Positions 1-54,482 of a stretch of 54,482 nucleotides of DNA are shown piece by piece; within the stretch, counting starts at the first letter, position 1; each line of letters opens with the position of its first letter. A program made the position numbers and the translations under genes. The stretch is from positions 1-54,482 of the forward strand of contig MIAR01000008.1 of NCBI GenBank assembly GCA_001829185.1, given 5' to 3'. The notes under the pieces are model-generated. The model was not told where the DNA came from and ran no database searches. It saw nothing but the letters and a program-made list of their open reading frames with translations. The DNA comes from Spirochaetes bacterium GWB1_60_80 (lineage in GTDB: Bacteria > Spirochaetota > Spirochaetia > Treponematales > UBA12059).

Positions 1-601
1 GCTCGATTGCATAGAGCCTGCGGATAATGGCCAATGCCTCAGCCGCCAGCGGCGAAGCTTCGGCTGAAACATATTGCTCGTGGAACTTGCGCCGGATGTG
101 TGCCCAACAACCGACGTGGACGATGCCTGGCCGCTTGCCAATTCGGTTGTAGCCAGCATAGCCGTCGGTTTGCAGGAAGCCTGAGAAACTCGAGCCGATC
201 ATGGCTTCCGCCACGTCACCTGAGCGCGAGTCGTGGTAGGCGAACCAGACGAAAGGCTTGGCTTCTTCATCGGCGGTGAAGCCGCGGGCTATCCACATCC
301 TCGAGGCCGCTGTCGGCGGTCGGCCATCTTCCTTGAGGACTTGCACCTCGGTCTCATCGAACCCAAGCACTGGAGAATTGCGGATATCGCGCTGCAGGCA
401 GTCCATGAGCGGTTGTAAGGCTTTGGCCACGCGAATGACGTGGCGGGCCATGGTGCCGCGCGCCAAATCAAGGCCCATGCGCGCGAACAGGGCTTCTTGG
501 CGGTACAAGGGCAAGCCGTCGCAGAACTTGTTGACGATGATGAAAGCCGCCGTGCTGTTCGACAAGAGGCTGCCCGGCCCGGTCAAGATCGCGCCGGGCG
601 C
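1..601 (-). pseudogene. IS66-family transposase (TnpC) fragment
   Basis: A reading frame running from about 600 leftward off the window encodes the central part of an IS66 transposase. Visible motifs in order are PLYRQEALFARMGLDLARGT, LGFDETEVQVLKEDGRPPT (first catalytic Asp), FLQTDGYAGYN (second Asp) and VHVGCWAHIRRKF. All are family hallmarks. The frame has no start codon: homology begins abruptly near 600, with a TGA at 653-655, so the N-terminal zinc-finger and leucine-zipper part is missing. The C-terminal part with the catalytic Glu lies beyond the window edge. No tnpA/tnpB partner or terminal inverted repeat is visible upstream. It is therefore a 5'-truncated remnant of an inserted element, unlikely to be active. 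Confidence 0.9.
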
Positions 602-670
602 CGCACATCGGCTGGGGTCTGACCCTAAAATAGGCTGGATTTTCAACTTCCGTCATGCTATAATCATCGC

Positions 671-697
671 GTAGTAATATTCATATTGCTATATAAT
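671..697 (+). promoter_or_regulatory. probable promoter of the outer-membrane protein gene
   Basis: A TATAAT hexamer lies at 692-697 in an AT-rich stretch unlike the surrounding GC-rich DNA, just upstream of an AAGGAG ribosome site (703-708) and the ATG at 715. No good -35 is seen. A second TATAAT lies at 659-664. Confidence 0.4.
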
Positions 698-714
698 TCA
701 ATGAAGGAGTTCTC

Positions 715-1245
715 ATGAAACGCTTTTTGCTTGTCTGCCTGCTGGCGGCCCTCCTGGTTACCCCGGCCGTTTTTGCCGAAGGTTCCGTTGTCACATCCGA
801 TGCCGGCCTGGCCCTTACCTGGAGCCAGCGCTACGATACTGGCGCGGAAATCGCCGACGTGATTCTCGGCCTGCGCGGCGGCGCCTGGATTGACTTGATG
901 TACCGGCCGCTCTCCATTCTGGAAGTCGGGGCCGAAATCGGCATGCTCTACATGTCCTGGGACCTTGGAGCCGGCAGCGCCTTTTATGGCGATTTTCCCA
1001 TTACCGCCAAGGCCTCGCTTGATTTAAGCTTCCTCTCGGTCGATGTCCTGGCCGGAGTACTGTTGACCATGGATATCACTGGTGACTTCCGCTTTGGCCT
1101 GAATTATCTGGCTGGCGCCCGCCTGGCCCTCGGCAACTTCTACGCCGAGGCCGATTATATCATCGACGCTGATGTCCTGCAGGCTGGTGAACGCGCCGAC
1201 TACCTGCGCTTTGGCGTTGGTTACAAGGTCCACCTACTCAACTAG
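715..1245 (+). CDS. small outer-membrane beta-barrel protein, secreted
   Basis: 176 residues. The first 21 form a classical signal peptide (KR, hydrophobic core, cleavage near VFAEG). The mature part shows alternating hydrophobic strands separated by short turns (for example LGLRGGAWIDLMYRPLSILEVGAEIG and RFGLNYLAGARLALGNFYAEADYII) and ends in an aromatic/hydrophobic strand (YLRFGVGYKVHLLN), as expected of an 8-stranded outer-membrane barrel. An AAGGAG site sits 7 bases before the ATG. The gene is monocistronic, between the IS66 remnant and a convergent gene. The family cannot be named; the function (porin-like, adhesin or structural) is unknown. Confidence 0.75.
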   Translation: MKRFLLVCLLAALLVTPAVFAEGSVVTSDAGLALTWSQRYDTGAEIADVILGLRGGAWIDLMYRPLSILEVGAEIGMLYMSWDLGAGSAFYGDFPITAKASLDLSFLSVDVLAGVLLTMDITGDFRFGLNYLAGARLALGNFYAEADYIIDADVLQAGERADYLRFGVGYKVHLLN

Positions 1246-1297
1246 TGTTCTGATCGCCACCAGTCCATTTGCCCGGGCTGGCGGCGCTTAGCCCCAG

Positions 1298-2227
1298 TCA
1301 CGGACTGCGGCGCACTACCCGGAAACCAATGGTCAGGTAGCGCCGCCAGGGCAGAAAACGAACGCGGGCGGTGCTGCGCAGGTAGGCATCCGGCCGATCC
1401 CAACTGCCGCCGCGGATAATGCGGCCCTCGCCGTTGGCCGGACCGGTCGGGTTGGCCTGCGGTTGGTCGCCGTAGGGGCCGGACCAGTCATGGCACCATT
1501 CCATGACGTTGCCGCTCAAGTCGTAGAGGCCAAGCTCGTTAGCGGCTTTCCCAGCCACCGGATGCGTACCCCAGTCCGGCTGGTCGGCGCCTAGCGCATA
1601 GGCATTGCGGTCAAACCAGGCTACAGCCTCCGGTTGATCAGCTCCGGCCAGCAGGCAGTCGCGGCTGACCGGGCCGCCCCGCGCCGCGTATTCCCACTCG
1701 GCCTCGGTCGGCAGGCGATAGCCGTCGGCGGCGTTATTGATTGTTACACTATCCCAGGCAGCGTCTGGTCCGGCGGTCGGCACCGCGCCCCAACGATTCG
1801 GATCGTGCAGGCGGTTGATGCGGTAGACCGGCGTCAGCCCCTCACGCAGACTGAGGCGATTGCAGAAAACCAAGGCGTCGTACCAACTAACCTGCTCCAC
1901 CGGCCGCTCGGCTGCGGCTGCGCCAGCGGAAAAATAGCTGGGATTGCGATCCAAGACGGCCCGGTATTGAGTCTGGGTTATTTCGGTGGCCGCCATCCAG
2001 AAGGCGCCGAGGCTGACTGGGCGAACCGGCCGCTCGGACTCCGATCCGGCTGAGGCGCTGCCCATCAGGAAGTCGCCGGCCGGAACGGCCACCAGACGCA
2101 GGCCCGTCGGGCTAGTCCAGGTCAAACCGACCGCCACCGCCACCGGCAAGTCGCCATCAGCTTGCGCCCAAAGCTGGCCAACGATCCACCCAAGAGTCAG
2201 GAGCAGCGTTACCCGTCGATTTCTCAT
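1298..2227 (-). CDS. formylglycine-generating-enzyme-fold (SUMF1-type) protein, secreted
   Basis: 309 residues with an N-terminal signal peptide (about residues 1-22). The rest is one FGE-sulfatase/SUMF1 domain with the usual landmarks: VPAGDFLMGS, MAATEITQTQYRAVL, VEQVSWYDALVFCNRLS, GYRLPTEAEWEYAARGG, LSGNVMEWCHDW, IIRGGSWDRP and IGFRVVR. True formylglycine-generating enzymes carry a redox cysteine pair in the RGGS... segment. Here that segment (RGGSWDRPDAYLRSTARVRF) has none, so copper-dependent Cys oxidation is unlikely. The protein is probably a periplasmic or surface member of the wider family, whose substrates are mostly unknown. It is convergent with the gene at 715. Confidence 0.85.
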   Translation of the reverse strand: MRNRRVTLLLTLGWIVGQLWAQADGDLPVAVAVGLTWTSPTGLRLVAVPAGDFLMGSASAGSESERPVRPVSLGAFWMAATEITQTQYRAVLDRNPSYFSAGAAAAERPVEQVSWYDALVFCNRLSLREGLTPVYRINRLHDPNRWGAVPTAGPDAAWDSVTINNAADGYRLPTEAEWEYAARGGPVSRDCLLAGADQPEAVAWFDRNAYALGADQPDWGTHPVAGKAANELGLYDLSGNVMEWCHDWSGPYGDQPQANPTGPANGEGRIIRGGSWDRPDAYLRSTARVRFLPWRRYLTIGFRVVRRSP

Positions 2228-2365
2228 GCCCTGGTCCCTTTCCAGCCATAAGCTTAACCTTGTCCCTGAATTGCCACATTAGGCGGCAGCCAGGCGAGGC
2301 TATGCTTTCATCTTACGCCATTGCCGACCGTGAAGCAAATTCAGGTAGCAGGCAAAAAGTCAGCT

Positions 2366-3145
2366 TTATGGAGTCGGCGGCGCGTCTGACACCTGTGGCT
2401 GACTGAAGCCAGCTCGCTCCAAGGCGGCCAGGGTGGCGGCCAGTTCGGCGGCTGTCACGTAGACCACCACTCGTGTTACCGCGCCGACCGTCTCATAGAC
2501 GGTCGTAATGCCGGCGGCGGCAGCCCGTCGCGCTGCCGCCTGGGCGTTGGCCACCACACCGAAACTACCCAGCTGAAGGCGTTTAAGCGGCGGGTTGGTA
2601 AGCAGGGGCGAGGCCTGCAGGATGTGCAGGCTGACGCAGGCCACGCCACTGGTGGCCAGGCCGAGGCGCGCGCCGGCCGCCTGCGACAGGTCAATGATGC
2701 GGCCAGCCACGAAGGGACCGCGGTCGTTGATGCGCACCGTCACGGTCTGTCCGTTGTCCAGGTTACGCACCACCACCAGGGTGCCGAACGGCAAAGTCTT
2801 GTGGGCAGCCGTAAAGGCGCGCTTGTCGAAAACTTCGCCGGAGGCAGTCAGGCGACCGTGGAATGGATCGCCATACCAGCTGGCCAGGCCAGTTTGGTAG
2901 ATCGGTAGCGGCGCCGGGGCGGTGGTTGCAGCCGGCGGAGCCGAAGTTCCGGCTGGCGGCGTGGTTGAACCACTGCCGGCTCCGCTGGCGGTCTGGGCGG
3001 CTGCTTCCCAGGCCGGGCCACACAGCAGCACGGCGCACAGCCAGCCCACGGACAGCCAGGCGGCGCCAGGTCTTGGCCGCCGCGGTGCCGGGAAGCGGTT
3101 ACGGCTCACTTGGTCGCCCTGGTCGACTTGGTCACCCCGAATCAA
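2366..3145 (-). CDS. rlpA: RlpA-like septal lytic transglycosylase with SPOR-like C-terminus
   Basis: 259 residues. A long basic N-region and hydrophobic segment (about 30-50) act as a signal peptide, followed by an Ala/Pro/Thr-rich linker. The double-psi beta-barrel (about 85-165) contains GLASWYGDPFHGRLTASGEVFD, AAHKTLPFGTLVVVRN and VRINDRGPF. The Glu of ASGE and Asp of NDRGP match the catalytic pair known from RlpA. Residues 185-255 (LQLGSFGVVANAQAAARRAA...) resemble a SPOR denuded-glycan-binding domain. It probably cleaves denuded peptidoglycan at the septum. The gene starts 6 bases after the aminotransferase stop, so the two are likely co-transcribed. The assigned start is a TTG and a downstream GTG near 3109 is possible. 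Confidence 0.85.
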   Translation of the reverse strand: MIRGDQVDQGDQVSRNRFPAPRRPRPGAAWLSVGWLCAVLLCGPAWEAAAQTASGAGSGSTTPPAGTSAPPAATTAPAPLPIYQTGLASWYGDPFHGRLTASGEVFDKRAFTAAHKTLPFGTLVVVRNLDNGQTVTVRINDRGPFVAGRIIDLSQAAGARLGLATSGVACVSLHILQASPLLTNPPLKRLQLGSFGVVANAQAAARRAAAAGITTVYETVGAVTRVVVYVTAAELAATLAALERAGFSQPQVSDAPPTP

Positions 3146-3151
3146 GCGACT

Positions 3152-4456
3152 TCAGCGTTGGCGCGGCAAGGCGGCCACGGCAGCGAATATGGTGCGGTAC
3201 AACTCGTCGATATCCTCAAGCTCAACGCTGGAAAAGGCGACGCGCAGCCAGCGTTCCTGTAAGGAAATGACGCCGACGCCATAGTCATCGAGCAGCCTGA
3301 GGCGCAAGGCCTCGGCCGAGAAGCCATCGCAGAGAAAGCACATGAAGTAACCGGAATTGAAGGGCAAGGCGACTAGGCCTTTCGGCGCCGGATTGGCAGC
3401 CAGGAAGGCCTTGACGCGGCGGTAGCGGGATTCCAACAGCCCGGCGAATTGTTCCTTCTGTTGGTGAAAAGACGGATTCTGCATGGCCTTGAGCAGGATG
3501 TACTGGGTGGGCGCCGCCGGGCTGGAGACGCTGGAGCGGATAACGCCCATCAGCTTCTTGACCAAGGCCCCGTACTGGTGCTCGTCGAGTCCGTGACCCG
3601 AGAAGGTGACGAAGCCACCGCGAAAGCCCCAGACGTAGTCTTCCTTGGTGGAGCCATCCACCTTGGCCGCCACGAGCCTCGGGTGCAGGCCGGCCAGGCG
3701 GGCGAAGATCGATTCGCGCAGGTTGGCTTCCTCGTATTGCAGGCCGAAATAGGCGTCATCGGCGATAATCAGGACGTCGTTGCCGGCATCGGCGATGCGC
3801 AGCACGGCCGCCACCATGGCGTCAGCCTCCACCCGGCTGGGGGTGTAGCCAGTAGGGTTGTTCGGGTAGTTGAGGATGATGACCACGCGCTGGTGGGTAG
3901 CCGCGGCCGCCAGGGCGGTGCTTTCCAGGCCGGCGATATTGTAGCCGCCCTGGGCGTCGAAAAACGGATACTGCTTGAGCTTGCCGCCGCGCCGCTCTTC
4001 GATAACCAGCCGATAATTAGGCCACATCATGTCCGGAACCACCACCGCGTCGCCGGGGCTGACGAACATGTCCGCCAGGTAGGAGATACCGGCGGTCAGG
4101 CCAGGTACGACCACCGGCAGCGAACAGTGCTTGTCGTGCAGGCTGGGATTCTTGCGGATCAGTTCCTTGCGCCACAACTCGCGGAAGGCGGCCACGCCGG
4201 CGGTTGGTCCATAAGCCACGGCTTCCTTGGGCGTCAGGCCGGGCAGTTGCTCCTGGACGGCATCCAGAATCATAGGCTGGTCATGGTGGTAGGCCATACC
4301 TACCGTGGCATTGAATTTATGGGCGCGCTCCGTGGCCTCGGCGCTCTGAGTCAGGATTCCTTTGGGAAAATACATGCGTTGGCCAATGTCCGAAAGCAGG
4401 CGCAAGGCACAAGTCCCGGACAAACTACGGTTTAATTCTTCGGCCAGAATATTCAT
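3152..4456 (-). CDS. PLP-dependent class I/II aminotransferase
   Basis: 434 residues of fold-type I aminotransferase. Visible are AYGPTAGVAAFRELW, the cofactor-binding VVVPGLTAGISYLADMFVSPGD, VIILNYPNNPTGYTPS, the Asp/Tyr of LIIADDAYFGL and the lysine segment KVDGSTKEDYVWGFRGGF, whose Lys is the expected Schiff-base residue. The C-terminus has the small-domain Arg region (RWLRVAFSSVE). The substrate cannot be told from sequence; the large insert around the lysine loop sets it apart from AspC/AlaA. A GGAGG site precedes the ATG. Its promoter is annotated separately, and rlpA follows closely. Confidence 0.88.
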   Translation of the reverse strand: MNILAEELNRSLSGTCALRLLSDIGQRMYFPKGILTQSAEATERAHKFNATVGMAYHHDQPMILDAVQEQLPGLTPKEAVAYGPTAGVAAFRELWRKELIRKNPSLHDKHCSLPVVVPGLTAGISYLADMFVSPGDAVVVPDMMWPNYRLVIEERRGGKLKQYPFFDAQGGYNIAGLESTALAAAATHQRVVIILNYPNNPTGYTPSRVEADAMVAAVLRIADAGNDVLIIADDAYFGLQYEEANLRESIFARLAGLHPRLVAAKVDGSTKEDYVWGFRGGFVTFSGHGLDEHQYGALVKKLMGVIRSSVSSPAAPTQYILLKAMQNPSFHQQKEQFAGLLESRYRRVKAFLAANPAPKGLVALPFNSGYFMCFLCDGFSAEALRLRLLDDYGVGVISLQERWLRVAFSSVELEDIDELYRTIFAAVAALPRQR

Positions 4457-4545
4457 TGAATCCTCCTCATTGTATTAAAAAAACCCCTTCCGGGACGGTT
4501 AATTCTTTATTTTTCTGACCAGGCTGGCCGGAAACTTTCCCATCC

Positions 4546-4574
4546 GGTATACCCAAGGACCCTGGAACTGTCAA
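4546..4574 (-). promoter_or_regulatory. sigma-70-type promoter for the aminotransferase-rlpA unit
   Basis: On the minus strand a perfect TTGACA (4574-4569), a 17-base spacer and TATACC (4551-4546) lie about 90 bases upstream of the ATG at 4456. No other feature explains the match. Confidence 0.6.
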
Positions 4575-4725
4575 GCCATAGACAAAATTCATTAGCCGAT
4601 TTGCATTCAGGAAAACTTTACACTACACTCTACCATACAGTTGCCTTTTCTCCAATCTCGCCATCGGGAAGGATCTGATCGCGAGACGGGGCCGGGCAAC
4701 ATGATCGCAATGGAAGGGAAGCGCC

Positions 4726-5031
4726 ATGATCCGGAAAAAATACGACAAGAGCGGCACTAATTGCACAGTTACCTTCGTCATCTCGCCCGAGCAGGCCGCT
4801 GGAGCCACCTGTGCCCATGTCGTTGGCGACTTCACCAACTGGGACCGCAATGCCATGCCCATGAAGCTCAGCAAGGATAACGGCTTTCAGCTCAGCATTC
4901 AGCTGGACGCCGGCCGTGAATTCCTGTTCCGCTACTTGTTTGACAACGTCCGCTGGGACAACGACTGGAACGCCGACAAATACGTGGCTAGCCCTTACCA
5001 GGATTCGGAAAACAGCTTACTCTCGGTCTGA
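4726..5031 (+). CDS. stand-alone CBM48/AMPK-type glycogen-binding protein
   Basis: 101 residues forming just one isoamylase-N/CBM48 (early-set) domain: CTVTFVISPEQAAGATCAHVVGDFTNWDRNAMPM, then the second half LDAGREFLFRYLFDNVRWDNDWNADKYV. The GDFTNW and RWDNDW motifs are the glycogen-contact signatures. CBM48 is normally fused to glycogen-branching or debranching enzymes or to AMPK beta subunits. Here it is a free-standing domain with no catalytic partner nearby. A GGAAGG ribosome site precedes the ATG. It probably binds glycogen or another alpha-glucan in the cytoplasm. The stop TGA is followed directly by TAG and a repeat fragment. Confidence 0.85.
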   Translation: MIRKKYDKSGTNCTVTFVISPEQAAGATCAHVVGDFTNWDRNAMPMKLSKDNGFQLSIQLDAGREFLFRYLFDNVRWDNDWNADKYVASPYQDSENSLLSV

Positions 5032-5033
5032 TA

Positions 5034-5089
5034 GGCTTTTGAAGTGCTAAAAAGCAAAGCCGTATTCGCGTTTTTCACCCCCCTGCTGA
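5034..5089 (+). repeat. degenerate half copy of the 135-bp three-hairpin element
   Basis: The stretch GGCTTTTGAAGTG...AAAAGC...CGCGTTTTTCA...CCCTGCT matches the right arm of the element found intact at 22290-22424 and 29126-29260, with a few substitutions and a small insertion. It starts right at the CBM48 stop codon and lies between two convergent genes, where its hairpin may serve as a transcription terminator. Confidence 0.7.
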
Positions 5090-5095
5090 GCCGCC

Positions 5096-6196
5096 TCAGG
5101 GCATGGGGATTTCAAACAAACGGAAGCTATCGGTCGGCCAGGCGTCTGGAGTGCTACCGATCGGGAGCGGCTGATGCCGCGTCAAATCCCAGATAAACAG
5201 TTCGCGATTACCATTGGCGGCTTGCCAAGGTATAACTAGGTAGCGGCCGGAAGCCTCCAACAACAGAAAGGCCCTTCCAGCCCACAAGCCGACTACCTGA
5301 CGCAGGCTGCCGGCCGGGAAGCCGGCGCTGGCCGACCAGGCGGCGTTATCAACGACCGTACCGCGGCCGCGCTCGTCACTGCTCGCGATGCGCGTCGGCA
5401 AGGGCAGAACCGTTAGTTCGCGGAAGCTGTCCACAGGCTGGTTAACCAAGCGCAGATAGGCCTCCATGGCCTCGGGATTGGCGGCTGCGTAGAGCAATGC
5501 CGCCTCCGGCTCGACGGCGTCGGCCTGAACGCGGTTCGCCGGCAGTTCGGCGATGGCGTCCATCATGGTCAGGCTGGCGGCAGGGCCGCGTTCGGCTAGT
5601 ACCAGGCGCCAGTTCAGCTGGGCGCGCAGGCTGTCGTGCAGGAAACTGAAGGGCTGTAGCAGGAAATAATAAATCAAGGTATTGGCCGTCAAGCCGCGGT
5701 TGACTACCACCCCGTCCACAACGTAATCGATCAGCGTGCGCTCGTTATTGGGCGTCAAATACAGGTAACTGCGGCCGTCGTCACTCAACAACCATTTGAT
5801 AGCCTGGATATAGCCGGTATTTGCCGCTCGCTTGATGATAATGTTGCCGCGCGCGCTGTACGGAAAGGCTCCGTCCCGACCGTACAGGAACATGACGTAA
5901 AAAACGTCGCCGACCCGTTCTACCGTGATGCGCAGCGGGCCGTTTGGCGTCGTGCGCTGGGTGGTCGGGAAGCGCAGGGCGACGGTCGGATTAGCGGTGA
6001 TGACCTGGGACAGCAACTCCGAACGAAGCGCCAGAAAATCGGGAAAGGCTTGGACTAAGGCGCTTGACGCGCCGGCTGGCGTCCGGATACTAGCTGCGGC
6101 AAGCGGTGGCAGCGCGGTCTGACCGGCAGTCGACGCCAAGCAAACCAAGCCGCCGATGGACAAGGCGATCCTGCGTAACCATGAGCGAACATACAC
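5096..6196 (-). CDS. secreted protein of unknown function
   Basis: I do not recognise the family. The chosen start is a GTG at 6196 because GGAG stands 7 bases before it and the protein then begins with a clean signal peptide (VYVRSWLRRIALSIGGLVCL). An in-frame TTG at 6268 would add 24 poorly conserved-looking residues. The mature part (about 340 residues) is a mix of beta-rich segments (FYVMFLYGRDGAFPYSARGN, GRSYLYLTPNNERTLIDYVVDG) and ends in a second beta-rich module (GLWAGRAFLLLEASGRYLVIPW). No lipobox is present, so a periplasmic location is likely. It is convergent with the CBM48 gene. Confidence 0.6.
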   Translation of the reverse strand: MYVRSWLRRIALSIGGLVCLASTAGQTALPPLAAASIRTPAGASSALVQAFPDFLALRSELLSQVITANPTVALRFPTTQRTTPNGPLRITVERVGDVFYVMFLYGRDGAFPYSARGNIIIKRAANTGYIQAIKWLLSDDGRSYLYLTPNNERTLIDYVVDGVVVNRGLTANTLIYYFLLQPFSFLHDSLRAQLNWRLVLAERGPAASLTMMDAIAELPANRVQADAVEPEAALLYAAANPEAMEAYLRLVNQPVDSFRELTVLPLPTRIASSDERGRGTVVDNAAWSASAGFPAGSLRQVVGLWAGRAFLLLEASGRYLVIPWQAANGNRELFIWDLTRHQPLPIGSTPDAWPTDSFRLFEIPMP

Positions 6197-6454
6197 AAGC
6201 GACTCCAGAAAAACAGGTTGTTTTGCGGACGCCAAGGGGTGGATTTTCTTTACCACTACCGGCGCCAAAGAGGCAAGCGGGCTTCGATACGGTTAGCCGG
6301 AAGACAGCCCCGCCTAAAATAACACCATACGCGGAATGATGATACACCGCCACAGCGCTTTTGTCAGTGCGCCAGCCTGGACTCGCTCAATCTTTTACCC
6401 TATTACAAGGCGAATAGCGAATCCGACCCAGCCAAACGTCGGCTTTAGGCTGGG

Positions 6455-8596
6455 TCAATACAGCCGGCGCAGGGCCTCAAAGATGAACGGCCAGCGTTGG
6501 TCGCTTGTACTGCTGGCGGCTGGCACAGGCGCGGTGGCGGCCACTGACGGATTGGCAGTGGCGGCGCCAGCCACTACTGGCGCCTCAGCGGCTGCGGCCG
6601 GCCGGAACACTTGGTCGCCTGGATTGACGCGGTTGAAGAAACCGCGGCGGGTGATTTGCACCAAGCAGACTTCGTCGTCCAGGCGCAACACCGTCAGGTC
6701 GGCTACGATATCCGCGTCGGCATAGCGCCGGCCGGGAGCGTCACTGCGCAGCGTCAGGCCGCTGGCTCGTACCAAGATGAACTGATCGTCGACGGCCAGA
6801 CCGTGGACGCGGCCGAGGTTGACGAGACCCTGGTCGACCCGTTGTTCCAATAGCTGGCCCTGCAGCGGCAAGGCCGCTTGAACCTGGTCTACCACATAGG
6901 CGGCGGCCAATTGGGCGCGGTCGTTGCCGGAACGCACCGTCTCGATTGGCAACAATAGCTCACCGGTGCGGGCGGAGCGCAATTCGGCGCGCACCAGGAT
7001 TTCATCGGCCGTCTCCTGGACGTTCAGCATCAGAAAGTAAGCGGTGCCACTTTCGCGCGCCGGCCGGAAGGCGTCAGCCAAGGCATCGGCACGCAGGACG
7101 GTATGGTCGACCTGTACTTGGCTGGAATTGGCGAACAGGTCGCGCACGTAGCGACCAAGCACCAGGTCACTGCCAATATGCCAGGGGATACCGCCGGGGC
7201 CGTTGGCGTAGACCTGCAGGCGATAGGGCCGGACCACCGGCCGGGCAAAGGGATCGAAGCGCCACTCCCGGGCGACGCTGCCCCGCAAGGCGTTATCGTA
7301 AATTTCCAGGGCGTCCTCGACGGCCTGGTCGGCCTTGCCGATGCTACGCAGGAAATCAAGTTCGGCGAAGTAGTTAGTCGGCAGCCGGTTAATGCGCAGC
7401 AGCTCGGCATAGCGGCGCCGGCCGAGGTTGGCGTACGGATCGATGGCTAGGCCACGGCGGTATTCGGCGCTAGCTATATCAAAGAGGAAGCGGCGTTCGA
7501 AGGCCGCCGCCCGGGTAAATCGCCACTCGGCGTAGTCCCGCCGCAAGGGAGCCTCGAAGCTGGTGCCGTCCATGACCAGGTTTTCCAAAGCCAAACGGGC
7601 GATCTCATCGTCCGGCCATTGTTCAAGCAGGCTGCGGAAGGCCGCGATGGCCTCGCCCCGCAAGCGTTCAGCCCCGGCGCCGTCACCGGCCTCGGACCGA
7701 GCCAGGCCGGCGGCGGCCTGGACCTGTCCCAACAGAAACCAGGCCTGCCGGTTGGCGGCATCGGCCCGCAAGGCGTGGTCCAGCACTTCGAGGGCTTGGT
7801 CGTAGGCCGCCTGGCCGAAGTAGAGCGTTGCCAGCAGGGTGAGGGCGCCCGAATGCTCCGGCAAGCGCGCCAGTACCTGGCGGGCCAGGCGTTCAGCCTC
7901 AAAAGGCTGCCCTAGCTCGAATTGCATCATGGCCGCCGCGAAAATAACCGCGCTATCGTTGCCGGCCCAGCGCAGGGCTTCGACCAGACTGGCGGCGGCG
8001 TCGGTCGGCCGGTTCTCGGCCCGGAAGATGATGGCCAGAGCCATTAACAGGCGGGCGTCGCGGGGGTTATGGCGCAGGTTGTCGTGGAGCGTTTGCCGCG
8101 CCGAGGCCACCCGACCGGCGGCGATATCGAGTAGGGCCAGGCCAAAGCGGGCGTCGCGGTTGGCCGACTGGCGGCCGGCGACTTCCTGGAAGAGGCTGCG
8201 CGCGGCATCGAGCCGGCCCAGGTGGACATTGCAGAAGGCTTCCAGGTTGACTAGTTCGTTACCGCGCGGACCGTTGGCGTAGGCTCGGGCAATATGGGAC
8301 AAGGCTTGTTCGTACTCATGCAGCAGGTAATGGCACCAGGCCAGCTCCTGCCAGGCCGGCGCATAGGCCGGGTTCAGGCGCAGGGCGGCCTGCAGGCTGT
8401 CGATGGCTTGGTAGTAGGCGGCCAGGAAACGCTGCTCGCGGGCCTGCTCGAGCAAGGCCGGGGCCGTGGCGGCCGGAGTGCCGCCGGCCAGCGTTCCGGC
8501 CTGGGCCGGCAGCGTGGCGGCCGACAAGCTCAGGGCCAGCGCCAGACAGAGCGCCGCGCCCCGCCGCAGAGCCTGCATCCAGCCGCTCCCTAGCAT
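6455..8596 (-). CDS. TPR-repeat protein, secreted
   Basis: About 713 residues from an ATG at 8596, which lies one base after the TGA of the upstream tlyC-like gene, implying translational coupling. A signal peptide (MLGSGWMQALRRGAALCLAL, cleavage near PAQAG) is followed by at least eight tetratricopeptide repeats to about residue 400 (for example PAYAPAWQELAWCHYLLHEY and DQALEVLDHALRADAANRQA). The C-terminal 300 residues are a beta-rich region (VNLGRVHGLAVDDQFILVRA). Probably a periplasmic scaffold. Gene order next to tlyC and ybeY suggests an envelope role; the partner is unknown. An open frame reaches 8737 but the extra N-terminus has no signal peptide. Confidence 0.8.
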   Translation of the reverse strand: MLGSGWMQALRRGAALCLALALSLSAATLPAQAGTLAGGTPAATAPALLEQAREQRFLAAYYQAIDSLQAALRLNPAYAPAWQELAWCHYLLHEYEQALSHIARAYANGPRGNELVNLEAFCNVHLGRLDAARSLFQEVAGRQSANRDARFGLALLDIAAGRVASARQTLHDNLRHNPRDARLLMALAIIFRAENRPTDAAASLVEALRWAGNDSAVIFAAAMMQFELGQPFEAERLARQVLARLPEHSGALTLLATLYFGQAAYDQALEVLDHALRADAANRQAWFLLGQVQAAAGLARSEAGDGAGAERLRGEAIAAFRSLLEQWPDDEIARLALENLVMDGTSFEAPLRRDYAEWRFTRAAAFERRFLFDIASAEYRRGLAIDPYANLGRRRYAELLRINRLPTNYFAELDFLRSIGKADQAVEDALEIYDNALRGSVAREWRFDPFARPVVRPYRLQVYANGPGGIPWHIGSDLVLGRYVRDLFANSSQVQVDHTVLRADALADAFRPARESGTAYFLMLNVQETADEILVRAELRSARTGELLLPIETVRSGNDRAQLAAAYVVDQVQAALPLQGQLLEQRVDQGLVNLGRVHGLAVDDQFILVRASGLTLRSDAPGRRYADADIVADLTVLRLDDEVCLVQITRRGFFNRVNPGDQVFRPAAAAEAPVVAGAATANPSVAATAPVPAASSTSDQRWPFIFEALRRLY

Positions 8597-8597
8597 G

Positions 8598-9398
8598 TCA
8601 GGTCGCGCCCTCCGGCGCCTTGCGTTCCAGTATCTTGACGGTATTGATGCGGTGACCATCCATCTCCTGGACGATAAAATCATAATCACGCCAATTAACT
8701 TTTTCATAACGGGCCGGAATCTTGCCGAACAGATCAAAAACGAAGCCGCCGAGGGTGTCGAACTCCTCCTCGGGCAGCTCCAGCTTCAGTTCCTCGTTGA
8801 GGTCTTCGATATTCAGCCGGGCGTCCACCAGCCAGGCGCCGCCGCCCAGGGCTACGATGTCCTCGCGCTCATTGTCGAACTCGTCCTGGATATCGCCGAC
8901 GATCTCCTCGATGATGTCTTCCATGCAGACGATACCGGAAACGCCGCCGTATTCGTCAATAGCGATGGCGATATGGACGTGCCGGCGCTTGAATTCGCGC
9001 AGCAACGAATCGATACGCTTGGAATCAGGTACGAAAAAGGGTTTGCGAATCAGTTCGGCCAGCTTGACGACATTGGCCTTGACGATGGCGCGCAGCAGAT
9101 CCTTGACGTACAGGACGCCTACCACGTTGTCGATGCTTTCCTGATAGACCGGGATGCGCGAATGGCCGCAGTTCATGACGATATCGAGCAGCTCATCGCG
9201 CTCGGCGTCGAGCGGAATGAAGACCGTGTCGATGCGGGGCACCATCACTTCCTTGACCATGGTTTCGGACAGCTCAACCACGCCGCGGATCATCTCGTTA
9301 CGTTCGGTGCTGACCTCGACCGATTCATCCGCTGTCCGGTTATAGGCGTCCTTCTTCATGAACTTGGCAAAAAAACCCTTTGTCTTCAAGTACTCCAT
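8598..9398 (-). CDS. tlyC: CBS-domain CorC/TlyC-type protein
   Basis: Two CBS domains (MVPRIDTVFIPLDAERDEL...SRIPVYQESIDNVVGVLYVKD and KPFFVPDSKRIDSLLREFKR...AIDEYGGVSGIVCMEDIIEEI) are followed by the C-terminal CorC_HlyC (transporter-associated) domain containing EEEFDTLGGFVFDLFGKIP. The membrane DUF21 domain of larger HlyC relatives is absent, as in CorC. Family members are linked to Mg/Co efflux; the old name hemolysin rests on weak evidence. The start used is MEYLK at 9398, overlapping the ybeY 3' end. ATGs at 9452 and 9359 are alternatives, as none has an ideally spaced ribosome site. Confidence 0.88.
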   Translation of the reverse strand: MEYLKTKGFFAKFMKKDAYNRTADESVEVSTERNEMIRGVVELSETMVKEVMVPRIDTVFIPLDAERDELLDIVMNCGHSRIPVYQESIDNVVGVLYVKDLLRAIVKANVVKLAELIRKPFFVPDSKRIDSLLREFKRRHVHIAIAIDEYGGVSGIVCMEDIIEEIVGDIQDEFDNEREDIVALGGGAWLVDARLNIEDLNEELKLELPEEEFDTLGGFVFDLFGKIPARYEKVNWRDYDFIVQEMDGHRINTVKILERKAPEGAT

Positions 9399-9916
9399 CC
9401 TCCATGTAATGCTAAAGCGGCGACTTTCAGCGCTTCGAGGTCCGTTACCCATCCCGTCCAGTCCGGCAAGGCCGCCAGGATGGTTTCCTGGCGCTGCAGC
9501 ATCGGTTCAGCCGCCTCGTTACCGGCATGATCAAGACCAGACAGGTGCAACAGACCGTGTATCAAGACGCGGTGCAATTCCTGTATAAATCCGACGCCAA
9601 ACTCGGTGGCATTGCGCCAGACTGCCGGCAGGGCGATAACGATGTCGCCAGCCAGGAAACGGCGTTCCCCGCCTATTTCACTATACCACTCGGCTTGCTC
9701 GAACGACAACACGTCGGTCGGTCCGGCCTTGCCGCGCCAGGTCTGGTTCAACTCGGCGATGAAGCCGTCATCGACCAGCAGCAGCGAGACGTCCCAGCCG
9801 TCCTGGCTCATAGCCTGCAGAGCCCAGTCGGCATAGTCCACCAGATGCTCGGCCAGACTGGCCGCCAGGGCTTGTAGAGTCTCCGGTAGCCGAGTATCGA
9901 GGGCAATACGGTTCAT
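9386..9916 (-). CDS. ybeY: endoribonuclease YbeY, 16S rRNA maturation
   Basis: 176 residues with the diagnostic zinc-binding motif HGLLHLSGLDH (H-x3-H-x5-H) near residue 115, and the family segment LNQTWRGKAGPTDVLSFEQ. YbeY is a single-strand RNase needed for 16S rRNA 3'-end processing and ribosome quality control. It overlaps the upstream 7TM-HD gene by 4 bases (ATGA) and the downstream tlyC-like gene by about 13 bases, the usual phoH-pgpH-ybeY-corC order of many bacteria. Confidence 0.95.
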   Translation of the reverse strand: MNRIALDTRLPETLQALAASLAEHLVDYADWALQAMSQDGWDVSLLLVDDGFIAELNQTWRGKAGPTDVLSFEQAEWYSEIGGERRFLAGDIVIALPAVWRNATEFGVGFIQELHRVLIHGLLHLSGLDHAGNEAAEPMLQRQETILAALPDWTGWVTDLEALKVAALALHGGWST

Positions 9917-12186
9917 TTGCCGTTTTCCTTGGCCTTAGGATACTCGATGCGGGAGTGAAAATGGCTGGCCAGGATGCGCACGAAGGTGTTTTTGATCTGC
10001 TCCAAGTCATGGAAGGTCAGGGCTGAATTGGCCAATTGGCCATCCGCCAGGCGTTCGTTGATCAGGTCCTGGACGAACTGTTCCAGGCGCGGCATGGTGG
10101 GGCGCTTCAAACTGCGCGAGGCGGCCTCGGCGCAGTCGGCCAGCATGACCACAGCGGCCTCGCGCGACGCCGGCAGCGGCCCCGGATAGCGGTAATCCTG
10201 CTGACTGGCCTCGGCGTCCTCCCGATTGGCTTTGTTATAGAAGAAAGAAATAACACTGTTACCGTGATGGGAAGCCATGATGTCGCGAATTTCGTGCGGC
10301 AGCCCCAGGCTGTCGGCGCGTTCGACGCCGAATTTGACATGGCTGCGCAGAACGGTAGCCGACAGGCGCGGATTGATCTCGTCGTGCTTGTTGTAGCCCG
10401 ACTGGTTCTCGATGAAGTACTCGGCCTGCTCGATCTTGCCGATGTCGTGGTAGTAGGCGCCAACCCGGGCCAGCAGCGGCGAGGCACCAATTTCGCGGCA
10501 GGCCGACTCGGCCAGATGGGCCACCGAAACCGAATGGCTGTAGGTGCCGGGCGCCACCGACAGCAGCATCTTGAGGGCTGGGGCGTTCAGGTCGGACAGC
10601 TCCTGGAGCCGGAAGGCCGTGGCGGCGTTCAGGAACTGCTCGAGTAAGGGCAGAAAGGCCAGGGTCAAGGTACTGCAGAAGAAGGCGTTCAGGGACAGGC
10701 CGATAGCCGAGGTCAGGCTGGCCTGCAGATTGTTGCCAAACAGGCTACCCAGGGCGATGGCGCTGCCGAACTGAATCAGCGCTAACTGGGCGCCGGCTCG
10801 CACCAGGTCGATGCGCTTGCTGGTGCGGCGGACCAACAAGGCGCCAGCGCAGCCGGCGATCAGCGACTGGGTGAATAGAAAGGCGTTAAAGCCGCTGACC
10901 GGCAGAAGGCTCAACGACAGGACTAGCGAGAAGAAGATGGCGAAACGGTCATTGAACAACAAGGCCAGTAGCATGGCAAACAAGGTGCCTGGCAGTAGGG
11001 CCGCCAGATGAGGTTGGAGATTGAGCGGCAACAAGGCGGCCAGGACGGCCGACAGCAAGAAGTAGGCCATGGCCAAGGCCAGGACCAGCCGGAAAGCCCG
11101 GTCATTGAGAGTTATGCCGGACATCTGTCCGGAAAGAAAGAAGATGCCGGCCAGGAACAAGAGCAGGATAAAAAAGCCGCCACCCAGGGCATAACCGAGG
11201 CTGAAGCGCGCCGCCGTATTCTGCAAGGCGTTGAGTCGCAGCATATCCTGCTCGGTAACCACGAAACCTTTGCGGATGATGCGTTCGCCCTTGGACAGGC
11301 GGCGCATGACCGGTTCAACGCCCGAGCCGGCCGTATCCAGGCGCCGCTGACTGAGGGCCTGGTCAAAAAAGGCATTGGCCTCGATGAAGGCCTGCACCAG
11401 GTCGCCCGCCAGGGTGGCCAAGCTGCCGGCGGCGCCTTGCCGGCGCAAGGCCGCGGCCAGTGGCTCGTCCAGCTGATAAACCGTGGCCAGGGACTCCAGG
11501 TCGAGCTGCTCGTACACCAGGGAGCCGTTGACCCATTTACGCAATTCGACCTGCAGCGGGTTATACGGTTCCAGCCCACTGTCCGGAATGCTGAAGATGC
11601 CCCGGGACAGGAGGTCGGCCAGGGCCAACCGGGTCTGATTGAACAAATTGGCCGGCGATTGGTAGTCCAGCAGACGCTCCAGTAGCTCGGCGCCGACGCT
11701 GGCGGCATACGGCACCTGCAAGGCTATCAGAAAGGCTCCGTTATCCGGATAGAGCGCCCGGTTTTCCTGGAAAAAATCGTCGAAGGCCGAAAACTCGTTG
11801 AGAACAGCGGCGGTGATGCCGTCGTCCAGCACGAAAACCGGCGATACTTGGCGCCTGGCCTCGTCGACCCGCATAGCGGTGGCGGCCTCGTCCACGTAGA
11901 CGACGTCGCTCTCGGCCACGATGTCGCGATCGGCCACCTTGCCGACCTCAAACAGCTCGCCGGCCGAATAGCTGGAGAGAGCGCTAAACACCATGAAAAC
12001 GACTAGGCAAACCAGCGTGGCCCCCACCACCAGCAGGCGATGGCTATTTTTAGTCGACCACAGCCGCTTGACCAAGGCGCGCAGGCCATGACCGGACGGC
12101 GCGCTGGGCGTGGCGACCAGGCGAGGGCGGCCATTGGCCTCCCGATGAGGAACAGGTATCCCGGACGGATTATCGCTCGGACTCAT
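9913..12186 (-). CDS. 7TM receptor with HD hydrolase domain (PgpH/YqfF-like)
   Basis: 757 residues. A cytoplasmic N-terminus and first TM (about 45-70) lead into an extracellular 7TMR-HDED domain (GELFEVGKVADRDIVAESDVVYVDE). About seven TM helices span roughly 330-520, followed by a cytoplasmic HD domain with SVAHLAESACREIG, YYHDIGKIEQAEYFIENQ, the histidine of MASHHGNSVISFFYNKA, and VVMLADCAEAASRSL. PgpH homologues hydrolyse the second messenger c-di-AMP; that activity is inferred here. It overlaps phoH upstream by 17 bases and ybeY downstream by 4, so the set is one transcription unit. Confidence 0.92.
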   Translation of the reverse strand: MSPSDNPSGIPVPHREANGRPRLVATPSAPSGHGLRALVKRLWSTKNSHRLLVVGATLVCLVVFMVFSALSSYSAGELFEVGKVADRDIVAESDVVYVDEAATAMRVDEARRQVSPVFVLDDGITAAVLNEFSAFDDFFQENRALYPDNGAFLIALQVPYAASVGAELLERLLDYQSPANLFNQTRLALADLLSRGIFSIPDSGLEPYNPLQVELRKWVNGSLVYEQLDLESLATVYQLDEPLAAALRRQGAAGSLATLAGDLVQAFIEANAFFDQALSQRRLDTAGSGVEPVMRRLSKGERIIRKGFVVTEQDMLRLNALQNTAARFSLGYALGGGFFILLLFLAGIFFLSGQMSGITLNDRAFRLVLALAMAYFLLSAVLAALLPLNLQPHLAALLPGTLFAMLLALLFNDRFAIFFSLVLSLSLLPVSGFNAFLFTQSLIAGCAGALLVRRTSKRIDLVRAGAQLALIQFGSAIALGSLFGNNLQASLTSAIGLSLNAFFCSTLTLAFLPLLEQFLNAATAFRLQELSDLNAPALKMLLSVAPGTYSHSVSVAHLAESACREIGASPLLARVGAYYHDIGKIEQAEYFIENQSGYNKHDEINPRLSATVLRSHVKFGVERADSLGLPHEIRDIMASHHGNSVISFFYNKANREDAEASQQDYRYPGPLPASREAAVVMLADCAEAASRSLKRPTMPRLEQFVQDLINERLADGQLANSALTFHDLEQIKNTFVRILASHFHSRIEYPKAKENGK

Positions 12187-13150
12187 AAGCCTCGATTATT
12201 TTGCGGACTAGGGGATTGCGCACCACATCGCGCCCGTCCAGCCGGCAGACGAAAATATCGTCAATGCCGCCGACCACCGACAGGGCGTGGGCCAGGCCGG
12301 AGTCCGCCTTGCGCGGCAGATCGATCTGGGTCATGTCGCCGGTGATGATGGCCACGCTGCCCTCGCCCAGCCGGGTCAGAAACATCTTCATCTGCTCGCG
12401 AGTGGTGTTCTGGGCCTCGTCCAGGATGACGACGCAGTGGTTGAGGCTGCGCCCGCGCATGTAGGCCAGCGGGGCAATCTCGATGCTGTGGTTGTCTTCC
12501 AGGCGGCGAATGGTCTCAAAGCTGATGATAGCTTCCATGGCGTCGTACAGGGGGCGCAGGTAGGGGCTGATCTTCTGGGCCAGGTCACCGGGCAGGAAAC
12601 CGAGGCTTTCGCCGGCTTCGACCACCGGCCGGGTGAGCACCAGCTTGCGGTGGGCCTTGGTCAACAGTTCGCGCAAGGCCCAGGCCACGGCCAGGTAGGT
12701 CTTGCCGGTGCCGGCCGGGCCGACCGCGAAACTGATGCCGTACGACGACAGGCCGCGCAGATACAAGGCCTGGTTGGCGGTCCGGGGATAGACTTTCCCA
12801 AAAGCGCCAGGCACCTGGATGGCGGTGGACTTGAACAAGTCAGTGCAGCGTTCATCGGCCCGGCCGGAGGGCTGCCCTTCCGGCGTCAGGGAAGCGTGGA
12901 TGGCCGTTATCAGGTCGGGGGACATAGGCAGGCCGTCGGCCATAGCCTCCAGCAACTGCTCCAGCAGCGCTTTGAACAGCCGATTGACGCAGGCATCGTC
13001 GCTCTCGATAGTCAACTCATTGCCGCGGCTGAAGACTTTGGTGCCTAGCAGGCGTTCGAGAATCTTGAGATTGTAGTCATTGACGCCGCAGATATCCGCC
13101 AGGCGGGCGGTATCCTCAAGCACAATGCCGGATGAACTGGACAATGACAC
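12170..13150 (-). CDS. phoH: PhoH-family ATPase
   Basis: 326 residues. An N-terminal single-strand nucleic-acid-binding-like part (DNAVNDYNLKILE...GNELTIESDD type) precedes the ATPase core with Walker A AVGPAGTGKTYLAV, RPVVEAGESLGFLPGDL, and Walker B NHCVVILDEAQNTTREQMKMFLTR. The GNHCVVILDEAQN and TGDMTQIDLP motifs are typical of PhoH/YbeZ. YbeZ interacts with YbeY in rRNA processing, and the gene lies two places upstream of ybeY in the same run. It has no recognisable KH or PIN domain. Confidence 0.93.
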   Translation of the reverse strand: MSLSSSSGIVLEDTARLADICGVNDYNLKILERLLGTKVFSRGNELTIESDDACVNRLFKALLEQLLEAMADGLPMSPDLITAIHASLTPEGQPSGRADERCTDLFKSTAIQVPGAFGKVYPRTANQALYLRGLSSYGISFAVGPAGTGKTYLAVAWALRELLTKAHRKLVLTRPVVEAGESLGFLPGDLAQKISPYLRPLYDAMEAIISFETIRRLEDNHSIEIAPLAYMRGRSLNHCVVILDEAQNTTREQMKMFLTRLGEGSVAIITGDMTQIDLPRKADSGLAHALSVVGGIDDIFVCRLDGRDVVRNPLVRKIIEAYESER

Positions 13151-13178
13151 CCCTTGATCCGGCCCAAAAGCGCCGGCC

Positions 13179-13195
13179 GTCGGGTTTTACCCGAC
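13179..13195. terminator. short hairpin between lptD and phoH
   Basis: GTCGGGT TTT ACCCGAC is a perfect 7-bp stem with a 3-base loop in the 93-base gap. No U-run follows on either strand, so it may only attenuate transcription from lptD into phoH. Confidence 0.3.
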
Positions 13196-13243
13196 AATTC
13201 TATCAATCGTACAGCCAGAACCGGAAAAAATCAACCGTAAATG

Positions 13244-16200
13244 CTACCAGGTATACACTTCGCCGGTCCGTTGCACCTCGGTCTTGATCTCCGGGACGGC
13301 CAACCAAGCCAGTTTAACGGTAAAAGTGGTCCGGAATTCATAATTTTGGATCTCGGTATTGAGGTACGGCGTGGCGGTCAGGTTGAACGTGAGGTTCCAG
13401 TCTTCCATATAATGGACCAGATCCAACGAAAGCGACTTAAGTTTGAACAGGGAAGCCCGGCGCAGGCTATCGTCGGCATCAAAAAAGCGGAAGCCGTTGA
13501 GGATATCGACGATCGGGTTGATCGGCTCCAGGTTGCCAAACTCGGCCGGCAGCACAAAGAGATCCGAATAGTAGCGCCACATGGAGCTATTATAGGAGAC
13601 GGAACTGAAGGTCAGCTCGAGGAATTCGAATATTTTAAAACTGAAGGATAAGTTGAGGCTGAGCGAAGAAGTCGAGAAACGCAGGAAGCTTTGCCGAGCC
13701 TCGGCCGTGACCGTGGAGCTAAACTGAATGCGATCAAACCAAAGCGGCGGCAAACGGAACACATGGTTGAAGTAAATTGCCAGGTCGGCGGCCTGGAAGG
13801 CTTCCGTCTGAGCGACCCAACCCTCGTCGGCATCCAACTGATAAGCCTTGTCATAGGCAAAGCGCAGGTTGCCGCGCAGGCCATTCCAGGTTAAGGCCAG
13901 GTTAAGGTTGGTCGGCCGTTCGGCCTCAATATCCCAGTTAAAGGTGCTGGTCAGCACCGGCCAAGGCGTTTGGCCGAGAATCAGCGTTGCCACCACTGGA
14001 TTCCAGGTGTAGATGGTGGCGTCGGCCGTCAGGTGGCGCAGGCCGGTCTGGAAGGCCAGGCTGCCGTATGGCCAGCGTGAAGCCAGCGACAGGCTATAGG
14101 ATTCCAGCACCGGCGGCAGGCTGGCTTGGATGGTCAAAGTCTGCTGGTAATCAAAAGGCCGCACTACCAAGTCCAGTTGCAGGCTGTTGACCTTGATACG
14201 TTCTTCCGTCCACTCCGGCAGCAGGCTTTCATAGACTGGCAGCCCGGACGCCATTTCCAGGTAGCGGTAATCATACAGTGCGGCCTGCAGCTTCCAGGTT
14301 AAGGCGGTTGGCGCCAACAGCCAGAAATCCTGCAGCGGGGAGCTGGTCATGGTCAGGTTGCCACTCAAGCTATCGCGCCGGTATTGGGCATCCTGCAAGC
14401 GCCAGGCCGCCAGCAAGGCCGCCGAGACGTAAGCCGTATCCTCGGTATAGCGCGGGCGGGCCTGGTAAGCGGTTGACCCGCTGAGGTCGATAGTCGTACT
14501 TAGCAAATTGTCGAAGACCGTCAAGGCCAGATTTGTCCCGCCGGTCAGGCTAAGGTTTTGCAGTTCGTAGAGGACCGACCAATCGACATCGGCCGGTTCC
14601 AACCAGGCCGCCGTAATAAAGCGGGTATCCCACTTGAAGGTCGGATTGAGCCGCCAGGATAAGGCGGCGGTAAAAGGCTTGCGGTTGATCAGCGCCGCCG
14701 CCGCCAAAGCGCCGTCGGGATGGAAATCCGGCTCCAGCAGATTCGTATCCAGGTCAGCCGGTGGTGGCGTTTCGGCGCCGTCCAGGCTGTCCCAGGGCAG
14801 CAGCAGGGCCGGCCAATCGGTCAAGGGCTCGTCCGGCGACAGAGTGGGCGCGGCAGCCGGCGCGGTGTCCGGCGCGGTTTGTTCCGTCGGGGCGGCCGGA
14901 GTCCGTGGCCGGGGGCTGGGCGGATACTCCAGCAGGCGGCCGCCCAAAGCCAGGCTAGCGTTCAGAACGGACCAGGTGTCGGGCACGAAGAATTCGTTGG
15001 TCGGGCTGGCTCTAAACAAAACAAGCTCCGTGGCGTCAGTCGGGCTGGGCAGGGGCTTGCTGAGCCAGGTCAGCGCCGTTTGCAGGCTGGAGAGCGACAA
15101 GGTGGTCAGCCAAGGCGACAACTCGGGCAAGCTGAAGGTGGCCCGGGCGTCGAGGCGCTGCACAAAGGTAGTGCGCTTGCCTGGCGGGCTGTCAACCGCC
15201 GGCTGGCGCAGGAAGGACAGCCAATCCATGTCTTCAGAACGCTGCATGAAATCGCGGCTGACCCACGGATCGCTCAGGAAAGCCAGCGCCGTGGAAAAAG
15301 CGAAAGGCCCCAGCCGGGCGTTAAAGGCTAGATCGGCCAGCAGGCGCACCGGCAGCTCGACACCGAAGTAGTCAACTATGTTCCAGCTACTGTCAAAGTC
15401 GTTATGGATCACGAACGGGGAATAACTGCCGTCGGCTAATTTGAAGACCGAGCGGCTATAGCCTAGCGACAATTGACCGCGCAGCGACTCCAGCGGCCCC
15501 AGGGTAGCCAGGCTGGCCAGTATCCCGGCGTGACCGCCCAGGTTGGCGTACAAATCGGCGAACACCTTAATGACGTCGGCATTGGTGGCGGTCTGCCGCT
15601 CCTCGGTATTCTGCAGGAAGATGCCCTCGACGCGCCTGACGTAGCCGTCGTCGCCCTCCACTAGGTTGAACAGGCTGATGGTCTCCTCTTTGGGCGGCTT
15701 AGCGCCAACCAGGTAGGTGGTGGTCTGGACGAAGCGACCCTCGATGTCACGAAAGCCGAACACCGGGTGAAAAACGATTTCCTGGCCCGGATAATAGAAA
15801 AAGGGGATGTAGAGCACCGGCAGCTCGCCGACGTACAAGGTGGCATTGGATATGGCCCATTCTTTACCGCCCAGGATCCAGATGCGGTCGGCGCGAATCG
15901 TGAAATTCGACTCGTCGCTACCGGCGCTGGAAATGACGCCGTCGCGGAAAACCATCACCGTCTCGCTGCGGCGGATTATCTCGTTGGCTTCGAAGACGAA
16001 CTGGGCCTCGCTGTCGCCACCCTTGGTATTGCGGCCATCGACGAAGATACCGCTCCAGTCATCCAGGTCGATGGTCAGGACATCGCCCATGAAAATATCG
16101 GTACTGCCCTGATTGGCGCGCTCGTAGAAGATATGACCGCGGGCGATCATTTGGTTGGCGTCGCGGTTGTAGATGATCTCGTCGGCCTTGACGCTGTGCG

Positions 16201-16708
16201 TGGCGCCGCTGACCTCGTCGGTAACCAGCAGCGCCACGTTGCCGCTGAGCCGAATGTACGACGCGCCGTCGTCAGAACCACTGAAGAATTCGGTTTCGTC
16301 AGCCGACTCGATGGCAATGGTACGGCTGGCCGCGGCCGCGGCGGCCGGGGCAGTCACGTCGAAATGCTGGTACAGGCGCTGGCGCAACTCGGCGGCGCTG
16401 CCGGTTTCATCCAAATCCAGGCTGCGCACCCAATTGAGCAGAGCGTAATAATCGGAGGTGGCGATATCGAGGGGCAGGCTTTGGCGGAGGATATCGTCTG
16501 GATCGACAACTAGCGGCGCCTCAGCCGCGACGGTGTCCTCACCGGCGGCATCGGATGCGGCCTCAGCGTCGGCAGTAGTCGCCTCGGCATCGGTCACCGG
16601 CAGTCCGGCCGCCGACTCCGGCTCAGACAGCGACTCCATCGGAATAGCCTGGGCCACGGCCACGAAACATGAGAGGAACAAAGCTAGAACCAGCCAAAAG
16701 CAGCGCAT
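13244..16708 (-). CDS. lptD: LptD-type outer-membrane assembly protein
   Basis: 1154 residues from the ATG at 16708, which gives a clean signal peptide (MRCFWLVLALFLSCFVAVAQ). An upstream TTG in frame is less likely. Residues about 125-330 form an OstA/LptA-like beta-jellyroll (ADEIIYNRDANQMIARGHIF, SDIFMGDVLTIDLDDWSGIF, ANEIIRRSETVMVFRDGVI, LPVLYIPFFYYPGQEIVF). The rest is a very long series of amphipathic strands matching a large outer-membrane barrel. Pro/Thr-rich insertions sit near residues 650-690. LptD inserts lipopolysaccharide in typical diderms; in spirochaetes lacking LPS the lipid cargo is debated. No conserved C-terminal cysteine pairs are apparent. Confidence 0.82.
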   Translation of the reverse strand: MRCFWLVLALFLSCFVAVAQAIPMESLSEPESAAGLPVTDAEATTADAEAASDAAGEDTVAAEAPLVVDPDDILRQSLPLDIATSDYYALLNWVRSLDLDETGSAAELRQRLYQHFDVTAPAAAAAASRTIAIESADETEFFSGSDDGASYIRLSGNVALLVTDEVSGATHSVKADEIIYNRDANQMIARGHIFYERANQGSTDIFMGDVLTIDLDDWSGIFVDGRNTKGGDSEAQFVFEANEIIRRSETVMVFRDGVISSAGSDESNFTIRADRIWILGGKEWAISNATLYVGELPVLYIPFFYYPGQEIVFHPVFGFRDIEGRFVQTTTYLVGAKPPKEETISLFNLVEGDDGYVRRVEGIFLQNTEERQTATNADVIKVFADLYANLGGHAGILASLATLGPLESLRGQLSLGYSRSVFKLADGSYSPFVIHNDFDSSWNIVDYFGVELPVRLLADLAFNARLGPFAFSTALAFLSDPWVSRDFMQRSEDMDWLSFLRQPAVDSPPGKRTTFVQRLDARATFSLPELSPWLTTLSLSSLQTALTWLSKPLPSPTDATELVLFRASPTNEFFVPDTWSVLNASLALGGRLLEYPPSPRPRTPAAPTEQTAPDTAPAAAPTLSPDEPLTDWPALLLPWDSLDGAETPPPADLDTNLLEPDFHPDGALAAAALINRKPFTAALSWRLNPTFKWDTRFITAAWLEPADVDWSVLYELQNLSLTGGTNLALTVFDNLLSTTIDLSGSTAYQARPRYTEDTAYVSAALLAAWRLQDAQYRRDSLSGNLTMTSSPLQDFWLLAPTALTWKLQAALYDYRYLEMASGLPVYESLLPEWTEERIKVNSLQLDLVVRPFDYQQTLTIQASLPPVLESYSLSLASRWPYGSLAFQTGLRHLTADATIYTWNPVVATLILGQTPWPVLTSTFNWDIEAERPTNLNLALTWNGLRGNLRFAYDKAYQLDADEGWVAQTEAFQAADLAIYFNHVFRLPPLWFDRIQFSSTVTAEARQSFLRFSTSSLSLNLSFSFKIFEFLELTFSSVSYNSSMWRYYSDLFVLPAEFGNLEPINPIVDILNGFRFFDADDSLRRASLFKLKSLSLDLVHYMEDWNLTFNLTATPYLNTEIQNYEFRTTFTVKLAWLAVPEIKTEVQRTGEVYTW

Positions 16709-16927
16709 TGTCAGCAATAATACATGCTTCCGCCTGTCTGGTAAATAGACAAGCCGCGCCAAGCGCTACGTTAGCGGCGTCCGCTGGCCGACCGGCGCCT
16801 TGACCGCCACCGCCAAAGCCGGTAAGCTGCACGGCAGAACGACGGCCGCGACCGCTTGGCGCCCCTAACCACCCACGACGACCAGCCGCGGCCCGATATT
16901 CAGCAACCTAGCATTCCAGAGGACACC

Positions 16928-18037
16928 ATGGCATTGAATTGCGGCATCGTCGGCTTACCAAATGTCGGTAAATCGACCATATTTTCGGCGCTGTCCAGCG
17001 CCAAGGCCGAAGCGGCCAACTACCCGTTTTGCACCATCAACCCCAATTTCGGCATCGTAGCCCTGCCCGACCCGCGCCTGGATCGCCTAGTCGAGCTTTT
17101 CCAACCGGAACGCCGCGTGCCGGCCGTCATGGAATTCGTCGACATCGCCGGCTTGGTGGAAGGCGCCAGCAAAAACGAGGGCCGCGGCAACCAGTTCCTG
17201 TCGCACATCCGCGAAACCGCCATCTTGGCCCACGTGGTGCGCTGCTGGGATGACCCGAACATCGTGCACGTCGCCAACCGGGTCGACCCCATCAACGACA
17301 TCGAAGTCATCCTGACCGAACTGGCCCTGGCCGACCTGGAGACAGTCGACAAGCGCCTGGACAAGGCCAACCGCGCCATCCGCGTCATGGGCGGCGAGCA
17401 GAAGAAGGCCGCCGAGCACGAACTAGCCGCCCTCACCAAGATACGCGTCGCCTTGGAGCAAGGTCAGCCGGCCCGCAAGGTCAGCCTGTCCGACGACGAG
17501 GCCGCCGAAGCCCGAGCCTGGTTCCTGCTGACCATGAAGCCGCAGATCTACGTCTGCAACACCGACGAGGACGGCATCCGCTCCGACAATGCCCACATCG
17601 CCGCCGTGCGGGCGCGCGCCGCCAGCGAAGGCGCCGATGTCGTAGTCATTTGCGGCAAGTTCGAGGCCGAGCTGGCCGAGATGGAAAGCGCCGAAGACAA
17701 ACTGGCCTTCCTGGCCGAACTGGGCCTCCAGGAATCCGGCCTGTCGGCCTTGATCCACGCCGCCTACCACCTACTAGGCCTGCGCACCTTCTTCACCTCC
17801 GGCAAGGACGAATGCCGCGCCTGGACCATCCACTCCGGCGATAAAGCCCCCCAGGCCGCCGGCGTCATCCACACCGACTTCGAGAAGGGCTTCATCAAGG
17901 CCGACGTCTATTCCTACGCCGACATCGACCGGCTGGAAACCGAATCCGCCCTGCGCGCCGCCGGCAAAATCCGCATGGAAGGCAAGGAATACCTCGTGCA
18001 GGACGGCGATGTGATGTTCTTTAAATTTAACGTGTAG
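16928..18037 (+). CDS. ychF: YchF/Ola1-family nucleotide-binding ATPase
   Basis: 369 residues from the ATG at 16928, preceded by AGAGGAC. G1 is GLPNVGKSTIF, followed by PFCTINPNFGIV, the G3-type DIAGLVEGASKNEGRGNQFLSHIRE, and in place of NKxD the NTDE-type motif (YVCNTDEDG) that in YchF shifts preference from GTP to ATP. A C-terminal TGS-like domain (LRTFFTSGKDECRAWTIHSG...HTDFEKGFIKADVYSYAD) ends in GDVMFFKFNV. YchF is a ribosome-associated stress regulator. The last ~12 codons and 3' flank are duplicated downstream (see 18002-18245). Confidence 0.97.
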   Translation: MALNCGIVGLPNVGKSTIFSALSSAKAEAANYPFCTINPNFGIVALPDPRLDRLVELFQPERRVPAVMEFVDIAGLVEGASKNEGRGNQFLSHIRETAILAHVVRCWDDPNIVHVANRVDPINDIEVILTELALADLETVDKRLDKANRAIRVMGGEQKKAAEHELAALTKIRVALEQGQPARKVSLSDDEAAEARAWFLLTMKPQIYVCNTDEDGIRSDNAHIAAVRARAASEGADVVVICGKFEAELAEMESAEDKLAFLAELGLQESGLSALIHAAYHLLGLRTFFTSGKDECRAWTIHSGDKAPQAAGVIHTDFEKGFIKADVYSYADIDRLETESALRAAGKIRMEGKEYLVQDGDVMFFKFNV

Positions 18038-18245
18038 CGGAGAGTGGTGACTGGCAACGGCGGGGGCAACCGTACCGCGCAGTGTAGGCCATCGCCGTCC
18101 TGGCGCGCACGATGCTCGCCCACGGTGCAGGCCGCTTGCGGCGACGCGCCGGAGGCGCGCAGACGGCGATGTGATGTTCTTTAAATTTAACGTGTAGCGG
18201 AGAGTGGTGACTGGCAACGGCAGCCTTGACCGCACCGCGCAGTGT
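17999..18245 (+). repeat. duplicated 3' end of ychF with hairpin spacer
   Basis: Bases 18002-18060 (last codons, stop and 3' flank of ychF) recur without mismatch at 18162-18220. The following ACCGCGCAGTGT-type flank is also repeated (to 18085 and 18245), giving an offset of 160. Between the copies, CATCGCCGTCCT (18090-18101) is the exact reverse complement of AGGACGGCGATG at 18000-18011, where the duplication begins. It runs into GGCGCGCACGATGC (18102-18115), a GCCGC-TT-GCGGC hairpin, then CGCGCCGGAGGCG (18145-18157). The same two motifs lie between duplicated ends of the gene at 34506. The downstream copy encodes DGDVMFFKFNV plus stop, with no gene attached. Confidence 0.9.
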
Positions 18246-18265
18246 CCCAAAAGGAGAGGCCTGAA

Positions 18266-19096
18266 ATGCAAGACCCCAAGCCGCTAACCAGTGAGATTTT
18301 CCCGTCACGCAGCCTCGGCCTTTTCCTGGCCCTCACTTTTGGGCTGACCTGGGGCATCGCTGGTCTTTTTATGCTGTTTCCAGAACGCCTAGTCAACATC
18401 TTCGGCGAGATCAGCGTCCGCAACCCGCTGTTCATCCTGGCCGTCTACTCGCCGGGCTTTGCCGCCCTCTTCCTGGTCCTCAAAACTAGCGGCCTCAAAG
18501 GGCTCGGCGCCTTCCTGCGCCGGCTAGGCCAGTGGCGAGCGCCATGGTATTGGTGGCTGATCGTGGTGGCGGGCATGCCGCTAATCATGTTCGGCGGAGC
18601 CTTCATCAAAGGCAGCCTGTCCAACGCCTTCGCCTTCAGCCCCTGGTACCAGGCCTTGCCGGCGTTGCTGCTGGCCCTGCTATTGGGCCCGATCGAAGAA
18701 CTCGGCTGGCGCGGCCTGGCCCTCCCCCTGCTTCAGCGCCGCTTCCCGCCGCTGGTCGCCGGGCTGTTACTCGGCCTGATCTGGGCGCTTTGGCACCTGC
18801 CGGCCTTCTTGATCGGCGGCACGCCCCAAAGCGCTTGGGCTTTCGGTCCGTACGTCGGCGGAGTCCTGGCCATTGCCATGCTGATGACCCTTATGTTCAA
18901 TGAAAGCGGCGGCAGCCTGCTGCTACCTGTATTGCTGCACTTCCAGGCCAACAACCCGCTTTGGCCCGATGCCCAACCCTGGGACAGCCTGCTGCTGGTG
19001 GTACTGGCACTGGTTTTGGTCGTCATTAAAAGGCGCAGCCTGACCACCAAGACCACCGGCGTGCTGACTATCCTGCGCGGCGAAGCAGCCGGCTAA
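18266..19096 (+). CDS. CPBP-family intramembrane glutamic protease
   Basis: 276 residues from ATG 18266, which has GGAGAGG 8 bases upstream. The open frame extends 8 codons further with no ribosome site. About eight TM helices are visible. The Abi/CPBP signature motifs are present: IEELGWRGLALPLL (catalytic EE..xR type), WALWHLPAFLI and HFQANNPLWP. Such proteases (Rce1-like) cleave within the membrane; bacterial roles range from bacteriocin immunity to protein processing. The substrate is unknown. It is convergent with and overlaps by 4 bases the C10 peptidase gene (3' ends at 19093-19096). Confidence 0.88.
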   Translation: MQDPKPLTSEIFPSRSLGLFLALTFGLTWGIAGLFMLFPERLVNIFGEISVRNPLFILAVYSPGFAALFLVLKTSGLKGLGAFLRRLGQWRAPWYWWLIVVAGMPLIMFGGAFIKGSLSNAFAFSPWYQALPALLLALLLGPIEELGWRGLALPLLQRRFPPLVAGLLLGLIWALWHLPAFLIGGTPQSAWAFGPYVGGVLAIAMLMTLMFNESGGSLLLPVLLHFQANNPLWPDAQPWDSLLLVVLALVLVVIKRRSLTTKTTGVLTILRGEAAG

Positions 19097-19878
19097 GGCG
19101 CCGTCGCCGGCCGCACGGCCAACACCCAGCGCTCTGGCTGATTGAAGGTGCCTAGGCTGGTGACGATGGGCTGCCAGAAGCGGTACCAGCCGTCGTCACG
19201 GCCGCCCCAGCCCAGGTTGCAGTGCGTCTCGAACAAGGCACCGCTGCCGCGGCAGCCATCGATCACCAGGGCGTGGCCGCTACCCTCCTCGCCCGCGCTC
19301 GAACCCTCCACGTACAGCAGGAGCGGCCGCCCGGCCTGCAACTCGGCGCGAATAAAGGCTTCGATTTCCGCGGTCGAGGACTGGTCGCTGCGTAGCCGCC
19401 GCGTGGTCAGCGCGAAATGTCGCGCCAGACGCTCGCGACGCACATCGCTATTGCCGATATAGGTGCCAGTGCCGAAGTCCTTGCCGGTAACCAGGGCGGC
19501 GTACCACAGGTAACGCGCCGTTGCCTGGCACTGCGCCGGGCTGACGCCGGCCGCCCGTAGATCTACCGCCACCAAGCCTAAGTCCACCGGCGCGGCGTCG
19601 AAATTGGCCGCCACTGTCGTCCCCAGGCTCTGATAGCTGGTGTCGCCATGCGGCGACAAGTGGTGATAAAAAAGTATCTGGGCCAACGCCACCGACCAGC
19701 AGCCCAGTCGGGCGGGCTGCCCGGTGCTCGGGTCGACCGGACTAAAAACAGCATAGGCGTCGCGCTGGTACCAGCGGGTGGGCAGATTGAGGAAAACCTC
19801 GTCGGACGTTGAATCGGTCGCTTGGACGCCGGCCACCACAACCAGCAACAAGACGGTGCCAAGCCAAGCGCACTTCAT
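19093..19878 (-). CDS. C10-family (streptopain-like) cysteine peptidase, secreted
   Basis: 261 residues with a signal peptide (MKCAWLGTVLLLVVVAGVQA). Catalytic Cys is in RLGCWSVALAQILFYHH and catalytic His in EGSGHALVIDGC; the C-terminal THCNLGWGGRDDGWYRFWQP carries the Trp/Gly motif of SpeB-type papain-fold enzymes. It is short compared with streptopain because the large N-terminal propeptide is missing, so activity may be controlled by export rather than zymogen cleavage. Its ATG overlaps the stop of the upstream GGDEF gene by 4 bases (ATGA), so the two are translationally coupled, an unusual pairing. Confidence 0.82.
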   Translation of the reverse strand: MKCAWLGTVLLLVVVAGVQATDSTSDEVFLNLPTRWYQRDAYAVFSPVDPSTGQPARLGCWSVALAQILFYHHLSPHGDTSYQSLGTTVAANFDAAPVDLGLVAVDLRAAGVSPAQCQATARYLWYAALVTGKDFGTGTYIGNSDVRRERLARHFALTTRRLRSDQSSTAEIEAFIRAELQAGRPLLLYVEGSSAGEEGSGHALVIDGCRGSGALFETHCNLGWGGRDDGWYRFWQPIVTSLGTFNQPERWVLAVRPATAP

Positions 19879-21260
19879 GATTGCGCCCGCTTGGCCAGCT
19901 TGTCCTTGTACATGGCGCGATCAGCCTCGGCCATCAGCTCTTCCAGGGAAGGCTTGCCGGCCTGCGAGGGGTCGAAGACCGCCAAACCGCTACTAAGCGC
20001 CAGGGCGAAGGGCAACGGGGCAGTCCGGTTGAACTCGGCCAAGCCGCCAGCCAGACGGCCAGCCAGAACGACAGCGTCAGCCGTGTCCGCCAACAGGCCG
20101 AAGATCACGAACTCGTCACCGCCCAGGCGGGCGATGATGTCGGAGTCGCGGAAACTGGCCCGCAGGATGCCGGCCACCGCCTGGAGCGCGGCGTCGCCGG
20201 CGCCGTGGCCATGGTGGTCGTTGATCAGCTTCATATTGTCCAAGTCGATAAAGTGGACGGCATAGGGCTGCCGCTCGCGCAGGGCCAACCGGGATTGCTG
20301 ACTGGCGATGGCCAGGAAACCGCGCCGGTTGTAGAGGCTGGTCAACTGGTCATATAGCGACAAAGCCTTGAGCTCCTCTTCGGCCCGTTTGCGTTCGATG
20401 GCCAGGGCGATATGCTCGGCGATGAAGCCCAGGATATCCTTCTCGTGGGCCGAGTAGCGCACTCCCGGATCGTAGGACTGCACCGCCATGGCCCCGTACA
20501 CCCGGTCGCCGATCTTGAGCGGTACGCCGATCCAGTCGATAGCCGGATGCGCAACCAAATCCACCCCCTCCTTGGCCAGCACCATGCGATCGCAGGAGTA
20601 CAAGTAGGGTTCACCAGTGCGGATCACCCGCGCCGTCAAACCATTGCCCAGCGGCCCGGGCGGCGGCGCCTGGTCGAACTCGTCCACGAAATGGACAAAT
20701 TCCAGCCGGTCGATGCTGGCATTATAGGTTGCGATGTAGAAATTGCGACTATTGAGTAGTTCCACCACGATATCGTGGATGGCTTTGTAGCAAGCCGCCA
20801 TATCTTCGGCCAGCCCGGTCATGGCGGCGATGCGGTAGAGGGCGGACTGGATGAGATCATAGTCGTACTGGCGGGTAATGTCGCGGCAATGCAGCAACCG
20901 GTAATGGCCGGCTTCCAGACTGGTGACGCGAACCTCCAAGTGAACCGGGGCATAGGCCGCGCCAATAGACAGGCGTCCGGTCTGGTGCTCGGGCTGCGCA
21001 GCAACAGCCAAGGCCACCCGCCGCGCCGCGTCGGCCACCGCGTCGCCGCTAGCCGGCCGGTCTTCGTCGTCCAGCAGAAATTCGGCGAAGCGCTGGTTAA
21101 TGTACAGCGGCTCGCCCCGCCCATCAGCGATGACAATACCTTCCCAGGAATCGGCGAAATGCTCGGCAGTATGCGCCAGGCCACCACGGGCGGCAACTCT
21201 TATCATCGTGCCGATCAGTATGCCACAGCTGGCGGCTTTGTCAACCGGAAATTCCCTCAT
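19875..21260 (-). CDS. PAS-GAF-GGDEF diguanylate cyclase
   Basis: About 461 residues. A PAS-like domain (ADSWEGIVIADGRGEPLYINQRFAEF) is followed by a GAF domain (about 145-300, including WIGVPLKIGDRVYGAMAVQS), a short coiled linker (IERKRAEEELKALSLYDQLTSLYNRRGF) and a GGDEF domain. The active-site RLGGDEFVIFG is intact, with an RDSD I-site five residues ahead, so synthesis of c-di-GMP with product inhibition is expected. No EAL or HD-GYP phosphodiesterase is in the window. The start used (ATG 21260) has GGGGCAGG directly before it; ATG 21206 is an alternative. It is coupled to the C10 peptidase gene downstream. Confidence 0.85.
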   Translation of the reverse strand: MREFPVDKAASCGILIGTMIRVAARGGLAHTAEHFADSWEGIVIADGRGEPLYINQRFAEFLLDDEDRPASGDAVADAARRVALAVAAQPEHQTGRLSIGAAYAPVHLEVRVTSLEAGHYRLLHCRDITRQYDYDLIQSALYRIAAMTGLAEDMAACYKAIHDIVVELLNSRNFYIATYNASIDRLEFVHFVDEFDQAPPPGPLGNGLTARVIRTGEPYLYSCDRMVLAKEGVDLVAHPAIDWIGVPLKIGDRVYGAMAVQSYDPGVRYSAHEKDILGFIAEHIALAIERKRAEEELKALSLYDQLTSLYNRRGFLAIASQQSRLALRERQPYAVHFIDLDNMKLINDHHGHGAGDAALQAVAGILRASFRDSDIIARLGGDEFVIFGLLADTADAVVLAGRLAGGLAEFNRTAPLPFALALSSGLAVFDPSQAGKPSLEELMAEADRAMYKDKLAKRAQS

Positions 21261-21382
21261 CCTGCCCCAGTCTGGCCGCTGCCGCCCCGCCTCAGGTACA
21301 CAACAGTTTCGGCTTGCCAAGCCGCCAAAATCCGGCTAAGGTAGGAGCGGTTCGGCCGTCAACGCCGCCTGAAAGGACGTAC

Positions 21383-21940
21383 ATGAAAACCCGCCACCGT
21401 CACCATGAGCCACTGGGCGCCATGAACACCGTCAAGCATCACCTCGTCATCCTGGCCGTCATGGGCATGCTTTTCATGGTCTGCGAAGTCATCATCCGGG
21501 TCATCGGCTATCCGGCGCCCGGCCGCATCGATATGACCGTCATGTCGTTCTGGGCCTTCTGCGGCTACACCTCGCTGTGGATGTTCCCGGTCGGCGGCGT
21601 CTGCGGCCTGCTGATCGGCCTGATGAACGAGAAAATCCTGGCCGCCAAACTGCCCTACCGCCTGCAAGTGCTGCTGGGCGGCGTCATTATCACCGCCATC
21701 GAACTAGTCAGCGGGCTGGTGCTCAACGTCTGGTTGGACCTGGGCATCTGGGACTACTCGACCTTCCCGCTCAACTTCATGGGGCAGATTTGCCTGCCGG
21801 CCAGCCTGCTGTGGGTGGCCATGACGCCGCTGGCCATGTGGATCGACGACGTGTTGCGCTTCTACCTGATCGGCGGCCACAAGCCGGAAACGCTCTGGAA
21901 ATACTACCGCGACCTGTTCTGCCACAATCCGGACGCTTGA
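21383..21940 (+). CDS. CmpB-like (ABC_trans_CmpB) integral membrane protein
   Basis: 185 residues from ATG 21383, preceded by AAAGGA. Four to five TM helices are visible. The last third, LVLNVWLDLGIWDYSTFPLNFMGQICLPASLLW, matches the conserved W-x-Y-S...N-x-x-G-Q-I-C core of the family usually labelled putative ABC-transporter type IV. No ATPase or binding-protein partner is adjacent, so transport is only a name-level guess. It ends in a cytoplasmic tail HNPDA. Divergent from the GGDEF gene. Confidence 0.7.
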   Translation: MKTRHRHHEPLGAMNTVKHHLVILAVMGMLFMVCEVIIRVIGYPAPGRIDMTVMSFWAFCGYTSLWMFPVGGVCGLLIGLMNEKILAAKLPYRLQVLLGGVIITAIELVSGLVLNVWLDLGIWDYSTFPLNFMGQICLPASLLWVAMTPLAMWIDDVLRFYLIGGHKPETLWKYYRDLFCHNPDA

Positions 21941-22011
21941 ATTCAGGGGGCGCCAGCCAAAGGTCTGTCGCCTCCCCAGAAAAGATTTCGGGCCATACAA
22001 GGGCGATTAGG

Positions 22012-22288
22012 TTGTTCATGGAGCTTGCAGACGCGGGGCCTGGCGCTTTCAAGCCTGGCCAGGCTTGGACGCGCCACCCACGCAGGTGCGGTTAATTGTA
22101 CAAGCTAGCGCTTGGATTGGGGTGTATCACATCGTGCTCCAGCCAGGGTCTGTCCCCACCTACCCCAGGCGCTACCACCGCGTCGAGGTCGGCTTCCACG
22201 GCGCTGGAATAGCCAAACCCCACCGCTCGCTTATCCACGAACACCGCAACCGCTCTTGGACGCACCAGGCCCCGCGTCTGCAATCTTC
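22012..22288 (+). repeat. structured repeat with inverted ends (copy R1)
   Basis: Begins TTGTTCATGGAG and carries GCAGACGCGGGGCCTGGCGC (22028-22046), whose near-exact reverse complement recurs at 22262-22283, giving terminal inverted repeats about 215 bases apart. Inside is a perfect 18-bp palindrome CAAGCCTGG/CCAGGCTTG (22050-22067) enclosed by GGCGC/GCGCC. A related copy at 54057-54205 keeps the same stem with a compensating base-pair change. No credible gene lies in 21941-22457; this repeat and the element at 22290-22424 fill it. Confidence 0.75.
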
Positions 22289-22289
22289 C

Positions 22290-22424
22290 TAGCAGGGTGT
22301 TGAAAAACGCGAATGCGGCTTTTCAACACTTCAAAAGCCGGTACAATTACGCAGCATAGCGCAAGCTATGCGAGGAATTGTTAAGGTTGTTGAGAAAGCA
22401 ACCGGCTTTTTCAACAACCTGCTA
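22290..22424 (-). mobile_element. 135-bp three-hairpin element, copy A
   Basis: Near-identical, in opposite orientation, to 29126-29260. Ends are TAGCAGG...CCTGCTA with imperfect terminal inverted repeats TAGCAGG(G/T)TGTTGAAAAA. Each end folds into its own hairpin and a third hairpin GCATAGC-GCAA-GCTATGC lies in the middle. It has no coding capacity. It resembles a MITE or REPIN-type non-autonomous element mobilised in trans. Copy A sits directly after repeat R1. Confidence 0.85.
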
Positions 22425-22457
22425 GACAAGCCTCCCGCCGTGGGCGTCAACCTTACT

Positions 22458-22970
22458 TCAACTGCGATTGGCCGTGTCGGCGCGTTGGTAGCCAGCCAAC
22501 CCGGCCAGGAAGTTGCGCAGGAACTGGTCCAGGCACTCCTGATAGTTCTTCTGGCCCTTCTTGCGGAACAGGGCCGACAGCTCGCTCTTGGACAGCTCGA
22601 CGCCGGCCCGGCGCATGATGGCTATCATGTCGCCTTCCTGCAACTGCAGGGCGATGCGCAGTTTCTTGAGTATCTGGTTGTTGTCCAGGAAAGGTTCCGG
22701 CGCGCCAGCGCCTTTCCCGGCGGATCCGCCCGGGGAGGCCGCGTCAGTTGCCGGTCGCGGGCCGCGCTCGCGCAGGATCAGGCCATCGAGCAGGGCGGCC
22801 AGCGCGCGGCGCGGGCAATCGACATAGCCGGGCGCGTCGTCGGCCAGGAACCAGGCGTCGAGTTGCGCCCGCTCGGCCGGCGCGCCGCCTGCCGCCAAAA
22901 GTTCGAGCATGGCGGCATCGTTCAACTTGATGGCAAAGCGCAGTTTCTTGAGTACGTCGTTGGTCGTCAT
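22458..22970 (-). CDS. DUF1456 (YehS-like) protein
   Basis: 170 residues from ATG 22970, chosen because it opens the first conserved repeat (MTTNDVLKKLRFAIKLNDAAM); the frame extends upstream only to a TTG. It is built from two copies of the DUF1456 module, residues 1-60 and 100-165 (NQILKKLRIALQLQEGDMIAIMRRAG...LSALFRKKGQKNYQECLDQFLRNFL), joined by a Gly/Ala/Pro linker. YehS-like proteins are about 155 residues and have no established function. Divergent from the DHH gene, whose ATG is about 90 bases away. Confidence 0.85.
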   Translation of the reverse strand: MTTNDVLKKLRFAIKLNDAAMLELLAAGGAPAERAQLDAWFLADDAPGYVDCPRRALAALLDGLILRERGPRPATDAASPGGSAGKGAGAPEPFLDNNQILKKLRIALQLQEGDMIAIMRRAGVELSKSELSALFRKKGQKNYQECLDQFLRNFLAGLAGYQRADTANRS

Positions 22971-23056
22971 GACAGCCAGTGTGACGTTTCTGGCCCGTCT
23001 GGTCAACTGGAACTAGCTGACTTGTAAATGCGCCACCCTGGCCTATACTTGGAAGC

Positions 23057-24040
23057 ATGAAGCAAGCAAGCAAACTCGACAACCTGGTCGACCTGCTCAA
23101 ACAGGCGCCGGATGAAGTGTTCCTCCAGCCGCACAACGTGCCCGACCCGGACGCCATCGCCGCCTGCCTGGGGCTGCAGTATCTCCTGGCGCAGCGCGGC
23201 GTCAAAGCGGTCATCGTCTACGACCGCGACATCGAGAAGGCTAATTCGCTCAAGATGCTGGAGCTATTTGCGGTGGACATGGTGCCGGCCGCCAAAGCCG
23301 CTACCCTGGGCGAGGAGGACTGGTCGGTGCTGGTCGACGGCCAGAAGGGTAACGCCAACCTGACCGAGCTGGCCACCGATGAGGTGGCGGCCATCGACCA
23401 CCACGAGTTCATGGGCGACAAGGCTTACCGCTTCATGGACATCCGCCCCGACTACGGCAGCTGCTCGACCATCATCGCCGAGTACTTCTTCGAGAACGCC
23501 ATTGCGCCGCCCGGGCTGGTGGCCACCGCCTTACTCTACGGCATCTTCATGGATACCGACAACCTGACGCGCGGCGCCCGCTCGGCCGACATCGAGATGT
23601 TCTATCGCCTCTACCCGCTGTCCGACCTCAGATTGATCACCGAGCTGCGCGGCAACGAGATCGCCTTCAGCGACCTGGCCCTGTACGCCGACGCCTTCCG
23701 CTCGGTCGAGGTCTACGACGAGCTTGGCTTCCTGCGTCTGGCGGCCGTGAACGACTCGCTCCTGGGGGCGGCCGGCGATATCGTATTGTCGGTGGCCGGC
23801 GTCGAGGTGGTAGTGGCCTACTCGGTGCGCCCGACCGGCATCAAGCTGTCGGTGCGCAGCCAGGACCGGGTAGTGGCAGCCCATCAGCTGGTGCGCTATC
23901 TGGTGGAAGGCTGCGGTTTCGGCGGCGGGCACGCCCACATGGCCGGCGGTTTCATCCCAGTCGAGAACCTGAGTCCGGCCCGCAGCATCGACACCTTGCT
24001 CAAGCACCGCGCCATCCGCTTCATGGAACGGCCGGCCTGA
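23057..24040 (+). CDS. DHH/DHHA1 phosphoesterase (NrnA-like)
   Basis: 327 residues. DHH motifs: HNVPDPDAIAACLGLQYLL (metal-binding DPD), LVDGQKGNANL, and the signature AAIDHHEFMG. The C-terminal DHHA1 domain contains RSQDRVVAAHQLVRYLVEGCGFGGGHAHMAGGFIP, in which GGGHAHMAG is the substrate-binding loop. The first motif reads H-x-x-P-D-P-D, where NrnA has H-x-x-x-D-x-D. Likely degrades nano-RNA, pAp or cyclic-dinucleotide breakdown products. A GGAAG site precedes the ATG. Its 3' end overlaps that of the convergent hybrid kinase by 20 bases. Confidence 0.85.
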   Translation: MKQASKLDNLVDLLKQAPDEVFLQPHNVPDPDAIAACLGLQYLLAQRGVKAVIVYDRDIEKANSLKMLELFAVDMVPAAKAATLGEEDWSVLVDGQKGNANLTELATDEVAAIDHHEFMGDKAYRFMDIRPDYGSCSTIIAEYFFENAIAPPGLVATALLYGIFMDTDNLTRGARSADIEMFYRLYPLSDLRLITELRGNEIAFSDLALYADAFRSVEVYDELGFLRLAAVNDSLLGAAGDIVLSVAGVEVVVAYSVRPTGIKLSVRSQDRVVAAHQLVRYLVEGCGFGGGHAHMAGGFIPVENLSPARSIDTLLKHRAIRFMERPA

Positions 24041-26075
24041 CCGAGCGTCCCGACGCTTCAGCCGCCGCATCGTTGCTGGCCACTGGCACGGACTGGAGCA
24101 ACCTGGCCAAGCGGGGCAATGACAGCGGTTTGCTGACCACGGCCTGGAAACCGGCCGCCAGAAACTGGTCTTCCTCAGACCGGGAGGCGTAACCGGTTAA
24201 GGCCATGGCCATGGTCTGGTTTCCGATGGCTCGGAGTTGCTTGATGCAGTCCAGCCCGTTAAGTACCGGCATACCGATGTCCAATAGATACAAATCATAG
24301 CGCCTGGTGCGAGCCAGTTCGAGGACCTCGGCGCCATTGACGGCCAGGCTGACCTTATGTCCCAGCTTGATTAGGCTCTGGTGCAGATAGAAGCGATTGA
24401 TGGCCTCATCTTCAGCCACCAGGATGCGCAAGGGCTGCGCCGCTACGGCCATTGCAGCCGTGTCCGGACTGGCCGGCAGGGTCAGACTGGCAGCAGCGGC
24501 AGCCGACTGGGCAGGGGTGGAGCAAACGGGCAGTTCCAACTCCAGCCAGAAGGTGCTGCCGCGTCCCGCCTCGCTCTGGAGTCCAATCGACGCGCCTAAC
24601 AAGGCGGCCAGGTTCTTGACTATCGCCAAGCCCAGACCGATCCCCTGCCGACTCTTGGAGTAGGTATCCTCCACTTGGTAAAATTTCTCGAAGACGGCTT
24701 GCTGCAACTCCGGCGCTATGCCCCGGCCTTGATCGGCCACTTCGAAGCGGCAGTGCCGGAAACCAGGCCGCGTCGGCGCCGTCACGACACGCAGGCTGAT
24801 GCGGCCGACATCGGAATACTTAATGGCGTTGGACAGATAGTTGGCCAGAATCTGCTGCAGCCGGAATTCGTCGCCCTCCAGCCAGAGCTCTGTGGTCTCA
24901 GTCGATTCCAGGTCCAATTTCAGGCCCTTGCCGACTGCCATCTGGCTAAAAAGATCAAGCTGGCGGTCCAGCAGGCCGGCCAAGCAGAAGGGCTGGATGC
25001 GCAGCGTCAGCTTCCCGGCTTCAATCCGCGAAAAATCGAGGATATCGTTGACGATCAACAACAGCGATTGGCTGGCCTGCTCCAGCCGGACGAGGTGTTG
25101 GCGCTGGTCGTCGTCAAGGGTGGAACCGGCCAGCAGACCCACCATGCCGACAATGCCGTTAAGCGGCGTGCGTATTTCATGGCTCATGTTGGCCAGGAAT
25201 TGGCTCTTCACCTGGTTGGCGTTCTCGGCCTTTTCCTTGGCCAGGCTAAGGTCGGCCTTGATAGCCAGCTCGTTATAAGCGCCAGCCACGATCTGGCAGA
25301 ACAAGGCCAGCCAGGAAAGCTCGTAGGGACGGAAACGGTACTCGGCGTTTGGTCCGGCCACTAGTAGACCGGCCGCTAGGCCTGGCAGGCTCAAGGGCAG
25401 TACCAGGCAGTGGTCGGGCACGACGCCAGCGCGACGGCTAAGCTCGTCCAGGCCACTGTCATCTCCAAAGGTCGAGCCAGCCAGCAAAGGAGCTGGATAG
25501 GACTCCACCAATTCAACGCTGTGGTAGCCAAAGAATTCGTCGAGCAGAAAGGCGCCAACTGCCGGCGGAAAGTCGGCTTTGGGGCACTCGGCCAGGGTCT
25601 CGTTCCGAAAATGGATCAGCCGCTGCAAGGCCTGTAGCGTCCATTTGTCCTGGTAGTAGACATCTTTCTGCAGTTTTTCCTGCACCGCCGCATAGAATTG
25701 CTGCAGTCGCTCATACTGGATATGTAGGCGTTCCAGCTCGATGCCCTGACCTTGGGTGGTGCGGTGTTCGATAACGAGGTTGGCCTGGATATCGAGGAAA
25801 CCTTCGGCTAGTTGGCGCGCCTCCGATTGCCACTCCCGTGGAATACTGACCAGCAGCAGCTCCCGTTCCAAGCGCTGAAGCCTGAAAGTCTCAGCCGGCA
25901 CGATGAGCAGCCCCTTGAGCCGCGGTAGAAGCGCGCCAAAACTGTCCAGGAACGGTGCGGCATCAGACAACCACAAGGCCAACAGGGATTGACGCAAGGT
26001 GGCGGCGTCGACCAGCGGACAGTACTCAAAGCCGGGCGGCGCATCAAGTTCCAGCGACAGGCAAACGAAGCTCAA
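24021..26075 (-). CDS. hybrid sensor histidine kinase with receiver domain
   Basis: 684 residues, soluble. Residues 1-275 form an unrecognised sensory region with a possible GAF-like part at 165-270. HisKA follows with SQFLANMSHEIRTPLNG (phospho-His 299), then HATPase_c with NYLSNAIKYS, DQGRGI and GIGLGLAIVKNLAALLG, an Ala/Pro linker, and a receiver domain from 549 (LRILVAEDEAINR) with phospho-Asp 599 in YLLDIGMPVLNG and the conserved Lys in VVSKPLS. The start TTG overlaps the FIST gene stop (TTGA), so the FIST protein is the likely sensor partner. There is no output domain, so phosphotransfer to another protein is expected. Confidence 0.9.
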   Translation of the reverse strand: MSFVCLSLELDAPPGFEYCPLVDAATLRQSLLALWLSDAAPFLDSFGALLPRLKGLLIVPAETFRLQRLERELLLVSIPREWQSEARQLAEGFLDIQANLVIEHRTTQGQGIELERLHIQYERLQQFYAAVQEKLQKDVYYQDKWTLQALQRLIHFRNETLAECPKADFPPAVGAFLLDEFFGYHSVELVESYPAPLLAGSTFGDDSGLDELSRRAGVVPDHCLVLPLSLPGLAAGLLVAGPNAEYRFRPYELSWLALFCQIVAGAYNELAIKADLSLAKEKAENANQVKSQFLANMSHEIRTPLNGIVGMVGLLAGSTLDDDQRQHLVRLEQASQSLLLIVNDILDFSRIEAGKLTLRIQPFCLAGLLDRQLDLFSQMAVGKGLKLDLESTETTELWLEGDEFRLQQILANYLSNAIKYSDVGRISLRVVTAPTRPGFRHCRFEVADQGRGIAPELQQAVFEKFYQVEDTYSKSRQGIGLGLAIVKNLAALLGASIGLQSEAGRGSTFWLELELPVCSTPAQSAAAAASLTLPASPDTAAMAVAAQPLRILVAEDEAINRFYLHQSLIKLGHKVSLAVNGAEVLELARTRRYDLYLLDIGMPVLNGLDCIKQLRAIGNQTMAMALTGYASRSEEDQFLAAGFQAVVSKPLSLPRLARLLQSVPVASNDAAAEASGRSVRPAVP

Positions 26076-27271
26076 GCCCGCTCCCCGATCAGGAACACCA
26101 CCACCGAGACATTATGGAACCAGGGCTGACTCCACTGACCGTTGCCTAGCTTGTAGGGGCCAATCTCGCCGAAGGACGAGAAGCCGGTAATCGGCAGTTC
26201 AGGGCCAAAAACAGCCTGCAGCCGGCTTACTTCCTGGCTGATTTCCTTCTGCAGCAGCCATTTGCGACCGCCGCAACTCACCACTATCGCCGCCTTGGGC
26301 ACAAAACCCGGCTGGTGAAGCGTTGCGGCGATGGCATCAATCCCTTCCAGGACGTCGGCGCGGGTGGCGTTGCAGACCCGAACCGTGGTGCCCGGCCGGA
26401 TGGAACCGAACAAGGTCATCGCGCCGCTGGCCAGATCGATTTTTGACGGCGTACGCAGGAAATAGCGCATACGACTGTCGTCGGTGAAGGCCATCAAGGT
26501 CAAGACGCCGAGTTCGGCATCGGCCGGCGGAATGCCAAACTCGCGCTCCACAAAGGCGTAAGCCGTCAAGTCGTCGATGCGGCTGACTACATTACCGCTG
26601 GCTGCCTGCACCATGCCGTAGCTGCCGATGGCCTTCCAACCGCTGGCGGTATGGCAATCGAAGGCCAAGTCGCCGGACAAACCAAGGAAGCCCACTGCGT
26701 CGCGGTAAACCTCTCCGTCCAAGAAAACGTAGCCGCGCTCAAATTTCCAGTCATCGCCGGTCAGGCCGCCGATTAGGGGGCATTGCGCCGCCTGCCAGGC
26801 CGCCTCGCAAACGGCCACGCCGTCGTTCTGGAAATCGGCCAGGAGGAGACCGACGACGAGCGGGACGCCACTAGCCGCCTGAGCCAAGGTGACACTGCGC
26901 TTGGCCCGGGTGGCCGGCAGGGCGGTTGGATCAATGTCCGCCGCAGCCGGGGCTGGGTCGCCGGCCTCCGGCACGCCGCAACTGATGGCGGGATGCCAGC
27001 CGATTTTCCCGCCCGAATTGATGCCGATAGCCGAGATACCGCAGTCGAAAACGCCCTCGGGCGAATAAACGCCGTCCGCCGTGCCGCCAAACAGGCGGGT
27101 CGACGACTTGGGCAGGACAGAGTACAAGGCTTCGAAAAATTCGGGGAAATCGTAGTGTATGGAGGAAAAAAGTATTACCTGTTCGGGCTGGCCGGTCTTG
27201 AGGCGCTCGCCAATTTCCAACCCGGCTTCATAAGAATCAGGGTTGCGGCTCAATGCCCAGGTAACGTTCAT
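26072..27271 (-). CDS. FIST-domain signal-transduction protein
   Basis: 399 residues from ATG 27271, which has GGGAGG 8 bases ahead; the frame runs 29 codons further without a ribosome site. FIST_N covers about 10-215 (QVILFSSIHYDFPEFFEALY, RLFGGTADGVYSPEGVFDCG, PLIGGLTGDDWKFERGYVFLDGEVYRDAVGFLGL) and FIST_C about 230-385 (AFVEREFGIPPADAELGVLTLMA, AAIVVSCGGRKWLL, LPITGFSSFGEIGP). FIST domains are proposed to sense small ligands such as amino acids and are usually encoded beside kinases or chemoreceptors, as here: the downstream hybrid kinase overlaps by 4 bases. Confidence 0.9.
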   Translation of the reverse strand: MNVTWALSRNPDSYEAGLEIGERLKTGQPEQVILFSSIHYDFPEFFEALYSVLPKSSTRLFGGTADGVYSPEGVFDCGISAIGINSGGKIGWHPAISCGVPEAGDPAPAAADIDPTALPATRAKRSVTLAQAASGVPLVVGLLLADFQNDGVAVCEAAWQAAQCPLIGGLTGDDWKFERGYVFLDGEVYRDAVGFLGLSGDLAFDCHTASGWKAIGSYGMVQAASGNVVSRIDDLTAYAFVEREFGIPPADAELGVLTLMAFTDDSRMRYFLRTPSKIDLASGAMTLFGSIRPGTTVRVCNATRADVLEGIDAIAATLHQPGFVPKAAIVVSCGGRKWLLQKEISQEVSRLQAVFGPELPITGFSSFGEIGPYKLGNGQWSQPWFHNVSVVVFLIGERA

Positions 27272-27441
27272 CCGGCGCCTCCCGATGACTTTTCGCACAG
27301 ACTGACCAGGACGGAAAACTGTCGCGCGGCGCAGTCTACCCGAGAAGCATAGAAGCATCTGGTCGATCAGTCAAGAAAAAACCGACAGACCTGGTAGCGG
27401 CAAAGCATGCCGGGCGACCAACCGAGCGGCCGCTTTACCGC

Positions 27442-28347
27442 TCAGTCACTACCGTCGGGACCAAACAATTCGCAGATAGCCGGCTGTTTGAACAGTTTGG
27501 CATAGCGCCGGGCCGTAAAGCCGAGCTTGTCAGGGATGTCCGGATTGGCGCCGAACTCGCGGAGCAGCGCCACGACCGCCTGATCGGCGCGGCCAACCGC
27601 CAGAACCAGGGCAGTTTGTCCATCTTTGCTGACCAGGTCGGGTTCGGCACCTTGCTCCAGTAAAAAGCGCACGGTGGCCTCGTCGCCGGCTTGGGCGGCA
27701 TCCATCAAGGCGGAGTAGCCTCGGTCTTCGCTCTGCAAGTTGATGTCGGCTCCGCGCTCCAGGAGGTCTTTGAGCACCGACAGGTGCCGGGAGCGGGCGG
27801 CCTGGCATAGCAAGGGCACGCCATGCTTGTCGCGCACGTCCACCGGATAACCGGAATCGAGGAATAGCTCCACCGCCTTGATGTCGCCTTCCTTGATGCA
27901 CTCCGCCAACGCGTCGGCGTGATAAGATATACCCATCTCGAGCAGCGCGGTGCGGGCTAACCGGCGCCGCGCCAGGACGTCCCACTCCTGGCGCTCATGA
28001 TGATAATAGGCTATAACCTCGGACTCGCTGTCGAAAACCGGCAAGTCGCTGATCCAGGGCGGCGGCTGCCACTCCGGGTCGGAGCGGTAGAGGGCCAGGC
28101 GGCGGTTCTCGCCCCGACCGTAGCCGATGACGAAGGGCAGCCAACTGGACACGGTGGACAGCGTCGACACCACGCATAGCACGTGGCTGGCGCTCGCAAA
28201 CAAGCGATCGATGCGCTGCTTGGTCTCGTTCTGCCAGGAACTGTTGAACTTGAGGCCATAGACAGCATTCCCGGCCTCGGACAGGGACTGGATCAAGCCC
28301 GTAGCCAAGGAGATTTTTTCGACTGCTGCGACAATGGCAATTTTCAA
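27442..28347 (-). CDS. ankyrin-repeat protein with TIR-like N-terminal domain
   Basis: About 301 residues if started at the TTG at 28347, which follows AAAGGTG; a frame opening at 28422 lacks one. Residues 1-120 are an alpha/beta domain (LKIAIVAAVEKISLATGLIQSL...HVLCVVSTLSTVSSWLPFVIGYGRGENRRLALY) that looks like a TIR or nucleoside-binding fold by its S-x-x-S-x-W pattern; this is weak. The rest holds at least four ankyrin repeats (DIKAVELFLDSGYPVDVRDKHG, HLSVLKDLLERGADINLQSEDRG, DEATVRFLLEQGAEPDLVSKDG, DQAVVALLREFGANPDIPDKLG). Probably a protein-binding adaptor. It lies downstream of the decayed polymerase gene. Confidence 0.75.
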   Translation of the reverse strand: MKIAIVAAVEKISLATGLIQSLSEAGNAVYGLKFNSSWQNETKQRIDRLFASASHVLCVVSTLSTVSSWLPFVIGYGRGENRRLALYRSDPEWQPPPWISDLPVFDSESEVIAYYHHERQEWDVLARRRLARTALLEMGISYHADALAECIKEGDIKAVELFLDSGYPVDVRDKHGVPLLCQAARSRHLSVLKDLLERGADINLQSEDRGYSALMDAAQAGDEATVRFLLEQGAEPDLVSKDGQTALVLAVGRADQAVVALLREFGANPDIPDKLGFTARRYAKLFKQPAICELFGPDGSD

Positions 28348-28429
28348 GCCAACACCTTTGTTCCGTCCCCACGCGCCAATCGCCCCAACCAGCGTCAGAG
28401 CTGGTTGAGCCGATCCTGGCATTTACCTG

Positions 28430-31058
28430 CTAGGACTGGCGGTTCAGCGCTGCCACATCCACAATATGCACGCAGGGGGCGCCGAAATCAAGCTGAACGG
28501 TACCCAGAATCAGGAAGACGATATTATTCTCAAGGATCGGCATGATTCGCCCGTAGACTTTAGGAAAAACAACCGTCTCGTAGACGCCGTCGCCGTCCAT
28601 GAACGACTTGAAGCACATGGCGTCGCCTTGCTTGGTCTGGACTTCTTTGCAAGCCGTATCAACGCCCAGCAGGCAAACCTGACGGCCGGCCAAGCGCGGC
28701 AAACCGGCGGATCCCACTGGCGCCGGCCAACGCAAACTAGCGGCCAGCTTCTCCGCCCGCCCTAAAAACAGCGCCGGTAGGCTGACCGAAAGCACTAGCC
28801 CGAGGAAATCCAACTCGTCGCGCAGCCTGATGGCCGGGCTGTAATTGGCGATGCCCGGCGGCGCCTCCCAGCTGACAAACAACTCACCGCCGTCGCCCGC
28901 CTTACGCCGTCGCTGCCACTGATGATACAGCCAGATCAGCTGCGGCCTGGTCTGCCCGCCGCCACCGCCGAGCCCGTCCAGGCTGCCGGATCGGATCAAA
29001 GCCCGGCAATCGTCAAGCGGTGGCCGCACCCGATCCAGAAATTCGATGAAACCGCCAAACGCCCCACCCCGCTGGCGCTGCTCCAGGATGGACTGGCGGG
29101 TAGCGGCCGATAGCCGGCCTGCACCTAGCAGGTTGTTGAAAAAGCCGGTTGCTTTCTCAACAACCTTAACAATTCCTCGCATAGCTTGCGCTATGCTGCG
29201 TAATTGTACCGGCTTTTGAAGTGTTGAAAAGCCGCATCCGCGTTTTTCAACACCCTGCTAGCGCAGGCCGGCGCGTATCGCCGGCTTGTCCGGCGCAGGC
29301 TGTTTTTCCGGCGCAGCCGGTGACGGCAGCGCCGCCACCGCGTAGTCGGCGCCGCCCTGGTTCACGCACGGTGGCAATAATTTATAACCAAGCCGGGCCG
29401 CCTCGTCGACATAGGTCTGCGTGCCGTAGAAGCCGCCGCCATTGTTGATAACCGAGCAGATGAAATAGCCAGGGTACCAGGCCTTCATCCAAGCCAGCCG
29501 GTACGAGACCAGGGCATACGACGCCGAGTGCGCCTTGCAGAACGAATAGCCGGCGAACGACTCCATCATATCCCACAGGGCGGCGACGGCTTCGCTGCCC
29601 AAGCCGTGCCTGGCGCAGCCGTTGGCAAACCGCCGGTACAGGTCGCGAACTTGTCGGCGCCGCGCTTCTTGGCCAGGATCTTGCGCAGGCGGTCGGCCGC
29701 CGCGGCGTCGAAACCCGCTACCGCCATGGCCACCCGGGCCACGTCCTCCTGGTACACCATGATGCCAAGCGTCTCGCGCAGCATCGCGCCGAGCTCCGGC
29801 GACAAGGGCGGCCGGCCGGATGATCGAGCTGGCGATTACCAGGTGGCCATAGTCGCCGGTACGCATTTTCTGCAGCAGTTGGCGGGTGGCCGGCGACTCA
29901 ATGTAGAAAATGCCGATGGTGCGGCCCGATTCGATCAGGCGGCGCGGCACCGCCTCGTCGATAGGATTGGCTGGCCCAGTCCAGCGGACCGCTGACATAG
30001 GCGCCGCGCTCCCGGCCGGGGCCTGCCGCCGGCGGGCTTGCGCCCGACCCGCGCCCGCAGGTGCGTGGACAGAGCGACACGATGTCGCGCACCACCAGGA
30101 AGTAGGCGGCAAAGCCCTTGTCGTTGATGATACGCAACTCGCGCTCCAGGCGCGCTTGGGCCGCCGGCTGCCTACTCGGATCATACCGGCGCGGCAGCTG
30201 CTCCAGGCAGGCCTGCTTGAGCCGGGCGGCGCTGTCGGCGTCGCTCAAGCCCTGGTAAAGCGGGAAGACCGGCCGGTCCGACAGGAACGAGGCGGCCGAC
30301 ACGCAACTTCCGGCCAGTTCCCGGGCCTTGGCCACCGCCTCCGCCAGGCTGAATACTGGCGGACCACCGCGGCGGCCGGCGGCAGCGACCACTCGGCCAG
30401 GGCATCGACCGGCTGACCGCTACCATCCAGCCGCCTAGCCGCCGCAAAAAGTGCCAACTCACGGAAGGAACTACCAGCCTCCAGAGCCGCGTACCAGGGC
30501 GGCCCGGCCCTCTCCCGCTGACCAGCCACGGCCGCCTCCGCCAAGGCCTGCCACTCCAGATAGCGTTCCAGCGTCGCTCGGTCAGCGCAGGCCACCGACA
30601 GTCCGTCCCAGCCGCCGGCCAGCAAGTCGGCCACCGCATCGTAGGCCGTTGGCGCGGCTGGCCGGGCCGACGGCCTGGTTTGCCTGGTCGCCCTGCCGAC
30701 GCCGCCCAGCCTGCCACAGGCGCTCGTCGTGTGCCATCCGCCCGGCCAGACCGGCCGCCAATAGAGCGCACAGCCGGCTGAAACCCTCACGGTTGCGCGC
30801 CCAGACATACAAGCAGCCGCCGGACGGCAGGGCTAGCCGGGCGCCGGCCAGAGCCTGCAAACCGACCCGCGCCGCCTGGTTGATGAACTCGGGCAGACCA
30901 TACAGGTTCCCCTCGTCCAGCAGGCCAAGGCTGCCGAAGCCGGCCGCCCGCACCTGCTCCGCCAGCCGGGCCAGATCGGGCGAACCGCTCATCAGGGAAA
31001 ACCAGGATTGTCCGGCCAGGAACGGCAGGACCGCGGCCGCGCTCACATCGTCACTCAT
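28430..31058 (-). pseudogene. decayed DnaE-type DNA polymerase III alpha gene
   Basis: Homology runs right to left through several frames. The PHP N-terminus is at 31058-30690 (FSLMSGSPDLARLAEQVRAA, GLLDEGNLYGLPEF). Shifted frames follow: about 30700-30350 (YDAVADLLAGGWDGLSVACA), 30360-30050 (FLSDRPVFPLYQGLSD, AYFLVVRDIVSLCPRTCGRG), 29990-29830 (IGIFYIESPATRQLLQKM), 29805-29640 (MLRETLGIMVYQEDVARVA), and 29640-29260 (ESFAGYSFCKAHSASYALVSYRLAW). After an inserted 135-bp element, an intact C-terminal part from 29125 to 28430 (GRLSAATRQSIL, OB-fold GDGVYETVVFPKVYGR) remains. After CGRG the palm segment with the catalytic Asp residues is absent. At least four frameshifts plus this deletion make a functional polymerase impossible. 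The main replicative DnaE must be elsewhere. Confidence 0.9.
29126..29260 (+). mobile_element. 135-bp three-hairpin element, copy B, inside the dnaE pseudogene
   Basis: Runs TAGCAGGTTGTTG...CACCCTGCTA. Hairpin 1 is 29132-29164 (GTTGTTGA...TCAACAAC), hairpin 2 is 29179-29196 (GCATAGC/GCTATGC), hairpin 3 is 29221-29253 (GTGTTGAAAA...TTTTTCAACAC). Removing exactly these 135 bases rejoins the polymerase reading frame as ...IRAGLR-GAGRLSAATR..., so the insertion boundaries are known and no target duplication is visible. Copy A at 22290-22424 has the same length and the opposite orientation. Confidence 0.9.
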
Positions 31059-31116
31059 ATACCTAACATTTGTATAGTATTATGCAAAGACTGCCAAGAC
31101 GTCAAGCCGAAAAATC

Positions 31117-31145
31117 TTGTATTTTCTGGCGCTGGACAGTAAATT
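31117..31145 (+). promoter_or_regulatory. promoter of the cNMP-binding protein gene
   Basis: TTGTAT (31117-31122), a 17-base spacer and TAAATT (31140-31145) stand about 42 bases before the ATG at 31187, in an AT-rich gap; AGGAG follows as ribosome site. Confidence 0.5.
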
Positions 31146-31186
31146 AGGAGGGGATCGACAATCTGCCAAAACCAGGAGCCGCCGTC

Positions 31187-31732
31187 ATGCGCCAACTACC
31201 CATCAAGAAGAACGTCCTCAAGGAAGAGCTTAAAGACACCCTGATTTTCCAGTACCTCGGCAACGATGAACTGAAGCCCCTCCTGGACGTCTGCGAGCAG
31301 TGGGAATACGCCCCGGGTGAGGCCATCGTCACCCAGGACTCGGTCAGCCGCTACCTCTACCTACTCCTGGGCGGCTCGGTCGACATCATGGTGCACGGCA
31401 AGGAGAAAGATAACATCCGCGTCTCGCACATCGAGAAAGGCGACGTTTTCGGCGAGGCCTCCATCTTCATGGACGTCCGCCGCACCGCCAGCGCCGTCAC
31501 CAAAGACACCGCCCGCATCGTCAGTTTCTCGCGCGAGGCCATCTTCGACTACTGCAACAAGAATCCCCGAGCCGGCATGAAGATATTCACCTTCATTATC
31601 TACAGCCTACTGCGCAAACTGTCCATGATCAACAAGGACCTGGCCTACGAGCGCGAATCGATGGTGACCCCCGAGGACATCGACAACCTCAAGGCCATGT
31701 TCCCCAAGACCATCGACGAAATCGTCGGTTGA
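31187..31732 (+). CDS. cyclic-nucleotide-binding-domain protein without DNA-binding domain
   Basis: 181 residues. A CAP_ED/cNMP-binding beta-roll occupies about 20-135 ([77 protein letters not shown]). The phosphate-binding cassette [17 protein letters not shown] keeps the Gly-Glu and Arg-Thr/Ala positions used to bind cAMP or cGMP. The last 45 residues are a helix ([22 protein letters not shown]) with no helix-turn-helix, so it is not a Crp/Fnr regulator but a sensor that probably acts on a partner protein. yjbQ follows 20 bases downstream. Confidence 0.85.
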
Positions 31733-31751
31733 CCGGGCGGGCTATGCGTTC

Positions 31752-32168
31752 ATGAAATCATTCACCCGGGAACTCTGGTTCGAGACCAGGCAGCGTTACG
31801 AATTTATCAACATCACTAGCCAGCTGGAACAGGCGCTGCGCGAGTCCGATATCCGGGAAGGCCTGCTGTTGTGCAATGCCATGCACATCACGGCCTCGGT
31901 CTTCATCAATGACGACGAGTCCGGTCTGCACCGGGACTTCCTGGTCTGGCTGGAGAAACTGGCGCCGCACGAGCCGGTTTCGGGGTACCGCCACAATAGC
32001 GGCGAGGACAATGCCGACGCCCACCTCAAACGCCAACTCTTTGGCCGCGAGGTGGTGGTGGCCGTCACGGTGGGACAATTGCATTTCGGCCCCTGGGAAC
32101 AAGTCTTCTACGGCGAATTCGACGGCCAGCGCCGCAAGCGCGTGCTGGTCAAGATCATCGGGGAATAG
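31752..32168 (+). CDS. yjbQ: YjbQ/UPF0047-family protein
   Basis: 138 residues covering the whole family: [51 protein letters not shown], the conserved [47 protein letters not shown]. The His residues of the AMHITAS, YRH and DAHLKR segments form the metal site. Some members have thiamine-phosphate synthase side activity; the true role is unsettled. Likely co-transcribed with the cNMP-binding gene. The usual HTAG segment reads HITAS here. Confidence 0.93.
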
Positions 32169-32213
32169 GCGGCCAAGCCCAGCCCGGCAGACTCCAAGTG
32201 TCTGCTCAACCGG

Positions 32214-32987
32214 CTAAAGCGTCCCCTTGTACATGCCGCCGTCCACCGACAGCATGGCGCCAGTGATGTAAGAAGCGGCTGGCGACACCAGGAAGACGGC
32301 GGCGCGGGCGAACTCCTCGGGGCGGGCGATGCGACCCAGCGGGCTTTCCTTGGCCTGGTCGCGCAGCTCAGCCTCCAGGCTGGTGCCCTTGGTCGCGGCC
32401 CGGGCGGCCAGCAACTCGCTGACGCGTTCGGTCTCGGTCCAGCCGGGCAAGATTGAATTGCAGCGAATACCATCCCGACCCAGTTCCAGGGCCAGGCTCT
32501 TGGTCAGGCCCACCGTGGCGGCGCGTACGCTATTGGACAGCACCAAATTGGGAATCGGCTGCTTGACCGAATACGAGGTAACCGTCAGTACACTGGCCGC
32601 CCGCGAGGCGCGCAGGAACGGCAAGGCGGCCCGGATGAGGCGGACATCGGCCAGTAGGCAAAGGTCGATGGCCCGCTGCCAGGCGGCGTCATCAAACGAC
32701 TCAAAGCTGCCCGGCGGTGGCCCACCGGCATTGCAAACCAGGATGTCCAAGCCGCCCAGCGCCTCCGCCGCCGCCTCTACCACCTGCGCCGGACCGTCAG
32801 CCGTCGCCAAGTCGCCTGGAATAGCCAACGCATCCAATTCAACGGCCGCCTTAGCCAAGCGCGTCCCATCGCGCCCGTTGATAGCTACCAATGCCCCCTC
32901 GGCCGCCAGCAAACGCGCCGTGGCAAAGCCCAGCCCCTTGGATGAACCGGTCACCAAAACCTTCAAGCCGGACAAACCTAGATCCAT
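32214..32987 (-). CDS. short-chain dehydrogenase/reductase (SDR)
   Basis: 257 residues from ATG 32987, which has AAGGAGG upstream; an open frame continues to 33137 without a start signal. Rossmann motif VLVTGSSKGLGFATARLL, LVCNAGG, catalytic Ser in VLTVTSYSV, and C-terminal PGWTETERV...ARPEEFARAAVFLVSP...YITGAMLSVDGGMYKG. The usual Y-x-x-x-K is not seen: the segment is SYSVKQPIPNLVLSNSVRAATVGLTKSL, where Asn and Arg occupy the Tyr and Lys positions, a pattern known in one SDR subgroup. Substrate unknown. Converges on yjbQ. Confidence 0.88.
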   Translation of the reverse strand: MDLGLSGLKVLVTGSSKGLGFATARLLAAEGALVAINGRDGTRLAKAAVELDALAIPGDLATADGPAQVVEAAAEALGGLDILVCNAGGPPPGSFESFDDAAWQRAIDLCLLADVRLIRAALPFLRASRAASVLTVTSYSVKQPIPNLVLSNSVRAATVGLTKSLALELGRDGIRCNSILPGWTETERVSELLAARAATKGTSLEAELRDQAKESPLGRIARPEEFARAAVFLVSPAASYITGAMLSVDGGMYKGTL

Positions 32988-33094
32988 ACTGCCTCCTTCG
33001 CCGGCGCATCGTCGCAGCGCGCCCCACCTTTTCATGGTAACACGCTTCCGAAACGGCCACAAGCCGCTGTGGAGAATATGGCGAGATGAAAGGC

Positions 33095-33122
33095 TTGCTG
33101 ACGCGGCCCATTCGTGTATAAT
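33095..33122 (+). promoter_or_regulatory. promoter of the cysteine-rich sensor kinase
   Basis: TTGCTG (33095-33100), 16 bases, then a consensus TATAAT (33117-33122), about 67 bases before the ATG at 33189. Confidence 0.55.
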
Positions 33123-33188
33123 GAAGATATCCGCCAAGATCGGAACCGGCTTCCAGGCTGCCGGCAGTAACAGACCAAGAGGCTGAGC

Positions 33189-34313
33189 ATGGACTTAAAA
33201 ACACGCGCCAACGGCAAGAGCATCAGGCAGGAACAACAGCTCATTGCCAACGCCACAAACGTCGCTGCCCTGTTGGACAAGCTGCCCTATAGCACCATGG
33301 TATTGGACGAACACCGCCAGATCATCTACGCCAACCGGCGCCTAATAGAAAACGTTGGCCAAGCATCGTTGGAAGGCATCCTGGGTCAGAGGCCGGGCGA
33401 ACTGTTCAACTGCATCCATGCCAAGGACACGCAATGGGGCTGCGGCACTTCTCAGGCCTGTACCTTCTGCGGCGCTGTCCAGACCGTCTTGGCCGCCCTG
33501 ACCAGCCGGCAGGAGACGGCCGGCGATTGCCGGTTGACGCTGGAAATACAGGGCAAACTGGTGTCGCAAGATCTGCGCATCACGGCCGCGCCGCTGGAAC
33601 TGGCCAACCAGCTTTTCCTGGTTGTCACCCTGGCGGATATCAGCGCCGAGAAGCACAAGCAGCGCCTGGAACGCATCTTTTTGCACGACCTGACCAACAC
33701 GGCCAGCGCCTTGATGATGCTGATCACCTTGATAAAGGATAAGCCGACCTCAGACGACCAGGAGAGCATCGAGCTCCTGAACCGGGTCAGCCAGGCGGTG
33801 CTGGAGGAGATCCAGTCCTACCGCGACATGTTAGCCGCCGAACAAGGCACGCTCAGCCTAAAGCCGGTGCCCCTGAAGGCCCGGGCCATGCTCGAGGAAG
33901 TGGCTGCCTACAGCCGATTTTTCGCCAACCCTTCACGAAGTAATACTTTTATAATAAACAGCGGCAGTCCGGAAATCGGCTTGGTCTCTGATCGCATCCT
34001 GCTACGCCGGGTACTGCTCAATCTGGCCAAGAACGCCCTTGAGGCCTCCGGCCCGGGCGAGGCCATCAACCTAGCCGTCCGGACCGAAGCTGATGCCGTG
34101 CTCTTTTCGGTGCACAACGCCGCAGTCATGCCGTATGAAGTCCAAGCCCAGGTTTTCCAGCGCTCCTATTCCACCAAAGGAAAATCCCGCGGCATCGGCA
34201 CCTACTCGGTCAAGCTGCTGGTGGAAAACTACCTGGGTGGCAAGGCCAGGTTCGAGTCTAGCCCGGACGGCGGAACCACCTTCTTTGTCAGGCTGCCCGG
34301 CCAACCGGCCTAA
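33189..34313 (+). CDS. soluble PAS sensor histidine kinase with a cysteine cluster
   Basis: 374 residues, no TM segment. A PAS domain (about 28-150; LPYSTMVLDEHRQIIYANRRLIENVG) contains a four-cysteine cluster: C75, C85, C91 and C94 in ELFNCIHAKDTQWGCGTSQACTFCG. A short HisKA-like segment follows with LHDLTNTASALMML (phospho-His 166), then a HATPase with N box NLAKNALEAS, and a G-box-like KGKSRGIGTYSVKLLVENYLGG. The cysteines suggest redox, iron-sulfur or metal sensing, which is inference. No response regulator is adjacent. GAGG lies 9 bases before the ATG. Confidence 0.85.
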   Translation: MDLKTRANGKSIRQEQQLIANATNVAALLDKLPYSTMVLDEHRQIIYANRRLIENVGQASLEGILGQRPGELFNCIHAKDTQWGCGTSQACTFCGAVQTVLAALTSRQETAGDCRLTLEIQGKLVSQDLRITAAPLELANQLFLVVTLADISAEKHKQRLERIFLHDLTNTASALMMLITLIKDKPTSDDQESIELLNRVSQAVLEEIQSYRDMLAAEQGTLSLKPVPLKARAMLEEVAAYSRFFANPSRSNTFIINSGSPEIGLVSDRILLRRVLLNLAKNALEASGPGEAINLAVRTEADAVLFSVHNAAVMPYEVQAQVFQRSYSTKGKSRGIGTYSVKLLVENYLGGKARFESSPDGGTTFFVRLPGQPA

Positions 34314-34350
34314 GGTAGCGCGCCTGACGGCGCGCCGGTTCGCCCTGCTG

Positions 34351-34572
34351 TTATAATACTTTCATGAAGCGTTTTTCTGATTCAGGTAGATCGAGCCCTA
34401 AAGTGCCCCCAGGGTTTTCGCCTCCGTGGCGCGGGAGAAGCTGCCGGCGGCAGCTTCTCCCAATCTGCCGCGCGCGCATCCGTGCGCGCCATGAATCCGG
34501 GCGTTTCACTTTTTCATGAAACGCTTTTCAGAGTCTGGTAAATCGAGCCCTAAAGTCCCGCCCGGATTCATG
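34351..34572 (-). repeat. duplicated 3' end of the AGPS-like gene with hairpin spacer
   Basis: On the minus strand, the last 19 codons of the AGPS-like gene (NPGGTLGLDLPDSEKRFMK) recur at about 34413-34357 as NPGGTLGLDLPESEKRFMK, ending in its own TAA (34353-34351). Most base differences are synonymous. Between the copies are a 14-base inverted repeat of the duplication start (34490-34503 against 34559-34572), the motif GGCGCGCACGGATGC, a perfect 13-bp hairpin GGGAGAAGCTGCC/GGCAGCTTCTCCC (34433-34461) and CGCGCCACGGAGGCG. Offset between copies is 152 bases. The same order of parts follows ychF. Confidence 0.88.
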
Positions 34573-36233
34573 ACACCTTTGGGGTCGAAGTGGCGCTTTA
34601 GGGTCTTGAAGAGCTTCATGACTTCCGGGCCGACGTCGCCTTCCAGCCAGGGAGCGAAGGACTTGCCGATGCCGTGGTGGTGGCTCATGGTGGCGCCATA
34701 GCGCTGGATGCTGTCCAGGATGCCGCGCTGGTAGGCGACATACTCGTCGAGCTTCTCCATCTTGGCGATGAAAATAAAGTAAAGATTACAGCCCTGCGGG
34801 TAAAAATGCGACATGTGGGTCATGCAGATGGTGTCCGGCCGCGAATGGCAGAAGGCGCGTACGCCGGTATGGACTTCTTCCAGGTTAGTCCAGTTTACGG
34901 TGCATTCCAGGGTATCGATCATGATGCCGTAATCCTGCAGGTCCTCGCGCATGTAGGGGTCGCGGAAGCGGCCGTGCTCCCAGGATTTCTGCACCAGGCC
35001 AGTGGTATACATGGCGCCGTGGCGGGCGCATATCTTCTTCACCATGCGCTTGACGTGGCGGGAGAAGCCGGCCTCGCCGTCGGCCGTTCCCAGCATCAGG
35101 CAACGCTCGCCCTTTTTCATGCCGCGCAGGCTGATCAGCGTGTCTAGGATAGTGCCGTCGACGCCGTACAGCTTGAGGGCCACGTCGGTCTCCTCCGGGT
35201 CGGACAGGCGGAAGACGCTCGGGAAGCCGAATTCGCCTTGCATGATTTCGCGCGCCGCGTCCTTGGCCCGCTCCCAGTCCGGGAAGATGAACGAAAAGCG
35301 GCGCGTGTTCTGTGGCAGGTATTTGCGCAGCTTGAGGGTAGCCGAATAGAGGATGCCAAAGGTGCCCTCCGAGCCCATCATCAGCTGGTCGACGTCCGGG
35401 CCGTTGGCGGCCGCCGGAAAGTCCCGGGTAGCCAAGTCGCGGCCGCCCGGGCAGACGTAGTCCTGGCAGATGACCATATCCTCGATCTTGCCGTAGTAGG
35501 TTGAATTCTGTCCAGCGCCGCGCGTCACCACCCAGCCACCGACCACCGAGTACTCGAAGCTTTGCGGTAGGTGGCCCACGGTATACGGCCGCTTGGCCTG
35601 CAACACATTAGGCGCGTCGCGCAGGATGCGCTCCAGTTCCGGCCCGCTCATGCCGGCCTCGACCGTGATAGTCTGGTTCCGCTCGTCGAAGGCCAGGACG
35701 CGCTTCAGATGCACGCGCATGTCCAGCGACACGCCGCCCTTAACGGCCTCGACGCCGCGCGAGACCGATGAGCCGCCGCCGTAGATGTTAACCGGGATGG
35801 CGTGCGCCTCGCAGTAGTCGACGATAGCGCGCAGGTCGACCCGGTTGCGCGGCCACAGCACCATATCCGGGAAATTTTCGGTAACGCCGTAACGCAGGCG
35901 CATCAGGTCCAGCATGGTCTTGCCGTAGGCGACGCGCGCCCGGTTATAGGCGTCGGTATGGGCGTTCTGTGGCCCGACGATGGTACGCAGGGCCGCGACA
36001 TGCACCGCGTCCAGAGCGCAGGGCAAATCGGCCGGCACCGCTTCCAGCCCCAGGTGGCGCGGCTGGCGGAACCAGTCGTCGCCCAGCTTGAAGGTCTGCC
36101 TCATTAGCCGGTAGAGCTTGCGGTTGGGATGCTTGTATTCCCGCGGGTCGCCCCACTTGAAGATGGAGCGGAAACTGTCCGCCGGCACCGCGGCCTCAAA
36201 CCAGTCTGGGTAAAATTCGTCCTTATGCGCCAT
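34506..36233 (-). CDS. FAD-linked oxidase of the alkyldihydroxyacetonephosphate synthase (AGPS) type
   Basis: 575 residues from ATG 36233, preceded by AGGAGG; the longer frame to 36425 lies inside the kinase gene. FAD-binding (PCMH) domain about 130-310: RVDLRAIVDYCEAHAIPVNIYGGGSSVSRGVE and EAGMSGPELERIL, SFEYSVVGGWVVTRGAGQNS. The C-terminal half has AGPS landmarks: WEHGRFRDPYMREDLQDYGIMIDTLE and the tri-His loop MSHHHGIGKSF needed for acyl/alkyl exchange, ending DPKGVMNPGG. AGPS makes the first ether lipid; related enzymes oxidise D-2-hydroxy acids, so substrate is open. Last gene of the operon from 41354; its start overlaps the kinase 3' end. Confidence 0.88.
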   Translation of the reverse strand: MAHKDEFYPDWFEAAVPADSFRSIFKWGDPREYKHPNRKLYRLMRQTFKLGDDWFRQPRHLGLEAVPADLPCALDAVHVAALRTIVGPQNAHTDAYNRARVAYGKTMLDLMRLRYGVTENFPDMVLWPRNRVDLRAIVDYCEAHAIPVNIYGGGSSVSRGVEAVKGGVSLDMRVHLKRVLAFDERNQTITVEAGMSGPELERILRDAPNVLQAKRPYTVGHLPQSFEYSVVGGWVVTRGAGQNSTYYGKIEDMVICQDYVCPGGRDLATRDFPAAANGPDVDQLMMGSEGTFGILYSATLKLRKYLPQNTRRFSFIFPDWERAKDAAREIMQGEFGFPSVFRLSDPEETDVALKLYGVDGTILDTLISLRGMKKGERCLMLGTADGEAGFSRHVKRMVKKICARHGAMYTTGLVQKSWEHGRFRDPYMREDLQDYGIMIDTLECTVNWTNLEEVHTGVRAFCHSRPDTICMTHMSHFYPQGCNLYFIFIAKMEKLDEYVAYQRGILDSIQRYGATMSHHHGIGKSFAPWLEGDVGPEVMKLFKTLKRHFDPKGVMNPGGTLGLDLPDSEKRFMKK

Positions 36234-37866
36234 TGGCTGTTCCTCCTGCTTGATGCCTGTTGTCGGCCGCGGCGGACGAGACGCCGCCTGGCGCCGCGCC
36301 TCGTTTGCCGTAACCCGGTTTTTCCGGGTAGCCGGTAATATTCCTGATTGCTTCATAGAGAGGTTCAAGCGCCTGATACAGGCGTCGGTACACTCGCCGG
36401 TAGAGCCGGCCATAGAGGCGGGCATTAGCCGGCTGGGGCTCGAAACAGCGCTCGCGTCGGCTCATGGCCCGGGCGGCCTCGACCACCGACCCGTACCAGC
36501 CCAGCCCGGCGGCGGCGCACATCGCCGCGCCCAGGCCGCTGGTCTCGCAGGTGGCGCCGCGGTATAGCGGCAGGTTGAAGACATCGGCCGATATCTGGCA
36601 GATCTGATCGCTCTGGCTGGCTCCGCCGGACACCGCCAGCTGGCCGATGCGCCGCCGGCTGACATGCTCGATAGCCTCCAATCCCTCTTTGAGGCCGTAG
36701 GCTAGTCCTTCGATAATGGAACGGTAGAGGTGGGCGCGCTCGTGGACGTCGCCGAAGCCGATAATGGCGCCCTTGGCCGAGGGATGTTTCAACCCGGCCG
36801 TCCAGTAGGGCTGCATCACCAGGCCGTGACAGCCCGGCGGGCTTGTCTCGAGTAGCTCGTTAAGGGCCACCTCCGGCAGGATACCGCGCCGTCCGGCCTC
36901 CAGGACTTCCCGGTAGGCGAACTGGTTCTTGAACCAGGTAATCATCCAGTAACCGCGAAAAATCTCCACCTCCGGGTTGTACCAGCCGGGAAGTGGCGCC
37001 GGGTAGGCCGGCATGAAGCGCAGCGGTTCCAGGTAGCGCGAACTGGTGGTCTGGATGGTGGCGGTGGTGCCGAACGACAGGCTGGCCGCCGTTTCGTCCA
37101 GCACGCCCATGCCGATGGTCTCGCAGCCCTTGTCGCTGCCGGCCGCGAAGACCGGCAAACCAGCCGGCAGGCCAATCAGGGCGGCAGCGGCCGTAGTCAC
37201 CTGGCCCAGCGCCCGGCCGGGCTCCACCAGGCGCGGCAACTTGCCCGGCTCCACCGGAAACATCTTGGAGTTGCGGTGGCCCGGCGCTGCCCAGCGCTGT
37301 CGGCGATAATCGAAAGGCAGGTGGCCGATCTGGCTGGCCACCGAATCGGCCAGCTCGCCGGTCAGCCGGGCCGACAGGAAGCCGGACACCTGCAGGTAGC
37401 TGCTGGTGCGCGCCCAGTTGGCCGGTTCAAACTGGCGCAGCCAGCTACAGCGGCCGGCCTCCTGGGTGCGGACGATGGCCTCATCCATGCCCAAGAGCTT
37501 GAGGCCAAGCGCCGTCAACCAGTCCGGCTGGTACGGCGGCGCCGCCTTACGCGCGTCCAGCCAAAGCGTGGCCGGGCGGACCACCGCCAGATCGGCGTCC
37601 AGGCAAACCATCGAGTCGCGCTGCGCCGTAATGGCCAGGCCGGCCAGGCGCCCGAACGGCTCCGGATAAAGCGCGCGCAGTTGCCCGACCGCGTCGATCA
37701 GTGCCCGCCACCAAATCTCCGGGTCCTGCTCGGCCCAGCCCGGCTGGGTTGAGAAGTACGGCTGGTATTCGATTTTGGCCCGCCCCAGCAGGCTACCGTC
37801 GACGCCGAACAGCAAGGCGCGCAGGCTCTGGGTGCCGCAATCGATAGCTACTATTGTATCACCCAT
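36223..37866 (-). CDS. FGGY-family carbohydrate kinase
   Basis: 547 residues. N-terminal FGGY domain with ATP-phosphate loop VAIDCGTQSLRALLF, WAEQDPEIWWRAL, LAITAQRDSMVCLD and WLDARK; C-terminal domain with AAGSDKGCETIGMGV, SFGTTATIQT, and RSIIEGLAYGLKEGLEAIE...LAVSGGASQSDQICQISADVF. Phosphorylates a sugar or polyol. The second FGGY signature is changed (GSDKGCE where xylulokinases have GxxDxxxxxxG), so glycerol, xylulose or ribulose specificity cannot be assigned. A basic, Tyr/Arg-rich C-terminal tail (RLYGRLYRRVYRRLY) is unusual. Overlaps DUF1667 gene by 8 bases and the AGPS-like gene by 11. Confidence 0.9.
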   Translation of the reverse strand: MGDTIVAIDCGTQSLRALLFGVDGSLLGRAKIEYQPYFSTQPGWAEQDPEIWWRALIDAVGQLRALYPEPFGRLAGLAITAQRDSMVCLDADLAVVRPATLWLDARKAAPPYQPDWLTALGLKLLGMDEAIVRTQEAGRCSWLRQFEPANWARTSSYLQVSGFLSARLTGELADSVASQIGHLPFDYRRQRWAAPGHRNSKMFPVEPGKLPRLVEPGRALGQVTTAAAALIGLPAGLPVFAAGSDKGCETIGMGVLDETAASLSFGTTATIQTTSSRYLEPLRFMPAYPAPLPGWYNPEVEIFRGYWMITWFKNQFAYREVLEAGRRGILPEVALNELLETSPPGCHGLVMQPYWTAGLKHPSAKGAIIGFGDVHERAHLYRSIIEGLAYGLKEGLEAIEHVSRRRIGQLAVSGGASQSDQICQISADVFNLPLYRGATCETSGLGAAMCAAAGLGWYGSVVEAARAMSRRERCFEPQPANARLYGRLYRRVYRRLYQALEPLYEAIRNITGYPEKPGYGKRGAAPGGVSSAAADNRHQAGGTANGA

Positions 37867-38287
37867 GGGAAGCTCCGTTAGCCGGACAAACCGCCAGATC
37901 GTCGCTAGCCAGCATGTCGATGCCCAAACCCAGGAGGTCGGCCATCACCACGTCGCCGCAGCGCAGCGGCGCTTGTGCCACCACCGTATCGAGAGCGATA
38001 CAGGCATCCAGCAAGCGTTCCAGCGGCAGGTCGGCGCTGGAGCGCACCGGCAAGCGCGGCCGGTCGGCGCCGCTAGTGCGCAGCGTGGTGGTCAGCGAAC
38101 GCAGCGGCGCGGTGGCCTCCTGCCGGCCGTAGACCACGCCCCGGCCACAGGCTGCCCCAACCACCCTGACCGCGTCAAGGTAGTTGGGGGCGCCGCTTAC
38201 GGCGTCGGCCGCTGGTTCGGTGATTTCCACCGTCAGCAGGCAGCCGCGCGGGCAGACGATGCAGGTAAATTGCTTAACCGGGCTCAT
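37859..38287 (-). CDS. DUF1667 protein, probable small partner of the FAD dehydrogenases
   Basis: 142 residues. The N-terminus has FTCIVCPRGCLLTVE (C-x2-C-x3-C), followed by VGAACGRGVVYGRQEATAPLRSLTTTLRT and, at the C-terminus, CGDVVMADLLGLGIDMLAS. The cysteine group could bind an iron-sulfur cluster. In other anaerobes, for example Thermotoga, DUF1667 genes sit beside glpA-like and FAD-oxidoreductase genes, just as here. The ATG overlaps the upstream stop as ATGA, with GGAGGGG as ribosome site. Confidence 0.88.
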   Translation of the reverse strand: MSPVKQFTCIVCPRGCLLTVEITEPAADAVSGAPNYLDAVRVVGAACGRGVVYGRQEATAPLRSLTTTLRTSGADRPRLPVRSSADLPLERLLDACIALDTVVAQAPLRCGDVVMADLLGLGIDMLASDDLAVCPANGASHG

Positions 38288-39603
38288 GCTTCCCCCTCCG
38301 GCTTCAAGGCCAGCTGTAGCGCGCCAGTCAGGCCAGCGCTGCGGGCGGCCGGCAGAACGAAACGCTCCATCTCCGGCGGCCGCAGCACCTCGAACTTTCG
38401 TTCTACAAAGTTTTCGGCCGTTGTGGCTGGGCCAGTCGCGGCGAACTTAGCGGCCGGGCCGACTGCCAGTCGCGCGCCTGAGGCCAGGGTGCGGTTGCTG
38501 CGGAAATAGCAGATGGTGTCCACCGGGCTGGCGGTATCGACGAATTGAGGTACCGCATACAGTAGCGGCCCCTGTGTCTTCACGGGCTGCAAACGGCGTG
38601 GCGTTGGCTGGCCGACGGCTAGACCGCGCGCCCAAGCTGCCGCCGCCCGGCCGGCCGTCTCGGCCGACTCGGAGACGTAGTCCACCAAATCGTTGACGTG
38701 CACCGCGTTGCCGCAGGCGAAGACGCCGTCGATCAGGCTGTGCATGTTCTGGTCGACCTGCGGGCCACGCGTCGCCGGGTCCAGCGGCACGCCCAGGCTG
38801 ACGGCGATTTCGTTCTCCGGAATCAAGCCGACCGACAGTATCAGGCAGTCGCAGTCCACCAGGCTGGCGCTGCCGGGCAGCGGCCGCAGGCGTTCGTCCA
38901 CCCGGCTAAGCTCAACCGCCTCCACCCGTTGGCGGCCAAAGACGCGGCTGACGGTGGTCGATAAGCCCAGCGGTATGCCAAAGTCGCGCACGCATTGCTG
39001 GACATTGCGCGTCAGGCCGGACACCTCGGCCTTGACCTCGAAGACGCCGGCTACCGCTACGCCCTCCAGCGTCAGCCGCCGGGCCATGATCAGGCCGATG
39101 TCGCCCGAGCCGAGGATGGCCGCGGTACGGCCCGGCAGGAGGCCGTGCAGGTTGACCATGGCCTGGGCCAGCCCGGCGGTGTAGACGCCGGCCGGCCGGT
39201 CGCCGTGGATAAAGACCTGCCGGTCGGTGCGCTCGCGGCAACCGGTGGCCAGCACCAGGCTCCGGCAGCGCAGATCATGCAGACCGTCGCGGTTGACGCA
39301 GGTCAGGGCAAAGCCGTCCTGGCCTTTCTCCACCCGCGAGACGAAGGTTTCGGCCAGCAGGTACAGGCCCCGGCTCTCGGCGGCGGCGATATCGCGCCGG
39401 GCGTACTCTGGCCCGGTTAATTTTTCCTTATAACGCACCAACCCGAAGCCGTCGTGGATGCACTGCTTGAGGATACCGCCCGGCCGCTCCTCGCGCTCCA
39501 CCACCAGCACGCTCGAACCGCTGTCAGTAGCCGCAACGGCCGCCGCCAAACCGGCCGGGCCGGCGCCCAGGACAATCACGTCGTAGATTGTTTCCCGCTT
39601 CAT
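38284..39603 (-). CDS. FAD/NAD(P)-dependent oxidoreductase of the glycerol-3-phosphate dehydrogenase operon
   Basis: 439 residues. FAD site IYDVIVLGAGPAGLAAAVAATDSG, ATGCRERTDRQ, NAD(P)-site GRTAAILGSGDIGLIMARRLTLEGV, and the second FAD motif SLIDGVFACGNAVHVNDLVDYVSESAETAGRAAA. It lacks the CxxC redox pair of thioredoxin reductases. In comparable operons this protein probably passes electrons from the GlpA-like subunit to NAD(P) or another carrier. AGGAGG precedes the ATG, which overlaps the GlpA-like stop by 4 bases. Confidence 0.9.
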   Translation of the reverse strand: MKRETIYDVIVLGAGPAGLAAAVAATDSGSSVLVVEREERPGGILKQCIHDGFGLVRYKEKLTGPEYARRDIAAAESRGLYLLAETFVSRVEKGQDGFALTCVNRDGLHDLRCRSLVLATGCRERTDRQVFIHGDRPAGVYTAGLAQAMVNLHGLLPGRTAAILGSGDIGLIMARRLTLEGVAVAGVFEVKAEVSGLTRNVQQCVRDFGIPLGLSTTVSRVFGRQRVEAVELSRVDERLRPLPGSASLVDCDCLILSVGLIPENEIAVSLGVPLDPATRGPQVDQNMHSLIDGVFACGNAVHVNDLVDYVSESAETAGRAAAAWARGLAVGQPTPRRLQPVKTQGPLLYAVPQFVDTASPVDTICYFRSNRTLASGARLAVGPAAKFAATGPATTAENFVERKFEVLRPPEMERFVLPAARSAGLTGALQLALKPEGEA

Positions 39604-41354
39604 GGCCGGCCTCCTTGGCGCGGCAGAGTGTCGCGGCCGGCCTTGCTAGCCAGCGGGCACAGTTCCGAGCCCGGCCCTTTGCGGGTGACGGCCGTCATAG
39701 CCACCTGCTTCTCGTCGGCGATGATCTGCATGACGCGCGGCGTGCAGAAGCCGCCGTGGCAGCGCCCCATGCCGGCCCGGGTACGGCGCTTGACGGCGTC
39801 GACGCTGTCCACCGGCAGGGGGCCGCGCAGCGCGTCTCGAATCTCGCCCTCGGAGACCTCCTCGCAGCGGCAGACGATGCGGCCGTAGGCCGGGTGGGCG
39901 GCGATCAGGGCGGCGCGCTCCGGCCTGGGCAGGCGCTTCAGCTCCGGGATGCCGCGCTGGCGGCCTTCCCACCCCGCCTTGGGAATTACTTCTTTATAAC
40001 CGGCCACTACCGCCAACGCCATGGCGGCCAGATCCTCGGCGATGGCCGGCGCGGAAGCCAGCCCCGGCGACTGGATGCCGGCGGCGTGGATCAGGTTGGC
40101 CACGGCCACACTGCGCTCGACGATAAAATCCTCGTCGTAGCTACAGGGGCGCACGCCGGAAAAGTAGGTGATGACCTGCGACAGCGATAGCCGGCGGTTG
40201 ATGCGCAGGTGCTTTTCGAGTTCATGGATCTCGTCGGCGCTGGTGGCGTAATCCTCGCGCCCCGGACTCTCTCGCGCCGTCGGGCCCACCAGGATGTTGC
40301 CTTCCACGGTGGTCACCAGGCCGCCGCCCTTGGTCTTGGACTTGACCTGCAACAGGCTGGGCATGCCCAGGATATGGCGCTGCGTGGCGGCGGTGTTGCT
40401 GTCCAGGATCAACTCCGAGCCGCGGCGCTGGTGCAAGCTAAAGAAACCGTCACCAGCCAGCTCGGCCACCACGTCGGCCCAGTTGCCGGCGGCGTTGACC
40501 ACCGCGCCGGCCCGGAACTCACCGCGGTTGGTGCGCAACGTAGCGATGTGCCCGGCCTCCAGCCCGAAGCCTTCCACGCAGCAGTTGAGGGCCAGCTCGA
40601 CGCCGTTGCGCACGGCGTTCTCGGCCAGCGCCACCGTGGCCTTGTAGGGCGACAGCACCGCCGCCGAGGGCAGGAAGAAGCCGCCGTGCTGGTCGCTACA
40701 AATATTCGGCTCCTCGGCGCGCACCCGAGCCGGACTCCAGTATTCCCAACCGTCCACCTGGTTGTCGCGCGCCCGGGCCGCCATAATCGGGTAGACCAAG
40801 CGGCTGAAGGCGCTGCGGAAAACGATCAGCGAACCTGGCCGGTGGAAATCCAGCCCCAGATCGCGGCAGATCGGTTCCCACAGGCGGTTACCGCGGACGT
40901 TGTAGTGCGCCTTCTTGGTGCCGGGTTTGGCCGCAAAGCCATCGTGGATCATGCCGTCGTTGCGGCTGGAGGTATGCACCGCTACATCGTAGTCTTTTTC
41001 CAGAATCACCACCGACAGTTGATGTTTGGACAATTCGCGGGCCAAGGCGCAGCCGACCACGCCGCCGCCGATGATGGCCACGTCAAAAAAGCGGCCAGCC
41101 AAGCTACGATCATGCACGGTAGACGGTGGCAACCGTTCCTCGGCAATCCCGTCCACGCTCAGGCGGTTCACCACCCCGCGGTAGCCCTGCGCGGCCGCCG
41201 CCCAGCCGGCCGCCACCTTCTGATCCCAACTGGCGGCCCGGCCGGCCAGCACAATGGAACCAGAACGCAGCGCCAGCTCCGGTGCCAAGCCGCTTCGCCT
41301 AAAAATCCGCGCCCGCAGGGAATCCAGATTGGTCGCTCGCGGCTGATGCTTCAT
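39600..41354 (-). CDS. GlpA-like FAD dehydrogenase with C-terminal BFD [2Fe-2S] domain
   Basis: 584 residues. The first ~75 include a BON-like segment (GSIVLAGRAASWDQKVAAGWAAAAQGYRGVVNRLSVDG), not usual in GlpA. The DAO/GlpD domain starts at about 88 (DVAIIGGGVVGCALARELSKHQLSVVILEKDYDV) with TSSRNDGMIHDGF, VVNAAGNWAD, and ITYFSGVRPCSYDEDFIVE. Residues about 495-560 are a bacterioferritin-associated-ferredoxin-like domain with C-x-C and C-x4-C (VCRCEEVSEGEI...MGRCHGGFC). It most likely oxidises glycerol-3-phosphate to DHAP. First gene of a five-gene overlapping operon under the promoter at 41432-41460. Confidence 0.88.
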   Translation of the reverse strand: MKHQPRATNLDSLRARIFRRSGLAPELALRSGSIVLAGRAASWDQKVAAGWAAAAQGYRGVVNRLSVDGIAEERLPPSTVHDRSLAGRFFDVAIIGGGVVGCALARELSKHQLSVVILEKDYDVAVHTSSRNDGMIHDGFAAKPGTKKAHYNVRGNRLWEPICRDLGLDFHRPGSLIVFRSAFSRLVYPIMAARARDNQVDGWEYWSPARVRAEEPNICSDQHGGFFLPSAAVLSPYKATVALAENAVRNGVELALNCCVEGFGLEAGHIATLRTNRGEFRAGAVVNAAGNWADVVAELAGDGFFSLHQRRGSELILDSNTAATQRHILGMPSLLQVKSKTKGGGLVTTVEGNILVGPTARESPGREDYATSADEIHELEKHLRINRRLSLSQVITYFSGVRPCSYDEDFIVERSVAVANLIHAAGIQSPGLASAPAIAEDLAAMALAVVAGYKEVIPKAGWEGRQRGIPELKRLPRPERAALIAAHPAYGRIVCRCEEVSEGEIRDALRGPLPVDSVDAVKRRTRAGMGRCHGGFCTPRVMQIIADEKQVAMTAVTRKGPGSELCPLASKAGRDTLPRQGGRP

Positions 41355-41410
41355 GGTACGCTCCCCTGCAGCCGGCCCAGTGGCTGGCCACGAATCGTCA
41401 CGTGGTCATT

Positions 41411-41460
41411 ACTGGTAATACCAGTATACCAGTTATACAGCCAAGTCCGGCCTCCGTCAA
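41411..41460 (-). promoter_or_regulatory. promoter with overlapping triple half-site operator
   Basis: Minus-strand TTGACG (41460-41455), 17 bases, TATAAC (41437-41432). Directly overlapping and downstream is ACTGGTA-T-ACTGGTA-T-TACCAGT (41433-41411), read on the plus strand as the palindrome ACTGGTAATACCAGT (41411-41425) plus a third TACCAGT half-site 8 bases on. A repressor bound here would cover the -10 and start site. The half-site resembles GntR-family operators. No regulator gene is adjacent. Confidence 0.75.
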
Positions 41461-41516
41461 GCCCGATTACTGGCCCTATAGGCCACGATACACCCGCCGG
41501 GGCGCCTTGTCATCCT

Positions 41517-41555
41517 AAAAAAAAGGCCGCCCCGGAATCGCTCCGAAGCAGCCTT
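41517..41555 (-). terminator. rho-independent terminator of gdhA
   Basis: Minus-strand stem AAGGC.GC..CGGA / TCCG..GC.GCCTT followed by a run of eight T, about 50 bases after the gdhA stop. Confidence 0.75.
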
Positions 41556-41605
41556 CATGAAAAAAAGTTACGGCCGGCCAGCGGCCGGTCAGGTATTCAG
41601 TAAAC

Positions 41606-42952
41606 TCAGACCAGACCCTGGGCGATCATGGCATCGGCCACTTTCTTGAAACCGGCAATGTTGGCGCCGATGACGTAGTTGCCATCAAAGCCGAATTCCT
41701 TGGCGGTCTCCACGCAGGTAGAGTGGATGTTGACCATAATCTGGTGCAGCCGGGCATCGACTTCCTCGGCGGTCCAGGATAGGCGGGCCGAGTTCTGGCT
41801 CATCTCCAGGCCGGAGGTAGCCACGCCGCCGGCGTTGGCGGCCTTACCCGGGGCAAACGGAATCTTCTTCTCGATGAAGAGCTTCCAGGCTTCCGGGGTA
41901 CAGCCCATGTTGGAGGTCTCGACCACGGCCTGGACGCCATTGCGCAGCAGGTTCTGGGCGTCCTCGCCGGACAGCTCGTTCTGGATGGCGCAGGGCATGG
42001 CAATGTCGACCTTCTGCTCCCAGGGGCGCTTGCCGGCAAAGAACTTGGCGTTCGGGAACTTGCGGACATAGGTCTCGACCTTGTTGCGGTCGATGACCAG
42101 CATCTCTTCCAGGTAGGCGAACTTTTCCTTGGTATTGATGCCGTCCGGGTCAAAGACGTAGCCGTCCGGACCGGAGATAGTAACCACCTTGGCGCCGAGG
42201 TCGGCGGCCTTGATACAGGCGCCCCAGGCCACGTTGCCGAAACCGGACACCGAAATGGTCTTACCCTTCAGTGTCTGGCCCTTCAGCTTGAACATTTCTT
42301 CGGCGAAGTAGATGGCGCCGAAACCAGTGGCCTCCGGGCGGATCAGCGAACCGCCGAAGCTGCGGCCCTTGCCGGTCAGCACGCCGGTGAACTCGTTGGT
42401 CAGCTTCTTGTACTGGCCGAACAGGAACCCGACCTCGCGGCCGCCGACGCCGATATCGCCGGCCGGCACGTCGGTGTCGGGGCCGATGAAGCGGAACAGC
42501 TCGCTCATGAAACTCTGGCAGAAGCGCATGATCTCGTTGTCGCTCTTGCCATTGGGGTCAAAGTCGGAACCGCCCTTGCCGCCGCCCATGGGCAGGCTGG
42601 TCAGGCTGTTCTTGAACATCTGCTCAAAACCGAGGAATTTAAGGGTGGAGAGGGTCACCTTGGGATGGAAACGGAGGCCGCCCTTGTAGGGGCCGATGGC
42701 GCTGTTGAACTGGACGCGGTAACCGCGGTTGACGATGAACTCGCCCTTGTCGTTGATCCACGGCACGCGGAAAATGACGGTGCGTTCCGGCTCGACGATG
42801 CGCTCCAGAATGCGCTGGGCCTTGTATTTGGGATCTTTCTCGATCAGCGGCGCGATCGATTCCAGAACTTCTTCGGCAGCCTGCAGGAATTCAGCTTCCC
42901 ACGGAGCGCGAGCCTTCAGCCCGTCCAGGACCTCTTGAATATAGGCGTTCAT
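41606..42952 (-). CDS. gdhA: glutamate dehydrogenase, hexameric NADP-type
   Basis: 448 residues, the standard length of the ~50-kDa subunit. Substrate-binding part: GYRVQFNSAIGPYKGGLRFHP, and the catalytic Lys in LPMGGGKGGSDFDPNGKSDNEIMRFCQ, then PDTDVPAGDIGVGGREVGFLFGQYK. Nucleotide domain: TISVSGFGNVAWGACIKAADLGAKVVTISGPDG. C-terminal ANAGGVATSGLEMSQNSARLSW is diagnostic. It interconverts glutamate and 2-oxoglutarate plus ammonium. A GGAGG ribosome site and a strong promoter (43016-43044) precede it; a terminator follows. It is divergent from an arginase-family gene, which suggests a role in amino-acid catabolism as well as assimilation. Confidence 0.97.
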   Translation of the reverse strand: MNAYIQEVLDGLKARAPWEAEFLQAAEEVLESIAPLIEKDPKYKAQRILERIVEPERTVIFRVPWINDKGEFIVNRGYRVQFNSAIGPYKGGLRFHPKVTLSTLKFLGFEQMFKNSLTSLPMGGGKGGSDFDPNGKSDNEIMRFCQSFMSELFRFIGPDTDVPAGDIGVGGREVGFLFGQYKKLTNEFTGVLTGKGRSFGGSLIRPEATGFGAIYFAEEMFKLKGQTLKGKTISVSGFGNVAWGACIKAADLGAKVVTISGPDGYVFDPDGINTKEKFAYLEEMLVIDRNKVETYVRKFPNAKFFAGKRPWEQKVDIAMPCAIQNELSGEDAQNLLRNGVQAVVETSNMGCTPEAWKLFIEKKIPFAPGKAANAGGVATSGLEMSQNSARLSWTAEEVDARLHQIMVNIHSTCVETAKEFGFDGNYVIGANIAGFKKVADAMIAQGLV

Positions 42953-43015
42953 GTGCCCTCCTTAGTAATCGTGCAGCAAAACATGCACCATCGCCGCCAG
43001 GCAGCGAATGGCACC

Positions 43016-43044
43016 ATTCTACAAGGTAATCTGAAATAATGCAA
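43016..43044 (-). promoter_or_regulatory. gdhA promoter
   Basis: Minus-strand TTGCAT (43044-43039), 17 bases, TAGAAT (43021-43016), in a markedly AT-rich patch that includes T8 and A-tracts farther upstream (43050-43080), possibly an UP element. Confidence 0.65.
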
Positions 43045-43281
43045 GCTTGTTTTTAATAATTGAACATTTTTTTTGACTATTGAAACGATTTTGGGCGCGT
43101 CGGCCGAAATTTGGCCGTCAGGCCTTCCGCTGCAAGCTGGCCGGCGCCTGAAGCGGCTCCTCTCGGCCGTTCCTGACGGACCGGCCGCCGCCCGGCGGGC
43201 AGCCTTAAGCGCCGCGCCGGCCAGGCTTTCCGCTGCTGTCCCTGGCCCGGCGACGCCTGGAAACCAGCCAGCGGTTTCGGC

Positions 43282-43309
43282 TTGACGATAGCGCTAATCG
43301 TGCTACCAT
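43282..43309 (+). promoter_or_regulatory. probable promoter of the arginase-family gene
   Basis: TTGACG (43282-43287), 16 bases, TACCAT (43304-43309), about 105 bases before the ATG. The rest of the 460-base gap 42953-43413 shows no gene; frames there are low-complexity. Confidence 0.45.
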
Positions 43310-43413
43310 TATAGCTAACGCACCTGCGTACCGGGCCAGATTTACCCGACCCGATCACACCACAACTGTCCGCCGGACGCCTCGCCAAGCCCGCCGGCCG
43401 GAAAGGTAAAACG

Positions 43414-44316
43414 ATGCTGAAACCTCAAAGCCTGAAACTGGCCGGGGCCGACGACACCCCGGACCCGCGCAGCCCGATCGTCGTCTGGGGGCTACCCACC
43501 TCGGCCGGCGGCGGCACCGGCCGGCTGGGCGCCGAAAACGGCCCGGACGAGCTGCGCCGGGCCAGCCACGGCTGGAACTCGCTGCGCACCAGCTCAGGCT
43601 ACCCCTTCGGCGGCGGCGGCGCCATCAGCGACCTCGGGAACCTGAACCTGGACGGCCTGGCGGGCCTGCCCCTGATGGAGCGCATCGAGCGGCACTGCCC
43701 GGTGGCCGGCTGGGAGCGCTTCCTCCTCAGCCTGGGCGGCGACCACTCCATCAGCTACGCCGTGGTCAAAGCCCTGGCCCAAAGTAGCGGCCAGGCGCCC
43801 GGCCTGATCTACTTCGACGCCCACCCGGACACGGTGGACATGGTGGACGGCAACCGCTATTCGCACGCCGCCGTCCTGCGCCGCCTGGTCGATGAAGGCT
43901 GGGTCGACCCGGCGCGCACCCTGCTCATCGGCATCCGCGTGCCCGAGGCGGAGGAAGTCGTCTACCTGGCCAGCCGCCAACTGGCGGTCATCACCCCCTT
44001 TGACATCCTGGAAAAAGGCTTTGGCCACGTCTGGTCGGCTATCCAGCAGCGCATCAACGGCGCCCCGCTCTACCTGTCGCTGGACCTGGACGTCATCGAC
44101 GCCGGCGAAGTGCCTGGCGTGGAAAACCCCGAGCCGGCCGGCCTCTCCAGCCGCGAGCTGTTGTACCTGGTCGACAAACTGGCGCCGCACCTCTGGGGCG
44201 CCGACATCGTCGAGCTGTCGGCGGAATGCGACCCGGCCGGCATCACCGCCAAAACCGCCGCCCGCCTGGCCATCGACATCGTGGGCGGCAAACTGCAGGG
44301 GCTGGGTGGCGGCTGA
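43414..44316 (+). CDS. ureohydrolase (arginase/agmatinase/formimidoylglutamase family)
   Basis: 300 residues. Binuclear manganese-site motifs are in order: FLLSLGGDHSISY, GLIYFDAHPDTVDMVDGNRYSHA and PLYLSLDLDVIDAGEVPGVENPEPAGLS; the last is DxDxxD without the usual Pro. The substrate could be arginine, agmatine or N-formimidoyl-glutamate. Being divergent from gdhA slightly favours formimidoylglutamase (which yields glutamate), but no other hut gene is present. An AAAGGT ribosome site precedes the ATG. Confidence 0.88.
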   Translation: MLKPQSLKLAGADDTPDPRSPIVVWGLPTSAGGGTGRLGAENGPDELRRASHGWNSLRTSSGYPFGGGGAISDLGNLNLDGLAGLPLMERIERHCPVAGWERFLLSLGGDHSISYAVVKALAQSSGQAPGLIYFDAHPDTVDMVDGNRYSHAAVLRRLVDEGWVDPARTLLIGIRVPEAEEVVYLASRQLAVITPFDILEKGFGHVWSAIQQRINGAPLYLSLDLDVIDAGEVPGVENPEPAGLSSRELLYLVDKLAPHLWGADIVELSAECDPAGITAKTAARLAIDIVGGKLQGLGGG

Positions 44317-44338
44317 ATAGACTTGCTGAAAGCCGTTC

Positions 44339-44367
44339 TTGTACGGCCTCCAGACATGGGCTATAGT
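44339..44367 (+). promoter_or_regulatory. promoter of the MntA/HepT remnant
   Basis: TTGTAC (44339-44344), 17 bases, TATAGT (44362-44367), about 50 bases before the TTG start at 44418. Confidence 0.6.
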
Positions 44368-44417
44368 AGAATGAGCTGTATCATCTAATTGCCGGCTTGC
44401 CATAAGAGGAGACTGTT

Positions 44418-44720
44418 TTGCTGCTACACGACGTTGAAGCAACCTTGCAAGAGCTTTCAGGCAAGCTACGGTCATATGGCATTCGCCGGATCGGTATCTT
44501 CGGATCCACCGCCCGCGGAGATCAAACCGCAGCATCTGATTTGGATCTGCTCTTGGAATTCAAAGCAGGGAGCAAGTCCTTTGATTCCTTTATGGATGTA
44601 GTCGAGCTACTGGAGTTGTCATTCCAAGTTCCGCTCGATGTTTTAACGATTGATGCCTTTGAAGGACCAAGACGCGCTCGCGTGCAACGGGCGGCAATCT
44701 ACTATGAAATCGGCGCATGA
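44418..44720 (+). CDS. mntA: MntA-type minimal nucleotidyltransferase antitoxin
   Basis: 100 residues from a TTG start with AGGAGA 6 bases upstream. Polbeta-type nucleotidyltransferase core: RRIGIFGSTARGDQTAASDLDLLLEF, with GS-x-ARG and the D-x-D metal ligands intact, and a third Asp in VPLDVLTID. In MntA/HepT systems this enzyme adds AMP residues to the HepT RNase toxin and silences it. The HepT gene overlaps by 17 bases as usual, but is shortened. Base use here is more AT-rich than in the neighbours, consistent with recent acquisition. Confidence 0.88.
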   Translation: MLLHDVEATLQELSGKLRSYGIRRIGIFGSTARGDQTAASDLDLLLEFKAGSKSFDSFMDVVELLELSFQVPLDVLTIDAFEGPRRARVQRAAIYYEIGA

Positions 44721-44877
44721 CCTTTTAACCGATATTCTAGCGGGCATGCGCGGCCGTCTGATTCATGCCTATGCTGCCGTTGATCATTTTTTGGTTTTCG
44801 ACGTTGTTAAAAACAAAATTCCAGAACTATCGGCGCAGATACAAAAAATTCTTGTTAATCAAGCAAAGATAGACTGA
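44704..44877 (+). CDS. hepT: internally deleted HepT-type HEPN toxin
   Basis: 57 residues where HepT is normally about 110-140. It keeps the very N-terminus (MKSAHDLLTDIL) joined straight to the C-terminal part AGMRGRLIHAYAAVDHFLVFDVVKNKIPELSAQIQKIL. The join is in frame and removes about 50-60 residues covering two of the HEPN helices. The RNase motif R-x4-H-x-Y (RGRLIHAY) survives, with the MntA AMP-acceptor Tyr. Loss of half the four-helix bundle probably abolishes activity, leaving an inactive remnant beside an intact antitoxin. Confidence 0.75.
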   Translation: MKSAHDLLTDILAGMRGRLIHAYAAVDHFLVFDVVKNKIPELSAQIQKILVNQAKID

Positions 44878-44912
44878 CGAGGCGCGCCACAGCGCCTGGA
44901 GCCCAACCCGGC

Positions 44913-45317
44913 CTACTCCCCCGCCGTGGCCCCGCTGACCGCGTCGGCCGGGATCACGCCCGGCGATACGCTGCCGGCCGATCCGGCCGGGCGGGTGTAC
45001 TGCGCCTTGACGCCGGCCCAGACGACGGTGGACACGCCTAATCCGATGGCCAGCAGGCCCAGGACGGCTATCGGCACGAAGGCCGGCCCCGGCCGCCGCC
45101 GCACCAGCCTGGCCCGCAGGGTACAGGTCAGGCCGGCCAAGAGGGCGCAGCCGAAGCTGGCCCCCGGCGCAAAGGTGCAGAGCGACGAATAACCCAGAAC
45201 GTTGGGCCAGGAGGCAGCCGGCCAGGGCCATACCGTCGCCACCGCCCCCAGGCTGAACAACAGGCTCAACCCCAGCAGCGGCGCGTAGGCCGGGCCGTAG
45301 CGCCGGCTTGTACTCAT
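44913..45317 (-). CDS. small membrane protein of unknown function
   Basis: 134 residues. About three hydrophobic segments (YAPLLGLSLLFSLGAVATVW; CTFAPGASFGCALLAGLTCTL; FVPIAVLGLLAIGLGVSTVVWAGV), ending in a Ser/Gly/Ala-rich tail. It has no family match I can name. Start ATG overlaps the stop of the CoA-binding gene by 4 bases, so it is the last gene of that short unit. Confidence 0.55.
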   Translation of the reverse strand: MSTSRRYGPAYAPLLGLSLLFSLGAVATVWPWPAASWPNVLGYSSLCTFAPGASFGCALLAGLTCTLRARLVRRRPGPAFVPIAVLGLLAIGLGVSTVVWAGVKAQYTRPAGSAGSVSPGVIPADAVSGATAGE

Positions 45318-45745
45318 GCCCGCTCCACGCCGGCCAACCAGCCGTGGAAGCGGTGCAAGCCCTTACCCAGGGCCATCATCGGGCAACTGACGGCCACCGT
45401 CATACCCAGACTGCGGCATTCAGCACTCAAGCCTTCGTCGGTCGACTGCCGCGAGTTGAACAGCACCCGTTTGACACCCTTGGCGGCTAGCCGGGCGGCC
45501 AGGCCGTCATTGTGGCGGCGATTGGTCAGCACATAGGCCAATTCCGGCTGGGCCGGCACCGTTTCGATACTGGAGAAGACCTCGACACCATAGTCGCCCT
45601 GATTCGGGTTGACCGGATAGACCTTGGTACCGTGGTCGGTGAAGGCCTGAGCGGCCATGGTACAGAACTCGCGATGCCGGCTGGAGTAACCGATGAATAC
45701 CATTTCTTTGGCCGCGAAAAAGGCGGCCGGTATTTTAATAGCCAT
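45314..45745 (-). CDS. CoA-binding (YccU-like) protein
   Basis: 143 residues from ATG 45745. A single Rossmann-like CoA_binding_2 domain: KEMVFIGYSSRHREFCTMAAQAFTDHGTKVYPVNPNQ, LAYVLTNRRHNDGLAARLAAKGVKRVLFNSRQSTDEG. The strand order and NPNQ motif fit the small YccU/YmdB-like CoA-binding proteins, related to the N-terminal domain of succinyl-CoA synthetase alpha. It starts 5 bases after the thiolase stop, with GGAG inside the thiolase end, linking it to acyl-CoA metabolism. Confidence 0.8.
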   Translation of the reverse strand: MAIKIPAAFFAAKEMVFIGYSSRHREFCTMAAQAFTDHGTKVYPVNPNQGDYGVEVFSSIETVPAQPELAYVLTNRRHNDGLAARLAAKGVKRVLFNSRQSTDEGLSAECRSLGMTVAVSCPMMALGKGLHRFHGWLAGVERA

Positions 45746-45750
45746 ACTGA

Positions 45751-46929
45751 TCAACGCTCCACGCACAGGGCAATGCCCATACCGCCGCCGATACACAACG
45801 TCGCCAAACCCTTCTTGACGTCGCGCTTGATCATCTCGTGGATCAGGCTGATCAGAATGCGCGCGCCGGAGGCGCCGATGGGGTGCCCCAGGGCGATAGC
45901 GCCGCCGTTGACGTTGACGATATCCATGTTAAACTCCAGGTCGCGGGCCACGGCCAGACTCTGGGCGGCAAAGGCTTCGTTGGCCTCAATCAGGCCAAGA
46001 TCGGCCATTTTCCAGCCGGCCTTCTGGAGGGCCAGGCGGACAGCCTCGACCGGGCCGATGCCCATGATGGCCGGATCGCAGCCGTGCCAGCCGTAGGAGG
46101 CGATGCGAGCCAGCGGCTTGAGCCCCTTGGCCTTGACCGCATCGGCGCCGGCCACCACCAGGGCAGCCGCGCCGTCGTTGATGCCGGAGGAGTTGCCGGC
46201 CGTGACTATACCGTCGGCCTTGAAGGCCGGCTTCAGCTTGCCGAGGGCCTCGGCCGTAACGCCTGAGCGCGGGAACTCGTCCACCTGGAAGATGATCGGG
46301 TCGCCCTTGCGCTGTGGCATCACCACCGGCGCAATCTCGTCCTTAAAGCGACCGGACTTGAGGGCGGCCTCGGCCTTGTTCTGGCTGGCGGCCGAAAAGG
46401 CGTCCAACTCGGCGCGGGTCAGGTTATATTTCTGGGCCAGGTTTTCGGCCGTGATGCCCATATGGTAGCCGTTGAAAATGTCGGTCAGGCCTTCGTAGAT
46501 CATGGAGTCGATCAGCTCGCCGTTGCCCATGCGGTAGCCGGTGCGGGCCTGCTTCAGGATGTAGGGGGCTAGGCTCATGTTCTCGGTGCCGCCGGCCACT
46601 ACTATAGAAGAATCGCCGGCCTTGATGGCCTGGGCGGCCGCGGCCACCGAGCGCAGGCCGGAACCGCAGACCATGTTCAGGGTCATGGCGGTCCGTTCCT
46701 GCGGCAACCCGGCGCGGATGGCTACCTGGCGGGCCACGTTCTGGCCCAGGCCGGACTGCAGCACGCAGCCGAGCAGCACCTCGTCGACATCGGCCGGATT
46801 GACCCCGGCCCGCTCCAAAGCGGCCTTGACCGCGATGGCGCCCAGCTCGGCGGCGCCGACGTTGGCCAAAGCGCCGCTGAAACTGCCGATGGCCGTACGG
46901 GCCGCGCCTGCGATAAATACTTCACTCAT
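45751..46929 (-). CDS. atoB: acetyl-CoA C-acetyltransferase (thiolase)
   Basis: 392 residues, complete. Nucleophile Cys in [19 protein letters not shown], His in [15 protein letters not shown]...[21 protein letters not shown], and the C-terminal Cys in [19 protein letters not shown]. Catalyses acetyl-CoA + acetyl-CoA to acetoacetyl-CoA and its reverse. Together with the CoA-transferase subunits immediately upstream it forms an acetoacetate/short-chain acyl-CoA module. GGAG precedes the ATG. Confidence 0.95.
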
Positions 46930-47025
46930 GGTACGCTCCTTTTTTATCGTCCGCCGGGCCGCCGGCTTGAGGCAGCGGTCCGGAATAAATCCTTACATAA
47001 AGCCGGCGCCGAGGCTGGCTCAGGC

Positions 47026-47130
47026 GCAGCCTTCCTCAGGCGGCCAGGCTGAGCTTGGCCTTCCTGCGGCAGCCGGTCGCTTACAGGGCTAAACCGTTTT
47101 ACTTGCAGCCTTCCTCAGGCGGCCAAGCTT
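47026..47130 (-). repeat. short duplication of the atoA 3' end
   Basis: GCAGCCTTCCTCAGGCGGCCA at 47105-47125 (the WPPEEGC codons of atoA) recurs exactly, all 21 bases, at 47026-47046. Between them AGCTTGGCC (47052-47060) is the inverse of GGCCAAGCT (47121-47129), so gene tail, inverted start and tail copy follow in the same order as at ychF and 34506, but without the shared GGCGCGCACG motif. Confidence 0.65.
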
Positions 47131-47779
47131 TGCAGTCCTGGCGCACCACTACGTCGGCGTCGGTGTGGGCTAGGATCCAGTCCGGCGTGTAGGGCGGGAA
47201 GTACTCGGCCAGGTGGAAGCGGCCGCCCAGCACCTCAAAGTAGCCGACGTCGGTGACGACGATGTTGACCTCGTTGGCGGCGGTCAGGGGCAGACTGCAG
47301 CGGCGCTTCAGCTTGCTTGTACCCGACTTTTCCAGGTGGGTGGTGGCGGCGATGACGACGCGCGAGCCGGTAGTCAGGTCCATGGCGCCGCCCATGCCGG
47401 GCACCATCTTGCCGGGTATCTTGTAGTTGGCCAAATTGCCTTCCTGGTCGGTCTCCAGCACGCCCAGCACCGTGTAGTCGACGTGGCCGCCGCGGATGAT
47501 GCCGAAGCTGGTGGCTGAGTCGAAGAAGGCGCCGCCGCTCAGGATGGTGACCGGCATGGCGCCGGCGTTGGTCAGGTCCTTGTCGGCCTGGCCGGGCTGC
47601 GGCGCCGGCCCCAGGCCGATCAGGCCGTTCTCGGACTGCAGGATGACGGTGACGTCGGCCGGCACGAAGTTGCCCACTAGCGTGGGCAGGCCGATGCCCA
47701 GATTGACCACCTCGCCGGTCTGGAAAATGCGGGCGATGCGGCGGGCGATGATTTCCTTGTTTTCCTGGTATTCGATCAT
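47099..47779 (-). CDS. atoA: 3-oxoacid/acetate CoA-transferase subunit B
   Basis: 226 residues. Family I CoA-transferase beta subunit with the catalytic Glu in VILQSENGLIGLGP, plus VNLGIGLPTLVGNFVP, VDYTVLGVLETDQEGNLANYKIPGKMVPGMGGAMDL and TDVGYFEV. Moves CoA between acyl-CoAs and free acids such as acetoacetate or butyrate; exact specificity is not readable. Its start overlaps the subunit A stop by 4 bases (ATGA). The 3' end is partly duplicated downstream. Confidence 0.95.
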   Translation of the reverse strand: MIEYQENKEIIARRIARIFQTGEVVNLGIGLPTLVGNFVPADVTVILQSENGLIGLGPAPQPGQADKDLTNAGAMPVTILSGGAFFDSATSFGIIRGGHVDYTVLGVLETDQEGNLANYKIPGKMVPGMGGAMDLTTGSRVVIAATTHLEKSGTSKLKRRCSLPLTAANEVNIVVTDVGYFEVLGGRFHLAEYFPPYTPDWILAHTDADVVVRQDCKAWPPEEGCK

Positions 47780-48468
47780 GTGGCCGCTCCTGTGATCACG
47801 AGGTAATCGACGAAGATACTGGGCGTGTGCACCTGGTCGGGGTCGATCTGGCCGATCTCCACCAGTTCCTCCACTTCGGCGATGACCAGCTTGCAGGCCG
47901 TGGCCATCAGCGGGTTAAAATTGCGCGCCGTCTTGGCGTACTGCAGGTTGCCGGCCTTGTCGCCCTTGCGGGCCTTGACCAGGGCGACGTCGCCGGGCAG
48001 CGGCTCTTCCAGCAGGTAGACCTTGCTGCCGACGGTCAGCTTCTGCTTACCGATCTCCACCTCGGTCCCCAGGCCGGTGGGGGTCAGGATGCCGCCCAGG
48101 CCGGCGCCGGCGGCGCGCACCCGCTCGGCCAGGGTGCCCTGCGGCACCAGCAGCACCTCGGTCTCGCCTGAGTTCATCTGGCGCTGCGTCTCCGGGTTGG
48201 TGCCGATGTGCGAGGCGATAATCTTGCGCGCCAGTTTGGCCTTGATGAGCGGCGCGATGGACGTGAACTTGCCCTTGGCCTCGTCATGCAGGCCGGAATC
48301 GTTGCAGACCAGCGTCAGCTCGCGCGGCGCTTGAGCGCCCCGGGCGACGATGGCGGCGATGACTGAGTCCGGCGAGCCGCAGTTGATGAAGCCGCCCACC
48401 TGAACCACATCGCCGGACTTGACCAGGGCAGCCGCCTCGGCCGCCGTGATAATCGGTTTCTTGATCAC
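47776..48468 (-). CDS. atoD: 3-oxoacid/acetate CoA-transferase subunit A
   Basis: 230 residues from a GTG at 48468, which has GGAGG five bases upstream; the frame continues to 48507 without such a site. N-terminal KKPIITAAEAAALVKSGDVVQVGGFINCGSP and the CoA-transferase alpha fold follow (ELTLVCNDSGL, ASHIGTNPETQRQMNSGETEVLLVPQGTLAERVRAAGAGLGGILTPTGLGTEV). First gene of the atoD-atoA-atoB-CoA-binding-membrane-protein unit. Confidence 0.94.
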   Translation of the reverse strand: MIKKPIITAAEAAALVKSGDVVQVGGFINCGSPDSVIAAIVARGAQAPRELTLVCNDSGLHDEAKGKFTSIAPLIKAKLARKIIASHIGTNPETQRQMNSGETEVLLVPQGTLAERVRAAGAGLGGILTPTGLGTEVEIGKQKLTVGSKVYLLEEPLPGDVALVKARKGDKAGNLQYAKTARNFNPLMATACKLVIAEVEELVEIGQIDPDQVHTPSIFVDYLVITGAAT

Positions 48469-48647
48469 CTGTACCTCCGGAGGCCCGGGGCGTCGCGGGA
48501 AGGACAATCACCGTTGCGCGCCAGCCAAGCCATTTCCTAAAACGTATAATATTCCATTTCAAATCGACACCATGTCCGGCCGCGCGGTATCTGCCCGGCC
48601 GGAGCCGAGTCAGTATAGCACGCTTTTCTGGGCAGGTGAAGCGCTTC

Positions 48648-49583
48648 TCAGTGCAGGCAGAACCCGGACCAGATCGGATCGTACAGCCGGCTGCTGGCCA
48701 GGCGCGACACCTGATCGGCGCTCAGATGGAGCAAAGGCAGTCCCAGGGTTTCCGCCGCCGGCACGGCTTCAAGACCAGGCCACAGTACCAGGCAAGCCAC
48801 CGCGGCCTGGCCGGCGGCTGACCGCCATAACTCGGACGCGTCGCCCGCGCCCGGCAGCAGCACCAGAAAGACGGTGCCGTTTTTAATCAGTAGCCGCCAA
48901 GTGGCCGCCGCGGCCGTTCCGTCCGGTGCCGGCAGGGCGTGGTAACCCTTGCCAGTCAGCAGGCCTTCGACGCGGTCCGCCAGCCCCGGATTCGGCACGG
49001 CGGGCGGAATGGACGTGGCGCGGCTCTGCACCGGGAGCGACTCGGCCGCCGGCGAACAGATAGTAGCGGCCGCCGGCGCTGCGGCAGGCGTGGCTGCTGG
49101 CTGGCGGACCGGTGCCGCCGGTGGTGCGGCCTCGCGTGGTCCGGCCACCTCGATTTGCCCGGCCGGGGCTTCAAACCCGCCGCGGTCGGCGGCATCGGAC
49201 TGGTTGGCAAACGCCGCGGCCGTGGGCAGTCGGGCCGCCACCACCAGCAAGCGCTGGGTCCAGCCGGCCCAAAAGTCCGGCAGATTGGCCAGCCGGATCA
49301 GCCGGCCCTCGTCCGCGAAAGCCGGCACGCTAGCTGCCTCCAGCCGCTGCCGGATGACCTGGTCGAGATAAAACAGGCGGTCGTGCAGTTCCGCTTCCGG
49401 CAGCTGCCCGGCGGCCGCCTGCTGGCGCAGCTCGGCCAGGAATTCCTGCACAAACTGCGTCAGCGAAGCGTCATGGACCGGATCAGGTTCCACAAACAGC
49501 GTTGAGCTGCTGCCCTTGGTATATTTCTTGCCGAAGGCGTACACCACAAAACCCAGAACGATCAGGCCAACCAGCAATTCCAT
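48648..49583 (-). CDS. membrane-anchored protein with Pro/Ala linker, unknown function
   Basis: 311 residues from ATG 49583, which has GGAGG 7 bases upstream. One N-terminal TM (MELLVGLIVLGFVVYAFGKK), a helical domain (about 45-130; ASLTQFVQEFLAELRQQAAAGQLPEAELHDRLFYLDQVIRQRLE), a long Ala/Pro linker (about 140-205) and a C-terminal alpha/beta domain (ADRVEGLLTGKGYHALPAPDG...WRLLIKNGTVFLVLLPGAGD...ACLVLWPGLEAVPAAETLGLPLLHLS). The last part loosely recalls restriction-endonuclease-like folds, but catalytic residues are not evident. Not assigned to a family. Confidence 0.6.
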   Translation of the reverse strand: MELLVGLIVLGFVVYAFGKKYTKGSSSTLFVEPDPVHDASLTQFVQEFLAELRQQAAAGQLPEAELHDRLFYLDQVIRQRLEAASVPAFADEGRLIRLANLPDFWAGWTQRLLVVAARLPTAAAFANQSDAADRGGFEAPAGQIEVAGPREAAPPAAPVRQPAATPAAAPAAATICSPAAESLPVQSRATSIPPAVPNPGLADRVEGLLTGKGYHALPAPDGTAAAATWRLLIKNGTVFLVLLPGAGDASELWRSAAGQAAVACLVLWPGLEAVPAAETLGLPLLHLSADQVSRLASSRLYDPIWSGFCLH

Positions 49584-49682
49584 GTCAACTCCTCCACCGG
49601 CCACTGGCCTAAAACAATGACCGGCCGTACGGCCCCTACTCTAACACAGCCCCGCTGCTCATGCAAACCGGCGGCCTGGCAA

Positions 49683-49713
49683 CAAAAAATCAACCCCGGC
49701 CAGGCGGCCGGGG
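49683..49713 (-). terminator. rho-independent terminator of nhaC
   Basis: Minus-strand CCCCGGCC-GCCT-GGCCGGGG (perfect 8-bp stem) followed by TTGATTTTTT, 25 bases after the stop. Confidence 0.85.
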
Positions 49714-49737
49714 CTGTTATCTCAGGTCAAGCGAAGA

Positions 49738-51375
49738 TCAGTCCGCTTTGTAGTTCTTGACGCCGAACCAGATCGGCAGCAGGTAAATACCGGCCACGAA
49801 CAAGGCCAGGGTAGTTATCAGGCCGACGATGGCGTTGAAGCCGGCCACGCTGGCCACGATGGTGCCGATACCGGCGCAGATGGCCACGAAGACCGCATAG
49901 GGGATCTGGGTAGCAACGTGCTCCAGGTGCGGGCAGGCCGCGCCGGTAGACGACAGGATGGTGGTATCGGAGATCGGGGAACAATGGTCGCCGAAGACCG
50001 AGCCGCCCAGGACGGCGCCGATCGACAGGGCCGTAACATTGAGGACAGCGTTCGGGTCCATGCCGGCGGCGCGGGCCAGGGTGATGACCACCGGCAGGGT
50101 GATCGGCACCATGATGCCCATCGTGCCCCAGCTGGTGCCGGCCGCGAAGGAAATCAGGCAAGAGATGATGAAAACGATGATCGGTACCAGGGCCAACGGG
50201 AAGTTGCCGTTGACCACAAATTCCGAAACAAAACTAGACATGCCCACGCCGCCGTCGGCCGGGCTACTCTTGATGATGCCGGAAATGCCCCAGGCCAGGG
50301 TCAGGATGGTAACGGCCGGGGTCATGGCCTTGAAGCCGTCCAACAGGGCTTCGCCGCCGGTGCTCAGCTTGATCAGGCCGCGGATCAGGAAGTAGATATA
50401 CGCGAAGGCCAAGGAGATGACCGAGGCATACATCAGGGCGGCTGACGAGTCGCAATTATTGAAGGCTACGTCGAAGGGAGTCGCGGCCATGGCGGCGCCA
50501 AGCGTGGCGGCGTCACCGGAGGCGACCTGGCCCAGCCAGAACTGGAGCGGGAAGAACATCAGGGCGATAAAGATGAAGGCCAGAATCGGGATGACGAAAT
50601 CGCGGGCCTTGGCCTTGCCGGCGTCGTGGGCCTTGGACTCGACCTGGGCAACGATGGCGCCGTACTTCTTCTCGTAGAACAAGCCGTCGCCGTTCTCGGC
50701 GCGGGCCTCGGAGCGGGCCATCGGGCCGAAATCTTTGTGCGTCAGGGTGATGAAGACCACCATGAAGACGGCGAAGATGGCATAGAGGTTGAACGGCAGG
50801 GAGCGCATGAACATGGCCTGGGTGGTAACGCCCAGCGAGTCGAACTCGGCGCCGCTGAACTGGCCCATGACGTAGACAACCCAGGTGGACAGCGGGGCCA
50901 GGATGGCGACCGGCGCGGCGGTCGAGTCCAGGATGTAGGCCAGCTTGGCGCGGCTGATCTTCTTGGCGTCTGTCAGCGGCCGCATGCAGGTGCCGATGGT
51001 CAGGCTGTTAAAATAGTCGTCAAAGAAAATTAAAATGCCAAAAACCCAGGTAAAAAGCAGGGCGCCGGTCTTGGTCTTGATCTTCTTGGAGGCCCAGTCG
51101 CCCAAGGCGTAGGCCGAGCCGCTCTTGGACAGCAAGCCGACCATCATGCCCAAGAGGATGGTGAACAGCACAATGCGGATGCTCCAACCGTCAGCCAAAG
51201 TATCGGCGATGCGGTCGGATACCATCAGGAAGGCGGTGAAGGGATTACCGCCGGCCACAATCAAGGCGCCGGACAGGATGCCGACAAACAGCGATACGAT
51301 CACGTCCTTGGTCAGGACCGCGAGCAGGATCGTCAGAATCGGTGGAATCAGGGAAAGCAGACCAAAATGTTCCAT
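49738..51375 (-). CDS. nhaC: NhaC-family Na+/H+ antiporter
   Basis: 545 residues with about twelve TM helices. Family landmarks: LLAVLTKDVIVSLFVGILSGALIV, FFDDYFNSLTIGTCMRPLTDAKKISRAKLAYILDSTAAPVAILAPLSTW, AAGTSWGTMGIMVPITLP and GGSVFGDHCSPISDTTILSSTGAACPHLEHV. The FGDHCSPISDTT loop is the conserved transport signature. Uses ion gradients for Na+/H+ (or malate-lactate-like) exchange; within this subfamily the substrate is not certain. It has its own promoter (51423-51451) and terminator. Confidence 0.93.
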   Translation of the reverse strand: MEHFGLLSLIPPILTILLAVLTKDVIVSLFVGILSGALIVAGGNPFTAFLMVSDRIADTLADGWSIRIVLFTILLGMMVGLLSKSGSAYALGDWASKKIKTKTGALLFTWVFGILIFFDDYFNSLTIGTCMRPLTDAKKISRAKLAYILDSTAAPVAILAPLSTWVVYVMGQFSGAEFDSLGVTTQAMFMRSLPFNLYAIFAVFMVVFITLTHKDFGPMARSEARAENGDGLFYEKKYGAIVAQVESKAHDAGKAKARDFVIPILAFIFIALMFFPLQFWLGQVASGDAATLGAAMAATPFDVAFNNCDSSAALMYASVISLAFAYIYFLIRGLIKLSTGGEALLDGFKAMTPAVTILTLAWGISGIIKSSPADGGVGMSSFVSEFVVNGNFPLALVPIIVFIISCLISFAAGTSWGTMGIMVPITLPVVITLARAAGMDPNAVLNVTALSIGAVLGGSVFGDHCSPISDTTILSSTGAACPHLEHVATQIPYAVFVAICAGIGTIVASVAGFNAIVGLITTLALFVAGIYLLPIWFGVKNYKAD

Positions 51376-51422
51376 ACAGGGAGCCTCCTTGGAATTATGC
51401 GTGCCGCGAGGGGCACGCCAGG

Positions 51423-51451
51423 ATTATCCACCCGTTTATCCGATTTGGCAA
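51423..51451 (-). promoter_or_regulatory. nhaC promoter
   Basis: Minus-strand TTGCCA (51451-51446), 17 bases, GATAAT (51428-51423), about 50 bases before the ATG. Confidence 0.55.
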
Positions 51452-51464
51452 TCGTTTTGGCAAT

Positions 51465-51488
51465 AAAAAAAGCCCGACACCTCGGGCT
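51465..51488 (-). terminator. rho-independent terminator of the acyl-CoA synthetase gene
   Basis: Minus-strand AGCCCGA-GGTG-TCGGGCT followed by seven T, 25 bases after the stop. Confidence 0.88.
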
Positions 51489-51512
51489 GTAGCGGCCAAA
51501 AACGGCTATACC

Positions 51513-53453
51513 CTAGTTTGTGGCATCCTTTTCGCCGAACAAGCGCTCAATCAATTTGTGATATTTCTCTTCTATATACTTTCGTTTTATCTTGAGAGTC
51601 TGCGTCAGTTCCTTGCCGACTGAAAAATCGCTGCGCACCGGCAGGATACGGGCGATGTACTCGAAAAATTTGAAGCCGTGCGTCCTGGAAATAAGACTGT
51701 TAACTTCTTTAAGCAGGATCCTGTAAATGACGTCGTTCTCGATCGAGAATTCGCCTTCGGTGCAGATCTCGTTCACCGACAGCTTCAGTTCGCCGGCCAG
51801 GCGCAGCAGCTCTTCCTCGTTCACCGCCACGATGGCCGAAACCTGTTTCTGGTCCTGGCCTATCACCACGGCATGGTCGATAAGAAGGCTTTCCTTGAGC
51901 TTGTCCTCGATTGGCTCCGGCTCGACGTTCTCGCCGCCCATCAGGACGATCGTGTCTTTCATGCGGCCGACAATGATGATCTCGCCGTTCTCGGAGCGCA
52001 CCGCCAAATCGCCGGTGTTCAGCCAGCCATCCGGGCCGAGCACCGCGGCGGTGGCCTCGGGATTGCGGAAGTAACCTTTCATCACCTGGGGGCCGCGGGC
52101 GAAGACCAGCCCCTTCTCGCCGATTTCGGCGATAGTCCCGTCGTCGCGCCGCAGCTCCACCTCGGTATTGTCGAAGGGGATGCCGGTACTGCCGAAGGTA
52201 TTGCCGTCGACCGTCCTGGAAATGATGCCCGGGGCGCATTCGGTCATGCCATAGGCGTTGATCAGCGGGATGCCGATGGCGTTGAAAAGCTCATCCAGGT
52301 ATTTGGGCAGCGACCCGGCGCCGCAGGTAGCTAGGCGCAGGCGGCCGCCGACCTTGGCGCGGAAGGGCTTGAATAGCGCATTGGCCAGGCGGTGCCCCGG
52401 CCACAGCAGCGCGGTCTGGGCCAACCGGCCCAGCCAGGCCAAGCCCCGCCGCAGGGCGGAGCGGCGGCGCAGCGAGATATAGTGGCCGCCCACGTATTGG
52501 GCAGCCGACAAGTACAGCTGGTTCAGCTTGATAAAATACAGCACCAGGCGCCGCTTGAAGGCCGGCATTTCGCTCATGGCCTTGATCAGCTTCTGATGGA
52601 TGGACTCCCAGATGCGTGGCACCGAGATCAGCACCTGCGGCCGCTCGGCCAGCAAGTCGGCCGAGAAACGCCCGGCGTGGGAATAGACCAGCTTGAGGCC
52701 GGCGCTGAGGCTGCAATACTCAAAGGCCCGCTCGTAGACATGCCAGGACGGCAGCATGACCACCGTCGTCTCGGCCTTGGCCGGATCGATCTGCAGACGC
52801 GGCGTATTGGCCTCGACATTTTGCAGGAAGTTGCCCTGCGTCAACATGACGCCCTTGGGATTGCCGGTGGTACCCGAGGTGTAGACGATGGTCAACAGGT
52901 CATCGGGAGTAATATGCGCCGCCTGCCGCTCCAGTAGGCCGGGGTCGGCCGCCAGGCCGGCCTCGCCGTCGCGCGCCAGGTCGGCGTATGACTGGACGCG
53001 CGCCCGCAGGCTTTCCGGCACGTGGTCGAAACCAGCGTCCTCGACCAGGAAAATCCGCCGGCAACGCGCCCAATCCTCCGGCTCGAAGGTCTCCAGCAGG
53101 CTGGCCAGCTGGGCGGCCGTCTCGAGAATCAGCCAGACCGCCTGCGAATGCCGAAAAATGAAGGCTATTTCCTTGGCCGTGGTATCGGAACCGCGCGGCA
53201 CCGAGACGGCGCCCAGAGCCATCAGGCCAAAGTCGGTCGCGATCCACTCGTAGCGGTTATTGACGAAAAAACCGACGTGCTCGCCCTTGGCCAGCCCGGC
53301 CTTGGCGAAACCGGCGGCCAGGACACGGATGAAGCGGGCGAATTCGGCGAAGGTATGCGTCGCGACGCCGTCGGCCAGGCGGCCTTGGTGGGAAATGCGG
53401 TCGCCGAATTGATTGGCCGCCCGCAACGGTATCTCGAGCAGATTCTTGTACAT
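51513..53453 (-). CDS. long-chain acyl-CoA synthetase (AMP-forming)
   Basis: 646 residues, of the long FadD15/ACSL-like type with an insertion in the middle. P-loop-like LLTIVYTSGTTGNPKGVMLTQGNFLQNV, INAYGMTECAPGI, GYFRNPEATAAVLGPDGWLNTGDLAV and the hinge IIIVGRMKDTIVLMGGENVEPEPIE. Activates fatty acids as acyl-CoA through an acyl-AMP intermediate. The C-terminal Lys region (KRKYIEEKY) is present. A helix-rich insert of 70-80 residues with hydrophobic stretches follows the LISVPRIWESIHQKL motif. GGAGAAAGC precedes the ATG. Confidence 0.92.
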   Translation of the reverse strand: MYKNLLEIPLRAANQFGDRISHQGRLADGVATHTFAEFARFIRVLAAGFAKAGLAKGEHVGFFVNNRYEWIATDFGLMALGAVSVPRGSDTTAKEIAFIFRHSQAVWLILETAAQLASLLETFEPEDWARCRRIFLVEDAGFDHVPESLRARVQSYADLARDGEAGLAADPGLLERQAAHITPDDLLTIVYTSGTTGNPKGVMLTQGNFLQNVEANTPRLQIDPAKAETTVVMLPSWHVYERAFEYCSLSAGLKLVYSHAGRFSADLLAERPQVLISVPRIWESIHQKLIKAMSEMPAFKRRLVLYFIKLNQLYLSAAQYVGGHYISLRRRSALRRGLAWLGRLAQTALLWPGHRLANALFKPFRAKVGGRLRLATCGAGSLPKYLDELFNAIGIPLINAYGMTECAPGIISRTVDGNTFGSTGIPFDNTEVELRRDDGTIAEIGEKGLVFARGPQVMKGYFRNPEATAAVLGPDGWLNTGDLAVRSENGEIIIVGRMKDTIVLMGGENVEPEPIEDKLKESLLIDHAVVIGQDQKQVSAIVAVNEEELLRLAGELKLSVNEICTEGEFSIENDVIYRILLKEVNSLISRTHGFKFFEYIARILPVRSDFSVGKELTQTLKIKRKYIEEKYHKLIERLFGEKDATN

Positions 53454-53545
53454 GCTTTCTCCGGCAGCCGGCAGGAGAAAACATTTCCGGCCCTGGCTGA
53501 ATTAGCGGTATACCGTTCACATGCGCCAGTATCGTACGCCCATTC

Positions 53546-53573
53546 ATCATGACAGGATTTGACTTATTGTCAA
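53546..53573 (-). promoter_or_regulatory. possible promoter of the acyl-CoA synthetase gene
   Basis: Minus-strand TTGACA (53573-53568), 16 bases, CATGAT (53551-53546). The -35 is consensus, the -10 weak. Confidence 0.4.
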
Positions 53574-53631
53574 GGAGTCGGGCGGAAAGGTTTGGCCTGG
53601 CCGAGGCGGCCTCCGCCCGGTCTGCGGCGGC

Positions 53632-53880
53632 TTAGCGGCGCCCGCTCTTGTCTTCCAGCAGGCGGTTCAAAAATTCGTTATTTGTCTCAAGCTGCTTGAT
53701 ACGTTGGTCGCCCTCATGATGGAGCTGCTCCAGCTCATGCAACTTTTTTTCCAATTCATCGAGGCGCTTTTGGCCGTCGGTGGAAATGACCGGGCGCTTG
53801 ACAGTGGAAATGATGCCGGGCAGCATGCCGAACAGGCTGAGCACCAGCACGGCGCCGACCGAAACCAGAAAATAAATCAT
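53632..53880 (-). CDS. small membrane-anchored coiled-coil protein
   Basis: 82 residues from ATG 53880 with GGGGAGG just upstream; the frame extends to 53997 without start signals. One TM (MIYFLVSVGAVLVLSLFGML), a short linker, then a coiled coil (QKRLDELEKKLHELEQLHHE...IKQLETNNEFLNRLLED). The layout resembles PspB but no reliable match is seen and no other psp gene is near. Probably an adaptor or scaffold at the inner membrane. Confidence 0.65.
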   Translation of the reverse strand: MIYFLVSVGAVLVLSLFGMLPGIISTVKRPVISTDGQKRLDELEKKLHELEQLHHEGDQRIKQLETNNEFLNRLLEDKSGRR

Positions 53881-54056
53881 GATGCCTCCCCGAACCGGAT
53901 GTTGGCTGTCAGCCCGACTACCCGGAGCGAACGTACGAATGGGAGGCAGTCTGCACCGGCGGACGGAAAAAATCAAGCTGCCAAAGGGGGAGCACATCCT
54001 AGTGGGCGGTCCGGCGCTTTGAGCCGCGGGGTAAAACTAATCAACGGCGAGGAGCT

Positions 54057-54205
54057 TGTTCATGGAGGTTGCAGACGCGGGGCCTGGCGCTTTCAAGCAT
54101 GGCTGCGCTTATCGCTTAGCCATGCTTGGTCGCGCCACCCGCGGCGTCGCGGCCACCCTGTATAAGCTAGCGCGGGGTTTGAATGTTTCACGCCGTGGGG
54201 CTATG
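54057..54205 (+). repeat. structured repeat (copy R2)
   Basis: TTGTTCATGGAGGTTGCAGACGCGGGGCCTGGCGCTTTCAAGC matches R1 at 22012; further downstream TAAGCTAGCGC also matches. An 11-bp stem CAAGCATGGCT/AGCCATGCTTG (54094-54104 with 54118-54128) is enclosed by GGCGC/GCGCC, and one stem pair that is C:G in R1 is A:T here. The remaining bases to 54482 hold no gene I can support. Confidence 0.75.
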
Positions 54206-54482
54206 ATGGTGCGGCTCAAAGCGTCGGGCTGGGTGCCCATTAGGCGGTGTCCTTGCACGGAGGGCGGCTCCCCCTCGGCCGGGCTTCCGGCGCCGCCTTT
54301 GGTGTGCTGGTGTGGCGGTCTTGCGAGGCAAGCCCGCCAGTGCTGGGCGTTGGGTGCGGCGCTGGCGATCCCGGCCTGCCCCCACGTTTGGTGGGTAAGC
54401 GCTACCATCACCCCATCAGGCACAGTGCGAAAAGCAGGGTAGACTTCCGGCAGGAGGCCCTGCATGAGAACACCTCAAGAAG

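Follow-up and report, generated by a model that had tools for sequence, protein, structure and literature searches.

The hairpin found in two gene-free places of the 54,482-nucleotide stretch of DNA analysed here (the window) belongs to a new, previously unlisted family of dispersed palindromic repeats, in which both the hairpin and the bulged foot at its base are under selection. Across the copies, the hairpin and the bulged foot are conserved while the sequence of the stem changes in pairs. As to the nature of the copies in the window, R1 (22012) and R2 (about 54057), we hold with about even confidence that they represent a family of small palindromic elements, non-coding and dispersed, in Treponematales, an order of spirochaetes to which the genome appears to belong; the elements would be non-autonomous repeats of the ERIC/RPE kind. 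Genomes are denoted below by G-numbers, G000 being the source genome of the window, G001 its sister species and the others relatives.

Structure and distribution of the repeat

A hairpin common to R1 and R2 had been proposed in the preliminary description, and the within-genome comparison confirmed it, with 48 nt at 96% identity (E=1.9e-15). Its arms occupy 22041-22058 and 22059-22076 in R1, and 54074-54104 and 54118-54148 in R2, where 13 nt separate them. The exchange of a C:G pair in R1 for an A:T pair in R2, also claimed there, can be read directly in the sequence, and both copies indeed lie outside predicted genes. When compared with shuffled sequences, the folding of R2 gave z -6.2 over 409 nt and that of R1 z -3.9, and 0 shuffles were as good in either case.

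R2 represents the complete long form, with a length of about 400 bp (53986-54385, plus strand, as are its parts listed below), and its homology to other copies, at 75-80% identity, spans 53986-54394. In the multiple alignment the copies share their start and end, and their flanks are unrelated. The complete form, about 300-410 bp long, opens with GGGGGAGC[A/G]C and consists of a giant imperfect hairpin closed by GCTCCCCC and, in its 3' part, a smaller hairpin domain followed by a CCCCCAC box. The conserved head of R2, GGGGGAGCAC, is located at 53986-53995, and its partner GCTCCCCC, which closes the giant hairpin and is paired in the MFE structure, at 54267-54274; both GGGGGAGC and GCTCCCCC are invariant in 19 aligned long forms. 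Apart from pairing with the internal GCTCCCCC, the head GGGGGAGC also resembles the CCCCCAC end, imperfectly, in the terminal-inverted-repeat test for a strict MITE. Further paired arms lie outside the core hairpin; the 5' strand of an outer helix, CCGGCGCTTTGAGCCGC at 54011-54027, pairs at 94% with its 3' strand, GCGGCTCAAAGCGTCGG at 54211-54227, and other copies carry alternative paired sequences there. The core hairpin, GACGCGGGGCC[bulge]TGGCGC...GCGCCACCCGCGGCGTC, covers 54073-54148, with the loop at 54105-54117, and was scored by covariance model R2 at 83.7 bits (E=6.6e-16, a value within the searched set, the R2 copy being also in the training set). The terminal TGCCCCCAC box follows the 3' hairpin domain at 54377-54385. 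This box, [T/C][A/G]CCCCCAC or a close variant, is common to copies in other genera wherever the aligned stretch extends that far, and the head, the closing pair and the CCCCCAC end were found again in other genera and in family f4.

The majority of copies are shorter, retaining only the core hairpin and part of the arms; the head is present in 25 of 128 copies, and the head together with its partner in 21 of them. Every copy has a long variable hairpin above a nearly invariant foot, GGG[G/T]CCTG...CACCC, with a 3-base bulge. R1 is a truncated copy (21998-22115, plus strand) that comprises the core hairpin and the inner arms, with a shortened apical stem; model R1 scored it at 83.4 bits at 22007-22105, and model R2 at 49.1 bits at 22029-22087. 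The inverted ends noted earlier at R1 are real (22022-22053 versus 22255-22286, 32 nt, 88% complementary, 201 nt between the arms) and come from a second, inverted and truncated copy that faces R1 at 22190-22288 on the minus strand, for which the covariance-model match is weak (22229-22301 minus, 20.8 bits). Copies arranged head-to-head occur also on contig C43. A small ORF (minus 6068 to 4520 of locus L035, G000:C43:38000-50000) lies there, cassette-like, between two head-to-head hairpin pairs, and looks like a putative isoprenylcysteine methyltransferase. The apical loop in G000 copies is often GCTTATCGC, and this loop is kept in two genera (the G000 copies, and L103 and L115 of G003) though the surrounding stem varies.

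Other repeats were encountered in the window. Beside R1, positions 22289-22425 hold a MITE-like element distinct from the hairpin family, whose inverted ends read CTAGCAGG[G/T]TGTTGAAAAA...TTTTTCAACAACCTGCTAG and a second copy of which is found at 29152-29184; an exact 33-base piece of it recurs in the window and in 21 of the retrieved loci (many of these overlap), often near hairpin copies. The contig ends inside another repeat (54395-54482). Its 88 bases recur without a change at the end of contig C48, and places on C47 and C25 resemble it at 78%; an IS or some other repeat at which the assembly broke is the probable explanation.

Comparison of R1 with the rest of its genome gave about two dozen further matching places, and a search with a covariance model built from 16 own copies (E<=1e-4) detected 30 loci in G000, R1 and R2 included. 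Of the 244 genomes sampled from the order, 34 (about 14%) carried the hairpin, in a patchy manner, and one carrier genome belongs to another order of the same class. About 40 copies each were counted in G008 and G013 (after removal of opposite-strand duplicates), 17 in G193 and 15 in G101. The sister species G001 gave one hit only, as against the 30 loci of G000, which indicates that copy number changes fast. The G000 copies are only 75-80% alike, so that recent movement is not visible. Copies are mostly stable in position: for 29 of the 39 copies of G008, the corresponding locus of G013 or G016 also holds a copy, with short flank matches behind two of these assignments. Scans of public collections with exact 20-mers gave 0 matches in viral contigs and 8 in named genomes (Streptomyces and others), taken as chance.

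With genes predicted by a codon-bias heuristic, 6 of 119 copies, in six genomes, fell inside predicted genes, and 0 of 22 did so in G000. The downstream gene is mostly on the opposite strand (65 versus 36). A protein-coding reading, based on a 128-codon ORF across R2, was rejected, as this ORF has no Pfam match and its frames are broken in other copies; no frame is open throughout all long forms. A resemblance of the ORF in the tail to phage Ash/Icd proteins found no Pfam support, and a plasmid origin was dismissed for want of any match.

Covariation of the stem and near-invariance of the foot

The preliminary description maintained that it is the fold, and not the sequence, that is kept. The part concerning the fold is upheld by covariation, whereas the other part needs correction: sequence is also kept, the foot being nearly invariant while the remaining stem covaries. 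In an alignment of 40 copies from several genera, made with MAFFT on sequence and serving also as the source of the structure, 20 of the 25 pairs displayed changes on both sides, and 93.8% of cells paired; none of 500 shuffles was as good, and slid controls collapsed. The 16 own copies agreed with this result. Under a null in which substitutions were re-dealt along the tree, a procedure that imitates R-scape and is not R-scape itself, 15 of the 25 pairs were significant and none off the structure; for the own copies alone, 4 of 27 pairs were significant. The covariation suspected from R1 and R2 is thus seen in the further copies as well. The closing helix never varies, so that its covariation, and that of the outer arms, lies beyond what the present alignment can judge.

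A comparison of orthologous copies led to the same conclusion. In 30 ortholog pairs from sister species, drawn from the flank-matched set of G008 versus G013/G016, double changes in the stem kept pairing in 128 cases and broke it in 20, and changes affected 16 of 346 foot positions (4.6%) as against 148 of 666 unpaired positions (22%). These double changes, together with the slow evolution of the foot, argue for selection acting on both the fold and the foot.

Relation to known repeats

The nearest kind of known elements is the group of small palindromic repeats comprising ERIC/IRU, RPE and NEMIS/Correia, which are dispersed and intergenic, measure about 100-200 bp and mostly have no known transposase (PMC2229807). 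The elements described here are likewise dispersed, intergenic, multi-copy imperfect palindromes without a gene of their own, and transcripts with long stem-loops would be expected from them; they reach up to 410 bp. Unlike those repeats, the present family is found in Treponematales, is defined by a covarying stem and a bulged foot rather than by sequence, and is kept across an order, often at orthologous loci; the likeness to them is one of description. In its dispersal, patchy number, lack of orientation bias towards the upstream gene and occasional head-to-head arrangement, the family is closer to small dispersed DNA repeats than to mRNA elements. According to the ERIC/RPE-like explanation, a single strand would fold, whether a transcript or displaced DNA, a trans-acting factor would read the bulged foot, and the copies would have spread as a non-autonomous repeat, most of them being by now presumably fixed. 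Against a mobile repeat stand the findings that no transposase or recombinase was linked to the family and that no target-site duplication was seen by eye in the aligned flanks.

REP sequences, mobilised by RAYT, are similar: they too are hairpins between genes that change in a complementary way and sometimes form inverted pairs; the elements studied here are much longer. By definition, the palindrome of a REP carries GT[A/G]G as a head at its 5' foot (PMC2817692), and this head is absent from our consensus. No match to the Y1 transposase (PF01797) was obtained in G000, G031 or G351, all of them carriers, and among 12 rayt loci scanned with the model none was flanked by two copies, one locus having a single copy near. 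RAYT-driven REP were consequently rejected as an identity of the family, there being no such head, no Y1 transposase in G000 and no rayt between two copies in the loci scanned.

A possible folded single strand and competing explanations

Among 97 copies of relatives, the minus strand folds better in 88, by about 5-6 kcal/mol; in G000 neither strand is preferred. The strand-biased folding points to one single strand in the relatives, where such a strand, RNA or ssDNA, may matter, and it is more easily reconciled with a role as single-stranded RNA or ssDNA than with an inert repeat. A tentative proposal, rather unlikely to hold, would be that the copies are order-wide structured single-strand elements (RNA or ssDNA), whose GGG-KCC-TG/CA-CCC bulge is recognised by a putative Treponematales protein, and which possibly share a common source with the inner stems of attC sites.

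It is possible, if on the unlikely side, that the copies constitute a structured non-coding RNA family, in which transcribed hairpins with the bulged foot would bind a protein, or protect or cut transcripts, as proposed for ERIC and NEMIS transcripts. The significant covariation without off-structure pairs, the near-invariant bulge and foot, and the better folding of the minus strand in relatives are in accordance with this proposal, and ERIC and Neisserial repeats do act on mRNA stability (PMC2229807). On the other hand, the orientation of the upstream gene is unbiased (59 on the same strand versus 50 on the opposite one), and G000 lacks a strand preference. Moreover, no bacterial family of Rfam matched the element at the gathering score, nor did any at permissive thresholds; below the gathering score there were chance microRNA-like and viral matches only, plus one nearby tRNA. 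The TD-1 and TD-2 RNA motifs of Treponema denticola are, like the present elements, multi-copy structured motifs of a treponeme; own and relatives' copies, scanned against all Rfam, in a library assumed to include both motifs, gave no match to either.

Improbable, in our opinion, is the idea that the hairpins, as orphan relatives of integron attC sites, are or once were recognised by an integron integrase. The attC sites of Treponematales (as defined in PMC3607928 and PMC8352920) likewise form long, imperfectly paired hairpins in which some bases stay unpaired and the strands are asymmetric, and G000 and several other carriers possess an integron integrase. In the carrier G101, the true attC sites share a short inner box, GGCCTGTC[A]CG...GCGCCA (L266), whose resemblance to the foot of the dispersed hairpins is suggestive only. 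The AAC and GTT triplets of R''/R' are found in the outer arms of many G000 copies, but they are not conserved in G008, G101 or G193. No R''/L''/L'/R' boxes are conserved across the family, whereas the true attC sites of the order have R and L boxes and look different. The copies are dispersed outside cassette arrays, none was found at E<=0.001 in the integrase regions scanned, and there are carriers without an integrase hit, one of them (G034) in a single contig. Integron loci were recorded in the course of this comparison: the integrase gene of G000 is situated at 348-1286 of L144 (G000:C56), with no cassette array in 9 kb by direct-repeat and attC scans; an attC array of a Treponematales integron occupies 138-244, 2446-2552, 3231-3337 and 3816-3929 of L266 (G101:C2); and in G024 and G027 the attC sites agree in length with those reported for T. 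denticola (PMC3607928), which led us to infer that the order is Treponematales.

Paired changes could also arise with no selection on the fold. Quasipalindrome correction, in which hairpin template switching during replication makes one arm a copy of the other, is an established source of mutations; it would mimic covariation, and it predicts paired changes of the kind seen in the orthologs. Such a process should, however, erase the 3-base bulge and other mismatches, whereas nearly every copy throughout the order retains the bulge, a fact that speaks against pure quasipalindrome correction; foot positions, too, change five times less than unpaired ones. We find this explanation hard to credit. 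That the copies are bidirectional transcription terminators or 3'-end stabilisers is very improbable. Many do begin directly past a stop codon, and their neighbouring genes converge more often than they diverge (about 31:16). However, T-runs of at least 5 close to the core occur in only 5 and 2 of 118 copies (on either strand), the copies do not show the intrinsic terminator pattern (GC-rich hairpin and T-run), terminator scans found nothing at the hairpins, and termination does not need a giant hairpin with an invariant bulge.

The dispersed palindromic family adds a deeply conserved, structure-defined repeat to an order for which no such family is described in the literature searched. Because orthologous copies and double changes go together with one invariant bulged foot, its predicted recogniser can be searched for directly. 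If it is the single strand that counts, the family would lend itself as a natural test of what maintains palindromic repeats in bacteria over long periods, and also of whether dispersed hairpins can give rise to cassette recombination sites.
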